Positions 1 through 64,000 of a stretch of DNA of 64,000 nucleotides are shown one piece after another. Every line of letters starts with the position of its first letter. Position 1 is the first letter of the stretch. Position numbers and translations under genes: made by a program. Source of the stretch: Fistulifera solaris (lineage: Eukaryota > Bacillariophyta > Bacillariophyceae > Naviculales > Stauroneidaceae); assembly GCA_030295235.1 (NCBI GenBank), contig AP026162.1, forward strand, positions 2,046,001-2,110,000, in the 5' to 3' direction. Under the pieces are notes generated by a model. It made no database searches. It was not told the origin of the DNA and was given only the letters and a program-made list of their open reading frames with translations.

Positions 1-50
1 CAGTTAGATACAAAAACAAACTTTTATTAATACCAAGGAACATAGCACAC

Positions 51-121
51 GCACCCTTGGTGTAGTGGTAACATAATTGCCTTCCAAGCAATTGCCCTGG
101 GTTCGATTCCCGGAGGGTGCA
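51..121 (+). tRNA. tRNA-Gly (anticodon TCC)
   Basis: A complete cloverleaf can be read. A 7-bp acceptor stem (GCACCCT with AGGGTGC) is followed by a D arm, an ATTGC/GCAAT anticodon stem with the loop CTTCCAA (anticodon TCC, reading GGA) and a T arm with GGTTCGATTCC. The last base is the discriminator A. No intron is seen and CCA is not encoded. It lies upstream of the NudC-like gene on the same strand. Confidence 0.95.
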
Positions 122-454
122 TTTTTGCCTCATGATGAGGAGATTTTATTGATGGAATTAAAGCGCCATGGTCGAATTTTTGTGCCTCGAAAAATTTGTA
201 CACAAAAACCTATAGTACTTTGGTCTGCACTTCTTCCGTACGACATGAGGTACCGGTGCGACATAGACGGGTATCGTCTCGCGTCGTACGTCTTCACGAA
301 CGATCTCTTTTGTAGCGCCTACGGCGAGGCAGAATTTAACGCCTTTTCTCATCAACATCAACATCAACGCAAACGCCCATCTACTGGTAGAACAACGCAA
401 CCAAGGGCAATCTCGTCATCACTATTAATCGCCTCAATCACACAATAGAATCAG
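122..454. other. Upstream region of the NudC-like gene, with a shared 33-bp motif
   Basis: No gene is seen here. Positions 311-343 hold a GC-rich stretch ending in a GAGGCAGAATTTAACGCC-like sequence that reappears, inverted, at 56439-56472 upstream of the PHO88-like gene. Short CATCAA repeats follow at about 352-370. The open frame at 77-448 has no recognisable protein and overlaps the tRNA. Confidence 0.5.
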
Positions 455-1441
455 ATGAGTCTCCCTATTCCTAGCCTCGGCTCTGGCACAGCCAACATCG
501 ACCCCAAAGAACAAGAAGCCATTGACAATATTTTGATTGCGCTGGCCAGTCGCAGTAACGGCGATCTTCGCAAACTGTTGCATTCATTTTTCAGCTTCCT
601 TCATCGTCGAACGGATTTTTACATTGTACCGCACGAAGACGATGTGCACACTAAGATGGGATTTCGAGAAGGTGATGCCGAGAAGGTCCTGCTTGCCGCA
701 TTTCGTCAGTTTCCTCTCCGAAAGATGCCTCGTCAAGCCGATATCGTGGCAGCCAAGAAAACACAAGCACCAAAGAATACTACAACCAGCGGGCCACCTT
801 CGAACGAAACTCCTGTTAAAGAATCGAAACTCAACCAGCCGCGAAAATCAGAGGACGACAACCAAATACGGTTGACGGAGAAAGGTCTCCAGATACCCGT
901 GGGGAACGGCGGAGCGACAGAGAAATACAAGTGGACACAAACCATTGATGAATGTACGGTAATGATTCAAGTTCCCGTAGGGATTCGAGGGAAGGAGTTG
1001 GATGTCAGCATTACTGCGTCGTCAATTGAAGTCAAACCGAAAAAGCCGTTGGAAGATGGGACGGATCTGTTTGTGAGAGGTCCTTTAACCGAGAGTATAG
1101 ATCCCAGCGAGTCGACCTGGAGTTTGGAAGGTGGTGTAGTGGTTCTAGTATTGTATAAAAAGCAAAAGAAATTTTGGGACACAATTCTAGTGGGCGACAG
1201 TAAGATTGACACATCCATGGTAGACTCGAGACGGAATATAAGCGAATACGATGAAACGACACAGGCACAGGTTCGCAAAATGATCTTTGATCAGAATCAG
1301 GTGCAGAAAGGATCGCCCACGTCGGACGAAATCGCTGGGATAAAACCTCCCATTCCTCCGTTACCTCCTGGAGTAGAATACATCAACCAGGAGAAACTGG
1401 ACGAAGCGTTCAAACTTGATGCACCGAATAAAGGTGATTGA
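455..1441 (+). CDS. NudC-like CS-domain co-chaperone
   Basis: This 328-residue single-exon protein has an N-terminal NudC_N-like helical region (about residues 20-90, including the RRTDFYIV segment and the AEKVLLAAF helix). A charged linker follows, then a CS (p23-like) domain at about 150-245 that starts YKWTQTIDECTVMIQVP and ends in the conserved KFWDTILVGD segment. A helical tail with a proline-rich PPIPPLPPGVEY stretch closes it. NudC/NUDCD3 proteins assist Hsp90 in folding dynein- and WD40-associated clients, and an HSP90 gene lies at 46-48 kb of this window. The family assignment is firm; which NudC subclass it belongs to (NUDC or NUDCD3) is less certain. Confidence 0.85.
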   Translation: MSLPIPSLGSGTANIDPKEQEAIDNILIALASRSNGDLRKLLHSFFSFLHRRTDFYIVPHEDDVHTKMGFREGDAEKVLLAAFRQFPLRKMPRQADIVAAKKTQAPKNTTTSGPPSNETPVKESKLNQPRKSEDDNQIRLTEKGLQIPVGNGGATEKYKWTQTIDECTVMIQVPVGIRGKELDVSITASSIEVKPKKPLEDGTDLFVRGPLTESIDPSESTWSLEGGVVVLVLYKKQKKFWDTILVGDSKIDTSMVDSRRNISEYDETTQAQVRKMIFDQNQVQKGSPTSDEIAGIKPPIPPLPPGVEYINQEKLDEAFKLDAPNKGD

Positions 1442-2161
1442 TCAATATTTAGACGGGGAAGATCGTGGTTTGTATAATTAGTTCATCTAGAGTCATTTGC
1501 TGGTCAATGTGTAGCTTCAAAGTTAAGTTTTTGGTTTCGAAAATGAGCCGCTTCTAATTTGCAGAGTACGGCCAAAGTGAAAAATACGAGTTCATTGGTG
1601 CACCGGTGCAGAGATTTGATGCATTTTGGGTATATTTAGATGCTCTTGACGGAGGGATGTAGTTTTAGTCAACAGAAAGTCGTGAAACTCATCACACACT
1701 ACTACATACGACTCAACTTAATTCAGTCCCGGGATTCTTCGTCGAACTTTCTTCCCTTAAACTGATGCGCACTCGATGCCACTGCTTTCAATAAAAGCAT
1801 GGTCAAAGAACATTACATTGTCATGATGGACGCGGTGTTAACGCTGTTTATGAACCATCATCTTGGAGGTGTGAATAATGACGGCCATTGCCAGTCGTAA
1901 AACATTTGTTAGCGTTTTACTATCCTGTAAATTGTAGAATACTTTTTCTGAGACACCTCGGGTGGTTTTCAGTCCCGAACGTTGTTTTTAGTCTTTATAG
2001 ATTGCAACAACCATGACGCGGAAGCCCGTTACAATCGCTTGCACTCCGTAATGAAAAGCAACAACGCTATCATCCCGCACTGTTCACAAATTTACTATTA
2101 AAGTTTTTTCTTAGCAGAGTAGTAGCAGCGCGCGGCAAACGTGTTTGAATATTAGAGAACC
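1442..2161. other. Intergenic region, no gene seen
   Basis: This 720-bp AT-rich spacer lies between two genes on the plus strand. I see no conserved open frame, RNA gene or clear repeat. Confidence 0.5.
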
Positions 2162-5100
2162 ATGTCGAGTTTCACAAACGACGACGACGACGAGTTTACT
2201 AATTTTGCATCGAGCGACGTTCCGAACGTCTCTACGAAAGCGAACGACGAACAGATACCCAACAATCAGAATGAATTGTTTCATGCGGATCAACGCGTAG
2301 ATATTGATGTCGTCATGTCAGCTGTGGAAAATGATGGAGTATTGCCGGTCACAAACAATGATGAAATAAGCCAATCTTTGCCCAACGGATTTGACAACTT
2401 TGAAGAATTTGAGAGCATGCCAGCGACCTGTGATGAGCCACCAACTCAACCTGTCATTGAATCTGATAATCAATTGCATAATGGGATTATTTCGGGAACA
2501 GTAAAGGCTGAGGTGGCGTCCCCTACCGATGATTCTGGCCTGTTTGCTAGCTCCGATAACGTGCCGCTACCAACGACGATAGGTCAGAACACAACGCAAG
2601 AAAGCGATATATTTGATGTCTTTGGTGCGACAAATGAAGATACAGTGAAGTCATCGGGCAATGAACAGACGCAACAGTCTCTCCTTGACGATGGCCTTTT
2701 CGATCAGTCGGTGGACGTAAACCCGATGAAGGAAGACGTCGATGAATTTGGCGAATTTGCTCAGGTGAACGAGTTGAGTGATAAGCCAGCTGGAGCGTCT
2801 CTCGTTGAAGACGATCATTCTGCTTTGGGTATAGAACATGCTAATGACGAACCGGGTGACTTCAATACACTAGCAACATGTGAAGCAGTCGAAGCAGTAG
2901 AGTCGAAAGTCGAGTCGGATGACCCAGTGCTTGTTGACCAAGACAACTTTGACAAATCGGATTTAGTTGCCGCTGAGACAAGAATAACACGTGAGAGCAT
3001 TGCACAAGAAGACGACGTTCATGATTTTGGTGATATCGACTGTGTCATTGGAGGACCAGCAAAAGAGACTGACGGCGAATCGGCAGAACCAGCGCTGATA
3101 AATGACCACGACGTTGTCGACGAATCTAAAAAGACGTTGAACTCAGCACAAAGAGGCGATAGCGAGTTGAATAACGGTGACGAGGAAAGTGGGGTTATAG
3201 AGGAAAAGACCGACAGTGATTTTGTTCCTGACACTGATGATACTATTCATCTGCTACCGGAGAAACAGCACTCGAAGGAGGAGGAAAGCAACAACAAGGC
3301 GACAGACTCTGACGCGACCCGAGATGGTGTTACCGAAGACTCGGCCATTGAGTCCGATGACCTAGATCAAGTAAACGGCTACGCTTCTGCACAGCTGGTG
3401 CCTACTCAGAATCCGCAGCAAGAAGACGACGACAGCCATATATTTGGGAACTTTGATGGTGCTAGTGTACATGTTTTGCCAGACGCAGGGGCTAACCTGA
3501 CTGCATCAGTCCTCGCTGTCAATAGCAGTTACGACTTTGGTGGATTTGGTAGTTCCGAGAATGCTGCAGGGTTGGTAACGGAGCATACGCAAGGGGTCAA
3601 TGGGGATGCTTTTGGAGACTTTGATGAGGCGACTGGAGACGCACCGAAGGAGTCGGCTGGTGAACCGGCTAAAGTAGCGCTTGCAAGCGACTTTGAGGTT
3701 TCACAACAAGACAATAACGATGAATTCGGCGAGTTTGATGAGACAATAAGAAAAGTAGCGGAAACACCAGGTGGCGAGCAGACCGACCCAGCTTTTGTGG
3801 AAGATGATGAGGGTCTTTTATTAACAAGTACGCAAGACGCCTATGGGGATGATTACTTTGACGTGGCGGTCGGCGAAATGCCCCGAGAGACTAATGGTGA
3901 GTCGGCTGAACCAGCTCTTCTGGACGATGCTGACGTTCTTAAAAATGTTTCACAAGACGACAACGACGACGAATTTGGAGATTTTGACGGGGTCCTTGGA
4001 GCAATGCTGCATCAATCCAGTACTGAGCCTGCTGGACATGTAGATGGTGCTGAAATCTTTTCAATGACAAATCAAAATGTCACGCTAGCAAATAATATTG
4101 GCGATGAAATTGCGGACTCGGATTGGGCACACCGAGAAACAGAGAAAACCGCACAGGATGCACAAGAATCGCCTGTCGATGATGATGAGGATTTTGGCGA
4201 CTTTGGAGGCTTTGAAAATGCGGAGTTAGCAACAGTAAGTCAGAGTCAGATGAATGATGACGAAAGGAACAATGATGACCTCGATGAGGCGCGAGGTGAT
4301 ACTGCAGAAATATTAGCTGGGCAAGCGCCAGCCGACGACGATGATGATGACAACTTTGGCGAGTTTGGGAGCTTTGAAAATGCTGAGTTAACAACGGAAA
4401 ATTCAAAACCCAAGCAAGAGACGGATGATGAGTTTGATGAATTTGGTGACTTTGGGAGGCAAACGCTAGCGCGGAAGTTGATAAGGTTGGCGGAACCCAA
4501 GCAGAAGCGACAAACATGGCCTCGCAGACGAACCAAGAGGCTCTCGGAGTCGGAGCGTTTGCAGAGAGGGCGGAGTCAACGTTTCAGACTCTGTTTGGAC
4601 GATTCTCTCGCGAACACGAATTACCGCCAGAAATATCCGAGGAACCGAGCACTGACATCGTTCCAATCAGCTCGCTCTTGGTAAGTTTTGAGATCGTTAC
4701 GAAGCAATTAATCGCAGCCCACAACTCATCTTTCTTTTAGGAACAGGCTTTGAAAGACAAACCAAGTTTGTGTGCTCCGATTAGTTTGTTTGATGTGCTT
4801 CGCGGACCCCAAGATGCGAATAGCGAACCACCCTTCGCTTTTATCAATCCGAAATCCATGAATCAATCACCGCACCTAAGATATCAAAGCTGGATTGCAA
4901 AGTTAAAACCCACGAACAGTGCTTCCTCATCAAATATTCCATTCCTCCCTTGTGATCAAACTTTACAAGCAATTCAAGCTGAAGATAAACACGATAAACC
5001 AGGGGATCGCAAGGATGAAACGACTCGAAATACACCGATATCAGAAACCAAGCCTAAAGAGGCCTTTGTCAAGGAGCCGCCATCATCACTGAAAGAAACC

Positions 5101-5229
5101 ATTGTAGAACTTCCTCCACTGCCAGCCAAAGCCAGCGGTTCTCAATCCGAGCAAGTCGCCGAATTTCTCAAACAGATTCCCGACCTATCATACATGCTTT
5201 CATCCACACCTTCACCTCCTAGCTCCTAA
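2162..5229 (+). CDS. Aftiphilin-like acidic clathrin-adaptor accessory protein
   Basis: Exons are 2162-4680 and 4741-5229. The 60-nt intron 4681-4740 runs from GTAAGT to TTTTAG. The product is about 1,000 residues, very acidic and mostly unstructured, with at least ten F-G-x-F motifs in acidic context (DEFGEF, DAFGDF, EDFGDF, DNFGEF). Such motifs bind the AP-1 gamma-ear in aftiphilin and gamma-synergin. The C-terminal exon has a more ordered segment (SLFDVL, then RYQSWIAKL) and ends with a PDLSYMLSS-like element. One base appears to be missing near 4455-4458: upstream the frame carries the acidic motifs, while downstream only the next frame leads into the spliced end. With that base the coding length is divisible by three (1,002 aa). 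The role in clathrin traffic is inferred from motifs, not from a recognised full-length domain. Confidence 0.7.
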
Positions 5230-5238
5230 ATTATAAAA

Positions 5239-6105
5239 AATTTATTATTATTGCTCTTAGATGCCTTCAAACACCCCGTATTCCTCATGAACATTGACGG
5301 CCCTGATTCTGGCTAGATCAAACTGAAAGTCTCCATTCTCGCCATCCATTAGCGCAAGGCCTACTGATTCTATACACACATTATCATCCAACTCTCGAAA
5401 AACTTCCCTTTCCCGTCCCCTCGATGTTAATGATAAATGAGAGAAAGGCAAGACGAATCTTTCAAACGGAAGGACGGACCCATAGTCGGACACATTCGGC
5501 TGGGACCGTGATTGGATCTGCCCTTGATAAATGTCGTTGGGAATGGAAGTAGAAACTTTCAGATTAAACGTATATCTCCGGCCGTCTGTTCGACAGGTAA
5601 CTTCCAGCGCGTTGTAAAGTCCTTGCAAATTGGCCCCGCTAAAGGGAAATTCGGGAGATCGAAGTGCCGCGAATCCGGAACGCTGTGCCATACTTTGCAA
5701 GCCAACGGTCGTATCCAACGTCCCTTGCCATCTTAGAAAAGGTACAAAATCGTCTTCCGCATTGACTGTTGCTGTGTGTAAAATAGTTTCATCTTTCAAG
5801 TCAGTCATATCTTCGCTTTCCGCATCATGTCGAACGACTTCTTCCGGTGTTCGCAACAAGATGGCCTGTGCTTTGGAAAAGCCCCCAATGACACGATCAT
5901 CCGATATTCTCCAGGCATCCGTATCATATTCACCGACCCGAGATGCATCTACCGCATCATCATGTCGCGAAAAATCAAAAAGAGTCAAGGGAGGACACGG
6001 ATAGCGATCCTTGGTCAACCAACTGGTGCGTAAGATACTTCGGCGGAATGCTAGATATCGTCGGGCCCATCCGCCGCCGCGAGAAGGGAAAATCCACGGT
6101 AACAT
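5239..6105 (-). CDS. CIA30-domain complex I assembly factor (NDUFAF1-like)
   Basis: The coding frame is 6105-5257 (282 aa); the remaining bases are 3' spacer. The arginine-rich N-terminus (residues 1-35, no acidic residues) looks like a mitochondrial presequence. The rest is a CIA30 fold: an LFDF start, the WRISDDRVIGGFS signature near residues 67-79, FLRWQGTLDT near 123-133, the FAALRSPEFPF segment, GLYNALEVTCRTDGRRYTF and LPFERFVLP. CIA30/NDUFAF1 helps assemble the membrane arm of respiratory complex I in mitochondria. The gene converges tail-to-tail with the aftiphilin-like gene, with stop codons about 30 bp apart. Some stramenopile CIA30 paralogues are plastidic, but no signal peptide is visible here. 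Confidence 0.85.
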
Positions 6106-6464
6106 GCTTCTATTTGTGGTTGGAGTAGCTTTAAGTCGGAATACGAGGTTAGATTATGAAAAGGGTCCATTACGCTTTTACACCGGCTTTTTAGTCTAAT
6201 GATGGTGCGAACTTGCTTTGTCTTTAAGGTTCAGGGTTAAGACTACATCCGAATTCCGAATCATTGTGGCGAAGGCCTTTGTGAATCTGACCTCGAAATA
6301 CAGTAGTAATGAAAATGAGCACAAAGTTCTTTTTTATAAAAAAAATCAAACTAGGGTCTAGGAGTCATTACAAAACTTAGTTCTACAGGTTGTAATGGAT
6401 AAGAACAAGCACAAACAAATTTAACTCTTTATAATTAAAAGAGAACGTCTAACCTGGTGTCGCA
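6106..6464. other. Intergenic region, no gene seen
   Basis: This AT-rich spacer lies between the CIA30 start and tRNA-Leu. No conserved frame or repeat is seen. Confidence 0.5.
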
Positions 6465-6545
6465 GCATCAATGGCCGAGTGGTTATGGCGTTGGAATCAG
6501 GATCCAATCTCTTCGGAGTCGTGGGTTCGAATCCCACTTGATGTA
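6465..6545 (+). tRNA. tRNA-Leu (anticodon CAG)
   Basis: This is a type II tRNA of 81 nt. The acceptor stem GCATCAA pairs with TTGATGT (one G-U pair), followed by a D arm (GGCCGAGTGGTTA), an anticodon stem TTGGA/TCCAA with loop ATCAGGA (anticodon CAG, reading CTG), an extended variable arm with a TTCG loop and a T arm GTGGGTTCGAATCCCAC. The long variable arm together with CAG and G37 identifies leucine. No intron is seen. Confidence 0.95.
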
Positions 6546-7118
6546 TTTTGGAGAAATAAATGAAAACGGAGTTCTAGTTGAGGCGGCAACCTAGAGTGAT
6601 TGTCTTCTTTTGATCATTATTTAAAAGTGTCTATGTTACTGTGAAACTATACATTGTATTGTACCGGGTTGTTTTACAATAGATGTACGGTACGGCGGCC
6701 TAGGCGGCGGTGATCACATCATGAAGGAAGTAAACAAGAGTATTGATTGATAGAGAAGTGGCTAGACGGGTCTATGGTGCTGGATTTGGCGTTGCCCGTA
6801 ACATCAAAGCAGAGAGAAACATCTGTGAAAGAGGACATTTAGCTGAGCGTAAAGAGTTCTTAAGACTGATCAAATTATGCAATTTACTTATTGCAACTTA
6901 GATATTATGTAAAAAGACAATGACATAAGTGCTCTCTTTAGTTTGTGCGGACTTCGGAAGGTTTCTTGGCTGGATTGGCTACTTTTTCAGAGGGCTGCAG
7001 ATTATTTATGCTCGTCACAGATGTCGCAAGTGACGGAATATATTGTCTTCTATAATTGACAGGTCGCATGAAACATCTTTGCCTCACTGGAAGGAAATGG
7101 CTCAATACACTGTAAGAA
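6546..7118. other. Intergenic region, no gene seen
   Basis: About 570 bp separate tRNA-Leu from the 3' end of the methyltransferase gene. I find no protein signature or repeat. Confidence 0.5.
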
Positions 7119-7844
7119 TCAATCAGATGGCGCATCCGAACCAAACTCATATAGATAGTGTCGCACTCCACCATGCAAGCCGTCATCAATGGCAACAGGA
7201 TCCCAACCGTGAATACGAAACATGTAGGAAACGATGCGTATCTTCCTTCGTTTCGTTCCGCATTGTTCGATCCTTTGATCGACGAGGGAATCTAAAAAGT
7301 CAGCTTTCAAGCGCGCCAAGCCCTTGGGCAACAAGTACAGATAAATGGCCGTGGAATCCTCGCGAATAGTTAAATGGGAACACGCACTTAGGACTTGTTC
7401 GTCTTCTTTTTCACAAAGTGGTTCATTGTTGTCATAGAGTAATACATTTCCGTGTCGAATTTGTACGCGCTGTTGCACATCGTGTGGCAGTTTCGCTAAA
7501 GCAGCTCGACCCCGCTGTACAAAGATAGGATCCAATTCAATCCCCACACAACGTAATCCCTCGATTTGTGAGGCAGCTGTCAGGAGCAATCTGCCATCCC
7601 CGCAGCCGAGATCGAAAAGAACATCGTCGCTTGTCAATGAAAAGAGACGGAGGGCATGGTCTTGTGCGGACCGCGAAGAAGGGTTGAATGGAGCGATGCT
7701 GTAAGGTTAATCGGTGGGAGTGTTGCAATCGATCGTCTTCGAGTCGTCGTCGTCGCTCGACGTCATCTCGGTGCGTGGTCCGTTGCGTGGTTCATGAGGT
7801 AATGGCTCTCGAGTATCAACTGGACATGCTTCGTCATTACTCAT
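7119..7844 (-). CDS. Class I SAM-dependent methyltransferase
   Basis: Inferred exons are 7844-7762 and 7698-7119 (220 aa). The SAM-binding motif I is VLFDLGCGDGRLLL, followed by the motif II acid in CVGIELDP and a C-terminal beta-strand region (IRIVSYMFRIHGWDP). A PFNPSSRSAQDHALRLF lead-in precedes motif I, as in small lysine and rRNA methyltransferases. An in-frame TAA at 7709-7707 sits between the N-terminus and this lead-in. A 63-nt intron (7761-7699, GTCGAG to TTACAG, with a GATTAAC branch-like site) removes it and keeps phase, but its donor is weak. The frame is also open upstream to an ATG at 7901. The substrate cannot be named. The gene is divergent from the AAGAB-like gene. Confidence 0.7.
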
Positions 7845-7966
7845 TTTTTCGTTCTTCCTTGTTTCACAAAAATCGAGCGCCAAAACAATATTATTATTCA
7901 TGCTACCAGGTACAACATCATCAATAATGAGCGCAAATAACAAAAATGTTGTCTTTTGGTCTTTTA

Positions 7967-8116
7967 CACGTTCCCAGAAAATGTGGGAGTGTGGTGTTTG
8001 CACGTGCCCAGATTATGTGGGCGAGTGGTGTTTTCAAATACCCAGAAAATCTGGGAGTTTGTTATTTTCAAGTACCCAGAAAATCTGGGAGTGCGGTGTT
8101 TTCACGTGCACAGAAA
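7967..8116. repeat. Tandem repeat, 34-bp period, with palindromic core
   Basis: Five copies start at 7973, 8007, 8041, 8075 and 8109, exactly 34 bp apart; the last is degraded. Copies three and four carry a perfect 15-bp palindrome CCCAGAAAATCTGGG around a central A, and the others are mutated versions. Between cores lies a GTGTGGTGTTTTCACGTG-like linker. The array fills the promoter shared by two divergent genes. Confidence 0.9.
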
Positions 8117-8237
8117 ATAAGCTCGCCGCGTTTCAACAATAAACAATCATTCATTTCCTAAGCGTTGATGAACTATTTAATAAGAAGGTCTCCATTTCTT
8201 ATTTATTCGGGCAAAAATTCTTACCTGTGTAGACAAG

Positions 8238-9356
8238 ATGTCAACAACCACGTGTTTATCGGTTCTCCGATTCGCATCTCCCACCACCACGGAGGGCGAC
8301 GATCTCCCTTCTTCGTCAGCATTGCCCTTTCAACGACTTACGGATCGAATTCTTCAACACTTTTCCGTTTCGAATGAAACGACCGACACAGCATCGATGC
8401 ATGTCATTCAAATTTCGAATCGCTACTTTACGGCGCAAGTCGCTTTACTCTCCGAAGAATCCACCCAACAATCCACGCTGCACAAAGAGGACGGAATTGT
8501 TCTCGTGTGGGACGATGATCACGCGAATGCCGACTGGATACAGCTCTTGAATGCGGTACACGAGCAAATGGAAGCGGCCGGAGGAGGGGAATTGTTGCGA
8601 CTTTGTGTGGGTCTATCGACGACGACGACAACTCGATCCCAACGAACGCCCAAAGAAATCGAAGACGAATATTCGCAGCGCGTATTGTGGTGTTTGGATC
8701 GTGGTTACGAATACATTCCGGCGTGTGATTTGTCGGAGGAAGGCGTTTCTCGTGGACACGGAGAACGTGACAAGGAAGGATTTGCCCGGCTCGTGGAAGC
8801 CATTCAAGGGACGGTTTGGTCTTCGGCCGTCATGGCGACGAGTACGCAACAAAAATTGAAATCGACGTATCAAGAAACCATAGCAGTTGTTGAGCAGTCG
8901 GATCCGAAGAATGACAACGATGGCAGCGATGAGGAAAGAATGAATCAATATGTACCGCCAGATCCATCCATGCTTCTCGTGTCGACCAATAAGGAAGACG
9001 AAGAACGAGAAAAGAAAGCACAAGAGGCATTGATGAAAGATGTCAATAAAGAAACAACTAATCTATCAACATTGAGCGAAGTCCATGGCGAAAGTAGTCA
9101 AACGGCATTACGCGAGGAAGATCGGGTCAATGAGCGACTGTTCAATCAATTTGAAGGTGCGATACAAGAGGCATCTCGCATCCGTGACCTGTCGCGATCT
9201 GGACAGTTAACAGATGAGGAACGTCGACAACGAGCTGGAGATGCTGCAATGATGCTTGTCAATTTGTTGGATCAGATGGGATATGATGACGACGATGAGG
9301 ACGACGGAAACTCTTCCATTGAGGGCGAGGAAGAAAAAGAAGAGAAGGTAGACTGA
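8238..9356 (+). CDS. Alpha/gamma-adaptin-binding protein p34 (AAGAB/Irc6-like)
   Basis: This 372-residue single-exon protein has an N-terminal degenerate Rab-like G domain. Supporting segments are DGIVLVWDDD, a WCLDRGYEYIPACD strand and, near residues 185-200, GFARLVEAIQGTVWSSAVM, which matches the 'ERI..AL....WS.V.M' end of the p34 G domain. A low-complexity linker leads to a C-terminal helical module (FEGAIQEASRIRDL, then RQRAGDAAMMLVNLLDQMG) and an acidic tail. AAGAB and Irc6 are cytosolic chaperones that stabilise AP-1/AP-2 large and small subunits before clathrin adaptor assembly. The gene lies 3 kb from the aftiphilin-like gene, another AP-1-linked factor; any functional pairing is only suggestive. 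Confidence 0.75.
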   Translation: MSTTTCLSVLRFASPTTTEGDDLPSSSALPFQRLTDRILQHFSVSNETTDTASMHVIQISNRYFTAQVALLSEESTQQSTLHKEDGIVLVWDDDHANADWIQLLNAVHEQMEAAGGGELLRLCVGLSTTTTTRSQRTPKEIEDEYSQRVLWCLDRGYEYIPACDLSEEGVSRGHGERDKEGFARLVEAIQGTVWSSAVMATSTQQKLKSTYQETIAVVEQSDPKNDNDGSDEERMNQYVPPDPSMLLVSTNKEDEEREKKAQEALMKDVNKETTNLSTLSEVHGESSQTALREEDRVNERLFNQFEGAIQEASRIRDLSRSGQLTDEERRQRAGDAAMMLVNLLDQMGYDDDDEDDGNSSIEGEEEKEEKVD

Positions 9357-9399
9357 ATTGCGGTTTTACGATAACTTAGAAGTTTGCCATCCGTGCTAC

Positions 9400-9715
9400 T
9401 TATGGATGAGTGTTGACGTAGTCGATCCAGTAGATCCAAATAAGGAAATAGGGCACCAAAATGTAAGGATTGCCGATAGGGTTCAAAAAATTCTGCCATT
9501 TGAAGGCAGACACTTTCTTTCAGGAACTTCCGGTTCTTGAGGTTTGTTCTTTTGAAAATGTGAAGCTGTGTAACGCTGCTGGGATGTGTTAAATCTCGAG
9601 AAATATCGATCTTTGTCGAGACAGCATAGAAGGAAGGAGTGATAAACGCGGATGCCTGCACGGCAAGTAAGAAAACTATGCACATCGCAATGGGTGCGAT
9701 GCTTTGACGGGCCAT
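9400..9715 (-). CDS. Small plastid-targeted membrane protein (unrecognised)
   Basis: The ATG at 9715 starts a clear signal peptide (IAPIAMCIVFLLAVQASAF). The ASAF motif, with phenylalanine at +1, is the diatom plastid import signature. In the initial frame the stretch past about residue 75 continues as low-complexity serine into the antisense of the AAGAB gene. One base fewer near the AAAGAAAG at 9510-9520 moves to a frame encoding FKWQNFLNPIGNPYILVPY and a hydrophobic helix, ending at a stop at 9400. That ending is clean, does not overlap the neighbour, and gives 104 residues. I prefer this reading because many genes here carry homopolymer indels. The family is unknown. Confidence 0.45.
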
Positions 9716-9864
9716 GTTTGTATTGTCCAAGATTGTGAATTGCGATTCAATTTGAAGTTTTCCGATCGACAGATTTTGTCGTCTCTTACTCCGGAGTATT
9801 TTTTTTTTGCGGTTTGTCTTCGAGATGGTGTCTTTTTGTCGTCTGCATGCGTGCGCAAATTCTA

Positions 9865-9872
9865 TGACGTCA
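9865..9872. promoter_or_regulatory. CRE-type palindrome TGACGTCA
   Basis: A perfect TGACGTCA lies about 150 bp upstream of the ATG of the small plastid protein. In diatoms TGACGT/ACGTCA elements are bZIP-bound CO2/cAMP-responsive sites (CCREs) in carbonic anhydrase promoters. The function here is inferred. Confidence 0.4.
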
Positions 9873-10212
9873 CTTCTGATGTGGCTAGAGTTCGATCCGG
9901 TCAATCTCATCGGCCTAGCTAAATCATACACGCTTATTAGTCTTCCTCGACTAGAAACGCTTGAGTAAAGAAACGGAACTGTAGGCGGAGCAAAACGGAA
10001 AAGATCATCCTTTTGTTTCTTTGCACGGAAGAGGTTTATTGTAATACAAAAACACGTTTGCCTAGTTGTTATGTCAAGAGAATCGAAATGCTCTCGTCTC
10101 TGAGATGAACTTCGTGTTAAATGTGATCATCTTTGCTAGTTGCCTACCCTGCAATTGTTTGCTACGCATCAATTGAAATCCTTGCACGTTCCAAAGTGAA
10201 CGAAATGACTTT

Positions 10213-10636
10213 TTAACGATAGCGGAAAGTAATACGACCGCGTGTGAGATCGTACGGACTCAGTTCTATCAACACTTTGTCTCCCACCAGAATCTTGACA
10301 AAATTCTTGCGAATTTTCCCGCTAATTGTAGCCAAGATGGGTTCTTGCGATTCGGGGGCCCCGTCAATGGCACACCGGAACATGGCATTCGGAAGGCCTT
10401 CGACCACCACAGCTTCGACTTCAATAACATCATCCTTCGTTTTTCGCACTCTCTCGGTTTTGTTTTTCCTTTCGTTTCCTTGTGCTCTCGCTTCTTTTTT
10501 TACCGTAAATTGCTGAAGACTGTCGGAGTGTGTCCGATGGAATGGAAGAAACATGGATGGAGGGAGGGGCCACAAGGAAACCCTCCACCATTCCCAGTAT
10601 AAGCGATATAAGAAGAACGATTCTTGTTGACAGCAT
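10213..10636 (-). CDS. infA: Plastid-targeted translation initiation factor IF-1
   Basis: The ATG at 10636 opens a signal peptide ([13 protein letters not shown]) followed by F-L-V-A-P-P, a plastid-type cleavage context. After a lysine-rich linker comes a complete S1/OB-fold IF-1 domain: [37 protein letters not shown] and the C-terminal [13 protein letters not shown]-1 occupies the A site of the 30S subunit during initiation, here presumably on plastid ribosomes. Presequence and IF-1 domain lie in two frames joined across a T7 run at 10495-10501; dropping one base gives 140 residues and an intact frame. The IF-1 assignment is certain and the targeting is strongly supported. Confidence 0.88.
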
Positions 10637-11778
10637 GTTGAATTAGAGGTATTGTCGTAGAAGCAAAGAAAGAAGGTACGGTACGGTATTTGAAATCACG
10701 CCGAGGAATGGTTTCATTTGGATGATGGACGAGCGACTTTCAGTCCAACGTTGTCAGCCACAAACGTCAACGCCACATCAAACAAACGAAAATAAAAAGC
10801 CGTGTCCCGTGTTGAGGTTACAGTCTATGTCAGTGTGCTGCTTTCCATTCTGTGAGTCACGAATCTGAAAGAGTGTCTAGTCTGTCCGTGCGTCCTCTGC
10901 GACATTTTGCAACCACAGTGCGACATAGTCAAACACTTGAGTCCCGTTCCGATTTTTTTACTACTGTTAAAGCTTAGATTTACTATATCGGTACTTTCAA
11001 GATGTAGCGTTTCGAAAACGTGCTTTTTGGTCAAAAATGCAAGGCCATAGCACAGGATTTTTGGCATGTTGCTTTTCACCCTCATTTTCGTGCCATTGAG
11101 CGATCTTTGAAGCATCAATTCATTATCCTTCTCGATTTTTCCTGCATTTCATAAAGTCTAAGCGATTAAGAATGCGTCGATGAAGGAAGCGCGTGAAAAT
11201 TCGTCTCAGTAAGGACTTTATTCCTTCGTAAGAGGATGGATTTGCCAAGTGACTTCAGTCGCCGCGGAGCGTGATTTTACCATCAGCTCGGCGGTAATTT
11301 GATTTCGATCGTAACGGGGCGTTAACAAGTAGGAATAACATTAGATATGAGGCTAGTTCCCCGCTCATAGTTCCAGGGTGATTTGCTTTGCATGAACTTT
11401 GCGTAGGGGTTGACAAGAGCGAGAAGACTTGTTTTTGGTAGGCGCACACGTGAAAGCCCACTCCGATCACTGCCAACGCCAAAGAAGATCATGATTATCG
11501 ATAGTTAGGATCATTCTTTCCGAGAGCATTACACAAAGTGTGATGATCACAGATTATCTGGGTCAAATGCTGATGCTTTGATGTCAATCTGAGGTGTCGT
11601 TGGTTCTCCAAGAAAGCGACTACGGAAGGAGACGTTGGTCACTAATCACGGCGTTCATCGTTTTAACTTTTAAAAGCGTTCAAGTTCCATAAATCTATGC
11701 TGATACGGGTATGTTTGTGAACGTTAAAGGCTTTTGAAGAGCTTAAGTTGCAATTACGGAAATGTCCGCCAAATGAAT
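10637..11778. other. Long intergenic region, no gene supported
   Basis: About 1.1 kb separate IF-1 from the 3' end of the transcription factor-like gene. The minus-strand open frames at 10825-11118 and 11255-11482 lack any family signature and I do not call them. A TACGGTACGGTA repeat lies near 10677. Confidence 0.4.
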
Positions 11779-13094
11779 TTAAACAACATAGGATGCAACG
11801 ACGTCACCTTCTAGTTTTTGCCGCTTGGCACTATTATCATTTGAATCTTCTTGTACCAGACGCTTCTCTCTGTTGGCGATAGCGTCTTGTGCGTGTTGAT
11901 CTTGCTTCGAAACCTCGTTTAGTGGCTCCGAGGGAATTATGTGAGTCTGTCCGAGATTAACGCCGTTCTTTTCAACTTGTTGGAGGCTGGCTATACCTCC
12001 CGCGTTTTGTTGCATCGCCAATAACATGTTCATCTGATTCCCCCCGTCTTGTAGTGACGCCATGTTCTGCTGCTGCTGTAAAAGTAGCTGTTGCTGCTGG
12101 AGATGTTGTTGTTGGTAAATGTTCATCATAAGTGTCGTTTCTTGAATTTCGTTCAATAAATTCATATGATGCAGCTTCAACATTTGATAATGTCTAAGGA
12201 AGACGGTTAGTACATGTTTGCCTCTCATCGTTCTTGTCTCAACACGAAAGTACTTACTCGTTGGGGTTTGTTGCTGTTGAATTGGAAAGGTTGATCGCCG
12301 GGACACTAGCGTTTCCGACTCCGTTAGAACTCTCTGCATTAGTGCCAGAGCCGTTACCTTGTTCCGAAGGCTGTTGACGATAGAAATCGTCTCGGTATGC
12401 ATTATACGCGGCAGCGGCTCCTCCGCCGACAAGTTCACGAAAAGCCGGCTTTCCAATTAGATCGATGCCCGCGTTATTCATCGATGGCTGTGTCGAACTG
12501 CCAAAAGAACTGGTTTTACCGAAGTCGCTAGAAAGAAGAGATAACCCAAGTGATGAACTCCGACGGGCTTGCTTCAAACTATTTTGCGGGTCTTGTTGAT
12601 TCCATGCATTCTGCATCATGGCCTGTTGCATACCAGCCTGTCCGTTCATTTGCGAATTCGCACCCATCCCCATAAGCAACATATTAGGGTGAGACCCTGG
12701 GCTTTGGTGCTAGCTAATATTCCATCGTCTTCGCCTTTTCGACTCGTACGTCCTCCGCTGACCACCCTGATTCCAAGTCTTTCGAGTTCATTGATGACCC
12801 AATCACGTGTGGGTTTGGGGTTCATACTTGATCTCCAGGCTCTAGTCAGTGCCTTTGCCTTGGCACACTTCTCTTCTGCCTCTGTCGAAGGAAAGGTACC
12901 CAAAGCAATTGTCTTTCCTTGCCACTGTCGAGAAGGTAGTTGATGGTGAGTATTGTATGGTCTGACGAGTTGGCGAACCAAAAACTCTCACGATCCTCGT
13001 TGTATCAGCGACCCGTGTAGCTTGACTTCCTTACCTTTACATGTACCGCTCTTTTACCAGCATTAGCCCCAGTGTCATCGACTGGATCTGACAT
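11779..13094 (-). CDS. PolyQ nuclear protein with a diatom AP2-like DNA-binding segment
   Basis: Inferred exons are 13094-13035, 12984-12750, 12696-12258 and 12193-11779 (382 aa). Introns are 12985-13034 (GTAAGG), 12697-12749 and 12194-12257, the last with a perfect TACTAAC branch site. Near the N-terminus a W-Q-G-K-T-I-A-L-G-T-F strand pair, an AEEKCAKAKALTRAWR helix and an RLGIRVVSGG end resemble AP2/integrase-like DNA-binding modules common in diatom proteins. The rest is glutamine- and methionine-rich, with a QQQ tract at about 12060-12120 (encoded CTG/TTG on the plus strand) and a basic SAKRQKLEG nuclear-type signal near the end. It is probably a transcriptional regulator. The first exon is the least certain part. 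Confidence 0.62.
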
Positions 13095-13885
13095 TGCTTT
13101 GGAGATCTGAAGAAAATAACGTGGAAAAAGGAGGCTAAATCTTCGATGTCGAGTTAAATGGCCTCGTATCTGCGGTTGATGCAGAAAGAGTCGCTCAATG
13201 GATCTTCGGTCGAAAGCAAGAAAAGACGGGGTCCGTTTCGCTTCGTTGGTCTATCGGATCCGCTATCAATTGAATGTCGAATGGATCCGAGTCGATCTCG
13301 TCGTTCTTTCGTTGTGTCGCTTATCGCTTTCGTCGTTTTTATTGTTCGATTTTTTTGTTGCTTTGTGAGTTGAGGGTCATTATCGCCGAGCAAATCTAGA
13401 GTAGTATGACTCAGAATGTAGCATCGGCATTTCGAAACTGGCATTTTGGCGTTCGGTCTTCGTCATCAGTTGATAAAGACTTTTGACATTTTGCAAAAAT
13501 AGCATCTACAATCAGGTTCACACTTCAAGGAATCGTCGCTATAACTTTTTCGATATTTAGACAGGAGACATTCTAAGTATCCAGTACCGCTTTAAGTATT
13601 GATATCAGCTATGAAGTCTTTGTACATTTTAGTTCACAGCCGATCCGCGTTTCTTTCTCCGCATTCTATGGAAAGGTCACAAGTTCACACTTGAAGCTAT
13701 AGTACCATCGATCACCAATACGACATTTTCCAATAAGATCCGGCAGAAGGTTTGACGGCAGCAGCCACCATGAAATTTTTTTTGCGCCAGCGGTGCAGTT
13801 TTTTTTTTATTTTAAAAAAGAACAATTTGGTAAGCAATTTGTTCAGATACTCCGTTAAGATAACCCTTTTACACGTTAGGCCAAG
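13095..13885. other. Divergent promoter region, no gene supported
   Basis: This region lies between the transcription factor-like gene and the CCDC137-like gene. The open frames at 13154-13444 on both strands show no family signature. A CACACTTGAAGCTATAGTA sequence at about 13686-13705 has a near copy at 17624-17644. Confidence 0.4.
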
Positions 13886-14803
13886 ATGGGAAGAGTCGCT
13901 CGTTACAAGAAAATCAAAGCATGCGATCCCTATTCGAAACAGAACGGGGGGAGAGTCCAACTCGACAAAGTGGGTGTGTGGGGATTGGGGGACAATGGTC
14001 GGAAACCGAAGAAGCGCAGCAAAACTGCAGAAAGACTTCGAGCACACAAAAGAAAAAAGGCAGGTTGACGAAGGCGACCCTTTCGATTTGCCTCCCGAAG
14101 GCGAGGACGAGTTTGATATGGCTGACTTACTGGGTAGTGTAAAAGAGAAAAGAAAACGACGGAAGAAACTGAAGTTGTTTCAAATGTCGTCAAGACTGTT
14201 ACAACATCTTCTGTAAAGCCTGAAAAGGCGCTCAAAGAAGATGAGAATCTACAAAGTTCAAAGCTATTGAAACTCGACAAGCAAATAGAAAAGAAGCTAC
14301 ATGAGGCACCGGAAGTGAAACGCATGCCAGGTGAAAGTAAGAAGGCATTTGACCGCCGAATAAAGGCAGAAACACGAATGATCATCAGAGAGCAACGGGT
14401 AAACAATAGAAATCCTGAAAAGAAGCAGCGGAAGAAGGAGTTTCTGACCAACAAGAAAAAGAAGAAAAGTGGAGAAGCTTTGGTTAGCTCCTCTTCCGGG
14501 AAATATGCGGACGATAGTGATGCTGGTGCGGATGATGATTTCATTACTGGGGAACAAGCAGCGGCCCATCGAGATAGAGAAAGCACTGTTCCGTTTGGCG
14601 TTCAAGCAGAACGTCCGCCGTCGTTCAAGCAACTTCCTCGTGGAGCAGTCGAAAAGAAACGTCCGACCGGGCAATCAAAACTGTCGGATGATGCTGATAT
14701 TGAAGCGGAGAAAAAGACAATGGAACTAATGAGGCGGAAAATTCAAGCCCAGTATGCTGCGATCAAAGCACAAAGACGTCAAAGGGGAGATTTCCATCTT
14801 TGA
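13886..14803 (+). CDS. CCDC137-like basic nucleolar protein
   Basis: The 305-residue product is rich in lysine and arginine. It starts MGRVARYKKIKACDPYS and has a lysine-rich patch, then a DPFDLPPEGEDEFD segment and a P-E-V-K-R-M-P-G-E-S-K-K-A-F-D-R-R helix that matches the 'F.Q..GES..AY..R...E' signature of CCDC137. It ends with VPFGVQAERPPSF and a helical MELMRRKIQAQYAAI. CCDC137 is a nucleolar/chromosomal protein whose biochemistry is poorly known. The frame shifts twice, by one extra base in the A-run at 14048-14058 and one missing base in the A-rich 14140-14152. The two offset each other and leave a length divisible by three. Family confidence is moderate. Confidence 0.6.
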
Positions 14804-15360
14804 ATCGCTTTATTACATCAACTGGCAAATAGTAGAACAGCTGTAATTCGTAATAGTATTTTTAAAATGGACTACGGCTCTCAACTGTGACTAGTAGAGA
14901 TTAAATCTAAGAATTGGCAGTGGCATGACTTCCTCTGAACCTGCCACTCACCAGAAATAAAAGTAAGGTTGCCGGTAACTGAATCGATCGTTTTATGTCG
15001 GGCAAAAATTTGCCATCGTATGGTTACGAAAGAGATATCTTGTTGATGAGTCAGCACGTCACGAATATGGACATGAAGAAAGTTTGGCAATAGTGCTTGC
15101 CAAAACATTGTTGGCTCAAGTTGTTTCAATGTGAGACGAAAACACTGCATATCGCAATTGATGGCCTGCATGTTGTCATTACATGATGCTTTACATCAAA
15201 TAGAAATTTTGGCAGGTAGATTCGTGAGCGACAGTTACAAAGGATAAAATAGCTTCACGATACTGGAACCGTCGCAATTGTCTCGGATTACGGAATAATA
15301 ATTGGCAGCGCGAAAAGCGCGCGCTCCCGTGGCTTGATGAGAATATTTAGGAAGAAAAGA
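14804..15360. other. Convergent intergenic region, no gene seen
   Basis: This 557-bp spacer lies between the 3' ends of the CCDC137-like and MFS transporter genes. No supported gene is present. Confidence 0.5.
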
Positions 15361-16941
15361 CTATGATAGATGTCCATGATAAGCTGATATACCATGCTCG
15401 TCAATGGGATCCAATCGCGGACTCACTGGTTCGTCTTCCAAATCTTCATTCGTAGAGTCCATGCCAAGACCTCTCGTTTCAAGAAGTCTCGAGGAGCACG
15501 CGGCAGTGATAAGATGAACTAACAGCATCACAATTGCGACGACAGGTAATGGAGTGTTCCCTACCACTAGAAAGGGACAGAAGAAAGCCCCAGACGGGCC
15601 ATCGCATTCGATGTGCTATGTCCTGTACCTCGAACTTCGGTGGTAAGAATTTCCGCGGTCGAAACCCATGTGATGCACGTAGCCGACATTTCGAACACCC
15701 GGGCCAAAAAGCTAAGTCCCAGTAGCATGTAGTGATGTGATCCGGTCGACGCCAACATGCAAAAGGCAGAAATGGAGAAGCCTGCAATCAGATAGGAGAC
15801 GACTTGCGACGGAACCCGACCGACGCGATCAACGGCCCAAATAGCCAAGGTCGTTCCTACCATTTCAGCCGCGCTGCTCATAAAAATTGCTGTATAGTCA
15901 AAGTGATACATTCTGTCTGTTTGGTGGTTTTTGTCCGAGTGGGCAAATACGTTCGTGATCGCCATGACCGTTCCGTAGTAACCGAACGCAAACAAGCCCC
16001 ACGTCCCCCACAAAAGACAAGGTAATGTCTCTCCACTGGGGACTCAACAATTCCGCGATGGTCGCCTCTCTATGTTGGCGCTCGGGCGCCAAAGTCATCG
16101 AAGGGGGAAATACTACATCCGGATCCAGACCATTTTGCGTGGCCGAGCGGCGGAGCACCGCCATGGCCTCTTTTAGGTGTCCTTTTGTCACTAACCATCG
16201 CGCACTCTCCGGGACGAAGAAGAATCCCACAAATAGAGAGATAAGGCAAGGTATCGAGCAAAGGACTACGAATAAGCGCCAGTGGCCTCCGTGCAGGCTG
16301 AAATAGGCGACCGCCACAACATATAACGAACCCAATGTCCAAAAGTATTCAATCAACAACAGACTGGTCCCCCTCTTTGTTCTGGGCAGAAATTCCGCCA
16401 GAATATCAAATGGCACCGTCAAACCCCCAACTCCGAGACCGACCATGAATATCGTAGCCGCCAAAAACTCCACATTCGGAGCCAGAGAGGCCAGAACACC
16501 AAAAACGGAAATATCCAAGGCGGTGATGAGAAAAACGGGTCGGCGTCCAATCGAATCCGCGAGAGGTCCGAGTAGTAAAGTTCCGACCATGGCTCCCGCA
16601 AACACCGCCGAGGCCATGGCTTCCGTAGCCTGTGGTGACAAGTTCCATTCATCTTTCAACACAACCGAGAGAAACGACAAGAGCATCAATTGCATGGCAT
16701 CGGCTGCAAAACAAACACCTGCTGCAGCGCAGAGAAGATACTGGAATGTACCGTATCCGAGTCGCTCCATCGCTTCATCGATAGTTACGACTTCATTTAT
16801 GGCACGTGTTGTGTCATCGATTGAACAATCATCGGCGGAATTAGTGTCCGATGACGGACATTTTTCCGATACGACAAACGCCTCGTCGGCCAATGGTTCG
16901 TCTTCGCTGTGCGGAATGTGTTGATACTCTACCGTATTCAT
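15361..16941 (-). CDS. MFS transporter, SVOP/sugar-porter type
   Basis: A cytosolic N-terminus of about 65 residues precedes a 12-TM major facilitator fold (526 aa). Family marks are the TM1 start (MERLGYGTFQYLLCAAAG), the TM2-3 loop GPLADSIGRRPVFL (motif A, G-x-L-a-D-x-x-G-R-R), an FVPESARWLV segment after TM6 and a second motif-A-like AVDRVGRVPSQ between TM8 and TM9. These features fit the SV2/SVOP and organic-ion/sugar porter group; the substrate is unknown. Two frame breaks interrupt it, one base too many in a T run near 16008-16012 and one base short in a G run near 15590. They offset each other and the product is otherwise full length. Confidence 0.8.
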
Positions 16942-18202
16942 TATTGAGTTCTTTGTTGTCGAATGGCGTATGTTGGTGGGTCAATGAATGGTAAGACTTT
17001 GAGAGGAGTTCGAGTGACATTTTGAAACGGAACATGGTTTGCAAAATCTCCGCGTCCTTCGGATTTCCATCGTGAGAAGTTCTGGTTTTCGTAATAGGAG
17101 TTTGGGTGCCGATCGACTACAGTAGTACTGTTGCTGACGCCTGTGATGACGGCGGAAAAGTGAGTCGATCGATACTCCCGACTCCTGACTCCTGAGGCGA
17201 CATTGTTGGTACCAGTACGACATCAGACATCATCTGTCAATCCTTCGTGGATCTATAAGTATCGGTCCGTTCGACCACAAGAGGAACTAAGTAGATGAAA
17301 CATTAAACCAAATTAACTCCAAGAGAACTACGGTGCCAAGAGGGCTTTCGTCGCGGATAGAAGAACTTAAAATCCCCTGCAAAGAAGAAAACGAAATGAC
17401 TCATGACTCAATCCAGTCATGACAAAAGGTCGCCTTCACTTTAAGGCTATAGTAAAAATCAAAGTGTGAAATAATGATCTCGAAGGCTTCTTCACGCAAC
17501 AAATGCAATAATGCATCTCAAAGAATGCGGATCGCTAATACAATGCTTTCAACAGCTTTACATTTTTATTTTTGTTCGAGCCATGTGTTGTCAATGCAAT
17601 CCTTATCGGTGTTTGGAAGTCGAGCTCACACTTGAGCCTATAGTAGAAAATGGAAAAATCATTCTGAGAATAAGCTTTCCCACGCTTAAAAAAATTGTGA
17701 TAAAGCATTTCAACTGAAATTATCAGCTTAACCTTTATCTTCTATTGTACATGTTTGCATTCATTCATAGAGCTAGATCCTATGTGTTAGCCATTTTTGG
17801 TGTCCATCGTTTACCTCATCTTGACTCAAATCGAGTCGTGTCATGGTGCCGTAAACCAACACTTTAATCTATACTACATTGGGAAGTACACTTTCGTGCG
17901 ATAGAAATAATTTTCCACATTGGCAATAAAGCACGTTTGGGACTTGTGACAAAAGATCGCGATCGAGAGGTGCGTTATTTTGCCAATTAATGGCTTTGAT
18001 GTCGATGAAAACACATCTTCTCGTATTTTTGCAATCACTCATTAAAGAATTACAGTCTCAAAGTCTTTCATCCTTTGTGTTGGATCTTGATGGAATAGCG
18101 CGGTAGCTGCTGTGATTCGAATGAGCGTTTCGAAGTCATGAATCAACAAAAAAATCAAGATTGCAAAAGTAAGGCAACGAAGAGACAGCGAATATCCCGA
18201 AA
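16942..18202. other. Long intergenic region, no gene supported
   Basis: About 1.26 kb lie upstream of the MFS gene. Repeated fragments of the type CACTTgaGCCTATAGTA occur near 17438-17450 and 17624-17644, echoing 13686-13705. CAGTCATGA-type fragments near 17412 recall the diverged repeats at 19.5-20.6 kb. No coding signature is seen. Confidence 0.4.
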
Positions 18203-18980
18203 ATGGATTCATTAAAGCTTTTCGTCGTTAATACAGAGCAACGGAGCTGTCTTCGTTTTGCTGTAGCCATGGCTTGTTCTCCGTGTATTTACACACGGCC
18301 TTCTAAAATTACCACTTCCCGCGCGGCGACAGAACAACAATCCACCCAACTGGAACAAGCGGCGAGAGCCTTTCTGCAAAAGTCGGGTATTTTAACGGAG
18401 GTGAAGACTTGATTCAAAAATGGCACAAACTGTTGTCCACATGGGATACCGGACGGCTGGAATTGGCCGTCGAACGCAAGCAGGACTTGTACCAATCGTT
18501 ACAAGACGATCCACGCATCGATAGCGCATCGCTTCTTGTTTCTTACAACGTACAATCGTTCTCATTCGAGTGGATCCCAAGCCTTGGCGATTTGGAAGCG
18601 TGGAATCTAGTTTGGATTGGTGATACGGAACTATCTCCGGAGATAGAACGGATATTATGGAAGGATCACAAGTGGCCATGGAGGCCTTGTAACGACTCCT
18701 CCTCGATCAGTGGGGATTTACCATGCAACCCAATCTGATATCGCATTCGTTGCCTGTTTGCTGCATCTCGAATGTATTTTTTCACGTCGACAATAGTCAG
18801 GATATACGATCGTTGCATCAAGCGTTTCAAATTATGAAATATGTGAAGAAATTACTCGGCATGTTTTGGAAACGAGACGAACGATGTTGCTTGGTACCTG
18901 GTAATGGTACTCTATACGTTTTTTCCGGGGATGCAAATCAGTTCAATCTTGACAATCCTACGGTTTACGCTATAATATAA
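18203..18980 (+). CDS. Unrecognised coding stretch, frame interrupted
   Basis: An ATG at 18203 opens about 66 codons with a cysteine-rich start and then a helical segment (TEQQSTQLEQAARAFLQKSG). From about 18390 the next frame continues convincingly to about 18640 as acidic helical protein (DLIQKWHKLLSTWDTGRLEL, then DPRIDSASLL), and a third frame may continue to 18980. At least two frame changes and possible stops are needed. It could be one gene with indel errors, as elsewhere in the window, or a decaying gene. I recognise no family, and both exon structure and 3' end are uncertain. Confidence 0.3.
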
Positions 18981-19489
18981 GGTGATGTGATTCTCGGAAG
19001 CGATGGTACTTTTAACGCCTGTAGCAAAACCATCAACTTAGTTCAGAGCAACTTGATTATTTAGGAGCAACTTATAGGTTTTGACATCAATAGACTTAGG
19101 GCATAAAGCAAACCCAGTTAGGCGAAAAGAATCATCGCCATCGTCAAGGAAAGGTTTCTAATTACAAGCCAACGGATACATAGATTGTTTTGTACTTAAG
19201 CTAGAATGGTTTTCAACGAAGCGATACTGCCCGTTAGAAAATGAAGATAAATTATACTATCATCGTAATTTGTCATGATAAAAGCGAAGAATCGTCCTAC
19301 ACAAAAGAGTACAAAGGAACACGTTTTGATGGACTTCTCTATCTGGAATAAAGTAGTGGGAGATGACCCGCCAAGAGTCATTTAAACTCTTTTTCCTATA
19401 CAAAATCGAAATTTTGTCGATTCGATCTTTGAAATCCTTCCCCCACACCCCCATGCCAAAACGAAAAGATCACTTTTCGGACTAAGGTT

Positions 19490-20570
19490 TACAAAAACAC
19501 TTTCGTTATTACTCTACAAAGCTATCGACTATAAGCAAAAGTGTTGTCCGTTGTTGCCATGATTGGGCTTCAGTCATGAGTCCCGGGTCGTTATTTTAGG
19601 ATATGATTGTAGTCTCGACCTAAGTCAGTTTGGGTTTGATTGCCTCAATACTATAGCAACTTTCCCTAGATTACTCTTCTGTATCAATCAACATTGTTCA
19701 AAATCCATGTAACCTCAAAACGAAGAAAAGAAGAGAGATGCAACATGCAACGCTTCGAATGTCTACGTAAATTTCTCGTAGCTCTCGTAGGGAAATTTAT
19801 CGACAGAGTGGGTACCCGGATATTGAAAATGATTTCTTGCAACTTATTACGGCTATATTCTGCACCAACTTCACCATTCCTCTCACCGACGCGGATCCAT
19901 CGGATCCATAAGCGATACAAGAACGTACGTTGGCTGAAAGATGCTACGCTTCCAATGTCTATTAGGGAATTTATCGAAGTAGGTTTCGCCCTTAGCGTTC
20001 GTACCTGGTACTCCAGTGGTACGTCACCAATACGTTCGTTTCGCACTGTTTTCAGTGATGCTACATTATTTGTCATTAGCTCGATAAAAATACCTTTCGA
20101 AGCAGTTGCGGTGCCCACCACGATGCTAGACGTCGAAAAACATTGCGGATCGTCGAGTTTTGTATTTACTATAGGCCCAAGTGTAGGCAACCTTTTCCAC
20201 GACTGCAATTCAGTCACGATGCCAGATTCTTCTGGGAGACACGGGAACGCACCTCTGCTTGGTACATTTATCTACGGGGGCCTACGTGAGTGTACACTTT
20301 TTCCCGAACCTTCCTGTGGGCCAAATTGCAGCCGCACCTTCGTTTCGCACTCCTATCAAGGAGGTTACATTTGTCATTTTCATGATAAAAAGACGTTTCG
20401 AAGCATTTGCAGTACATGCAACGGTGCTAGATTTCCTAAAGACTATATGTTTCATTTCTGAGATTTCGACCAACGCTTCGGATCGTCGATTTCCTGCGTT
20501 TACTATACCGGTGCGATAGGCCCAAAATGTTGTCGTATTTCGCCACGACTGCAGTTCAGTCACGAAACCC
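19490..20570. repeat. Block of diverged tandem repeats
   Basis: Several segments recur with substitutions and small gaps. The stretch at about 20025-20225 (CGTTCGTTTCGCACT..., TTTGTCATT..., CGaaGCA..., CACGACTGCAATTCAGTCACGA) recurs at about 20335-20567, and its final part again at about 19500-19585. A shorter pair lies at 19751-19812 and 19947-19990 (CGCTTC.AATGTCTA..., GGGAAaTTTATCGA). The copies look old. Open frames across them share related peptides but have no protein signature. Confidence 0.6.
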
Positions 20571-20650
20571 AAGCCGCAAAATAACGCAAAAGAAATCTGC
20601 GACCATGATGATTCCTGGTATACGGAGCGTCTTTACTTTATTGTTTTGCA

Positions 20651-22215
20651 ATGTTGCGCAAACGAACACGACGAACTACTTCCTTTCTGCCCATATTATC
20701 ACGATCTAGCGCAAGAAAGGGCAGCAAGCGCACCCCGTATAGATTTATTGTTGCAGCAATCACCGCAATCGCGGCAGTGTTCTTTTCTTTCGTTCGTATC
20801 GATCGAACGCCAACCATGTTCACCGCTCCAGATTACTTCACTCGACTACCAGTACACCTCCACATCCCGACGGAACCTATGATGTGATCATTTTAGGTTC
20901 GGGTCCCGCCGGCTTATCGGCGGCAGTGTTCGCCGCGCGGTCGACGCTTTCCGTGTTGGTATTGGGTAGTTTGCACGGTGGCTTGTTGAGCGAGGCCACG
21001 TCGTTGGAAAACTTTCCGGGATACACTTCCACCGACTCGTTGCAATGGCTACAACTCACTCAAAAACAAGCGCAAGACTGGGGAGCTACCATGGCATTGC
21101 CGGGCCTGACAGCACAATCGATCACACAATCCAATCACACCTTTCAAATCAAGACCGAACTGGAAGTCTATCAGAGCCGAGCATTGATTGTTGCGACAGG
21201 TGCTACGCCTCGACGCTTGCATTTGCCAGAAGAAGATGATTTATGGGGTACTTTCATTCATTCCTGTGCCATTTGTGACGCCAGTGCGTACGGACCCGAC
21301 GATACGGTTCTGGTGGTGGGCGGTGGGGATGCTGCCGTGGCCGCGGCTTTGTATTTGTCACGCATTGTTCGACAAGTCATTGTGGTACATCGACAAGCTG
21401 ATTTTACGCGCCCCAAGAATTATGCGGCCATCGAGCAAATGAAGACGTCACCCAAAGTTCGTGTCCTAACTCCGTATGTAGTGACGTCTTGGATACTGGA
21501 TTCATCGCAGACCTTGTTGGTGGGAGCACAACTAGAACATGCTTCCTCGAAAGATCGCACGGAAGTCAAGGTAAATGGAGCCTTTCTTTTGATTGGTGCA
21601 ATACCCAACACAAGCTTTCTTCGTGGTCTTGTAGCTCTCAATGAAGAAGGATTCATTGCCGTGTCTCGCGACGATCAAGGAACATCCATACCCGGGTTAT
21701 TTGCAGCGGGTGAAGTTGTTTTGGATCGTGGTGGATATCGACAAGCCATTACGGCAGCCGCACAGGGCGCTCAAGCTGCCATGGATGTAGAACGGTGGCT
21801 GGCACAGAAAGGTTGGCTCGAGGCCGGTTCACGGAAGGATGCAGCGATCCAGCGCCGTGTGATGCGAACCGATCCACCTAGACCGACTGAGGGCTGTGAC
21901 TTGACCCAGACCGACTGTTTGAAAGATGTGGTGCATAAGTATCCTCTCGTGGTGTTTTCTAAATTTTCATGTCCTTATTGCGGGATGGCCCTGGAAGCGC
22001 TAGGAACAGTAGGAGCGAATCCGCATGTCATTGATTTAACCTATTTCGGTCCAAAAGCGCATCTCGTTCAAACGGCACTTGCGCATCTGACTGGTCGGAG
22101 AACTGTGCCGAACGTGTTTATAGGTGGAGAAAGTATCGGCGGAGGCCAAGAAACGGTACAATTTCAGCGGTCAGGGCAGCTCAAAGAGAAGCTTCTACTT
22201 GCGGGTGCTCTTTAA
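20651..22215 (+). CDS. NADPH thioredoxin reductase-glutaredoxin fusion, membrane-anchored
   Basis: A basic N-terminus from the ATG at 20651 is followed by a hydrophobic anchor (RFIVAAITAIAAVFFSFV). Then comes a complete low-molecular-weight thioredoxin reductase: FAD motif ILGSGPAGLSAA, the redox pair in CAICD, the NADPH motif VVGGGDAAVAAALYLS and the closing FAD motif GLFAAGEVV. After a linker of about 40 residues, residues ~410-521 form a glutaredoxin with active site CPYC and a TVPNVFIGGESIGG glutathione-binding loop. The anchor and the enzyme lie in adjacent frames; one missing base around 20860-20878 restores a 521-residue frame. A C-terminal glutaredoxin on a bacterial-type reductase is unusual. 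It could deliver NADPH electrons to a glutaredoxin within one chain. Confidence 0.85.
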
Positions 22216-22255
22216 GTGATGAAAAAACGATAAAGAGCAAAGATTAATTCAAGGA

Positions 22256-24421
22256 TTAGTTACTTGTCTCTGTTGCTCCGATGAGCTTCGTCTTTTCAAC
22301 AAGAGAATCGATTACGCGAAATTGTCGTGTCCATTGCACATTGTACAAAAACTGACGCAGATCAAAGCGATTATCATCAGGAGAATATCCCTCTGCATGA
22401 TACGCTGGGGTGATTGTGCACATTTTGTGTCGGTTCACTGAGTAATAGAAAAAGAACTTCTTCACTTTTGCTGCAACTTGACTAGGTTCTAAATGATTCC
22501 AGTACACACAAAGCTTTCGGTACATGGAAACAGGCCCGCATCTCGAAATCTTTCTGAGCTTCCCAAACCAGCCGAGCTCTTCATATGTCATTCCCATTTC
22601 CTCTTCATCGAGTTGGGAATGCTCTATATCATCCGAAGGACCCTCTGTTTGTGCGCGAGGTCGTAATTCTGCCGTCGGTGGGGCGCCGGCGATTTCCTTT
22701 AGTACGTCCCATCCGTACTGTTCTGAGACCCAAATTAACATCTTCTTCAAATCATGTTTAGATATAGCTCCAATCGGATTCAAATCTGCGGAAGAACAGT
22801 CATATTTCGTCATATATCCTCGCAAGCCTTCATCTACATTAGCACTCCCTAAAACAAGTAAAAACCCACTCCGACCACGCACCCACGGAAGCAGCTGAGC
22901 ATAAAGATAGGCGGTTACCATCCTCAATCGTGCCTGAATGTTTTGCAAGGCCAAGTCTTCCGACATTTGACCCCCTTGCGAAGCATACCGCGGGGTCTTT
23001 CCTGTTGTCAAAGAAAACACCTGGATGACCGCTTCCACCATTCGATCTATGGTAATGCAGAGATGATACGAACCGATGGTTTCTCCCAATCGTTTGGCGC
23101 GAGAAGCCGTCTTTTCGGAAGAATTTTGGGTACCCATGTACGTGGTATGTAATATGTGATGAGCTAATTCCTGTGGCGTCTGTGGTACCCACGGAGCTTC
23201 TTTGCGGCAAATTGATCGACAATCGTGAGCGGTCGAACCTTCCGGGTCGGCTTGAGCCGCTTGGGTTACCTTGACACACATTGCACCGACAATGGCAGCC
23301 ACCGAAGACGAATCTGCGCCACCCGAAAGCGGCAGAAAGAATCCGGCAGCACCAGATCGTCGCAAATAATCCCAGAGCCAGCAGGCGGGTCCCAAGCAGC
23401 ATTCCTCTTCGGGTCGGTGGGAAACGAGATCTCTCGGCAAACTGGGAATAGCCAAAGACTGTGACGAAACTCGAAAATCCTTACAGTGCAAAAGAGGCGG
23501 ATTGTTTTCAGCAGCCGCCGCCTGTACTCCAAACGAAGGAATGGAAGCACGGTACGACCGAACATCATCTAAATCCACCGTCGCCGCAATGACTTCGACT
23601 TCATCGTCCACAGCGAATTGTTGCGCTTGCGCCAGCACTTGCCCATTACAAACAATCAAGGCACCCCCATCAAAATAAAGACGTCCGCCATCACACCCAC
23701 GTTGATTCGCGTACAGATACACACCACCACATTTTCGTGTGGCGGCAACAATGAGCTCCAACCGTTGATTCAATTTGCGCAATTCGTGATGACTCCCGGA
23801 TCCGTTGCCAATAATTTCGACACCTTGCATGGCGTGCGCAATGTGCGTGGATTGGGGTGTCCATAATTCTCCACAGCTTTCCACTCCAATGGTGACACCA
23901 TCGGCCGTTTGCAATGATTGGATCCCAAACGGTGCCGTAGTCTGATTGAATTTGGTCGCAAAGGATTCGGGGAGTAGGAGGACTGACGGAGTATTCTGAG
24001 TGGGTCGGTACGCCGTAAAATAACGCGACTCGCGATAATTTCCATTGTCGGCCATGGCGATTTTCGGTCGAATGAGTAGAATTTTGCGATTGCAGGCGAG
24101 GATACGACAATTGTAACGAACGCCTTGATAGAGAACGGGCATACCAAAGTCGCACAGCAAATCATCTGTCGCTCCTCGTTCTAACAATTCTTCCAAACTC
24201 TCCCAACAATGCGCAAAAGTATCTTGCTCTAAGAAATGATCTTCACAGCCGTATCCGGAAATTTCCAATTCCGGTCCCAGTCGGTAAAAGGCACCCAATT
24301 CTTTCGCTCGTTGACAACTCGTTAAAATGCGTTCGAGATTGCCATCAAAATCTAATGCCCATTGATTGAGATTACAAGTCGCCACGGTCACTAGATTGCC
24401 TTTTCCGTACGTTCCTGTCAT
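22256..24421 (-). CDS. NADSYN1: Glutamine-dependent NAD+ synthetase
   Basis: The single exon encodes 721 residues, the length of eukaryotic NADSYN1/QNS1. The N-terminal nitrilase-type glutaminase domain carries the triad: Glu near residue 51 (GPELEISGYG), Lys near 118 (RPKIAMADNGNY) and Cys near 180 (GVESCGELW). The C-terminal synthetase domain has the ATP-binding P-loop LSGGADSSS near 365 and the conserved SANVDEGLRGYMTKYDCSS and NPIGAISK segments. It amidates nicotinic acid adenine dinucleotide to NAD+ using glutamine nitrogen, in the cytosol. No frame break and no presequence are seen. It is tail-to-tail with the thioredoxin reductase gene (about 40 bp between stops) and divergent from topoisomerase VI-B. 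Confidence 0.97.
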   Translation of the reverse strand: MTGTYGKGNLVTVATCNLNQWALDFDGNLERILTSCQRAKELGAFYRLGPELEISGYGCEDHFLEQDTFAHCWESLEELLERGATDDLLCDFGMPVLYQGVRYNCRILACNRKILLIRPKIAMADNGNYRESRYFTAYRPTQNTPSVLLLPESFATKFNQTTAPFGIQSLQTADGVTIGVESCGELWTPQSTHIAHAMQGVEIIGNGSGSHHELRKLNQRLELIVAATRKCGGVYLYANQRGCDGGRLYFDGGALIVCNGQVLAQAQQFAVDDEVEVIAATVDLDDVRSYRASIPSFGVQAAAAENNPPLLHCKDFRVSSQSLAIPSLPRDLVSHRPEEECCLGPACWLWDYLRRSGAAGFFLPLSGGADSSSVAAIVGAMCVKVTQAAQADPEGSTAHDCRSICRKEAPWVPQTPQELAHHILHTTYMGTQNSSEKTASRAKRLGETIGSYHLCITIDRMVEAVIQVFSLTTGKTPRYASQGGQMSEDLALQNIQARLRMVTAYLYAQLLPWVRGRSGFLLVLGSANVDEGLRGYMTKYDCSSADLNPIGAISKHDLKKMLIWVSEQYGWDVLKEIAGAPPTAELRPRAQTEGPSDDIEHSQLDEEEMGMTYEELGWFGKLRKISRCGPVSMYRKLCVYWNHLEPSQVAAKVKKFFFYYSVNRHKMCTITPAYHAEGYSPDDNRFDLRQFLYNVQWTRQFRVIDSLVEKTKLIGATETSN

Positions 24422-25200
24422 TCTTGTGCTTTCGTAATTGCAATGACGAAAGGATCGAGAGCTTTGTTTCTATATATAAGAGACGTACTCCTACCTTTTC
24501 AGTTGTTGTCGTGCATATCTTTTTTGTCGTGCACTTGTATTATCTGCGGCAAACAAAACATCAAAGAGCAAACGAACGCGACGGCTTTTTACTATGTCGT
24601 AAAGAGACAGGGACATAATTTCCGACTCATCTATGCTCGAGTCCCGAACAGTGCCTGCTCACGTTCTTTCCGTGAAAGGCGACGTAATGATCACTGTTTC
24701 AGAGCTATGATTGATAAAAAAATCCTGCAAAATATTTACTGCTGTATCGTTCTTGCTGATGTTAATTCTGTTTTAGCTATGAATACTTTGTAAGCGTCAA
24801 CTTTGTTTCGTGGAGTCAAACCATGAACGACTATAGCGTAAAGAGAAATCTTGAGTCTTAATGAAACTCCCTTTTAGGTAGCTCTTTTTATTATTATATT
24901 ATTATGTTTGAAAAAAGATTTTTTTGGGTGTTTGTGATTTGTGAGATCAGGCAAGAGATGTAAATAGCTTATGTTGCTATGTTGCTGTCTCTTTCTGCTA
25001 AAAATACAACAACATACCGTCGCACCGCTTTTCACGCCAGCCGCGCGCAGAGATGCCGCTCATAGCAATGACAACGACGACTTGCTTCATAACAACACTC
25101 TTCCATTTCTCGTCAAACGAACGATATCATCACTGACACGTCCTTAGAGTCCTTCTTTTTCTTTTTCATTCTTGAACGTTTCTCAATTACGTTGTATCGT
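24422..25200. other. Divergent promoter region
   Basis: About 780 bp separate the NAD synthetase and topoisomerase VI-B start codons. It is AT-rich with a TTATTATATTATTATG run near 24888. No gene is seen. Confidence 0.5.
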
Positions 25201-27472
25201 ATGGCACTTCGAACCTTTCACGCGAATCCGTCATTGGGTGGCTTCGGTAATGAATCATCGAATGCTCAACTTTGGCTCGATCGAACGGGAACTACTACTA
25301 CTCCTCGAAGTAAGAACGACGAACCCGTCGATGGAGACGCGTTTGCACAAATTATCAAAGAACTCGTCGACAATGCCGTTGATGCGTGTCTTTCCTCCAA
25401 AAAAGAAGATTCGTCTCCCAAACGAGTCCGTGTCGACATACAACCCACCAAAGAAGATGAGCATTTACTCCGTGTCACCGTGACTGACAATGGCTGCGGA
25501 ATGCACGACATTCAAGCTTGTGTCGACCCCTTTCGAACGAGTAAACAAGATACGGAAAGCAATACGGCCGGACGATACGGGATTGGTCTCACGCTGTGTT
25601 TACTGCACGCCCAGCGGTTGGTCCGCGGGTCCTGTGCCGTCATTCGTTCCGCGACGGCGCAACAAACCGAGTGGACGACCTTGCAATGTGTCGTCGATGC
25701 GGATCAAGACAAAATTCAGTGTACGACACGGATCAGTGGTCATCAACCCAAAGACTTTGTTCAGGAGAGTGGGACCTGTGTCAGTCTACTCGTGCGGGTA
25801 CGTAGTTGCGTGCGACTGCCGTGGGCCTTTATAACTCTCTTATTTCGTGTCATTCTCACTTAGTCTGCTCTCTTTTCTTCAGGGAGGTGCCTGTGCTACC
25901 ATGGCGTGGCCGCGACTCGCCGAATACTTGCAACGATTTCAATTGAGTATCGGTTTGGGTTGTAGTTTAGAAGTGTTGGCTCCGACACTTTCTTCGGTTC
26001 CTTTGTGCATACGAAATCTTCAATCCGTCACGTACGACGTGCAGCAAGAAGATGCGAAGGAGGAAGTGTGGACGGATGGTTTCACGGATTCGGGGCTTTT
26101 TCGTACCGACAAGACAGCGAAGCACACTCGTCCCAAAGTGCCCACCACCAAGGCGAAACGGGAAGGAGAAGAAGAGAAACGTAAAGAGTGGATGTGTAAG
26201 GCGGCACAGCATTACTTGGGTCGAACCGTCCAAGAGTGCAATGTGGCTCATTCCATCGTACCAATTCGTGGCATTGCACTACCCAGTAGTCACACCACGA
26301 AACAGAAAACGTCGAAACGAACGGCTACTGCAGACATGCCTATGTTAGAAGTGGACTTGATTGTATGTGGGGGTATTGAATCGGAGAAAGATTTTGAAGA
26401 AATTTCAAATCAAGACCCTTTCTCAGAAACCGAGTCCACTCCTGACGACTCGGCCATGATCACGTTAGTTCGCATGGTAAATCGTATTCCATTACTTGAT
26501 AGCGCAGAAGCGGAAGCGTGTGGCGTTGCGCAATCCATCGCCTCCAAGAAACGAATTTGGCATTCCTTTGGCTTAGAAGTCAACCGCATTGCTCCGGAAC
26601 CGGGTACGAACTGTGCCAAGCGTCTCCAATTTGCCGTACGAGACAGTGATCAGGTGGCTCCATTCTTTCACAAAAGTAACCACAGTCGTCTACATGTTAC
26701 TGAGGACGAAACAGATGACGACGATGGAGGCTCGAGTGATGAGCCAGAATTGAGACCCAACAATACACTTCGTCGCCGTCGCAAGAAAGGGCATGTCGCT
26801 CTACTTCCCGCCGCCCAGCGTTTGGGTAACATACTCGCGGTGATCCAAATTCACGCAAAGCCTTCCACCTTACCCCTACCAACGTTGTCGAAAGGACGAC
26901 TCCCGTCCGACCATGTAGCTATTGACAACGCCATCGAGGTGGCTCTGACAGATTGTTTACGCAAGCTACAAGCTTCAAACCCAACGCTTTTACTGACCGC
27001 CGGCGAGCTCCGCGTAGCCGAACGAGATGCAAGGTATATTCCGGCAGTATCAGAAGCGCTTTCTTCCATTCTTTTGCGATCGACAAATGCCGCTGAAGTG
27101 GATAATCTCTTGCATGAGAAAGTTCAAAATTGGGATTCGAATGGGCGTGTTGACCGAAACCTGAGAGATCATCCTGATGCCGATATGATGCTAACGACAC
27201 TTTTGGATACTCAGATCCGAACCAGTTTCGTGTCGAATGCCAAGCTCAAAGAAGCGCGTACAAAACGTCCTTCGAAGAAATCAAAGCAGGTCGCCTGTGT
27301 AACACCAGTGGAGTACGAGAATGACATTAGCAATCTGGATCGTCTCTTCGGCTATTCACCAGAATCACAGGATACTTTCACGTCTCTTTCGAAATCCATT
27401 CGCGAATCGGGGAACGAAACACACGAAGATTTTGCATCCTATGGTCAGGAAGATGACTTTTTCGATTTCTAG
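25201..27472 (+). CDS. TOP6B: DNA topoisomerase VI subunit B
   Basis: Exons are 25201-25797 and 25883-27472, with an 85-nt intron (GTACGT to TTCTTCAG), giving 728 aa. The GHKL ATPase domain shows the N-box KELVDNAVDA (about residues 53-63), the G1 box DNGCGM (about 96) and the G2 glycine-rich GRYGIGLTL (about 124). An AWPRLAEYLQRFQLSIGLGC segment matches the H2TH/linker region. A transducer domain follows (VNRIPLLD and the IWHSFGLEVNR strand), with acidic insertions and a long C-terminal extension. With a Spo11-like A subunit it makes a type IIB topoisomerase; in plants this complex drives endoreduplication, and meiotic Topo VI-B-like proteins help Spo11. No A subunit lies in the window. Confidence 0.9.
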
Positions 27473-27500
27473 CACAGCCCAACTGTCCTGGTAGCTCTTT

Positions 27501-28748
27501 CTAGATCAACCCTCTTTCAATATCCCAAACGTCTCCCAACGGACCTTTTCGTTTGGCCACCACCTGGTCAATTGCTGCTTTTTTCTTCTGGTTTGAGTTG
27601 AAACGAATGTGTCTTCACGTTTTCATCCAAATGTTCCAGATTGCGAACCCCAATCAAAACCGACACAACGGCGGGTGTTTCCAACACGTAACGTTGAGCA
27701 ATATTGGATATATTCGCCGTACTGCAACGTCCATCGAGTCGCACTTGTTTGGCAATTTCATCCATGGTCCCCAGTAGTTCTTGCACCAGTTTCCAATCCC
27801 CAAACCGAGCCGCAGTTCGACTGTACATGCGCATACTGGCGGTTTCGTTCATTTCTTCGGGCGTCGGTGCCTTTCGGTTTAAATATTCGTTGCTCAATAT
27901 ACCGCTCCCGACCGTCCCAAAACCAATCAATCCAATGTTATGGTCGACGCACCAATCGGCCATGCCACTTTGCACCGCGCGTCGGTCCAAAGCCGACAGC
28001 TGCACTTGGTGCGATACGAGGGGCACATCGGCCTGGTGCAGTTCCTGTAAGCGTTTGAGATCAAAGTTGGTGGCTCCAATTTCTTGTATCAGACCCTGTT
28101 CTTTCAGTTCGGTGAGATACAACGCGACATCGACGTATCGTTTGACATTGTAGTCGGACCAGAAGAACTGCACGAGGGGGGAGTTTGTCGACTTGCAGTC
28201 TTTCTCGTGCTTTTTCGATGCGCCGTTTGACTTCGGCTCGATCAATATCTTCTAAATAACGAAAACAACAGAATTTAGTGAGGGGAACAGCATTTGGTTG
28301 CAGCTTGACGAACCGACCGACAATTAGTCTAAGAATAATGAGAGAATGAAGTGAGATGCGGATGGAAGAATGGCGTTGTCAGTGAATGCACTTACTCGGA
28401 GATTCCGTAAATGTCGGCAGTATCCAAGGTGGTAATGCCGGCATCGAAATGTTCTTTCATGTTGGTCAGAACATCCGATTCACGGAAACTACCGTGTCCA
28501 CCCGCCAACTGCCAATGCCCTTGAATCGTTCGAGAAATTTCCAAACTACCCAATCGAGCGGTCGGAACTTTGAGAGTCGTCGCGGCCGATGATGCTGACT
28601 GGGAAGCAACGAGGCCGCTCACGACGGTAGCTCCCTGGAGCGCCTGGCGTCGGGAGAAGAGGCTAGAAGGAGTTGCCGGTTTCGGTGAATAGGCCAATCC
28701 GTCTGTTGTCACGCCGAACGTCAACAGAAGCGTTGCGTAGAAGCGCAT
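27501..28748 (-). CDS. Aldo/keto reductase with plastid and Tat-like presequence
   Basis: Exons are 28748-28396 and 28328-27501; the 67-nt intron runs GTAAGT to TTCTTAG. The product is 392 aa after two one-base corrections (an extra C in the C6 run near 28177 and an extra A in the A6 run near 27587). The N-terminus has an ER signal peptide ending GLAYSP, then a twin-arginine segment S-R-R-Q-A-L with a hydrophobic stretch and an ASSA cleavage site, as in thylakoid-lumen Tat passengers. The enzyme has TLDTADIYG (catalytic Tyr), the VQFFWSDYN region, SHQVQLSALDRR and a C-terminal SVLIGVRNLEHLDENV cofactor-binding part. It should reduce carbonyls with NADPH; the substrate is unknown. Confidence 0.85.
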
Positions 28749-30109
28749 CGTGTCTATACGTGTGATCTCTCTTTTATTACTGCGTATGAAAATACTAGAA
28801 GATAAAAGCTACTGTTGCCGACAATAAAAAATGAGTTGGCTGATGTGGTGCTAAAGACTAGTGTGGTGAATGCGCGCGAGCAAGAAAAAACGTATCCAGA
28901 ATGTCTGGAATCTGAACTTTTCTTCGTTACGATTTCCAGATACATAACACAGTCCCCAGAATTTCTGGAAGGCGCACAGCATTCTGGTAGGATCCCAAAC
29001 ACCGTCTCCAGAAATTCAGGAGCGTGCACAGCATTTTGGTAGCATTGAAACAACTGGTCCAGAATTTCTGGACCACAACAGAATTTCTGTATGACCCGCA
29101 ACACCGATTCCAGAATTTCTGGAATTTGCACTTTCGTTCTTTATGATCCAAAACACAGTTTCCAGAATTTTTGGAACGCGCACAACAGTCCGGTAGGATG
29201 TCAAACACCGTCTCCAGAATGTCAGGGACGTACACAGCATTTCGGTTGAATCGAAACAACTGGTCCAGAATATCTGGACCACAACAGAAATTCTGTATGA
29301 CCCGCAACACCGATTCCAGAATTTCTGGAATTTTCACTTTCGTTCTTTATGATCCAAAACACAGTTTCCAAAATTATTGCAACCCGCACAACAATCCGGT
29401 AGGATGTCAAACACCGTCTCCAGAATGTCAGGGACGTACACAGCATTTCGGTTGGATCGAAACAACTGGTCCAGAATTTCTGGACAGCCACAAAAATTCT
29501 GTATGACCCGCACCGATTCCAGAATTTCCGGAATTTGCACTTTCGTTCTTTATGATCCAAAACACAGTTTCCAGAATTATTGCAACGCACACAACAGTCC
29601 GGTAGGATGTCAAACACCGTCTCCAGAATGTCAGGGACGTACACAGCATTTCGGGTGGATCGAAACAACTGGTCCAGAATTTCTGGACCACCACAGAATT
29701 TCTGTATGACCCGTAACACCTATTCCAGAATTTCTGGAATTTTAGCACTACGCACAGCGAGCGACCAGAAGATATAGGTACCGGAGCGATGGATTCACGG
29801 TAGGAAGAAAACTAGATTATATAAGGAACTTCCTGTCGTTTCGACGCAAAATGACTCCAAGACTCAAAACAAAGAAAAAAGCCTCTCTATCTTGAACAGA
29901 TAAGAATGTATTTCATTCGAACGAATCATTCTTGTCGTTGCGCTCTTTGGCACAAAAGGGTACACGATACAAAAGTGGCTTCACGTCTGAAGGAATGAAG
30001 CTCACATTCGAACGGATGGGGTGCATTCATCTCATATTTTGAAAACAAACTGAAGCATAGAGAGCCATCGACATCCAAAAAGAATAAATAGTTCATAATT
30101 TTTACTAAT
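28749..30109. other. Divergent promoter region filled by a palindromic array
   Basis: This region separates the divergent aldo/keto reductase and BCS1-like genes. Its core is the tandem array at 28892-29745, listed separately. The flanks (28749-28891 and 29746-30109) hold no recognisable gene. Confidence 0.6.
28892..29745. repeat. Nested tandem array: 206-bp units of ~52-bp palindromic subunits
   Basis: Four units start near 28892, 29106, 29312 and 29515, and a final partial unit near 29721, so the period is 203-214 bp. Each unit contains four subunits about 52 bp apart, each centred on a 15-bp palindrome with one central base (TCCAGAA-T-TTCTGGA) or a decayed form. Linkers such as CATTTCGGTTGGATCGAAAC and CACTTTCGTTCTTTATGATC are conserved between units. 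Open frames run across both strands, but neither period is a multiple of three, so the repeat is not coding. Confidence 0.9.
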
Positions 30110-32206
30110 ATGGGATCCGAAGACGACACACACGACTTTTTTCGGCGGAGGACTGCACAGCTTTGGCATACTCAATGCTCTACGAACCGGAGATCCGACT
30201 GTGGATATGATCATGGCCATGTGTTTGCCTTTAATTCTAAGGCTCTTGGTGCAAATGATGTACGAACTCCGCGCTCAGATGGAACGTTGGTACTCGTATA
30301 AGGTCATACGACTGCACGAACGGGTCATCGAACAAGCCACAACACGGAATTCGTGGGGTCACACCAACTCGACGGATGAGGATTGTCAAAACTCGGTACT
30401 CATGAAGGCCATCGTCTTGTATCTTCACAAAGTCGTGCAACTGGATATGAAAGAAGCGGATGTCAGTCTGACTTCGACGGAAGACAAGACATCGTCTTTG
30501 GGTCACAACTACTACCATGATGATGATATGATGGACGATGATGAAGAAGACGATCATTCTCGAACGGTGGCGGGAGCCCTTTCCAAGTACACTATTGTCC
30601 AGCGACCACGACCCAATCAATGGTTCACCGTTGGTGATTACGGCAAGCTGGAACCGTCCGAAGTTCGTCTGATCATCGAACATCACGAAGATGAAAACCA
30701 AGGTGGCAAGGAGAATGCGCAAACGAAAATAGTTAAGCGCTTTCGATTTCAAGGGGAATCAGGCGAAGCCATTGATTGCTTTGTTGCCAAGGCTTATCAG
30801 TGGTACTTGGACGAATTGAAAAGATGGATGATCATGCGCGATATTTGTATGAACTGAAGTCGACCTCGGGAGTGCCGACGGAAGACGGCGAATCGAGTAG
30901 CGGTATTGTCTATATGCGATACCGTCTTTCCGATGAGAAGACATTCAATTCCCTCTTCTTTCGTCAAAAGAGTCGCTGTTGAAGATGGTGGATCATTTCC
31001 TGAATCGATCTGGGAAATATGCTGTGGAGGGTTACCCACACAAACTTGGGATCTTGTTACACGGACCCCCAGGGTCCGGTAAAACAAGTCTCATCAAGGC
31101 GCTCGCGCACCTAACGGGACGATCGATTGTGGATGTCCCGCTCGCTCGGATTTCGACCAACGAAGAACTCATGTCGATGTTCTTTGATCGCCGCAAGTTT
31201 GTAGAAGGCCAGGGGATTCCAGTGAAACTTGGATTCAAGGACGTCATTTTTGTCATGGAAGATGTAGATGCGGCCTCTCACATTGTCCGACGTCGTGATG
31301 GGGAAAACGGCCGACGCTCTCGTCGCTCCGGTGAATGTTGACATCCCCGCACCGACCACGCTATGGCACATGTTGCTGGAAAGTAACGAAACCGACTGCA
31401 AAGATCTTGTTCGATTTCTCATGGATGCATCGGATGTATTGAAGGAAGCCGCCATGAAAACTGATTTGCCTGCCCGAGTGGCACGTCGTATAAATTCGAT
31501 TCCTGGGTTGGGGGTATCGGGGGAGGTTTTTGAAGATCCGGCAGTGGATGAATATTGTCAGGAGGCGGTCGATAATGCTAGAAGAATCATCGACAACCAG
31601 TCGACAGTGGATGCCTATCTTGCCAAGCAAGCTCGAGTAATGTTGAACATGCTTGAGAATGGAACTCCTGTCGATGACATGTTTGTTGACGAGCTTCTCG
31701 GAAAGTCACCCCCACGCAATGTAGTGCGATTCTCTTCACCGAGTTCCCGCAGGTGCTCAGTGGAACACACGGAGGAAGAGCTTTCGGAATTCGCGAAAGA
31801 GCTGGCGGACGTTGCCACCCACTCTACGGGAACGGAAGTGGGTCCACAGGCACGGGGAAAGCCCAAAAAGGATCAGCTCAACCTCTCTGGTTTGTTGAAT
31901 GTGCTGGACGGTGTTGTTGATTCGCCTGGACGCATTGTGATCATGACAACGAATCACGTCGAACAGCTGGATCCTGCTTTGATCCGTCCTGGTCGTATTG
32001 ATAAGAAGCTACTTCTTGGGTTTATGGAATCAGTGGATGTGATTGCCATGGTGGAGCATTATTTCCAATTGACGCTGACGGACATCCAAGCCGAGCGAGT
32101 GAAAGCTTCTGTCGAAGGAATGAAGATGACGCCGGCGCAAATTGAACAACTCACAGCGGAATATGATGAAGTGGACGACATGATATCTTCTCTCGAAAAG
32201 AGATGA
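30110..32206 (+). CDS. BCS1-like AAA ATPase
   Basis: The ATG at 30110 leads into a [18 protein letters not shown] segment and a hydrophobic helix ([18 protein letters not shown]). A BCS1-N-like region with an acidic insertion follows. The AAA domain has Walker [12 protein letters not shown] (about 31060), Walker [10 protein letters not shown] (about 31245), a large insertion and a [20 protein letters not shown] second region with the arginine finger in RPGRIDKK. Four one-base frame breaks occur, all in homopolymers: T6 near 30140, A-runs near 30820 and 30965, and GGGGAAAA near 31300. They balance exactly and leave a 698-residue frame. BCS1 inserts the Rieske protein into mitochondrial complex III, but diatoms have several BCS1-like paralogues, so the substrate is uncertain. 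Confidence 0.82.
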
Positions 32207-32799
32207 AGCAATTTTGAGAAAACGTTTTGTTGCTATTAGAAATTAGACTAAGTCAGCTATAGAATAAAGCGGGCTTTAATCTTCTGCTGCGTCTCTAGTA
32301 ATGTATCGATGGTGACTTATTCTCGGGCTAGGAACTGTTAATAAACTTAGCTCAAGGTCTACTAAAAACTTGACACTAAAATTAATTACGAGAGTCCGGA
32401 CACCGAGCTTTCGTACCGCGTTTCATTTTTTAAAAAATTCGACCGTTGTTCGTTGCAAATTTTCGTTGCAAATGACTTTACACTTTTACATAAAACAAGT
32501 ACCGCTTGAGTGCCATTCATAAATAAACCAACACAATGTACTAGACTTAAGTTAGGGATATCATCGATAATGTACATCAATCCCGTTGAGAACCACCAGT
32601 GCGACGGGCTCGGGTCTCGGATGGCAGATGTTTACAGTAACCTTATGGGTTGCTCTTTCGCGCTGATGATGCGATGACTGCGTTGCAATGTTCAGCAACA
32701 ACGCTCCCTTTCATCGCTGGATCACATCTCTGTCCTTTTCTGTTGCGATTGCACGCTGATTCACCTCGCTTCGATTTGCGACATCGCACTTGAATTACA
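32207..32799. other. Intergenic region upstream of SAR1
   Basis: About 590 bp, AT-rich, with no supported gene; it holds the SAR1 promoter. Confidence 0.5.
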
Positions 32800-33520
32800 A
32801 TGTTCCTTTTAGACTGGTGGTACAGCGCTCTGGCGAGCTTGGGTAAGTCCTTTCCAGCAATGACTGTTAACGGGGTTAGCGGTCGCAATGAGGCGCGTTT
32901 ATAAAGGATATCGAAGAGAATATAAATGAGAAAGAAATCAACTTCCTTTGTGTTTTTGCTAACAACGGTTCTCATTTCGCGCAGGTCTTTATCACAAAAA
33001 TGCCAAAATTTTGTTTCTGGGCCTCGATAACGCCGGAAAGACAACCTTGTTGCACATGCTCAAGGAGAATCGTGTGCAGGTGCATCAACCCACGTTACAC
33101 CCCAACACGGATGAGTTGATTATCGGAAACATCAAATTTAAGACCTTTGATTTGGGTGGACACGAGACAGCTCGTCGATTGTGGCAAGATTACTTCACGA
33201 CCGTCGACGGAGTCGTCTACTTGGTCGACTCGATTGACCGTGAGCGTTTTCCGGAGGCCAAGGCCGAGTTGGACGCTCTTCTCACGAGTGAGGAGTTGCA
33301 AGATGTACCTTTCCTTGTTTTGGGTAATAAGATTGACGTCCCTACTGCGGCCTCTGAGGAAGAACTGAAATATGCGTTGGGGTTGATGGATACTTACGGA
33401 AAGGATAAGGGACCTGACGCAAACGGAACGGTTCGTCCTATTGAACTCTACATGTGCTCTGTGTTGCGAAAAATGGGTTATGCAGATGGATTCAAGTGGC
33501 TGTCTCAGTTCTTGAGTTAG
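32800..33520 (+). CDS. SAR1: SAR1-type small GTPase
   Basis: Exons are 32800-32842 and 32985-33520. The 142-nt intron starts GTAAGT and ends GCGCAG, with a GCTAAC branch-like site near 32958. The 192-residue product begins with the membrane-inserting amphipathic helix ([15 protein letters not shown]) typical of SAR1, which lacks the Arf myristoylation glycine. The G motifs are GLDNAGKTT (P-loop), DLGGHE (switch II, with His in place of Ras Gln) and NKID; the C-terminus holds the CSVLRKMGY segment. SAR1 recruits the COPII coat at ER exit sites. No frame break is seen. Confidence 0.97.
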
Positions 33521-33697
33521 ATCATTGGCGATGTTATCCGAGAGCTGTTATCGTGCAATTGGAGAACTGTCACGATCCAGCGATGGATAATTTATGATCA
33601 TAGATATGCACGAAATATAATTGATGGATATGGGTGAGCTATTTACAGTTGTGAATGCGTAGTTTTTCATAATATCTCTTTGACGTGACGCAAAAAA

Positions 33698-36600
33698 CTA
33701 TCGGCGTCTCGACCCTTGCGTAGCAGACATTTTTTCGTTCTTGTTCGTGCACGAAAGTGTCACCATGTCGAACCGATCGTCAACTTTGCTGTAAAGGAGA
33801 ATGGTGATGAGCGCGGAGCTTTCAAAGTTGGACTGGTCGGACCCAGGACCATGGCCCCACAGTCCGTGGCGTCGCATGAAATTGTCAATGGCTAGACCAA
33901 GAGTTTTTAAAGATCGCTTGTGCTTGGCGCCGTGACGCTCTAACATTTCATTGCAAGCACCTACCGCAGATTGTTCTTTTCGTTCCCGTCGCATCAGCGC
34001 AGTCCCAAAGTCACGAAGTACCCAAAACGATACGTCAGCAAGAGCAAAGACAGGGATAGTGGGCACCCCCATGGACGCAAGTCTTGATGGGTCCTGCATG
34101 CCCTTAATGAATGACTCCGCAGACAGCGCAATGGTTTTCATTGACTTTAAGCATGTCTTTGGGGTTTCAGTTTTCGAAATTTCTCTGTCAACACCGTAAT
34201 ATGTATCATTTTCGATGTAGATACATTTTACGGAGGCTGTTTGACTCGGACGATTTCGTGGCTCGCGAGTTTTATACGGAGTAAGATTCACGGCCGTATC
34301 TTCTTGGCTATCACTATTCATGACTGCAGCAAGGATACTTGGTGCCAATTCGGCGAGAGCCACCAATCGTTCATTTATGTTGTTTGATTGACCAGAGTCT
34401 ATCGTTACTTGTCGGAGCCTTACCGAACCCTTGTCACGAAGAAGATGAGGTTGAACGATGACTATAAAAGGTATCTTCAGTAAAGCGCATACTCCATGTA
34501 ACTCCATTAATGACCAATCACTTTCGCCGCTTTCTTCAGAGTTGTTGCCAGCCCGTCGAACGAGACTAAGCATAACAGAGCTTTGAGAAAGATATTCTGC
34601 AGAAACGCCTTCAGCCCAAAGCCTGGCTGCTACGATGGCTCGCTCGCGCTGGCCGCCTGAATCTGTAAATGAACTCAATAATGAGTTGTCCATAGCAAGC
34701 AATTCGTTGAAAATGCATGGCAATCAAACATACCTAATCCATGCACACTTGCTACGATGCAATGAACAGATTTCGAAAAATTGAGCGGGTGACCAAGACT
34801 CCGTCTGAGTAAATCGATATTTTGACTGTCTGTATCAATGTTCCTACTTTCATTCCCAGATTGATTTCCATCTTGTCTCCCAAGCATCGTTGCATCAATG
34901 TAAATAAGTTCAACAAACTTACCCACGAAAAATCGAACACCAACACAAACAGGGATGGGAGCAGATGTATAGTGAGATACAGTAGCGGAAGCAAAGTTTC
35001 CTGGGGGCCGGAAGCGCCTCACTAAATCTGAGTAGTAACCCCCTTCAGCCACTCGAGTGCCAAGATTATCATGGTGCTCTTCGGGATCGCATGGAGATGA
35101 AAAGTAATTTTCGGGTAAAATTATCGCTTGGAATATCGACCCACCGTGATAGTACTTTCTCCGCTGCCTCAATCCCAAGTCGAAAGCAATGAAAAGTGGA
35201 CGGCGCATTAATGGTTGACCGCCTTCAGTCTTTTTACCAAATAAAAGTGGACCAATGTGCATTTTCTCCAGCGACTCCACTAAATTTTTAACGCTCTTCA
35301 AACTTTTGGCCGCGTCTTCGAAGCGTTTCAATCGTTTCGGGTCAGCAACCTTCGGTTCAAGCTTTCGTAGTTCAGACAGACCATGTTTGAGCATCTCAAT
35401 GCTAGTGTTGATATCAAGATGCAAAGGGACGCACTTAGATACAAACATAAGAAATCTGTCGGCGCTAGTTTTCGGCATCCCTTGTCGCCTGATAAGCTCT
35501 TCAAGCGTAGAGGAGATTCGCTCGATTCGGTGTTTCCTTTCGTCCTGCTTTTCGGTGTGGGTGAGCAACAAAAGCCTCGGAGTGGGAGATGTAAATTTCG
35601 TAAGAATGTGCAAACAGGATCTCCGAATGGTATCTTTCAAGGGAATCTGACACAAATCCAGAATGCAGTCCGCAAGCCTTGTGTGGTTAAGGCGAATATA
35701 CCATGGTATTGGAGCTTCCACTTCCTTGTCAATTTGTATCTTGGAGTTGCGGTAAGACGGAAGAAGAGCAATTGCTTGAGCAATTACCATAATGACCTCT
35801 GACTCCAAGAGATCGCTTTCGATGTTTTCGTGGATAATGTCAAAAGAAGCTTCAAGCGACTCTCGAGGATGACCACCAGCAATCGATTTATGATAAACGC
35901 GGTCAATATCATAGCGTTTTAGATTACTAGTTGCCGAACCACCACGACTCACGGCACGAGCTATAAACACCAGCATCAGGTCCAGAATACCACGAAATAT
36001 GAAAACACACAGTCGACGTACCAAAAGAAACTGTCAGGTCTTCCGGCAAAGATAGAACGGCACCTCTGCTATTTAATACCTCAGCTGGACCTCCAGTTGC
36101 ATTGCTTCCGGAAGAATGATTTGGTCGGGGGCGAAGCAACGGATTTTGGAGACGCGAGGCTCCGTGCATATGAAATACGGCTTTCAGCTTTTCGCATACA
36201 GTTTCAACAACAAACGGGTCGGATCCTAAAACGCCGTCTATAGTCCCAGCAATCGCAGCTGAAGTAGCGGCACGCATCGAGAAAATCCCAGCTGTCCGTT
36301 GAGTCGAACGTTTCATGCCACTGTTATGCCAAGCCAAATATTGAGCAACCGAAGAATGAGCAACGAAATCTGTCGGTGATTTTGAACTTACATCCCTTTT
36401 CCGAATCCGCCCACCTTACCAGCTTGTCTTGAGCGTTTTAACTTACGGAACATGAGTAGATGGACACTTGATGTAATCGTACACAAAATTATTTCTTACC
36501 GAGTATGTGGCCGCCAAGAAGGAGCACGGATTCATGGCAAGCGTGCGGAGCGATGCAATATCAACCGCACCCATCCGAACATCGCTGATGGCCCGCATTA

Positions 36601-39600
36601 GATCTTCTGTAAGGTCAGTACGCGTATTCGCTTGGACTGCAACATCTGTGTCAAACGTCTTTACATATGTCAGCACACCAAATGATGGTAAAGGAATAGC
36701 AACAAAGCATACTTACGGCATCGACGACATCGGCTTGATGCCTAGCGAAGAGAGCATCAATTATCTGCAGATAACTCTCCGACTTGAGTGATGAAACAGG
36801 CTATTAGCTGAAGTCTTGAGTAAATCATCTTATTCGGTTCGATCGTACTTACTTGCGAAGTCGTCAGCAGCTCCAGTGCCTCTTCGAGATATTTTCGTTC
36901 AAGTTCAATTTTTCTAGGAAGTAACTCGCTTGAAAGTAAATCTTCAGCTGAGGTAGAGTCTGGATAAGACAGATTACTCAAATCAAATGCTATCCACAGA
37001 GTTTGAACGTACCACTTGGCCTATTTTTCGGTTCTCTCTCCAAACACCAAAGGATGATTCTGAAAGAGTTTCATTAGATTGTCCAAAAACATGCTAACAA
37101 GCCGGAACCCGTGACTTACCTCTGACACTGCTCAGTAGTTGAGGAAAGGAAAAGCGGGGGAAACGATCCGCTGCTAGTGCCCGAAAATCCGTAGAGGGCA
37201 TTGTCCGTGGGCTTCCGTTTGAGAGTCGAGAAGCATGGTCACCCCGTAGCTTCGTAAGAGTCTCGGCCCGTTCCATATAAGTCTGAAAAGGCGGATGGAA
37301 CATCTCAAACAATATGATGCCAAAGCTAAATATATCCGCTTGGACAGTGTACGATGCCTCCCCCTTACCGCTCGACAAAACGCGCTCCTGTTCAGCTAAA
37401 AGAGAGATGAGGAAGATGTGAGTTGATGCTAATTAATCATATACTTTGTTAAAATGATATTTGTACTCACGCTGCGCGGCGATCAGTTAGATCATTATAT
37501 CGAAGTGATGCAAGTGGCAATGAGAAAAGACACAACATACTTACTGCACGATAAAATGTTGTCCCCACCCCTCTTGAATTACCAAGAAGTCGACATAAAT
37601 ATTAGCAAACAAAGAGCAGAAAAGCAGCTTACGAGTGACTGTCTTACCCCGTCATTGATTCCTCAACCGAAAAAGCAGATGTTCCTCCAGATGGTATCAT
37701 GGGGTCCCCAATAAGTCTTGATATGTCCTCAGTATCATCATAGATATTGTCGCCATCAATTTGTTTTGACTCATCTCTACCGCCCTTATCGCGATGTTTC
37801 GTGGCAAGACCAAAATCACCCAAACGTATATTTTGCTCGTGATCAAGAAACACGTTTCCTGGCTTTAAGTCACGATGAATGATGTTTTGTCCGTGGATGT
37901 AAATAAGTGCCTCGAGCATTTGTCGCGCAAGTCTCCATACGCCGTTCTCTTCCATGCTAAGAACATCGCCATCATCGATCAACTTCCTCAATGTAGTTGA
38001 GCAGTACTCCATCTGAATGTAAAGAATTGTTTGGCCATCACCAGCACCGACTTTAACCGACGACTGATCCCACCCTTCACTATCAGAATCGCTCCAATTC
38101 TTCTTTTTGCTCGTTTGATTGAGTAATGTGTCATATGCATTATTTTGAAAACCGAGTCCACTTAGAAGCGGACTGTTAATTCCATGATTGATTTCGTTCT
38201 CCAATAAATTTACCATGGAGTCAGAATGTTTGTCAAGTGCGCTTTTCTCCAGACTTGGATTTCTCTTTTTGGAATCGACACTGTTGTCACTCTCTAAGCC
38301 ATCACTATCGTTTGATCTATTTGCTAAATGTCCCAACAAGTGATTCTCTACGGGAGAATTTGTCCACCAGCCGCTAGATGATCCGTTGCTGCTGTCGTCA
38401 CCGCTCTCCTCCTCCGCGGATTTCACAGGCTCGCTCACAGTCTCTTCGGGAATTGTTTTGCTCCCTTCCATCCAAGCCTGATAGTACCGCACGATGTGTT
38501 TGTGTGTCATTCGACTAATGGTCGTCACTTCGCGGCGTAGCTTTCGATTTTGCAAGGCAGCATGATTCGCAAAACGACCACTTTCTGATTCCAAAATAAT
38601 TTTTTTGATGGCATATATTCTTCGATCGAGTCTATTGCGAACTTTCACAACCTCCCCGCCGCCCCCCTCGACCAAGAACACCAAGTTCAACAAAATCAGA
38701 TTGGTATCTCGATGCCGAAGGTGCGACGTAACCGTCATCATCGTCAAAATCAAGTTCATCCACAACGTCATACGCAACGACTTCGTCCTCATTTGACGAT
38801 AGCGACATTGCCCGTTGCCCTCTCCGTTGCTTCAATGCCGCATCCAGTGCCTCTTTTTGTCGTAAGAGCTCTTTTTCTACGTCAGACGACACCAGCGGCT
38901 TGGCAAACGACACTTTGCTGGTTCTAGAGTTGCTAGGCGAAAAAGTCTCCAGTGCAGGACGAGCAGTTTCATTCATCAAACGATTTATTTCTTCACGCTC
39001 CTTCTCCTCTTTTTCTTTTCCATAGCCTCTCTAGCTTTCATCTGTTCCCAAGCCGACATTGTTGGATCACGATTGTGCAAAACTAAGAAATCTTCAGCTA
39101 CCTGGACCAGTTCAATCATCATGACGGACCCCGTTTCTGCTAATTCGGTAGCTCGAGCCTGGAGCTGGGACATGAGCTCCGCTTGTTCTTCCTTTGATAA
39201 CCCTTTCACGTTTCGACATTCAATGGCTGGGGCGACGTAAGGGTATTGCTTGCCCAGCTGAATCGAAAGGCTAAAAAGAAAGTCGACGCAATCATTGAGC
39301 CGCATAGAACATATGCGTCAAGATATAGAAAACAGACCAGTTTACGTACCATATCTTGCATCCAATTTGCGCAGCTGGAACATCGGGCGGACTGACGTCG
39401 ACCTCCAGCCGTTTACATCCCCAAACTCCTTCGACGCATCGGAATTCTTCCCCGTAAACCGCCTCGAGCACAGTAATTTCATCTGCTCGAGAGACCGACA
39501 AATCTTCATACGACGGGATATGTAAATTGGTTTTATTCGTCGGACGCACTGTAGATGATATCCCAGAAACAGAGACGGTCGTCGAAGCAGCCGTCTGCGA

Positions 39601-39690
39601 CGTGGACTTTGGTAGATGCTCGTCGGTCGAATGATTCGAAGAGTCATCATCACTGTCGCTATCTTGCAGAACCGCAAAGAAACCGGACAT
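33698..39690 (-). CDS. GCN2: eIF2-alpha kinase GCN2
   Basis: Twelve exons are inferred: 39690-39350, 39270-37648, 37572-37545, 37471 (1 nt), 37395-37120, 37059-37013, 36947-36853, 36782-36717, 36658-36447, about 36386 (or 36395)-36022, 35960-34734 and 34662-33698. Domains in order are an RWD domain ([17 protein letters not shown]), a charged coiled linker, a protein kinase ([49 protein letters not shown]; large acidic insert between lobes) and a histidyl-tRNA synthetase-like domain ([27 protein letters not shown]). The last part is a weakly conserved C-terminal region. Three one-base breaks occur: an A-run near 39017, the G6 run near 38657 and the C5 run near 37160. Corrected, the exons sum to 1,749 codons, close to yeast and human GCN2. 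It phosphorylates eIF2-alpha when uncharged tRNA accumulates. Confidence 0.93.
37471..37471 (-). other. Candidate single-nucleotide exon of GCN2
   Basis: A lone C (G on the plus strand) lies between an acceptor CGCGCAG and a donor GTGAGT. The introns on either side are 37472-37544 (73 nt, GTAAGT, with a CTAAC branch site) and 37396-37470 (75 nt, ending TCTCTTTTAG). Joining exon ...CGTGCA, this C and CTGAACAG... gives R-A-P-E-Q, the kinase APE motif, in frame; skipping it loses the frame. Confidence 0.6.
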
Positions 39691-40171
39691 GTTCGCTCTC
39701 CTCGCCAGATCAGATTTTCATGCCTTGAAGACTAAACTCTTTTAATGGTGGATCGTATCTATATTTGGAAGGCTAGCAATAGTAATTAGTATTTCATTGA
39801 CGACTTTGTTGCGATGAAAGCCATCAGAACTTTGTAACCTTACAAGTATGTCTCCGGTCTCCGGTCTCCGGTCGTCTTTCAAATCGCGAACGCGTGTCTC
39901 ACAGCCGATAAACTGGCCAATAGCGTCACATCTGGAGTACCGGTAAGATCTTGATCACGGTACACACGGACTGTATGCACGCGGATAAATTCTTCGTCGC
40001 AAGATTTGCCTCCAACATTTTCTTCTCAACAAAAAGATGATGCGATGATCCTTCTTCTCGATCAATGACAATGACAGATTGCTTGAAAGATGTAATAAAT
40101 TAGCGCGACAAAAGCTTAGGAACAACGTTTTGAGAACTATTGATAGTGAACGAGAAGAAACAACGACAAAA
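39691..40171. other. Divergent promoter region
   Basis: This spacer lies between GCN2 and the multi-TM protein gene. A TCTCCGG unit is repeated three times at about 39851-39872. No gene is seen; the frame from 40079 is open but its first ATG is at 40172. Confidence 0.45.
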
Positions 40172-41764
40172 ATGAACTTGAGTCCAAGAGATACGACGCC
40201 TAAGCCCCATTTTTTGAAGCAACGGACCTCCAGTGTTGATGCATACCGAGATGCGACTGTCAATACCTGGTTTTCAGCAATTGGGCTGCTGAAACTGCGC
40301 GAGTTTCTCATCACTGTTGACCACTTTTCAATATGGAAGCGGCATTTAGCCTGGGCCATCGCAGATGGAAAGGAGTTGAGGGACTACATGACGCAACGAT
40401 ACTCCAGTAGTATGGTGTTCCTGTCGTTGCTATTGAGCACAGAATTATCTGTCCTCTTCAATTCGGCCGTGGTAACGACCGACGTTCGTCGTGCTCTCGA
40501 GGAAGAAAGCTACCACACAGTAGCATTCTGGATCGGAATCTTTGTCATCGTATCAGCGATACTTTCTTTGCTGGGTTTGGTGGCAACTTTTACAGCTTGG
40601 GGAATGGTTTCAGCAGTCAACGAAGTGAATGCTCATTGCGTACTTCGAAGCTCTATCGGGCAATACGTCGCCGAGCTCCCGGGGAATCTCATTGTTGGGT
40701 CCATTTACACGTTTTCGATCTGGTTGATCCTATTCTTTTTCCTGTTGTTGCCGGTCGGGTTTTCGTCATTGTTGCTCCTCGGAATCACTTTGGGCCTCTT
40801 GCTGCATATCATTACGGTATTCTCTGCTTTTGGTCGAATCATTATGCATTCAGGAGCTATGGGATCGAATAGCATTTTCGATCCCGATTTTGAAATTACG
40901 TTGTCCCCTTATTCGTTGCACGGAAATCTTTTGGCCAAAGCGCGAGACACCCTTTACAATGGTTCCAGCATTCGCCGTCAGTATGCTGAGACTTACCCTA
41001 TCACCTCTGATCTGATTGTTTTGGACGAACTTAAACGACAAATTTGTCCCCCCAGAAATGACCAGCCTGAATTCGCTTGCGACGCTCCTGACACCGAAGA
41101 TGGTTTTTTACCTTTGATACTTGCCGGACCGTGGGCCAAATCTGAGGACAGTTTAGACATGAGCGATCAAGCCTCCAACGAAGCATTTCAAGACGAGCCG
41201 CAAAACAGAGCTTTCAAGAAAAAACAGTCTTCCATCTTTCGGGTTCCGATCGACGTCGTACGAAACCCGCATGTTCCCCAAGCAGCTGAATTCAACCAGC
41301 GTACAGAGGTCCCGATCGCTCAAAGTTGGTCGAGATCTAGCTCACATAACACATTGGAGTTTATCAAGGACGTGACTGATGCTCAGGTTCTTCCACCTAT
41401 GATGCCCAACCACAGTACGAAGGAAAACACAAATAGCCAAAGCTCCGACGAGTTGCTTTCCAGCGAAAGCAATTACTTGGAAAATGACTTTGATGCTCTT
41501 TTAGGCCCACCTGCGATGGGGTCACGTAACAGGTTGCTCGGGTCTTGGTCACTAGATGACGTTTCGCCGAGCGATGTAGCATCCACAATTACGCCAACTC
41601 GCCCCGTCGTCCTCCCAAATCCTGGTGCTGAAGGGGTCAGCAACTTGGACGCTGTCATTGATGTACAGACGAGTCGATTGTTGAAAGTTCAGTCGCGAGA
41701 CGACGAGCAAAGCCGCCTCCTGAAGGCTCCTGGCGACGAGAATTACGGTTCGACTCGCGCGTGA
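40172..41764 (+). CDS. Unrecognised multi-pass membrane protein
   Basis: From the ATG at 40172 the product is 530 residues, single exon, no frame break. After about 80 soluble residues there are four or five hydrophobic helices: MVFLSLLLSTELSVLF, FWIGIFVIVSAILSLLGLVA, a double-length IWLILFFFLLLPVGFSSLLL plus LGITLGLLLHIITVFSAF. The C-terminal half (about 290 residues) is hydrophilic, serine- and acid-rich, with short repeats of the form SRLLK (TSRLLKVQSRDDEQSRLLKA), and is probably cytosolic. I recognise no family; it resembles many diatom-specific membrane proteins. Confidence 0.7.
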   Translation: MNLSPRDTTPKPHFLKQRTSSVDAYRDATVNTWFSAIGLLKLREFLITVDHFSIWKRHLAWAIADGKELRDYMTQRYSSSMVFLSLLLSTELSVLFNSAVVTTDVRRALEEESYHTVAFWIGIFVIVSAILSLLGLVATFTAWGMVSAVNEVNAHCVLRSSIGQYVAELPGNLIVGSIYTFSIWLILFFFLLLPVGFSSLLLLGITLGLLLHIITVFSAFGRIIMHSGAMGSNSIFDPDFEITLSPYSLHGNLLAKARDTLYNGSSIRRQYAETYPITSDLIVLDELKRQICPPRNDQPEFACDAPDTEDGFLPLILAGPWAKSEDSLDMSDQASNEAFQDEPQNRAFKKKQSSIFRVPIDVVRNPHVPQAAEFNQRTEVPIAQSWSRSSSHNTLEFIKDVTDAQVLPPMMPNHSTKENTNSQSSDELLSSESNYLENDFDALLGPPAMGSRNRLLGSWSLDDVSPSDVASTITPTRPVVLPNPGAEGVSNLDAVIDVQTSRLLKVQSRDDEQSRLLKAPGDENYGSTRA

Positions 41765-41845
41765 TGATGTATTTTTAAAAAAGTCAAGAAACTGTAGAAA
41801 TCAGGCACAGCCTGCGTATAGAAAATGAGATTTATACTTGGACAA

Positions 41846-42733
41846 TTAATCTGAAGCAACCCGCGCTGATTCACCAAAGAGTAGTGTATCTGGTTCGAGA
41901 GGCATATTCATCATGAGGCTAATGGTGAAGAAGAGCACAATCACAAGCCCGATAGAAGTCCACAGAACCACGTTGAAGTACTGGATTTGAAACATCGATT
42001 TGTAAGTTGATACCCAGTTGTTGTTCTGATCGTAATATCCGTAGCCGTAGTATCCACTGTATTGGTCATTTCCGTTAGCATTCTGGTTTTGGTTGTCTTC
42101 CTGCAAACGGCGAGATTGACGACGAGGACGTGCCGTCGACGCTTCTTCTTCAACAACGAGGTGCACAACAATAGTTCTTCCGGATTCATCAGCCATTGAC
42201 TTCAAATTGGAAAGTACAGCTTTCATTTGCTTGTCAACGCCTTTGGCAGCAACAGTGTCAACAGTCACTTTGAAACCCGACAATCCGGCCTTTTCTCCTT
42301 GTGCCTGAGCATAATCAGCAGCTGAGAGTATGTCAATAGTTTCCCAGCCTTCTACTTTCGACAAAAGGGGGTTTAGCTGTTCGCCTTCTACTTCGAGATG
42401 ACCGATAACATTCTCCCGCTGTTCCGAAACTAAACTCGAAACATACGGCATCAAGTCAAGATCGACACCACTTCCGGAAAGTCCAATAACAACACCAGAA
42501 TCCGATTTCTTGAAAAGATCGGGAACTAAGGGCATTCCAGAATGTTGGAGCTTTCGACGGTCGCCGTGCAAAGCTCCCCAGAACGAGGCCACTCCAGCCA
42601 CCGTTGTATCTACATTTTTCGATGTGGATTGATGGACGCTGCCTCCCGCACCAAATTCGAGGACGGCAATTCGAGTAGCGGCTTCGACGCCCGCAAGCGT
42701 AAGGAAGGACAACAATGCTCGTGCGATCATCAT
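41846..42733 (-). CDS. V-ATPase accessory (ATP6AP2/Voa1-like) type I membrane protein
   Basis: The frame is open from 42838, but the ATG at 42733 places a signal peptide (MMIARALLSFLTLAGVEA) at the N-terminus, so I prefer that start (295 aa). A lumenal domain of about 220 residues follows, then an N/Q/Y-rich linker (GYYGYGYYDQ). One C-terminal helix (FNVVLWTSIGLVIVLFFTIS) is followed by a short tail MPLEPDTLLF. The last TM plus a tail with D-(S/T)-(I/L)-(I/L)-(Y/F) is the mark of V0 accessory subunits such as renin receptor/ATP6AP2 and Voa1. These aid V-ATPase assembly in the ER. The lumenal part is too diverged to confirm the family. Confidence 0.5.
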   Translation of the reverse strand: MMIARALLSFLTLAGVEAATRIAVLEFGAGGSVHQSTSKNVDTTVAGVASFWGALHGDRRKLQHSGMPLVPDLFKKSDSGVVIGLSGSGVDLDLMPYVSSLVSEQRENVIGHLEVEGEQLNPLLSKVEGWETIDILSAADYAQAQGEKAGLSGFKVTVDTVAAKGVDKQMKAVLSNLKSMADESGRTIVVHLVVEEEASTARPRRQSRRLQEDNQNQNANGNDQYSGYYGYGYYDQNNNWVSTYKSMFQIQYFNVVLWTSIGLVIVLFFTISLMMNMPLEPDTLLFGESARVASD

Positions 42734-43247
42734 TTTCCCATTGACCAAATTCCTATTGTTTGCTGTCGTGTTGCTGTTGCTGCTGGCTGCCTTCGCTTTT
42801 CGTCGCGGAGGATGGAGCAAGCGAGGCAGACGGACCATCTACGGTGTTGGCGAACTGCTTTCACGTGTTATACTTAGCGGCATTGGTTTTGGCTATTAAT
42901 TACAGTTTAACATAATTCATTACTTGAATGTGGCATTTGTACAGTAAAATTTCTTGCCATTGAGTGCCACTGCGAAGTGAAGTGCGATGGAAACAAAAAG
43001 AAAAAGTGACCTCGTGTGACAATCTAAATGAACTACTTAGAAAACGTCTTTGATAAGTTTCTGTTAACCTTTCTTGCTCTCCTATTATACAAAAAACATG
43101 ACTTTTGGCCGGCATGCGCGTGTTTTTAACAGAACGCTAAAGATTTTGATTTTTGCATCTTCGCATCACAAGCACACGGCAGCGCTACAACAAAAACAAA
43201 GCGTTGCTCTCCAAACAATAACTTTTTAAAATTAGTGTTTGGTTATC
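42734..43247. other. Divergent promoter region
   Basis: Promoter region between the V-ATPase accessory-like gene and dynamin. No gene is seen. Confidence 0.5.
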
Positions 43248-45562
43248 ATGAGTTCTATGGAGCATCTCATTCCGGTTGTTTCCAAGCTACAAGATGTTCT
43301 TGGCGCATTGGGACAAACCACGCATTTGGATCTCCCACAAATTGTGGTCGTCGGTGGACAGAGCTCGGGCAAATCGAGTGTCTTGGAAAACATTGTAGGA
43401 CGCAGCTTTCTTCCCCGGGGGACAGGCATTGTTACTCGACGACCTTTGGTTCTTCAGCTGTTCAATACTCGCCAGGCACCGGCCGATGTCGACGAAATCC
43501 CGAATAAGAACAGAATCATTCCTCCGGGTGGCAGTGCGGAAGAATGGGGAGAATTTCTTCATCTTCCTGGAAAGAGAATGTACGATTTTGCTGATATCCG
43601 ACGCGAAATTGCCGATGAAACGAATCGTATTACAGGGAATAATAAGGGCGTCGATAGCACCCCGATCAATTTGAAGATATTCTCTCCTCGAGTTGTGTCA
43701 TTGACGTTAGTGGATCTCCCGGGCATTGCGAAGGTACCTGTGGGAGATCAGCCCGAAGATATTGAACGCCAAATCAACAGCATGTGCATGAGCTTCATTT
43801 CTAATCCCAATGCCATCATCCTTGCTGTTACCAGTGCCAATACTGATCTGGCAAACAGTGATGCACTCAAATTGGCGCAAGCGGTGGACCCCGAAGGACT
43901 GCGTACGATCGGTGTTTTGACCAAAGTCGATTTGATGGACGAGGGCACTGACTGCACCGAAATTCTTTTGAATCAAGTCATTCCTCTTCGAAGAGGATAC
44001 ATTGCTGTTGTCAATCGTGGACAGAAGGACGTTGTGTCTGATGTAAGCATTCGTGACGGCCTCAAGAAAGAAGAGAACTTTTTCCGCAAACATCCTATCT
44101 ACTCTCGCGATCGATCGATCCTCTCCAAATGCGGTACAGGAAGACTTTCGAAGAATCTCAACAGCATATTGATGCACCATATCCGGGATTGTCTTCCTGA
44201 CTTGAAGACGCGCATTGCTCATATGATGGCCGATGTCCAAAAGGAGCTCGACACCCTTGGTACTGCCGCGGAAAGTTCGAACAAAACAAGCCGAGGGGGA
44301 ACATTATTGAGCCTCCTTTCCAAGTTTGCCACCAACTTTACCAAAATTCTCGACGGTCATGTCGGAGAAGACTTGGACACACGCGAACGCGCAATCAATG
44401 GCTCAAAGAGTTCCGGCGGAAGAGGGTGCGTCGAGCTTTTGGGAGGTGCTCGTATCTCCTACATCTTCACTTCGGTCTTTGCAACCTCGTTGAATTCTGT
44501 TGGTGCTTTTGACGGACTTACGGATGAAGAGATCCGCACCATCATTGCTAATGCCAACGGTACACGCCCCGCTCTCTTTGTCCCCGAGATCAGTTTCGAC
44601 ATTATCGTCCGCCGCCAACTTACGCGTCTCGAACAACCAGGAGTGGAGTGCGTAGACTTGGTTTACGAAGAACTTCAGCGCATCGCCGGTCAAGCTGAAC
44701 CTAGTGAGCTGACTCGCTTCCCTATCCTTCGTGATCGAATGGTAGAAGTGGTGTCGTCTCTCTTGCGTCGTTGTGTCACTCCAACACAAATGATGGTGAC
44801 CAATCTTGTGAAGATTGAACTCGCGTACATCAACACGAGTCATCCCGACTTTATTGGAGGCTCGAAGGCTGTTGCAAGACTCATGGATAAGACGGACAGC
44901 AAAGAGAATGAGCGAAAACGAGTAACAAACGGACGAGGAAGTGCAGGACCTCTCTCCCCTAGCGGTGCTAATAACGTGAACGCCGACGGTGACGAATTCA
45001 AGGATGCCTTGGGATCGCCTTCTGCTGAGAAGGATCACTCTGGACTTATGAACTTTATCTTTGGCAGTGGTGAGAATGGCGCCAAACCGGGTCCTGTCGT
45101 TGAAGAAGCCGAGGACGGCCCGCCGGTGATCGTGCACCTTCCGCAAATGCCGGTGACCATGAAGCAAACTGACTTTCCTATTACCGATCGAGAAGCGGTG
45201 GAAATGGCGGTTATCAAGTCATTGGTTGACTCGTACTTTGGTATCGTCCGAAAGAATTTTATTGATATGGTTCCTAAGGTACGTCCTGCGAGCTATTTGT
45301 GTATGCATTCCGTCGTTGCATTAACTCAAACTGCGACTGTTTTGTCTCCCAGACTATCATGTACTTTCTTGTCAATCACGTTCGAGATTCATTGCAAAAT
45401 GAGCTTGTTGCGGAGTTATACCGTGAAGGGGAAATGGGACAACTTTTGCAAGAGGCAGACGATATCGCATCGCGCCGTCAAACATGTGTCGAAATGAAGG
45501 AGCTATTGGGCAAGGCTCTGGAAATTGTCAACGAAGTGCGGGACTTTAGCACGTACAAGTAG
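43248..45562 (+). CDS. Dynamin-related GTPase (DRP1/Dnm1/Vps1 type)
   Basis: Exons are 43248-45278 and 45353-45562, with a 74-nt intron (GTACGT to TCTCCCAG); 746 aa. The GTPase domain has G1 GGQSSGKSSV (about residues 35-44), the FLPRGTGIVTRRPL G2 region, G3 DLPG (about 155) and G4 TKVD (about 225). The middle/stalk region is followed by an acidic variable segment of about 90 residues and a C-terminal GED (IMYFLVNHVRDSLQNELV... EADDIASRR). There is no PH or proline-rich domain, so this is not a classical endocytic dynamin. Such proteins divide mitochondria and peroxisomes or act in vacuolar traffic; which one cannot be told from sequence alone. Confidence 0.95.
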
Positions 45563-46250
45563 ACACGGCAATCCACTCATCTTATGAAGCACAACAACCA
45601 CAATCCACGCGTTTGATTTTATAACATCAACTGAAAGTAAATCGATAACACATTCGTTACATACTCATAGAGTTTGATTTAATTTGAGTTTGACGTAGTT
45701 CTTCGTGATGGTTGACGTTTTGGTGATGATACACGAGACATAGACTTTCTCAGGGCCCTAGCCGCTTTACGAATTATTTACTCATGATTATTCGTGATTC
45801 ACTCATGCCTTCATGATTTAGAGTGCCACGTGGCACTTTGAAAATTAAGTCGTGGACGAAATATGGTTCCGTTTCGACTATGGATCTGAGTGTACGATCT
45901 GGTTTGCGCTGGCCAGACGCTGCCACCTGGCAGCCAGTCATTGCTTTTTTTGGCATGCGTCGTCTGACCTCATCACGTTCAAAAAGTACCAGGAATCTAC
46001 GTTTGCACCGAATTGCGTCGGTGAAGTCATCGCCGTAGAATTTGTACGAGAAAATACTGGCCATCTTTCCTTGCGGATCGCCGAGGTTCCTTGTTCCTTA
46101 CGTAGAAAATGTACGGCACGGTTCCCGCCACACCGCGAAAAAAATCTTACGGCCACTTTGTTTCATTCCTTTTCATAGTTTCGTTTACTGGTCGAACCCA
46201 ACCACCGTCTCGATTCAAACAACAACTTCCATCGCTTACTTTGCATCAAA
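45563..46250. other. Intergenic region upstream of HSP90
   Basis: This spacer holds the dynamin 3' end and the HSP90 promoter and 5' leader. Open frames at 45774-46257 show no family. I see no perfect three-unit heat-shock element. Confidence 0.45.
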
Positions 46251-48658
46251 ATGGTAAGTTAATTCTGCATTGTTGTTTTGTAGATTGTTGCGGGAGCGGC
46301 AACGACAGCGATCGAGGTGCTTTGGGCTGGAGGCGAAGTTATCTCGTCGACCGGCGGTGATGCGAACGCTTGTAATGCTCATTCGCTTCTCGTGGCAAAT
46401 TGATCTCACTCAATTGTTTCTCTTTCTCTTTTAAAACAGTCTGCCGAAGCTGAAAGCTATGCCTTCTCGGCTGATATCAATCAGCTTCTTTCGTTGAGTA
46501 AGTATCAAATACAACGACCCGCTTTGGGTGGTCGTCGCACGAATGACTGCAATCTTTCTTTCACGTCGGATCTTTCTCACATGTTTCACTCTTTTTTACA
46601 GTCATTAACACGTTCTACTCGAACAAGGAGATTTTCTTGCGTGAGTTGATTTCCAACGCGAGTGATGCCTTGGATAAGATCCGCTACCAGTCCTTGACCG
46701 ACAGCTCCGTCTTGGACGCCGAGCCCGAACTTCAAATCAAGTTGATCCCCGACAAGGCCAACAATACCTTGACGATCGAAGATACCGGTATCGGTATGAC
46801 CAAAGCCGATCTCGTCAACAACCTCGGTACCATTGCCAAATCCGGCACCAAAGCTTTCATGGAGGCCCTTTCGGCCGGTGCGGATATCTCCATGATTGGT
46901 CAGTTTGGTGTCGGTTTCTACTCGGCGTACTTGGTCGCCGACCGCGTTGAAGTCGTCTCCAAAAACAACGATGATGAATGCTACATTTGGAGCTCCGAAG
47001 CCGGTGGATCGTTCACGGTCACCAAGTGCGAAGATTCCGGCATTGGACGTGGGACGCGTCTCATCTTGCACATGAAGGAGGACATGTCGGAGTATTTGGA
47101 GGAGAAACGCATCACGGATTTGGTCAAGAAGCACTCCGAATTCATCGGTTTCCCAATCAAGCTTTACACGGAAAAGACTGAGGAGAAGGAAGTCACCGAC
47201 GACGAGGATGAGGGAGGAAGAAGGCGACGACGACAAGCCAAAGGTCGAAGAAGTCGACGACGAAGAGGATGCCAAGAAAGAGAAGAAGACCAAGAAGATC
47301 AAGGAGGTGACGCACGACTGGAAGCACTTGAACAACATGAAGCCCATCTGGATGCGCAAGCCGGACGATGTCACGCATGACGAGTACGTTTCCTTTACAA
47401 ATCCATTTCCAACGACTGGGAGGAACACGCTGCTGTCAAGCACTTCTCCGTCGAGGGTCAGCTCGAGTTCAAAGCCATTTTGTTTGCTCCTAAGCGTGCT
47501 CCGTTTGACATGTTCGAGGGTGGAGCCAAGAAGAAGTGGAATCACATCAAGCTTTACGTCCGACGTGTGTTCATCATGGACAACTGCGAGGAGCTCATGC
47601 CCGAATGGTTGCAGTTTGTCAAGGGTGTAGTAGATTCCGAGGATCTTCCTCTCAACATCTCTCGTGAGACGCTTCAGCAGAACAAGATCCTTCGTGTCAT
47701 CAAGAAGAACTTGGTCAAGAAGTGCATTGAGATGTTTACCGATTTGACCGAGAATGAGGACTCGTACAAGAAGTTCTACGAAGCCTTTAGCAAGAACTTG
47801 AAACTCGGTATTCATGAAGATTCGACCAACCGTGCCAAGATTGCTAAGCTTCTCCGATACTACTCTACCAAGAGTGGCGACGAGATGACGTCTCTTGACG
47901 ATTACGTCAGCCGCATGGACGATAAGCAACCTGGCATTTATTACATTACGGGTGAATCGAAGCGCGCCGTCGAGACTTCTCCTTTCTTGGAGCGACTGAA
48001 GAAGAAGGGATACGAAGTTATTTTCATGACTGACCCCATCGATGAGTACGCTGTTCAGCAGCTCAAGGAGTACGAAGGAAAGAAGTTGCTCAGCGCGACC
48101 AAGGAGGGTCTCGAAATTGCTGATGACGAGGATGAGAAGAAGGCTTTCGAGGAAGCCAAGGCTAAGTGTGAGGGATTGTGCAAGCTCATGAAGGAAGTTC
48201 TCGATGACAAGGTTGAAAAGGTTGTCATCTCCTCGCGTCTCGCTGATTCTCCTTGCGTTCTCGTCACCGGCGAGTACGGATGGTCTGCCAACATGGAACG
48301 TATCATGAAGGCGCAGGCGCTTCGTGACGCTTCTCAGTCGGCTTACATGACTTCCAAGAAGACGATGGAAATCAACCCCCAGAACGCCATTATTGTTGCT
48401 CTTCGCGACAAGGCCGAAGCCGACCAAAGCGACAAGACGGTCAAGGATTTGATTTGGTTGTTGTACGACACCTCTTTGCTCACCAGTGGTTTCTCGTTGG
48501 ACGAACCGTCTACTTTTGCCTCTCGCATCCACCGTCTTGTCAAGTTGGGTCTTTCGATCGACGATGCTGATGACGACGATGATGCCGAATTGGACGACAT
48601 GCCGGCTGCTGTAGAAGACGATGACAACGATGAGTCCGCCATGGAACAGGTCGATTAA
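46251..48658 (+). CDS. HSP90: Cytosolic heat shock protein 90
   Basis: Exons are 46251-46253 (just the ATG), 46440-46497 and 46602-48658; the introns are 186 nt and 104 nt, both GTAAGT...CAG. The GHKL ATPase domain carries the N-box [15 protein letters not shown] and the glycine loops [10 protein letters not shown] and [13 protein letters not shown]. An acidic linker with a lysine-rich patch leads to the middle domain ([30 protein letters not shown]) and the C-terminal dimerisation domain. The end is M-E-Q-V-D, a variant of the MEEVD TPR-docking motif. Two one-base breaks (a GGG run near 47210 and a T run near 47395) offset each other; the corrected length is 705 aa. There is no organelle presequence or ER-retention signal, hence cytosolic. 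Confidence 0.97.
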
Positions 48659-49497
48659 GGAGATATCGATTGTAGATAGAAAACATTGCAGGTTTAGCTA
48701 GGTCATATTACTTCTTTGCATGTCTTTGTGCTGTAATTCTTTTTTTCTTTCATACAAAGTACCAGGGAGGGTGCTTCGCTGTAGAATGTGAATTGAACGA
48801 TGCGAGTGCGTTTGGCAGCTTTTGCTTTTTTCGCTTTGATTGAGATGAATCAATCAAGGCGTGAAGCCATCGCGCGTGGCGTCTGTATTTGTGGTGCGTC
48901 GGGCCCGGGTGCATGTAGTCGGCTCCGGAGTTTAGCCTCTGCGGCTTCGTTCTCGCCCTTTCCGCAAACAGGGTCTCGTTCCCCGGGGACTAATCGAAAT
49001 AAGAGTCTAAGCTTGACCAAGTACCTTCCATGCGCTCTCTGCGCCACCAAAAAACTTAAAAATCATCGCCGTTCCAGTAAATAAAGCTACGAGATTTTGG
49101 ACGCCAAAGCATACAAGGTTGTACTTCTGAAAATTTGAGAAGGATATGTCATCTTAAGTAACCTTGCTCTAGCTGGAGGCATGCCGAATGATTAAGGTGC
49201 GCCTATAATCGTGTTTGTGGGTGTCGTCGATAACTGTCTCCCTATATAGCAAAGTAAATTGCATAGGCTTCACAGTACAATCCCAAACACGTTTGATGCT
49301 TAACGTCATCGGATTACAACGGATCCTACTTAAGCAATAAATTGGCACGATTCGTTAAGTATCCTTACGTAATCGGTTTGCGTTTTCGGAGCATTGTTTG
49401 TTGATAATAATTAGCCGCGTCGCAGCCACAAGTTTGGCTTGTGCGTCTTCCTTCGATTTGCGATACGTTTCATAATTAATAACTAAATATCAACCAA
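48659..49497. other. Intergenic region with a GC-rich patch
   Basis: About 840 bp. The stretch 48880-48985 is clearly more GC-rich than its surroundings and contains GGGCCCGGG and CCCCGGGG. Open frames there (48800-49084 plus, 48850-49050 minus) match no family I know. No RNA gene is recognised. Confidence 0.4.
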
Positions 49498-50572
49498 ATG
49501 AGGCGCTCTTGCACCGTACTTATTTCCACCGTTGTCTTCACGTTGCTCCTCGCAGTCAGCGGCGTGCTACTTTGGCAATACCTTCCTGAAGAGTCTCGAG
49601 CCAAAGTCGCCAGTACCTTCATCGATACAGAAGAGCCAGACTATCAATTTTCTCAATGCCTCCCGACAGACGCGAATTGCTGCAATGGGCTTAATAACAC
49701 CTGTGATTTGAGATTAGATGAGGTTCTGTTCGCTGGTTTACACAATGCGATGGCCGCGCGAGAAAATGGTTTCTTATTGGGAGCGAATCATGATCTTAGT
49801 ATGGAGAAAGCTCTAAAATACGGTTATCGGGCGATCAATGTCGATTTTGGACTGTGCAGCGGTGTTCCTCAGCTCTATCATGGTTCCTGTGAACTTGGAA
49901 CGAGAAACCCTGTCGACCTACTCTCCCATATCGTCAAGTTCGTCGGCGAAAATCCTACCGAGACCATTATCATCACTGTCCAGTTCACAAAGGATTCGGG
50001 CGAGACTGATCCGGCAAACATAGCTACGTTAGATGATTTGGTGGCGGTTGTAAATGCTGTAGACGGACTAGTGGAAAAGTTGTATGCACATCCGGACCTC
50101 TCAGAGCCCTGGCCAACTCTCCGCGAACTACAGACCCTTGGAAAACAGATCATTCTCTTCCACTACAACGTCGATATTTGCTATGAAAGCGGCTGTCCTT
50201 ATGGCTTTCATGATTATTTTGTTTACGCAGAAGAGACCGAATTCGAACTTGTAACCCTGCTGGAAGTAGAAGATACGACAAGATCCTGCAATGTGACACG
50301 AGGCAGCAATGTAGCCACTTTCTTTGGAATCAACTTGTTTTTGACGTTACCTTCTCGGGATGTGGCGGCCGAAGTCAATAGCCTACCATTCTTGCAAAGC
50401 CATGTGAGCGATTGCGAACAGCGAAATGAAGGCAACTTGGCCAACATCGTATGGGTCGACTTTTGGACTCAGGGAGAACTTCCGGTCTTCGTCCAAAGAC
50501 GAAATCACAATCGCGGTGTGCATAGCCAACAACGGCACGAAAGATGATTTTAATATGCTAAAAAAGACTTAG
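49498..50572 (+). CDS. PI-PLC X-domain (PLCXD-like) protein, membrane-anchored
   Basis: A signal anchor (VLISTVVFTLLLAVSGVLLW) is followed by a short cysteine-containing segment and a PLC-like TIM barrel. Family marks are FAGLHNAMA (catalytic histidine region), AINVDFGLCSGVPQLYHG (second catalytic His in YHG), LLSHIVKFVGENPTETIIITVQF and VWVDFWTQGELP. Such proteins are related to bacterial PI-PLC and usually lack Y and C2 domains; the substrate is probably a glycosylphosphatidylinositol or phosphoinositide, facing the lumen or outside. One extra base near 50498 shifts the end; corrected, the protein continues with KDEITIAVCIANNG and stops at 50572 (357 aa). Confidence 0.78.
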
Positions 50573-50626
50573 TATTTATAATAAAACGTTTAATACAAAC
50601 AACGTGCTTGGCTGACACCAATTCAA

Positions 50627-52647
50627 TTACTGATTCGAAAGCTCAGGGACTTTCACACGGGCTACATTCGTAACTTTCTCTGACCAGTAATCTCCAACTT
50701 CCTTCATCTTTGATTGCCAGTAGTTTTCGTTTTCCATCATCAGCTTAGCAGATCGGTCTATTTCATCTTGAAGAGCTTTGACTTGACAAGCACTCTCTAC
50801 TTGGTACTCCAACTGTAGAGCTTCTAATTCAGCGCACTGTCGCTGAAAGGCAGCAATTTGCTCTTCAAGAGCAATAGGATCGCGTCGAGAGGCAACTTTA
50901 CTTTCCATCGCATCCACCTCACGTTGTCGTACCGCTAACTTTGCTTTGTGTGTTTCCTCTTCATCTTCCATCGTTTTCTCGCATTTTGCTGTCTTTTCTT
51001 TCACAATGTGAAGCTGAGCGTCAGCGGCCTTGCACTCGTCATGACTTCGCTGAACCTTATCGAGCATATCTTGATACTTTTCCTTGGTCTCGTCAATTTT
51101 AGCATTGATGGATGCAATGATATCGTCCAGTTTGGGCGCGACTTCATCTTTGAATGCCACCCCAGTAATCACTGAGTCATTTTTCGCCAGTAGCTTGTCT
51201 TTCTTCAAGACAGCCTTTAGATTGACAAGCGCGGGCCCATGGGTGGGAACGAACTGTAGATCCGAAAGTTTGGAGTTGTAGTCCACAATGGCAGCATCCA
51301 GAGCATTGCACACTTCATCAAGGTCACTCTGACTGGCTGTCAGTGCTTCCTTGCGTTTATCACGAAGAGCACACGATCTATCCATGGCTTCGTTCAAACC
51401 TTTCAGCTCATTCTCCAGAGCTCGCAGATCGTCAACCGACATTTTCTGATTCGAGATCTCGTCTTTCAACGATCGAATGTGCCCGTTCATCTTCTCCAAT
51501 TGCTCATTCGTCTTCTCCAACTCGGCCGTCCGTTCCTTGATTTTCTGCTCAAGGTTACACTTGTGCTCATCCATTTGACGAACCAAGTCATGATACTGCT
51601 CAAGTTCCGTTGCGTATTCCTCTCTTTTTTGTGTGTAAGATGAAAGACTGAACAAAGGATGCAGTGTTAGAGATGTCGGCAGTCATATCATACTAAATCT
51701 TGGAACATCTGTCGAACTTACTCTTGCGAATCGTTCGTGAGATCCGCGATGCGCTCCACAATGGTCGCATTCAATTCGGTGACACGTTCGACTTCCTGTA
51801 TAAGAAACTGGTTGTCACGATCAATGCCTTCTGCCAACTGGAATTCGAGTTCCTCTCTGAGTTTCGCATCTCCATTCATGTAGGCCTCGTATCCGTGAAA
51901 CAAGTACTCGAAGAACATCTTGGATGCTTTCGCATCGAGATCCTCATAGCTTTCGAAAGGCTTATCTTCCACGTTCTCTTTGTCGGCAAGTTTGCACTGA
52001 ATGTGTTCGACCAACCAAGCCAAAGCCGCGAGTAATGCAGGCCAAGTGTGCGGAGAACCCGCAGCGACGAGTGCAGTCTTGGACACGTTGAAGGGATATC
52101 CGAGACACTTGAAACTAAGAAAGACTTCGTCCTCAAATTTGAGTTCGCCTTTCTGAAAGTTCGGATCAATGAGACGCAACATGAACGTGCAAATGTTTCT
52201 AAAGTCCTTGGCCGAGGGGCGAGTCAATGTTTTCGTCGAGACCGGACTATCGTATCGAAAGTCGAGAAGGAAGGTGAGCAAGTCCTTGATGCACTTTTGC
52301 TGAAACGCCTTTTCTGTAATAGGACGAGTGTCTACTTTGGCGGCTGCCGCAGGAGGAGGGATGAGAGAAGGTCGGCCTCCGATACTCGCTCGGCCCCCCA
52401 TGCTTTTGCGACGACTCGAAGCGGTCGTGGCGGTAACTCCAGGACTGGGCGGCACCATGTTCTCACGTCCGTCAATTCGAGGGAGCATCGACTTGCGAGA
52501 GCGAGGAGGTTTGGGGATTTTGTTTGCACTGGGCGAGGGTTGAGCAGCAGGGCCGCCCACCGACATTCTTCTGCGTTGATTGGCTGACCCCGTCGGAATG
52601 GGCCCCAGCGTCATGCGGCGGTTCGGCGTCTGAAACGATGAAGGCAT
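50627..52647 (-). CDS. NDC80: Kinetochore protein NDC80/HEC1
   Basis: Exons are 52647-51722 and 51647-50627, with a 74-nt intron (GTAAGT to TTGTTCAG and a TCTAAC branch site); 648 aa. The basic, serine/proline-rich N-terminal tail is followed by the calponin-homology microtubule-binding domain (about residues 115-230: FQQKCIKDLLTFLLDFRYD, GELKFEDEVFLSFKCLGYPF, SPHTWPALLAALAWLVEHIQ). A long coiled coil to the C-terminus includes KREEYATELEQYHDLVRQMD. NDC80 with NUF2, SPC24 and SPC25 links kinetochores to spindle microtubules. The gene is divergent from MAM33. Confidence 0.93.
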
Positions 52648-53051
52648 GGCTGGATAGTTCGATATGTACTTTAGTTCAGTGCAACTGTTGAGAACGAACA
52701 CAAAGATTGTCGAAATGCTTTTGCAAAACTCTGTTTTTGTCACGCAAATTTTGTGAAGCAATCGCGGTGTTACGAAGGAGCGGTCGGCGCGCAGATACTT
52801 AGCGTAGAATTTCGTATACATAATATTCACATGCATAAAAGTATTGTTTATACATAGGTGCGCGCAGAGATGACGTGCGCGACAATGACGTCATAAGATT
52901 TTCGCACATGGTGGGCGCGAAAATGAAAGTCGAGATCGGCGCCACCGCGCAAGATTCACTCTCGTCCCCTCCATCCAACCAAAATCAGAATGCAATCATA
53001 CGGTAATATTACGAAGCCATAACTATCAACATCTTTTAACAAGCCAACACC
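52648..53051. other. Divergent promoter of NDC80 and MAM33
   Basis: 404 bp shared promoter with no gene. It contains CRE-type sites, listed separately, and a repeated GGCGCGAAAATGA-like GC box near 52914. Confidence 0.5.
52886..52893. promoter_or_regulatory. CRE-type palindrome TGACGTCA with a nearby half site
   Basis: A perfect TGACGTCA is preceded by a TGACGTG at 52871-52877, both about midway between the divergent NDC80 and MAM33 starts. This is a bZIP consensus; in diatoms the same core is a CO2/cAMP-responsive element. The role here is inferred. Confidence 0.4.
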
Positions 53052-53801
53052 ATGAGCAAGTTCATTGCATCGACGCTTCTCCGTTCACGTCTGTCGCAAC
53101 AGTTGACGTCGAAGAGCGCTATCCTTCCTCATCTGATGATGAGAAGCGCTCCTCGCACTGCCACTTTGTTGCCAAAGATGTCAACGCGGGCCATGTCCGG
53201 AGAAGCCCGTCAGACCCTTGTGGATATTTTGGGACGGGAGCACGCCGAAGAGATTGAGAATGAAAGTACCACCATGCCGGAGGACTTGGGCTCTTTGAAA
53301 AAGACGCTCGAGAACGATTGGAAAATTGTCGATGACGGTGCCATGACCAAACTCTACCGCACCATCGGCTCTTCGAAAGTACAAGTTACTTTCCACTGTC
53401 AAGATGCAGTCGAAATGGATGACGAAGAAGATTTCGATGAGGAGGCTCTGGAAGCCGCGGCTCCGGTACGATTCACCGTGACTGTCACGAAAGCTGGAAA
53501 GACTCTAGCCATGACTTGTATCACCACCGAAGATCTTTCCGTGTCAATTCAGAACATTGTCAACACTTCCGATCAGCAGGCAGAAACTATGCTCCGTGAA
53601 AATGTGATTCCATCCGATGTTTATCAAGGACCCGAGTTTGTGGAGCTTGCGGAAGATCTACAGGATGCATTCCACAACTATTTGATCGAAGACGTGGGTA
53701 TCGGATCAGACTTTGTTTCTTTCGTTTCGATGTATTGCGACTTTAAGGAGCAGACTGAGTATGTCAACTTTTTGGAGGACACGAAAGCAATCTTGAGTTA
53801 A
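53052..53801 (+). CDS. Mitochondrial matrix acidic protein MAM33/p32-like
   Basis: A 249-residue single exon without frame breaks. The first 48 residues are basic, serine-rich and free of acids, a mitochondrial presequence. The rest has the p32 fold: an N-terminal helix, an acidic DEEDFDEE loop, the RFTVTVTKAGKTLAM strand pair and the C-terminal double helix (ELAEDLQDAFHNYLIEDVGI, then YVNFLEDTKAIL). p32/MAM33 forms an acidic homotrimer in the matrix linked to mitoribosome function and respiratory complex expression. The assignment is firm; the precise role in diatoms is unknown. Confidence 0.92.
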   Translation: MSKFIASTLLRSRLSQQLTSKSAILPHLMMRSAPRTATLLPKMSTRAMSGEARQTLVDILGREHAEEIENESTTMPEDLGSLKKTLENDWKIVDDGAMTKLYRTIGSSKVQVTFHCQDAVEMDDEEDFDEEALEAAAPVRFTVTVTKAGKTLAMTCITTEDLSVSIQNIVNTSDQQAETMLRENVIPSDVYQGPEFVELAEDLQDAFHNYLIEDVGIGSDFVSFVSMYCDFKEQTEYVNFLEDTKAILS

Positions 53802-54111
53802 TTCCAAAGAATGTATTTCAAATGAAATTAGGTTAGACGATAAAGCTGATAGTTATACAGTAGAAAAATAAGTGATAATATCACAATAGTCCCTAGAATT
53901 CTTAGCAGCAAATAGATGAGCACTTAGTTGAAACACGAACACGAACTAAAGAATACGGACTAGAACATACATACCCATGACTGAAATTCCGGTCACGAGA
54001 AAAGGTAATATACACTTTTACTTATAGTAGCGTTTCCACGCTAAATATAAGCAAATAATAACAAAAAATGAAACACGCTTATTGTCGAAGGATAACAATA
54101 AAAAGTGCACC
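53802..54111. other. Intergenic region, no gene seen
   Basis: AT-rich spacer with no supported gene. A CTTATAGTAGCGTTTCC fragment near 54020 recalls the TATAGTA fragments at 13.7 and 17.6 kb. Confidence 0.4.
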
Positions 54112-55188
54112 ATGAGAATCCACCAACAGATCTTGTCAACCGTGCGGCTCTGCATTATCCTTTCTAGTCTGTTTGATCATTCCTTATCTTTTACTGCAGC
54201 CGGTCGTCCGGCGCGAAGGCCAATGAGTGCTTTCAATGATGATCTCGCATCGACAACGTCACTCGATTCGTTGCGCGAGGAAGTTCTCGATCATATTCTA
54301 GAAGTTGCCATTGAAGCTTCCACTAAAGCGGGTGCTATCATTTTAGGCAATGCGGGAGGTGCGGAAATCACGGAACGAAAAGCAAACAGTCGGGATCTTT
54401 TGACATTGATTGATCCTCTTTGTGAGAAGGTATGTTGACCGTTTCTCATGTAATTCTTTTCTTTGACGAACTAATACAACAATTCATTTGACAACAACAC
54501 AAAACAGACAATCCGTGAGACAATTTTGGAATCATTTCCTCACCACAGCTTTTTGGGCGAAGAAGATGTACCCCCCGGGCCCGAGGCCAGTGCCGCTGCT
54601 TTGGACGCTCGATTGGCAGACGATGCGAATTGGTTGTGGATTGTCGATCCCATTGATGGGACTACGAATTTCGCGCACGGTATGCCGCTTTGCATGCCGT
54701 CGGTGGCGGCTACCTATAAGGGAGAAGTTATAGTGGGGGTCATTTACGATTGTCATCGCGACGAAATGTTCACCGCCGTGAAAGGACGCGGTGCGTACAT
54801 GAACAACGAACGCATTTACGTGGGAAAACAATCCACTGTGGGAGACGCTATTGTTGCCATGGGATCACCACCCGGTGAAACGAGTATGGAAATGAGTCTG
54901 AAAGGAGTGAACGCCCTCATGCCGAAAGTGCGAACGATTCGCATGTTGGGAAGTGCCGCCATCATGCTCGCATGGGTGGCGAATGGTCGACTCACGTGCT
55001 ATTGGGAGTATGATCTCAGTTCATGGGATATTGCTGCCGGTGCTTTGCTGGTCGCGGAAGCTGGAGGTAAATTTACCGATCTTGCTGGCAATGAATTCTC
55101 GCTGCGCAATCGGAAAATCTGCGCGAGCAATGGACTGGTCCATGACGATATACTGAAGATACTCCGAGACGATGCGGGCATTGTATAA
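54112..55188 (+). CDS. Inositol monophosphatase family phosphatase, plastid-targeted
   Basis: Exons are 54112-54429 and 54508-55188, with a 78-nt intron (GTATGT to AAAACAG); 332 aa. The N-terminus has a signal peptide ([15 protein letters not shown]) with an SLSF end, a plausible plastid import site. The enzyme carries the metal-binding motifs [21 protein letters not shown] and, near the end, [12 protein letters not shown]. The family dephosphorylates inositol monophosphate; plant plastid IMPL proteins also act on histidinol phosphate or L-galactose phosphate, so the substrate is open. It converges on the PHO88-like gene. No frame break is seen. Confidence 0.9.
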
Positions 55189-55238
55189 AATATTATAGTC
55201 GAAAAAGTGCATAGGATTGAGTGATGTTATTTTTAAAG

Positions 55239-56293
55239 TCATTCATCGTCCACTAGCACACTTTCTTCTTCCTCGACATCCTCATCGCCATCCACCTCGT
55301 CGACGACACTTTTTTTCCTCGGTGGCGGACTCATCATCTTCCTCTTCGACTTCTTCTTGAGAGTCAGTTTCCTCCTCTTCTTCAGTTTCATCTTCTACAA
55401 AAACCTCTACTTCTTCCTCTGTGTCCGTGACTGAGATCGTCTCTGTTGCCGGAACTTGACATTCCTGCATTCGAGTCAATGGAGATGGTGTTTTAAAGGG
55501 CCGTTCGAGATTCCGCCCTAAACCGTAGACCTGAAATAAGGGACTGTAAATGAGATTGCTAAGTCCAAGAATGGACTGAATGATCAAAGGCTGAACCTGC
55601 CCCATTTTGAAATGCAATATCCACATGAAGAGCATATTGAAAATCATTCCACTTTGCATGGATCGAATTTGCTTTAAATCGTATTCGAGTACCGTCGATT
55701 TGGACGACAGAAACGAGGAAGCCAACGACTTCATCATGGCGTTGCCTCCCGTTTCGTCTCCCAATTGCGACTGCAAGACTGACGTCAAAGGGCTCTTCAG
55801 TTCGATCGGGGTTCGATCGTTCTGTGAAACTGCTTGAATCCGTGCGTATAAGAGAAACAGCTGGTAGATAACCAAAAACGCCACAAAAGCAAATCGAGTC
55901 AATTTGACCACTGTCGGACTGAACAAATCCACTTTCCGTGCCAGTAACATGACTCCGATACTCGCGTAAAAGTTTAACATAGGAGATGGAACCAATGGTT
56001 CGTCATATTTCTCTACATTCATTTCGATTCGTACGCCGCTGTCGACGATATCCTCGTCTTCTTCTTCATCTTCCGTTTCATATTCTTCTTCCTCCTCCTC
56101 TGTCGAAGAACCTCCACGGATATCCATTATCCGTCTGGCAACAGTTTGTTGTTGTCCCCAAGGTTTTGATGACACGACAAAGGGAGTGTCGCGGAGGAGA
56201 AATCGCATTCGTCGTCGTCGATGCCCAGAAAAGCGTCAATGCGAGTAGTGCAAGACATTTCCCCCAAGGAAAATGGTTCCGTAATGCAGCCAT
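55239..56293 (-). CDS. PHO88/SND3-like ER membrane protein
   Basis: The most likely start is the ATG at 56293, which opens a signal peptide (CLALLALTLFWASTTTNA). The body lies in the next frame and begins MDIRGGSS plus an acidic stretch. The core matches Pho88/SND3: MLNFYASIGVMLLARKVDLF, a TM helix (FAFVAFLVIYQLFLLYARIQ), STVLEYDLKQIRSMQ, a second TM (MIFNMLFMWILHFKMG) and PLIIQSILGLSNLIYSPLFQ. A long acidic tail follows. SND3/Pho88 serves SRP-independent targeting at the ER. Two one-base excesses, near 56160-56240 and in the A7 run near 55305, when removed give 350 residues with the stop at 55239. Confidence 0.85.
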
Positions 56294-56438
56294 TCTCCTC
56301 TTTGAAGTTATAAAGAGAAGGATTCTATGAGGGACGATTTGAATAGCAAGTGATGCTTGATCGACGCCACGAAATCTTTGGAAAGCCGCAGCCAGAGGAC
56401 GAAAACGCAACATTTTTCCTTACCAGGTACCAGGAAAC

Positions 56439-56507
56439 GGCGTTAAAATTCTGCCTCGCCGTAGGCTCTACGTAGAAATTTGTACTGAGAGGCAGAATTT
56501 TAACGTC
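56439..56507. repeat. Inverted repeat sharing a motif with the window start
   Basis: The two arms pair over 17 bp with a loop of about 33 nt. The left arm and part of the loop (56439-56472), reverse-complemented, match 311-343 at about 31 of 34 positions. Confidence 0.75.
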
Positions 56508-56869
56508 CTTTCCAGTACTTGTACAATCCCCCTTGCAGAATTTTACGGAATTTACTTAACAAAGCGACAAAAAATAACATGGATTATGTCTACTTATCGA
56601 CAACCATTTTTGACTGTGGTCCAATGTGTTAAGTTACAACCATAATGGATTCTTGACAATGATCGTTAAATTAAGGTTTATTCCTTAAAAGCTGATTAAC
56701 CTTAATGTTTTTGGACATGTCACCTGACGTTTATGGTTTTCAAGCTACACATTTGACCAGAGTACAGAAATGGTTTCGGAAGACTAACTAGAATCCATGT
56801 AATTTTGTTTCGTTCAGTTAAATAAAATCCGTGAGTTTCTGCAAGGGGATTGTAAATTGTAACATAGGA

Positions 56870-56902
56870 CATAGGAGTAAGTAGTTTCTACTTACTCCTA
56901 TG
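56870..56902. repeat. Perfect 15-bp hairpin
   Basis: CATAGGAGTAAGTAG is followed by a TTT loop and then its exact reverse complement. It lies about 100 bp upstream of the PPOX start codon. Confidence 0.9.
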
Positions 56903-57003
56903 ATTGTAAGGAAAAAGTTGAGAAAAATGAATGCGCGCAACACCTCATCCATCACCCTGCGTTTGTTGATGTTTCATTCCTTTTCTTATTCTACAAAAAC
57001 ATC

Positions 57004-57842
57004 ATGCCTTTCACAAACAGTCTTCGACTCGTTTGTTTCTATCTCAGCTCCATCACAGTACACGGCTTAAGATCTTCTTTAGCTTCATCAAGTCATCTCA
57101 TTCGGAACATGTCAAGCAATAACAACGAAGCTTTCGGCGTCGGACAAATCGACATTGGTCAACACGACGACGACAACGAAAACAGTTGGGATCATGAGTC
57201 GCGAAAATCCTGGCGAGAATTGCTCGAAATATCCAACAACCGATCACGGAAAATTCGTGGATCGAATTATGTACAAATTGCGACGGTCGATCCCCAAACG
57301 AAAACACCCCGCTGTCGTTGTGTCGTCTTTCGCGGTTTTCAAGACATGCCCACCGATCATCCCTTTGCTTCCTTTGCCGGTCCATCCTCTTGTATTTTGC
57401 GCATGTGCACCGACAATCGATCTCAAAAGTCCAACAAGCCGTCCAGGAACCGACGGCCGAAGTGGTTTGGTGGTTTCCGAAAACGAGTGAACAATATCGA
57501 ATTCGGGGTGAACTACTCTTTGTGGGAGGAGAAGGAAAATTCCAATACGATGATGATGAGCACCTGAAAATGGCGAGAAAGCAATTGTGGGGGAATATGA
57601 GTGATACCGCTCGTGAAAGTTTCTTGGAAGACTCGGTGCCCGGACAAGCTTTCAGTCCGGCCCAACAGGCGGTGCCGGTCGGTGGTCGCGATGAGGATGG
57701 CAAGGTCGTCCCTCCTCCGAATCACTTCTTGCTCATGCTTCTGAAACCTTCCCATGTAGACTACTTGCGACTGACGAATCAATACCGACAAGTGGATGTA
57801 TACGACAATGGCCACTGGTCTTCGGAACGCGTGAATCCGTAG
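57004..57842 (+). CDS. PPOX-type FMN flavoprotein (Alr4036/pyridoxamine oxidase-like)
   Basis: The start has a short hydrophobic segment (LRLVCFYLSSITVHG), perhaps a signal peptide. Then comes the split-barrel fold: SWRELLEISNNRSRKIRGSN, YVQIATVDPQTKTPRCRCVVFRG, and after the frame break AEVVWWFPKTSEQYRIRGEL, DEHLKMARKQLWGNMSDTAR, the FLEDSVPGQ loop and a C-terminal PPNHFLLMLLKPSHVDYLRL. This layout is that of the Alr4036-type pyridoxamine 5'-phosphate oxidase-like group, which probably binds FMN and may act in vitamin B6 salvage. One A is missing from the A4 run near 57427; corrected, it encodes 279 residues. Confidence 0.82.
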
Positions 57843-57907
57843 ACTTCATTCATCTAAAAAGTAAAGCTAAAGTTATTGATAAAGGCTCCTGTAGTCATTT
57901 TAATCCA

Positions 57908-60900
57908 TTACGGCATGCACTTCCAAAACAACGATGGTAAGCCAGTGCCCACGGGTACTTCCATTCCCATGATGATGCACTCGCTGACACCTACAATGGC
58001 ATCGGTGCGACCGTGCACGGCGGCATCGAACAAATGGTCGGTGGTCTTTTCAAATGAGGCCAACATGAGAACACTCTCTCGCATTTTCGAGACACCAAAT
58101 CGAGTGATCCCCAAAACCTCTCCTTTAAAGGTCATGACATCCGATAATAGTAACAAATGACGTGTGTCAATTCCGATACCGTAGGCACTCATGATATTCC
58201 AGATTTCGGCCGAGATTTGAGTGCGGGCTGCCTCGACACCCAATACTGTTTCCACCTCCAGAATATGATTCGTTGATGTGTTTAGACCATCAATACCCGG
58301 ACAACCAATCACTTCCGCCAGTCCATAGCCCTCCATAAGCAGATTGTAGCGAACTATTCCGTTCTTTTCACTTTCGTTGATCACTGCTCGATTCACGGAT
58401 GGGATGCCTTGTACAATGACTTCCGGCAACACGGTTTTGAGCATTTGCATCGTAAAGTACTCGGACGTTGCTTTCTTCTCGGATCGCGATGTTCGGCCTG
58501 TATTGCTCGGAACCATAACGCGTAGTTTCGCATTCGACCCTTTCTTCACCAACACGTGTTCTTCCTTGAGCTGACGCAGAGTGGCGTTGCGTGTGGTGCC
58601 CCGTGTGCCCTTCAAGATGGAATTTCGGACAGAAAACACATCGATATTTAACTTGAGCTGCTCGATTGCATCCATATCGAGTTCGATGCTAATGTAGTTC
58701 CCTTTTGGCGAATACACTTCTTTCATGCGCTTGGATACTTCGCCCAGAGTCGTCTTCTCGATACCAGCTTTGACGATGCGCGCAGCTACTTTGTTGTCCT
58801 CCCGTTCGAGTTTGGCCGTAATGATGGGGGTTGAAATAAGTTTGGCCGCATTGATAATCTCCTTCAGTCTCGGAACTCCCAGTGTCACATTCATGGAGCT
58901 GATTCCACTGAAATGAAATGTCTTTACACAAAAAGAAATGACGAGTGAGCACACGAAATCATCTTAAAGAACGCAAGGCGCAATGGCATATCGAGGAACT
59001 TACCTTCAAAGTCATTTGGGTGCCTGGTTCACTAATACTTTGGGCTCCAATCGCCCCGATTGCTTCGCCTGGTTCCACGTATGCCACTACACACTTTTCG
59101 AGGGCGCTGTGCAATAGAAGGTCTAGCTGTGTTTTCGTTACTCGGGAACTGTGCCACGTGCGAGAATTTAGATCCTCGTCTGAACCCGTTTCTTCGATGA
59201 GCTGTTTCTGCTTCGACGCCAGCTTGGCAAAATAGTCCCTGATTTCTTGCAAGAATACTTTGCCAGTTGGCAGCAGATCCTGAAAACGCTTCTCAAGTAA
59301 TATGTCTTCCACTCGTTTTATCAAATCATCAGCACGAAGCGCCTTTTCATCGAAACACGGGTAGGTCTCACGGATCCTCATTCTCAGTCTCTCAAAATCT
59401 ACGGGTCTGTCATTGTTTTCCATCTTATCTGGGTGCAAACCGTCATCGCCGTATGTGAACTGCACAACAGTGTTCTCACTATTTCGAACTGAAGAATCGT
59501 ACTGCAATGACAGATCTTCCAATGCCTGTTCAGGGAGTTGAAAAAGGCGTGAGTAACCAACAATAATGAAGCTCTTAATCTCTCGGCCTTACAACTTACC
59601 TTCATCAACCGCCTTGCCATGTAACCGGTTTCAGCGGTCTTGACAGCCGTATCGACCAAACCTGCAATTCGTAGAGTTGATCAGTACCGACTGAGCGCAA
59701 TGCCGTACAACGCATTATGCAACTTACCTTCTCTACCTCCTTGCGCGTGAAAGAAAAAATTCAGTAGGATGCAAGCCGGAGTAGAAGGAATTGGCAACGA
59801 AACCTTTGGCTGCCGGTGTTAGACTGTGGTACTCAAAATGCGGGAGTGTCCGGTTTACAAAGCCGTTTTGGATACGCATTCCACCTACAGCTTGCTGACC
59901 AACGCACGCAATCATTTGCGATATATTCAAAGGACTTCCCTTACTACCGCAATCAGCCATAATACGTGGGGTGTTAGACCATGGTAACGCTTTCATTGCT
60001 TCCTGTCCAGCTGATTCACGCAGGCGACCAAGAATTCCGTTCAGAATCTCTTCCAACGACTGCAAAAGGTCACACCCTGGACGAAGTTCTAGCTCTCCAC
60101 TTTCATATTGTCGAATACTGCTTTCAGCCTTTCAGAGATGTACAATCAGCCTTAGTTTCGTGTCGCAACATTTGCGCAGGAAAGTTATGTTAGTCTTACC
60201 TTTTGATAACCAGCTAGCAAGATATCATGTTTGATTTGCTGCAGTTTGTCGGAAGGGGTTACATCTGAAATGCCTATCGAAAGTCCACAATGTCCACCCA
60301 TGAATCGAGAACAAAAGTGAGACCAGCGATCCATGCACTTTGCGGCCGCATCAACGCCGAAATCTCGCAATAGGATGAAGAGGAGACCTGTCTTGCTGCC
60401 GTCTCCAAGCGTTTTCTTAGCAACATTCCCGCTGATGAGCTCTCCATCACGAAACGAGACCCAGCCATCGTTCTTGCAAAAATGCTCATTTGAGGCATAG
60501 TTCTTTTCCCTTGTTTCAAGATTAACTCGGACTTTGCTTGCACTGTTTGGGCTTAACATCGCTGTAAATACTTGCTTTCCGGTCCAAAGCGCAATGGGCT
60601 TCAAAATGGTAGGAGGGGGTAATTCGATCTCTTCTTCTGCATTGCTATAGTAAGAAATAAGTTGACAAAACCTTTCTTTGTCATAGAAGCGATTCTTCTG
60701 CGTTAGAATGTAGGCTGCGGAAAGAAAGTCCTGGCTCGCGGCAACAAGAGGTTCACCATTTCGGGGTGTGATTAAGTTATTCTTGACGCCCATGAGCAAA
60801 GAAGCTTCCGTTCTCGCCTCTTCCGTTTGCGGAAGATGCATATTCATTTCATCACCATCGAAATCGGCGTTGTACGGAGCGCAAGCGCATGTATTGAAGC

Positions 60901-62387
60901 GGAAAGTCTTCCAATCCAGCACTTTCACCCGATGAGCCATAATGGAGACTTTGTGAAGGGACGGCTGACGATTGAAAAGAACAATATCATCGTCTTCCAT
61001 GTGTCTTTCGACGATATCTCCAATTTTGAGGTTTTTGGCCGCAGCCTCGCGATCACAGAAGGCCAGTGACTTAACAAAATTCCCATCTTTCAAACGAATC
61101 ATATTCGCCCCAGGATGCACTTCTGGTCCATTTCGAACACGCCCCCGCAACTTTTGAATATTGTACCGAGACACTCGCTCAGGATACGTCATGGTGATCG
61201 CCACTCGCTTGGGTACACCGACCTGATCCACCCGCAAGTTGGGGTCCGGCGAAATAACCGTACGCGCCGAAAAATCCACACGCTTCCCCGACAAGTTCCC
61301 ACGAAATCGTCCTTGCTTTCCCTTGAGTCGCTGACACAGACCGCGCATTGGCTTGGCTCCCATAGGACGCTGCATTCCGGGCATTTCTCCATTAATGTAT
61401 TGGGCCACTTGCGCTTGCAAAAGTCCCATTCTTCCATGATGGTCCGAGTTTGCGGGCCCTTTTGCAGCGCCAACTCCAAGGCCACATTGACATCAATAAT
61501 TTCTTGTAACTTGACCGTCAAATCATCTTCATTACTGCCTCCTCCAACATCCATCGCGACCGATGGTCGAATCGGTACCGGCGGAACCAGCAAGTGTTTC
61601 AGAATCAAGTTTTCGGGACGCCCAATCATCGGATCCATCCAGAGAACTTCACAATCCCGATCGGTGATTCGGGAAAAGAGTTCCACCACTTTCGTCGGTA
61701 ACAAATCTTCATGCGTCATGCCTTTGACCGCCGACTCAATATCGGGATTGTGTTCCATCGTATGCTCAAAATTCGCCAGCAAATCCGCATACTCATCTTC
61801 ATCCTTCCATCGTTCGTGCACAATCCGCAAGGTCGGTCCACCCGTCACCTTCTTGACCGTCCCATTGTATGTTCCACAGGACGGACACGTTCTCACTTTT
61901 TACAATTATCGACGAGTCGTTTGAAGAGTCCCGCTTTGCCCAAGGCGTCGGTTTTGGGATTCCGCATGCGCTGCAAATGAATGTCTCGTTCGGTATCGGC
62001 CAACAGGACCCGCGCACACGATTTGCAGACACACTGCAACAAATGCAGCGTATGCCGGAAGAAACCAATATGAAAGACCGGCAAGGCCAACTTGATGTAC
62101 CCAAAATGTCCCGCACAATCGACCAATTTCTTTTTGCACGTCGCACAGGACGACAATTTGTCCGAAACACCCAACCGGGGATCGAGACATCCCCCGGGGG
62201 CCGGGGTCCGACTCGGCATACGAAATAGGTCGCGACTGGAGACTTGAAATTCCGCGAGTCGTTGCATTTCGCTCGGTGACAATATACCGAATTGCAAGTG
62301 CGAGATGCGTTTGGGCATGATATCACCTTTGACGAGTCCTTTGCTGCCTTCCGGGTCGTCGTGTTCTTTGACTTTCAATTGCATCAT
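57908..62387 (-). CDS. POLR3A: RNA polymerase III largest subunit (RPC1)
   Basis: Exons are 62387-60200, 60128-59728, 59661-59600, 59525-59004 and 58921-57908. The introns are 66-82 nt, all GTAAGT/GTAAGA...AG. The N-terminus has FGILSPSEMQRL, SRTPAPGGCLDPRLG and the zinc clamp CATCKKKLVDCAGHFGYI, the RPC1 form rather than RPB1. Next come VRTCPSCGTYNGTVKKV, the catalytic NADFDGDEMNMH near residue 510, the bridge helix/trigger region (HPTEFFF, then GLVDTAVKTAETGYMARRLMK) and C-terminal GEAIGAIGAQSISEPGTQMTLK and SMNVTLGVPRLKEIINAAK. There is no heptad CTD. Three one-base breaks (an A run near 61896, T4 near 61420 and T6 near 59757) correct to 1,395 aa, matching human POLR3A. Pol III makes tRNA and 5S RNA. 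Confidence 0.96.
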
Positions 62388-62798
62388 CGTGTTAGGTGTT
62401 GCTTTAATAGTAGTGTCTTTTAGCAATGACTTCAATGGGCTTTACTCGGAAATAAATACAGAAGAGCACTTTTTCTTATGATGCACCTCTTTATCTTTTG
62501 TAACTTAGCGGCCGGAAGGATATTTTTTTGTGTGGTGATTGGTGAGATGCGGTTTCGGCCGGGGCAAAACGTGATACGACACTCTTTAAGTATACCCAAA
62601 GGAGTATCCGGTACGCATTATACAGGTGAAATTGTTCATGTGGTACCCATCCGTATAGAACAAAATGTCTTGCTCGTTGCACCTCGTTGCGTCGCGTTGA
62701 TTGCGATCATATAAAACGCGTCCTCGTCGTAATAACATTACCATAATAACCTTTCACTATCATCCCATTCCCCCCATTCATTCATTTATTATTACACA
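62388..62798. other. Divergent promoter region
   Basis: 411 bp between POLR3A and the Tim17-like gene. No gene is seen. Confidence 0.5.
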
Positions 62799-63362
62799 AT
62801 GTCATCTTGGGAACGCTCTCGCTACATTCCGTGGGATCGAATCCCCAAAGGCAACAATATTGACGTGGATTCGGCCAAAGAACGCGTCTTTCGTGAGTTA
62901 CAACGCGACAACATTGAAGAAGAATTACTGACACAAGACACGTCCGCATCCATCAGTTCGCCCAAAATTACGTACTCGAATATGCAATTACTCCGCCAAG
63001 TCGCGTTTGGATTGTCGATTGGTGGTATTACAGGCGTCGTATTTGGTTTCATGGACAGTATGCGACAAGTGGGAGAATCGTCGGTCTTGTCAAATGCCTC
63101 CAATTCCGCGAAAGCCAAGTACTTGTTTCAAGGGACAACCCGGTCCTCGTTATTGTTTGGTGGATTCTTTGGAGGATTTCAGGCACTCAAATACGGTATT
63201 CGAGTGGCGGCGAATCCGGGAGAAGTGTCTGAAATTGTGGGGGCGGGGGCGGTTTCCATGGGGGCCCTCTTTTCCCAGCCGGCGTATCGAGCGTCGGTGC
63301 CGTATTGTGGGATGCTGATCCTGATGGATGCGGTGCAATTATTTATGCGAAAAACGTCGTAA
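62799..63362 (+). CDS. Tim17/Tim22/Tim23-like membrane protein
   Basis: 187 residues, single exon. The soluble N-terminus (about 65 residues) is followed by three or four glycine-rich hydrophobic helices: VAFGLSIGGITGVVFGFMDS, SSLLFGGFFGGFQALKYGIR, IVGAGAVSMGALFSQ and a short last one (CGMLILMDAVQLFM). G-x-x-x-G-spaced helices with GFMDSMR and FGG.Q.LKYG stretches are usual in the Tim17/22/23/PMP24 superfamily, including TIMMDC1-like assembly factors. A precise member cannot be named. It is probably in the inner mitochondrial membrane or another organelle membrane. Confidence 0.5.
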   Translation: MSSWERSRYIPWDRIPKGNNIDVDSAKERVFRELQRDNIEEELLTQDTSASISSPKITYSNMQLLRQVAFGLSIGGITGVVFGFMDSMRQVGESSVLSNASNSAKAKYLFQGTTRSSLLFGGFFGGFQALKYGIRVAANPGEVSEIVGAGAVSMGALFSQPAYRASVPYCGMLILMDAVQLFMRKTS

Positions 63363-63397
63363 TAGAAGCAAAGTCTATGTTTAGAAGCCTGCAAATT

Positions 63398-64000
63398 TTA
63401 AGCATGATCCTGATTCTCATCGTCACCATCATCTTCGCTAGCCGAATGCATGTCATGATCCTCGTCTTCTTCTTCTTCATCATCATCACTTTCGTTCGTT
63501 GTGTCATCACTCATATCGTCCTCCTGAAGCATTTGTTGTACTTCTATTTCGGCTCGTAAGGGCTGCATATTCAAGCGCACCACACGTCGTCGAGGATCGG
63601 CCGGCAAAAATTCCATCCCCACTCCGACTAATAAATCGCGAAAATCGTCCAGAAAACCAGCACCATCTTCCGCCGCGGACGGTGGTGCCGGTGGAACACG
63701 GGTTTCCTGTGTCGATGCTTGTTCTTCGGCTTCGCATTGAATAATCTCTTCGACAGCCGCTAACGAATCTTCCGTCACTTCAATGCGATACATTTGAAAA
63801 AAAGCTACCAAAGGATTGTTCTCCAATCCACTGACAACCAGACTATCTTCTACCTCTTCCTGCTGGCGAGACTTTCGTTTCTGTCGCTTAGCACGCCACG
63901 CCAATTCCAAACGGATCGTCATGGACACGCGCAACAACAATTGCGGATAAAATGAGGAATGCGTCCGGGGCAATTCGGCTTCTGGATGTGCCGCAATCGC
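63398..64000 (-). CDS. C-terminal part of an unrecognised acidic protein (cut by window end)
   Basis: The frame is open from 64000 down to the stop at 63398, so the N-terminus lies outside the window. The visible ~200 residues start with helical, basic segments (MTIRLELAWRAKRQKRKSRQQ). They continue with VTEDSLAAVEEIIQCEAEEQ and FLDDFRDLLVGVGMEFLP, then RLNMQPLRAEIEVQQMLQ, and end in about 45 mostly Asp/Glu/Ser residues. I do not recognise it. It is tail-to-tail with the Tim17-like gene, 35 bp apart. Confidence 0.6.
   Translation of the reverse strand, partial: AIAAHPEAELPRTHSSFYPQLLLRVSMTIRLELAWRAKRQKRKSRQQEEVEDSLVVSGLENNPLVAFFQMYRIEVTEDSLAAVEEIIQCEAEEQASTQETRVPPAPPSAAEDGAGFLDDFRDLLVGVGMEFLPADPRRRVVRLNMQPLRAEIEVQQMLQEDDMSDDTTNESDDDEEEEDEDHDMHSASEDDGDDENQDHA

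Follow-up and report, generated by a model that had tools for sequence, protein, structure and literature searches.

Fistulifera solaris is an oil-rich diatom, and GCN2 is a stress-sensing kinase. We analysed a stretch of 64,000 nucleotides from the F. solaris genome (51.7 Mb, 61 contigs), referred to here as the window (G000:C1:2046001-2110000); positions are those of the window unless a contig is given. On its minus strand lies a gene that, judging by its translation, encodes a GCN2-type eIF2-alpha kinase (Table 1). The top PDB match of the kinase domain was GCN2 8t7t (E 8.5e-34), and of the best 10 entries, all with E of 9.4e-28 or lower, eight bear the name GCN2 and the other two only a general kinase name. 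On either side of the kinase are what we take to be, from likeness of the translations by eye, an RWD region (upstream) and a HisRS-like region (downstream). A search of the genome with its own kinase segment recovered the two GCN2 loci plus two weak matches elsewhere (48% identity, partial).

We placed 12 introns by hand in the window's copy of the gene (copy 1) and then transferred them via alignment to a second copy on contig 2 (copy 2). Manual placement was chosen because the automatic picks made by homeolog comparison (16, then 71) were judged by eye to be mostly false. With the last exon run to the stop, the exons sum to 5,189 nt, which would correspond, counting the stop, to 1,730 codons once three presumed single-base frame corrections are made: one base short near 39018 in copy 1 and present in copy 2, one surplus G in the G6 run near 38665, and one base short in the T/C run at 37163-37156. 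The 12 exons and 1,749 codons counted in an earlier note on this DNA are incorrect, as we place 13 exons; the discrepancy would be explained by a 58-nt intron at 36499-36442 (minus strand; 57 nt in the homeolog) that was apparently read as coding. Apart from the two introns that meet at position 37471, the ten introns of the gene measure 53, 58, 58, 60, 61, 70, 71, 71, 75, and 79 nt in copy 1; their range in copy 2 is 53-76 nt. Seven introns elsewhere in the window, judged clear by eye in the homeolog comparison, are 67-104 nt long in copy 1.

Table 1. Features of the GCN2-type gene and of the region around the candidate one-nucleotide exon (window positions).
Feature	Position	Strand	Remarks
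Predicted GCN2-type eIF2-alpha kinase gene	33698..39690	-	13 exons including the candidate one-nucleotide exon; hand-placed introns; stop at 33698
Intron before the 28-nt exon, 75 nt (homeolog 76)	37573..37647	-	
28-nt microexon	37545..37572	-	with preceding bases encodes G-V-G-T-T-F-Y-R-A; directly upstream of the candidate one-nucleotide exon
Proposed upstream intron, 73 nt (homeolog 67)	37472..37544	-	GTAAGT...CTAAC-15 nt-CGCGCAG
Candidate one-nucleotide exon (C)	37471..37471	-	would be the first base of the proline codon in the kinase A-P-E motif
Proposed downstream intron, 75 nt in both homeologs	37396..37470	-	GTGAGT...CTCTTTTAG
Next exon, 276 nt	37120..37395	-	starts CT GAA CAG; kinase C-lobe

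In the kinase domain, the 28-nt exon ends in frame at Y-R-A and is followed by a GTAAGT donor at 37544, while the exon at 37395, preceded by TTTTAG, begins CTGAACAG and resumes as CT GAA CAG, one base short of A-P-E. The minus strand here reads ...TTTTATCGTGCA, GTAAGT, CTAAC, CGCGCAG, C, GTGAGT, CTCTTTTAG, and then CTGAACAG. The gap of 149 nt (37544-37396) divides into 73 + 1 + 75 about a single C, with 15 nt from the second A of CTAAC to that base. When the C is included, the join aligns without gaps to LTGMVGTALYVSPEV of GCN2 8t7t; without an extra base, translation runs out of the kinase domain, and the Pfam Pkinase score drops from 112.6 to 74.8 bits. The earlier note had described the 28-nt exon, the missing base, the C bounded by CGCGCAG and GTGAGT, and the CTAAC motif, all of which we found again on the minus strand, and it had called the two introns typical in size, which agrees with the 53-79 nt of the other ten in copy 1. 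It had further claimed that the added C yields R-A-P-E; this holds, and in the path list described below no other path does so with the same canonical sites in both homeologs. A single intron of 149 nt (143 nt in copy 2) would be an outlier, because the other ten span 53-79 nt and 53-76 nt in the respective copies.

Fistulifera has been called allopolyploid (PMC12159174). A DNA search located another copy of the region, 87-88% identical, on contig 2, and most of the window is collinear with G000:C2:1917710-1979169 (17 blocks, 80-92% identity, some gaps); we treat the two copies as putative homeologs, as expected for an allopolyploid. The stretch at about 17130-20620 of the window is without a counterpart among the collinear blocks listed. 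At the start of the 276-nt exon the homeolog reads TTTTAGCTGAGCAA, with the same base absent, and across the exon start it reads TTTTAGCTGA, without the base, as in copy 1. It has the C too, at G000:C2:1952620, within CATAG, C, GTGAGT, and it keeps CTAAC at the same distance, YAG-C-GTGAGT, and TTTTAG. Its gap is 143 nt (67 + 1 + 75), shortened from 149 nt by a 2-nt and a 4-nt indel that both fall within the first intron. Mismatches between the homeologs number 7 of 35 and 13 of 37 aligned sites in the mid-parts of the two introns and 4 of 25 in the branch motif and middle acceptor stretch; there are none in the 22 nt from AG-C onward and none in the last 19 nt. The unchanged 22-nt block over the C is not improbable by itself (P = 0.14 by permutation), and we do not use it as support. 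Between the homeologs the 28-nt exon differs at 1 of 28 nt, and, in the reading frame restored by the C, the 276-nt exon appears to evolve under purifying selection (dN 0.03, dS 0.33). Conservation of the one-nucleotide exon between related genes is seen in these two homeologs; searches of viral_contigs and genome_contigs confirmed no relatives of the protein of the 276-nt exon. Sequence, frame, size fit, and presence in two homeologs are thus direct observations, and the shared absence of the base, together with the shared C, donor, branch motif, and final acceptor, lends support to the reading first offered in the earlier note. We conclude that the C at 37471 is very probably a real one-nucleotide exon between the 28-nt and 276-nt exons.

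The chief rival is a lost shared base, a rank it takes because two homopolymer errors in this gene are apparently common to both homeologs. Here, one ordinary intron of 149 nt (143 nt in the homeolog) would run from GTAAGT to TTTTAG, one C would have been lost in the assembly of both copies, the true joint would be TTTTAG, CCTGAA, and the genome would in truth read TTTTAGCCTGAA (TTTTAGCCTGA at 37395 and at the homeologous site). Weights trained on the splice sites of this gene's 10 other introns (20 sequences, a small set with no GTG donor) favor this account in that both outer sites lie inside the training range (donor 9.2, acceptor 5.3). By the same weights both middle sites fall below the training range, a point against the one-nucleotide exon: the acceptor scored –5.8 (copy 1) and –0.9 (copy 2), against 4.4-9.5 in training, and the donor, GTGAGT, scored 1.0, against 7.0-13.2. 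The downstream intron is without CTRAY in either copy, as are about half of the other introns. Against a lost base, a CC pair would have to be shortened independently in each of the two copies, whereas the frame breaks seen in the gene adjoin homopolymers; the resulting intron would have almost double the length of the longest among the other ten; and the presence of AG-C-GTGAGT with CTAAC in mid-intron, in both copies, would be a coincidence (5e-5 to about 1e-3 per gap). The earlier note had named a base lost at the exon start as its alternative; we find it much less likely than the one-nucleotide exon, since it needs the same loss in both copies, but the shared G and T/C breaks leave it some weight, and overall we consider it unlikely.

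The coincidence was estimated by shuffling each gap 20,000 times with its dinucleotides preserved. YAG-C-GTRAGT with workable halves arose in 1 of 20,000 (5e-5), an arrangement with a looser donor in 0.0014 and 0.0011 of the shuffles of the two gaps, and bare AG-C-GT in 0.031 and 0.024. By itself, the short motif YAGCGTRAGT is unremarkable across the entire window, with one match where 0.30 were expected and at least one in 25 of 100 shuffles. The full pattern (CTAAC, AG-C-GTRAGT, and YAGC at set distances) has two matches in the 51.7 Mb, both at the GCN2 loci, and its reversed control has six in the same genome.

The quality of the assembly bears on whether two copies could lose the same base. 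The assembly name of a sister species contains ONT (PMC12159174), and we infer that the present assembly also rests on nanopore reads. The frame breaks seen in this gene are located in or next to homopolymers of at least 4, one of them being a 2-nt gap beside TTTT, and two are common to both homeologs: the G6 run near 38665 and the T/C run at 37163-37156 (runs of 3 to 6). These two suggest that homeologs may share assembly errors. The first, on the minus strand in the glycine-rich loop of the kinase, is a +1 frame break in both homeologs and is probably a shared homopolymer overcall. The second, on the minus strand inside the 276-nt exon, seems to lack a base in both; in the frame as shifted after this run, two later homeolog differences turn synonymous and, on our reading, the next exon is joined in phase. 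Correcting the T/C run hardly moves the 8t7t score (121.0 versus 120.3); the match stops before that stretch, so the score does not bear on the correction. Farther upstream on the minus strand, near 39018 and 38858, each homeolog is one base short in or beside an A run, at different places; these losses, lying upstream of the G run, return each homeolog to frame after the shared extra G, which may or may not be coincidence. One more break, of 2 nt, is present in copy 2 near 38148. A stricter scan of the window for frame-breaking indels returned three cases, one of them in this gene, with adjoining runs of 5, 3, and 4; the scan overlooks several breaks known in GCN2, and three cases are too few for an error rate.

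To compare the one-nucleotide exon with other joints, we listed frame-keeping paths with GT or GC donors, AG acceptors, a middle exon of at most 60 nt, and introns of at least 40 nt. Two-intron paths numbered 42 open in copy 1, of which eight are open with canonical sites in copy 2 as well as in copy 1; a single one of the eight reads R-A-P-E. A single intron gave R-A-P-E neither among the copy 1 paths listed nor among the best eight of each copy. Single introns with a different canonical end can keep the frame at the cost of the motif: an AACAG acceptor would give a 157-nt intron and R-A-E-R-V, a product without P-E-Q, and a GTATGT donor four bases downstream would give a 145-nt intron and R-A-V-T-E-Q. 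By the gene's own weights these have the top two donor and acceptor sums in copy 1 (12.1 and 11.5, respectively), and profile scoring does not penalize the R-A-E-R-V product. Neither site is conserved, however: AACAG is AGCAA in copy 2, GTATGT is GTAGTC there (–1.4 with TTTTAG), and in copy 2 the single introns that score best while keeping the frame yield other proteins. Each product also breaks the spacing G-T-x-x-Y-x-[AS]-P-E of the 8t7t alignment, and we regard a shifted canonical end as very improbable.

A non-canonical TA-AG intron (GCAG, TAAGT...TTTTAG) would regain the frame in both copies with no extra exon and give R-A-A-E. Yeast GCN2 is likewise without P at the A-P-E site, where it has A-T-E, which speaks for such a product. 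The intron would nevertheless require a TA donor beside a perfect GTAAGT, and its product scores lower than that of the one-nucleotide exon with both Pfam (107.8 versus 112.6) and 8t7t (117.0 versus 120.3); we give it hardly any credence. The full comparison, contrary to expectation, did not clearly separate the rival proteins by Pfam or PDB score. With Pfam Pkinase, R-A-E-R-V (112.5) nearly equaled the one-nucleotide exon and F-Y-P-E-Q scored 105.6; with GCN2 8t7t, the one-nucleotide exon (120.3) stood beside R-A-E-R-V (120.5) and F-Y-P-E-Q (118.4); and with GCN2 1zyc, the one-nucleotide exon was the lowest of the four (106.5, against 111.2 for R-A-E-R-V, 106.7 for R-A-A-E, and 107.4 for F-Y-P-E-Q). 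We interpret the lack of a penalty on the shorter products as arising because they remove extra residues that the diatom protein has just after A-P-E.

If the C is an exon, it would be a constitutive one supplying the first base of the proline codon (GCA, C, CT GAA), and the expected spliced joints would be CGTGCA + C + CTGAACAG in copy 1 and CGTGCA + C + CTGAGCAA in copy 2. The 73- and 75-nt introns would each be recognized by intron definition. They would presumably be removed one after the other, because an acceptor and the next donor that are one base apart could not be bound by two spliceosomes simultaneously. Removal of the first intron first would create a new donor, GCAC, GTGAGT, and removal of the second intron first would create a new acceptor, CGCGCAG, CCTGAA. 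Inclusion of the C in the mRNA, its constitutive status, and stepwise splicing are all predictions from the genome sequence. A more elaborate version, in which the exon is real and obligatorily two-step (recursive) and also acts as a switch, such that skipping would yield a frame-shifted, kinase-dead GCN2 transcript and splicing efficiency would set the starvation response, strikes us as distinctly doubtful.

A true diatom case would extend one-nucleotide exons to another major eukaryotic lineage, again within a conserved protein motif, and would come with natural duplicate copies for comparison. The exon appears to complete an essential part of the enzyme and would be overlooked by ordinary gene-finding, which illustrates a route by which such genes get a frame-shifted annotation. 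In the literature that we searched, with most subscription journals outside its scope, we found no diatom one-nucleotide exon and no relevant diatom microexon paper. Placozoan mitochondrial cox1 is not a spliceosomal system. It too is described as having a one-base exon, but a mitochondrial one (PMC5436844). The nuclear cases found in the sources consulted were APC11 and VPS55 of land plants and CYP621A of one fungal P450 family (PMC4674806, PMC8831610, PMC12940212), and the diatom GCN2 exon most likely adds to this known, very rare kind.

The CYP621A exon of Fusarium, a single G in a fungal P450, is reported with RNA reads in two species; the apparent intron is 139 nt, more than twice the median, and the candidate aligns in all sequences of Figure 2 according to the text of that paper (PMC12940212). 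As described there, it resembles the diatom case in that a base is missing at a joint in a conserved motif (PKG there, A-P-E here) and the gap splits around AG-N-GT, whereas the GCN2 exon is a C in a diatom kinase, predicted from genome sequence. APC11 of Arabidopsis and other land plants is reported to have a constitutive one-base exon needed for the frame (PMC4674806, PMC8831610), and its authors favor intron definition with stepwise removal (PMC4674806). The likeness lies in the frame-essential single base and in the stepwise removal, argued for APC11 and proposed here; the accounts of APC11 differ in the gene, in the base, which is A, in the 422-nt gap, and in a test in protoplasts. An exon of one base readily escapes read mapping, as the example of soybean APC11 shows (PMC8831610). 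VPS55 of land plants shares with GCN2 a conserved GTRAGT donor right after the one-base exon but is a different gene, is supported by RT-PCR, and is described as alternatively spliced for presence or absence of the exon in some species (PMC8831610).
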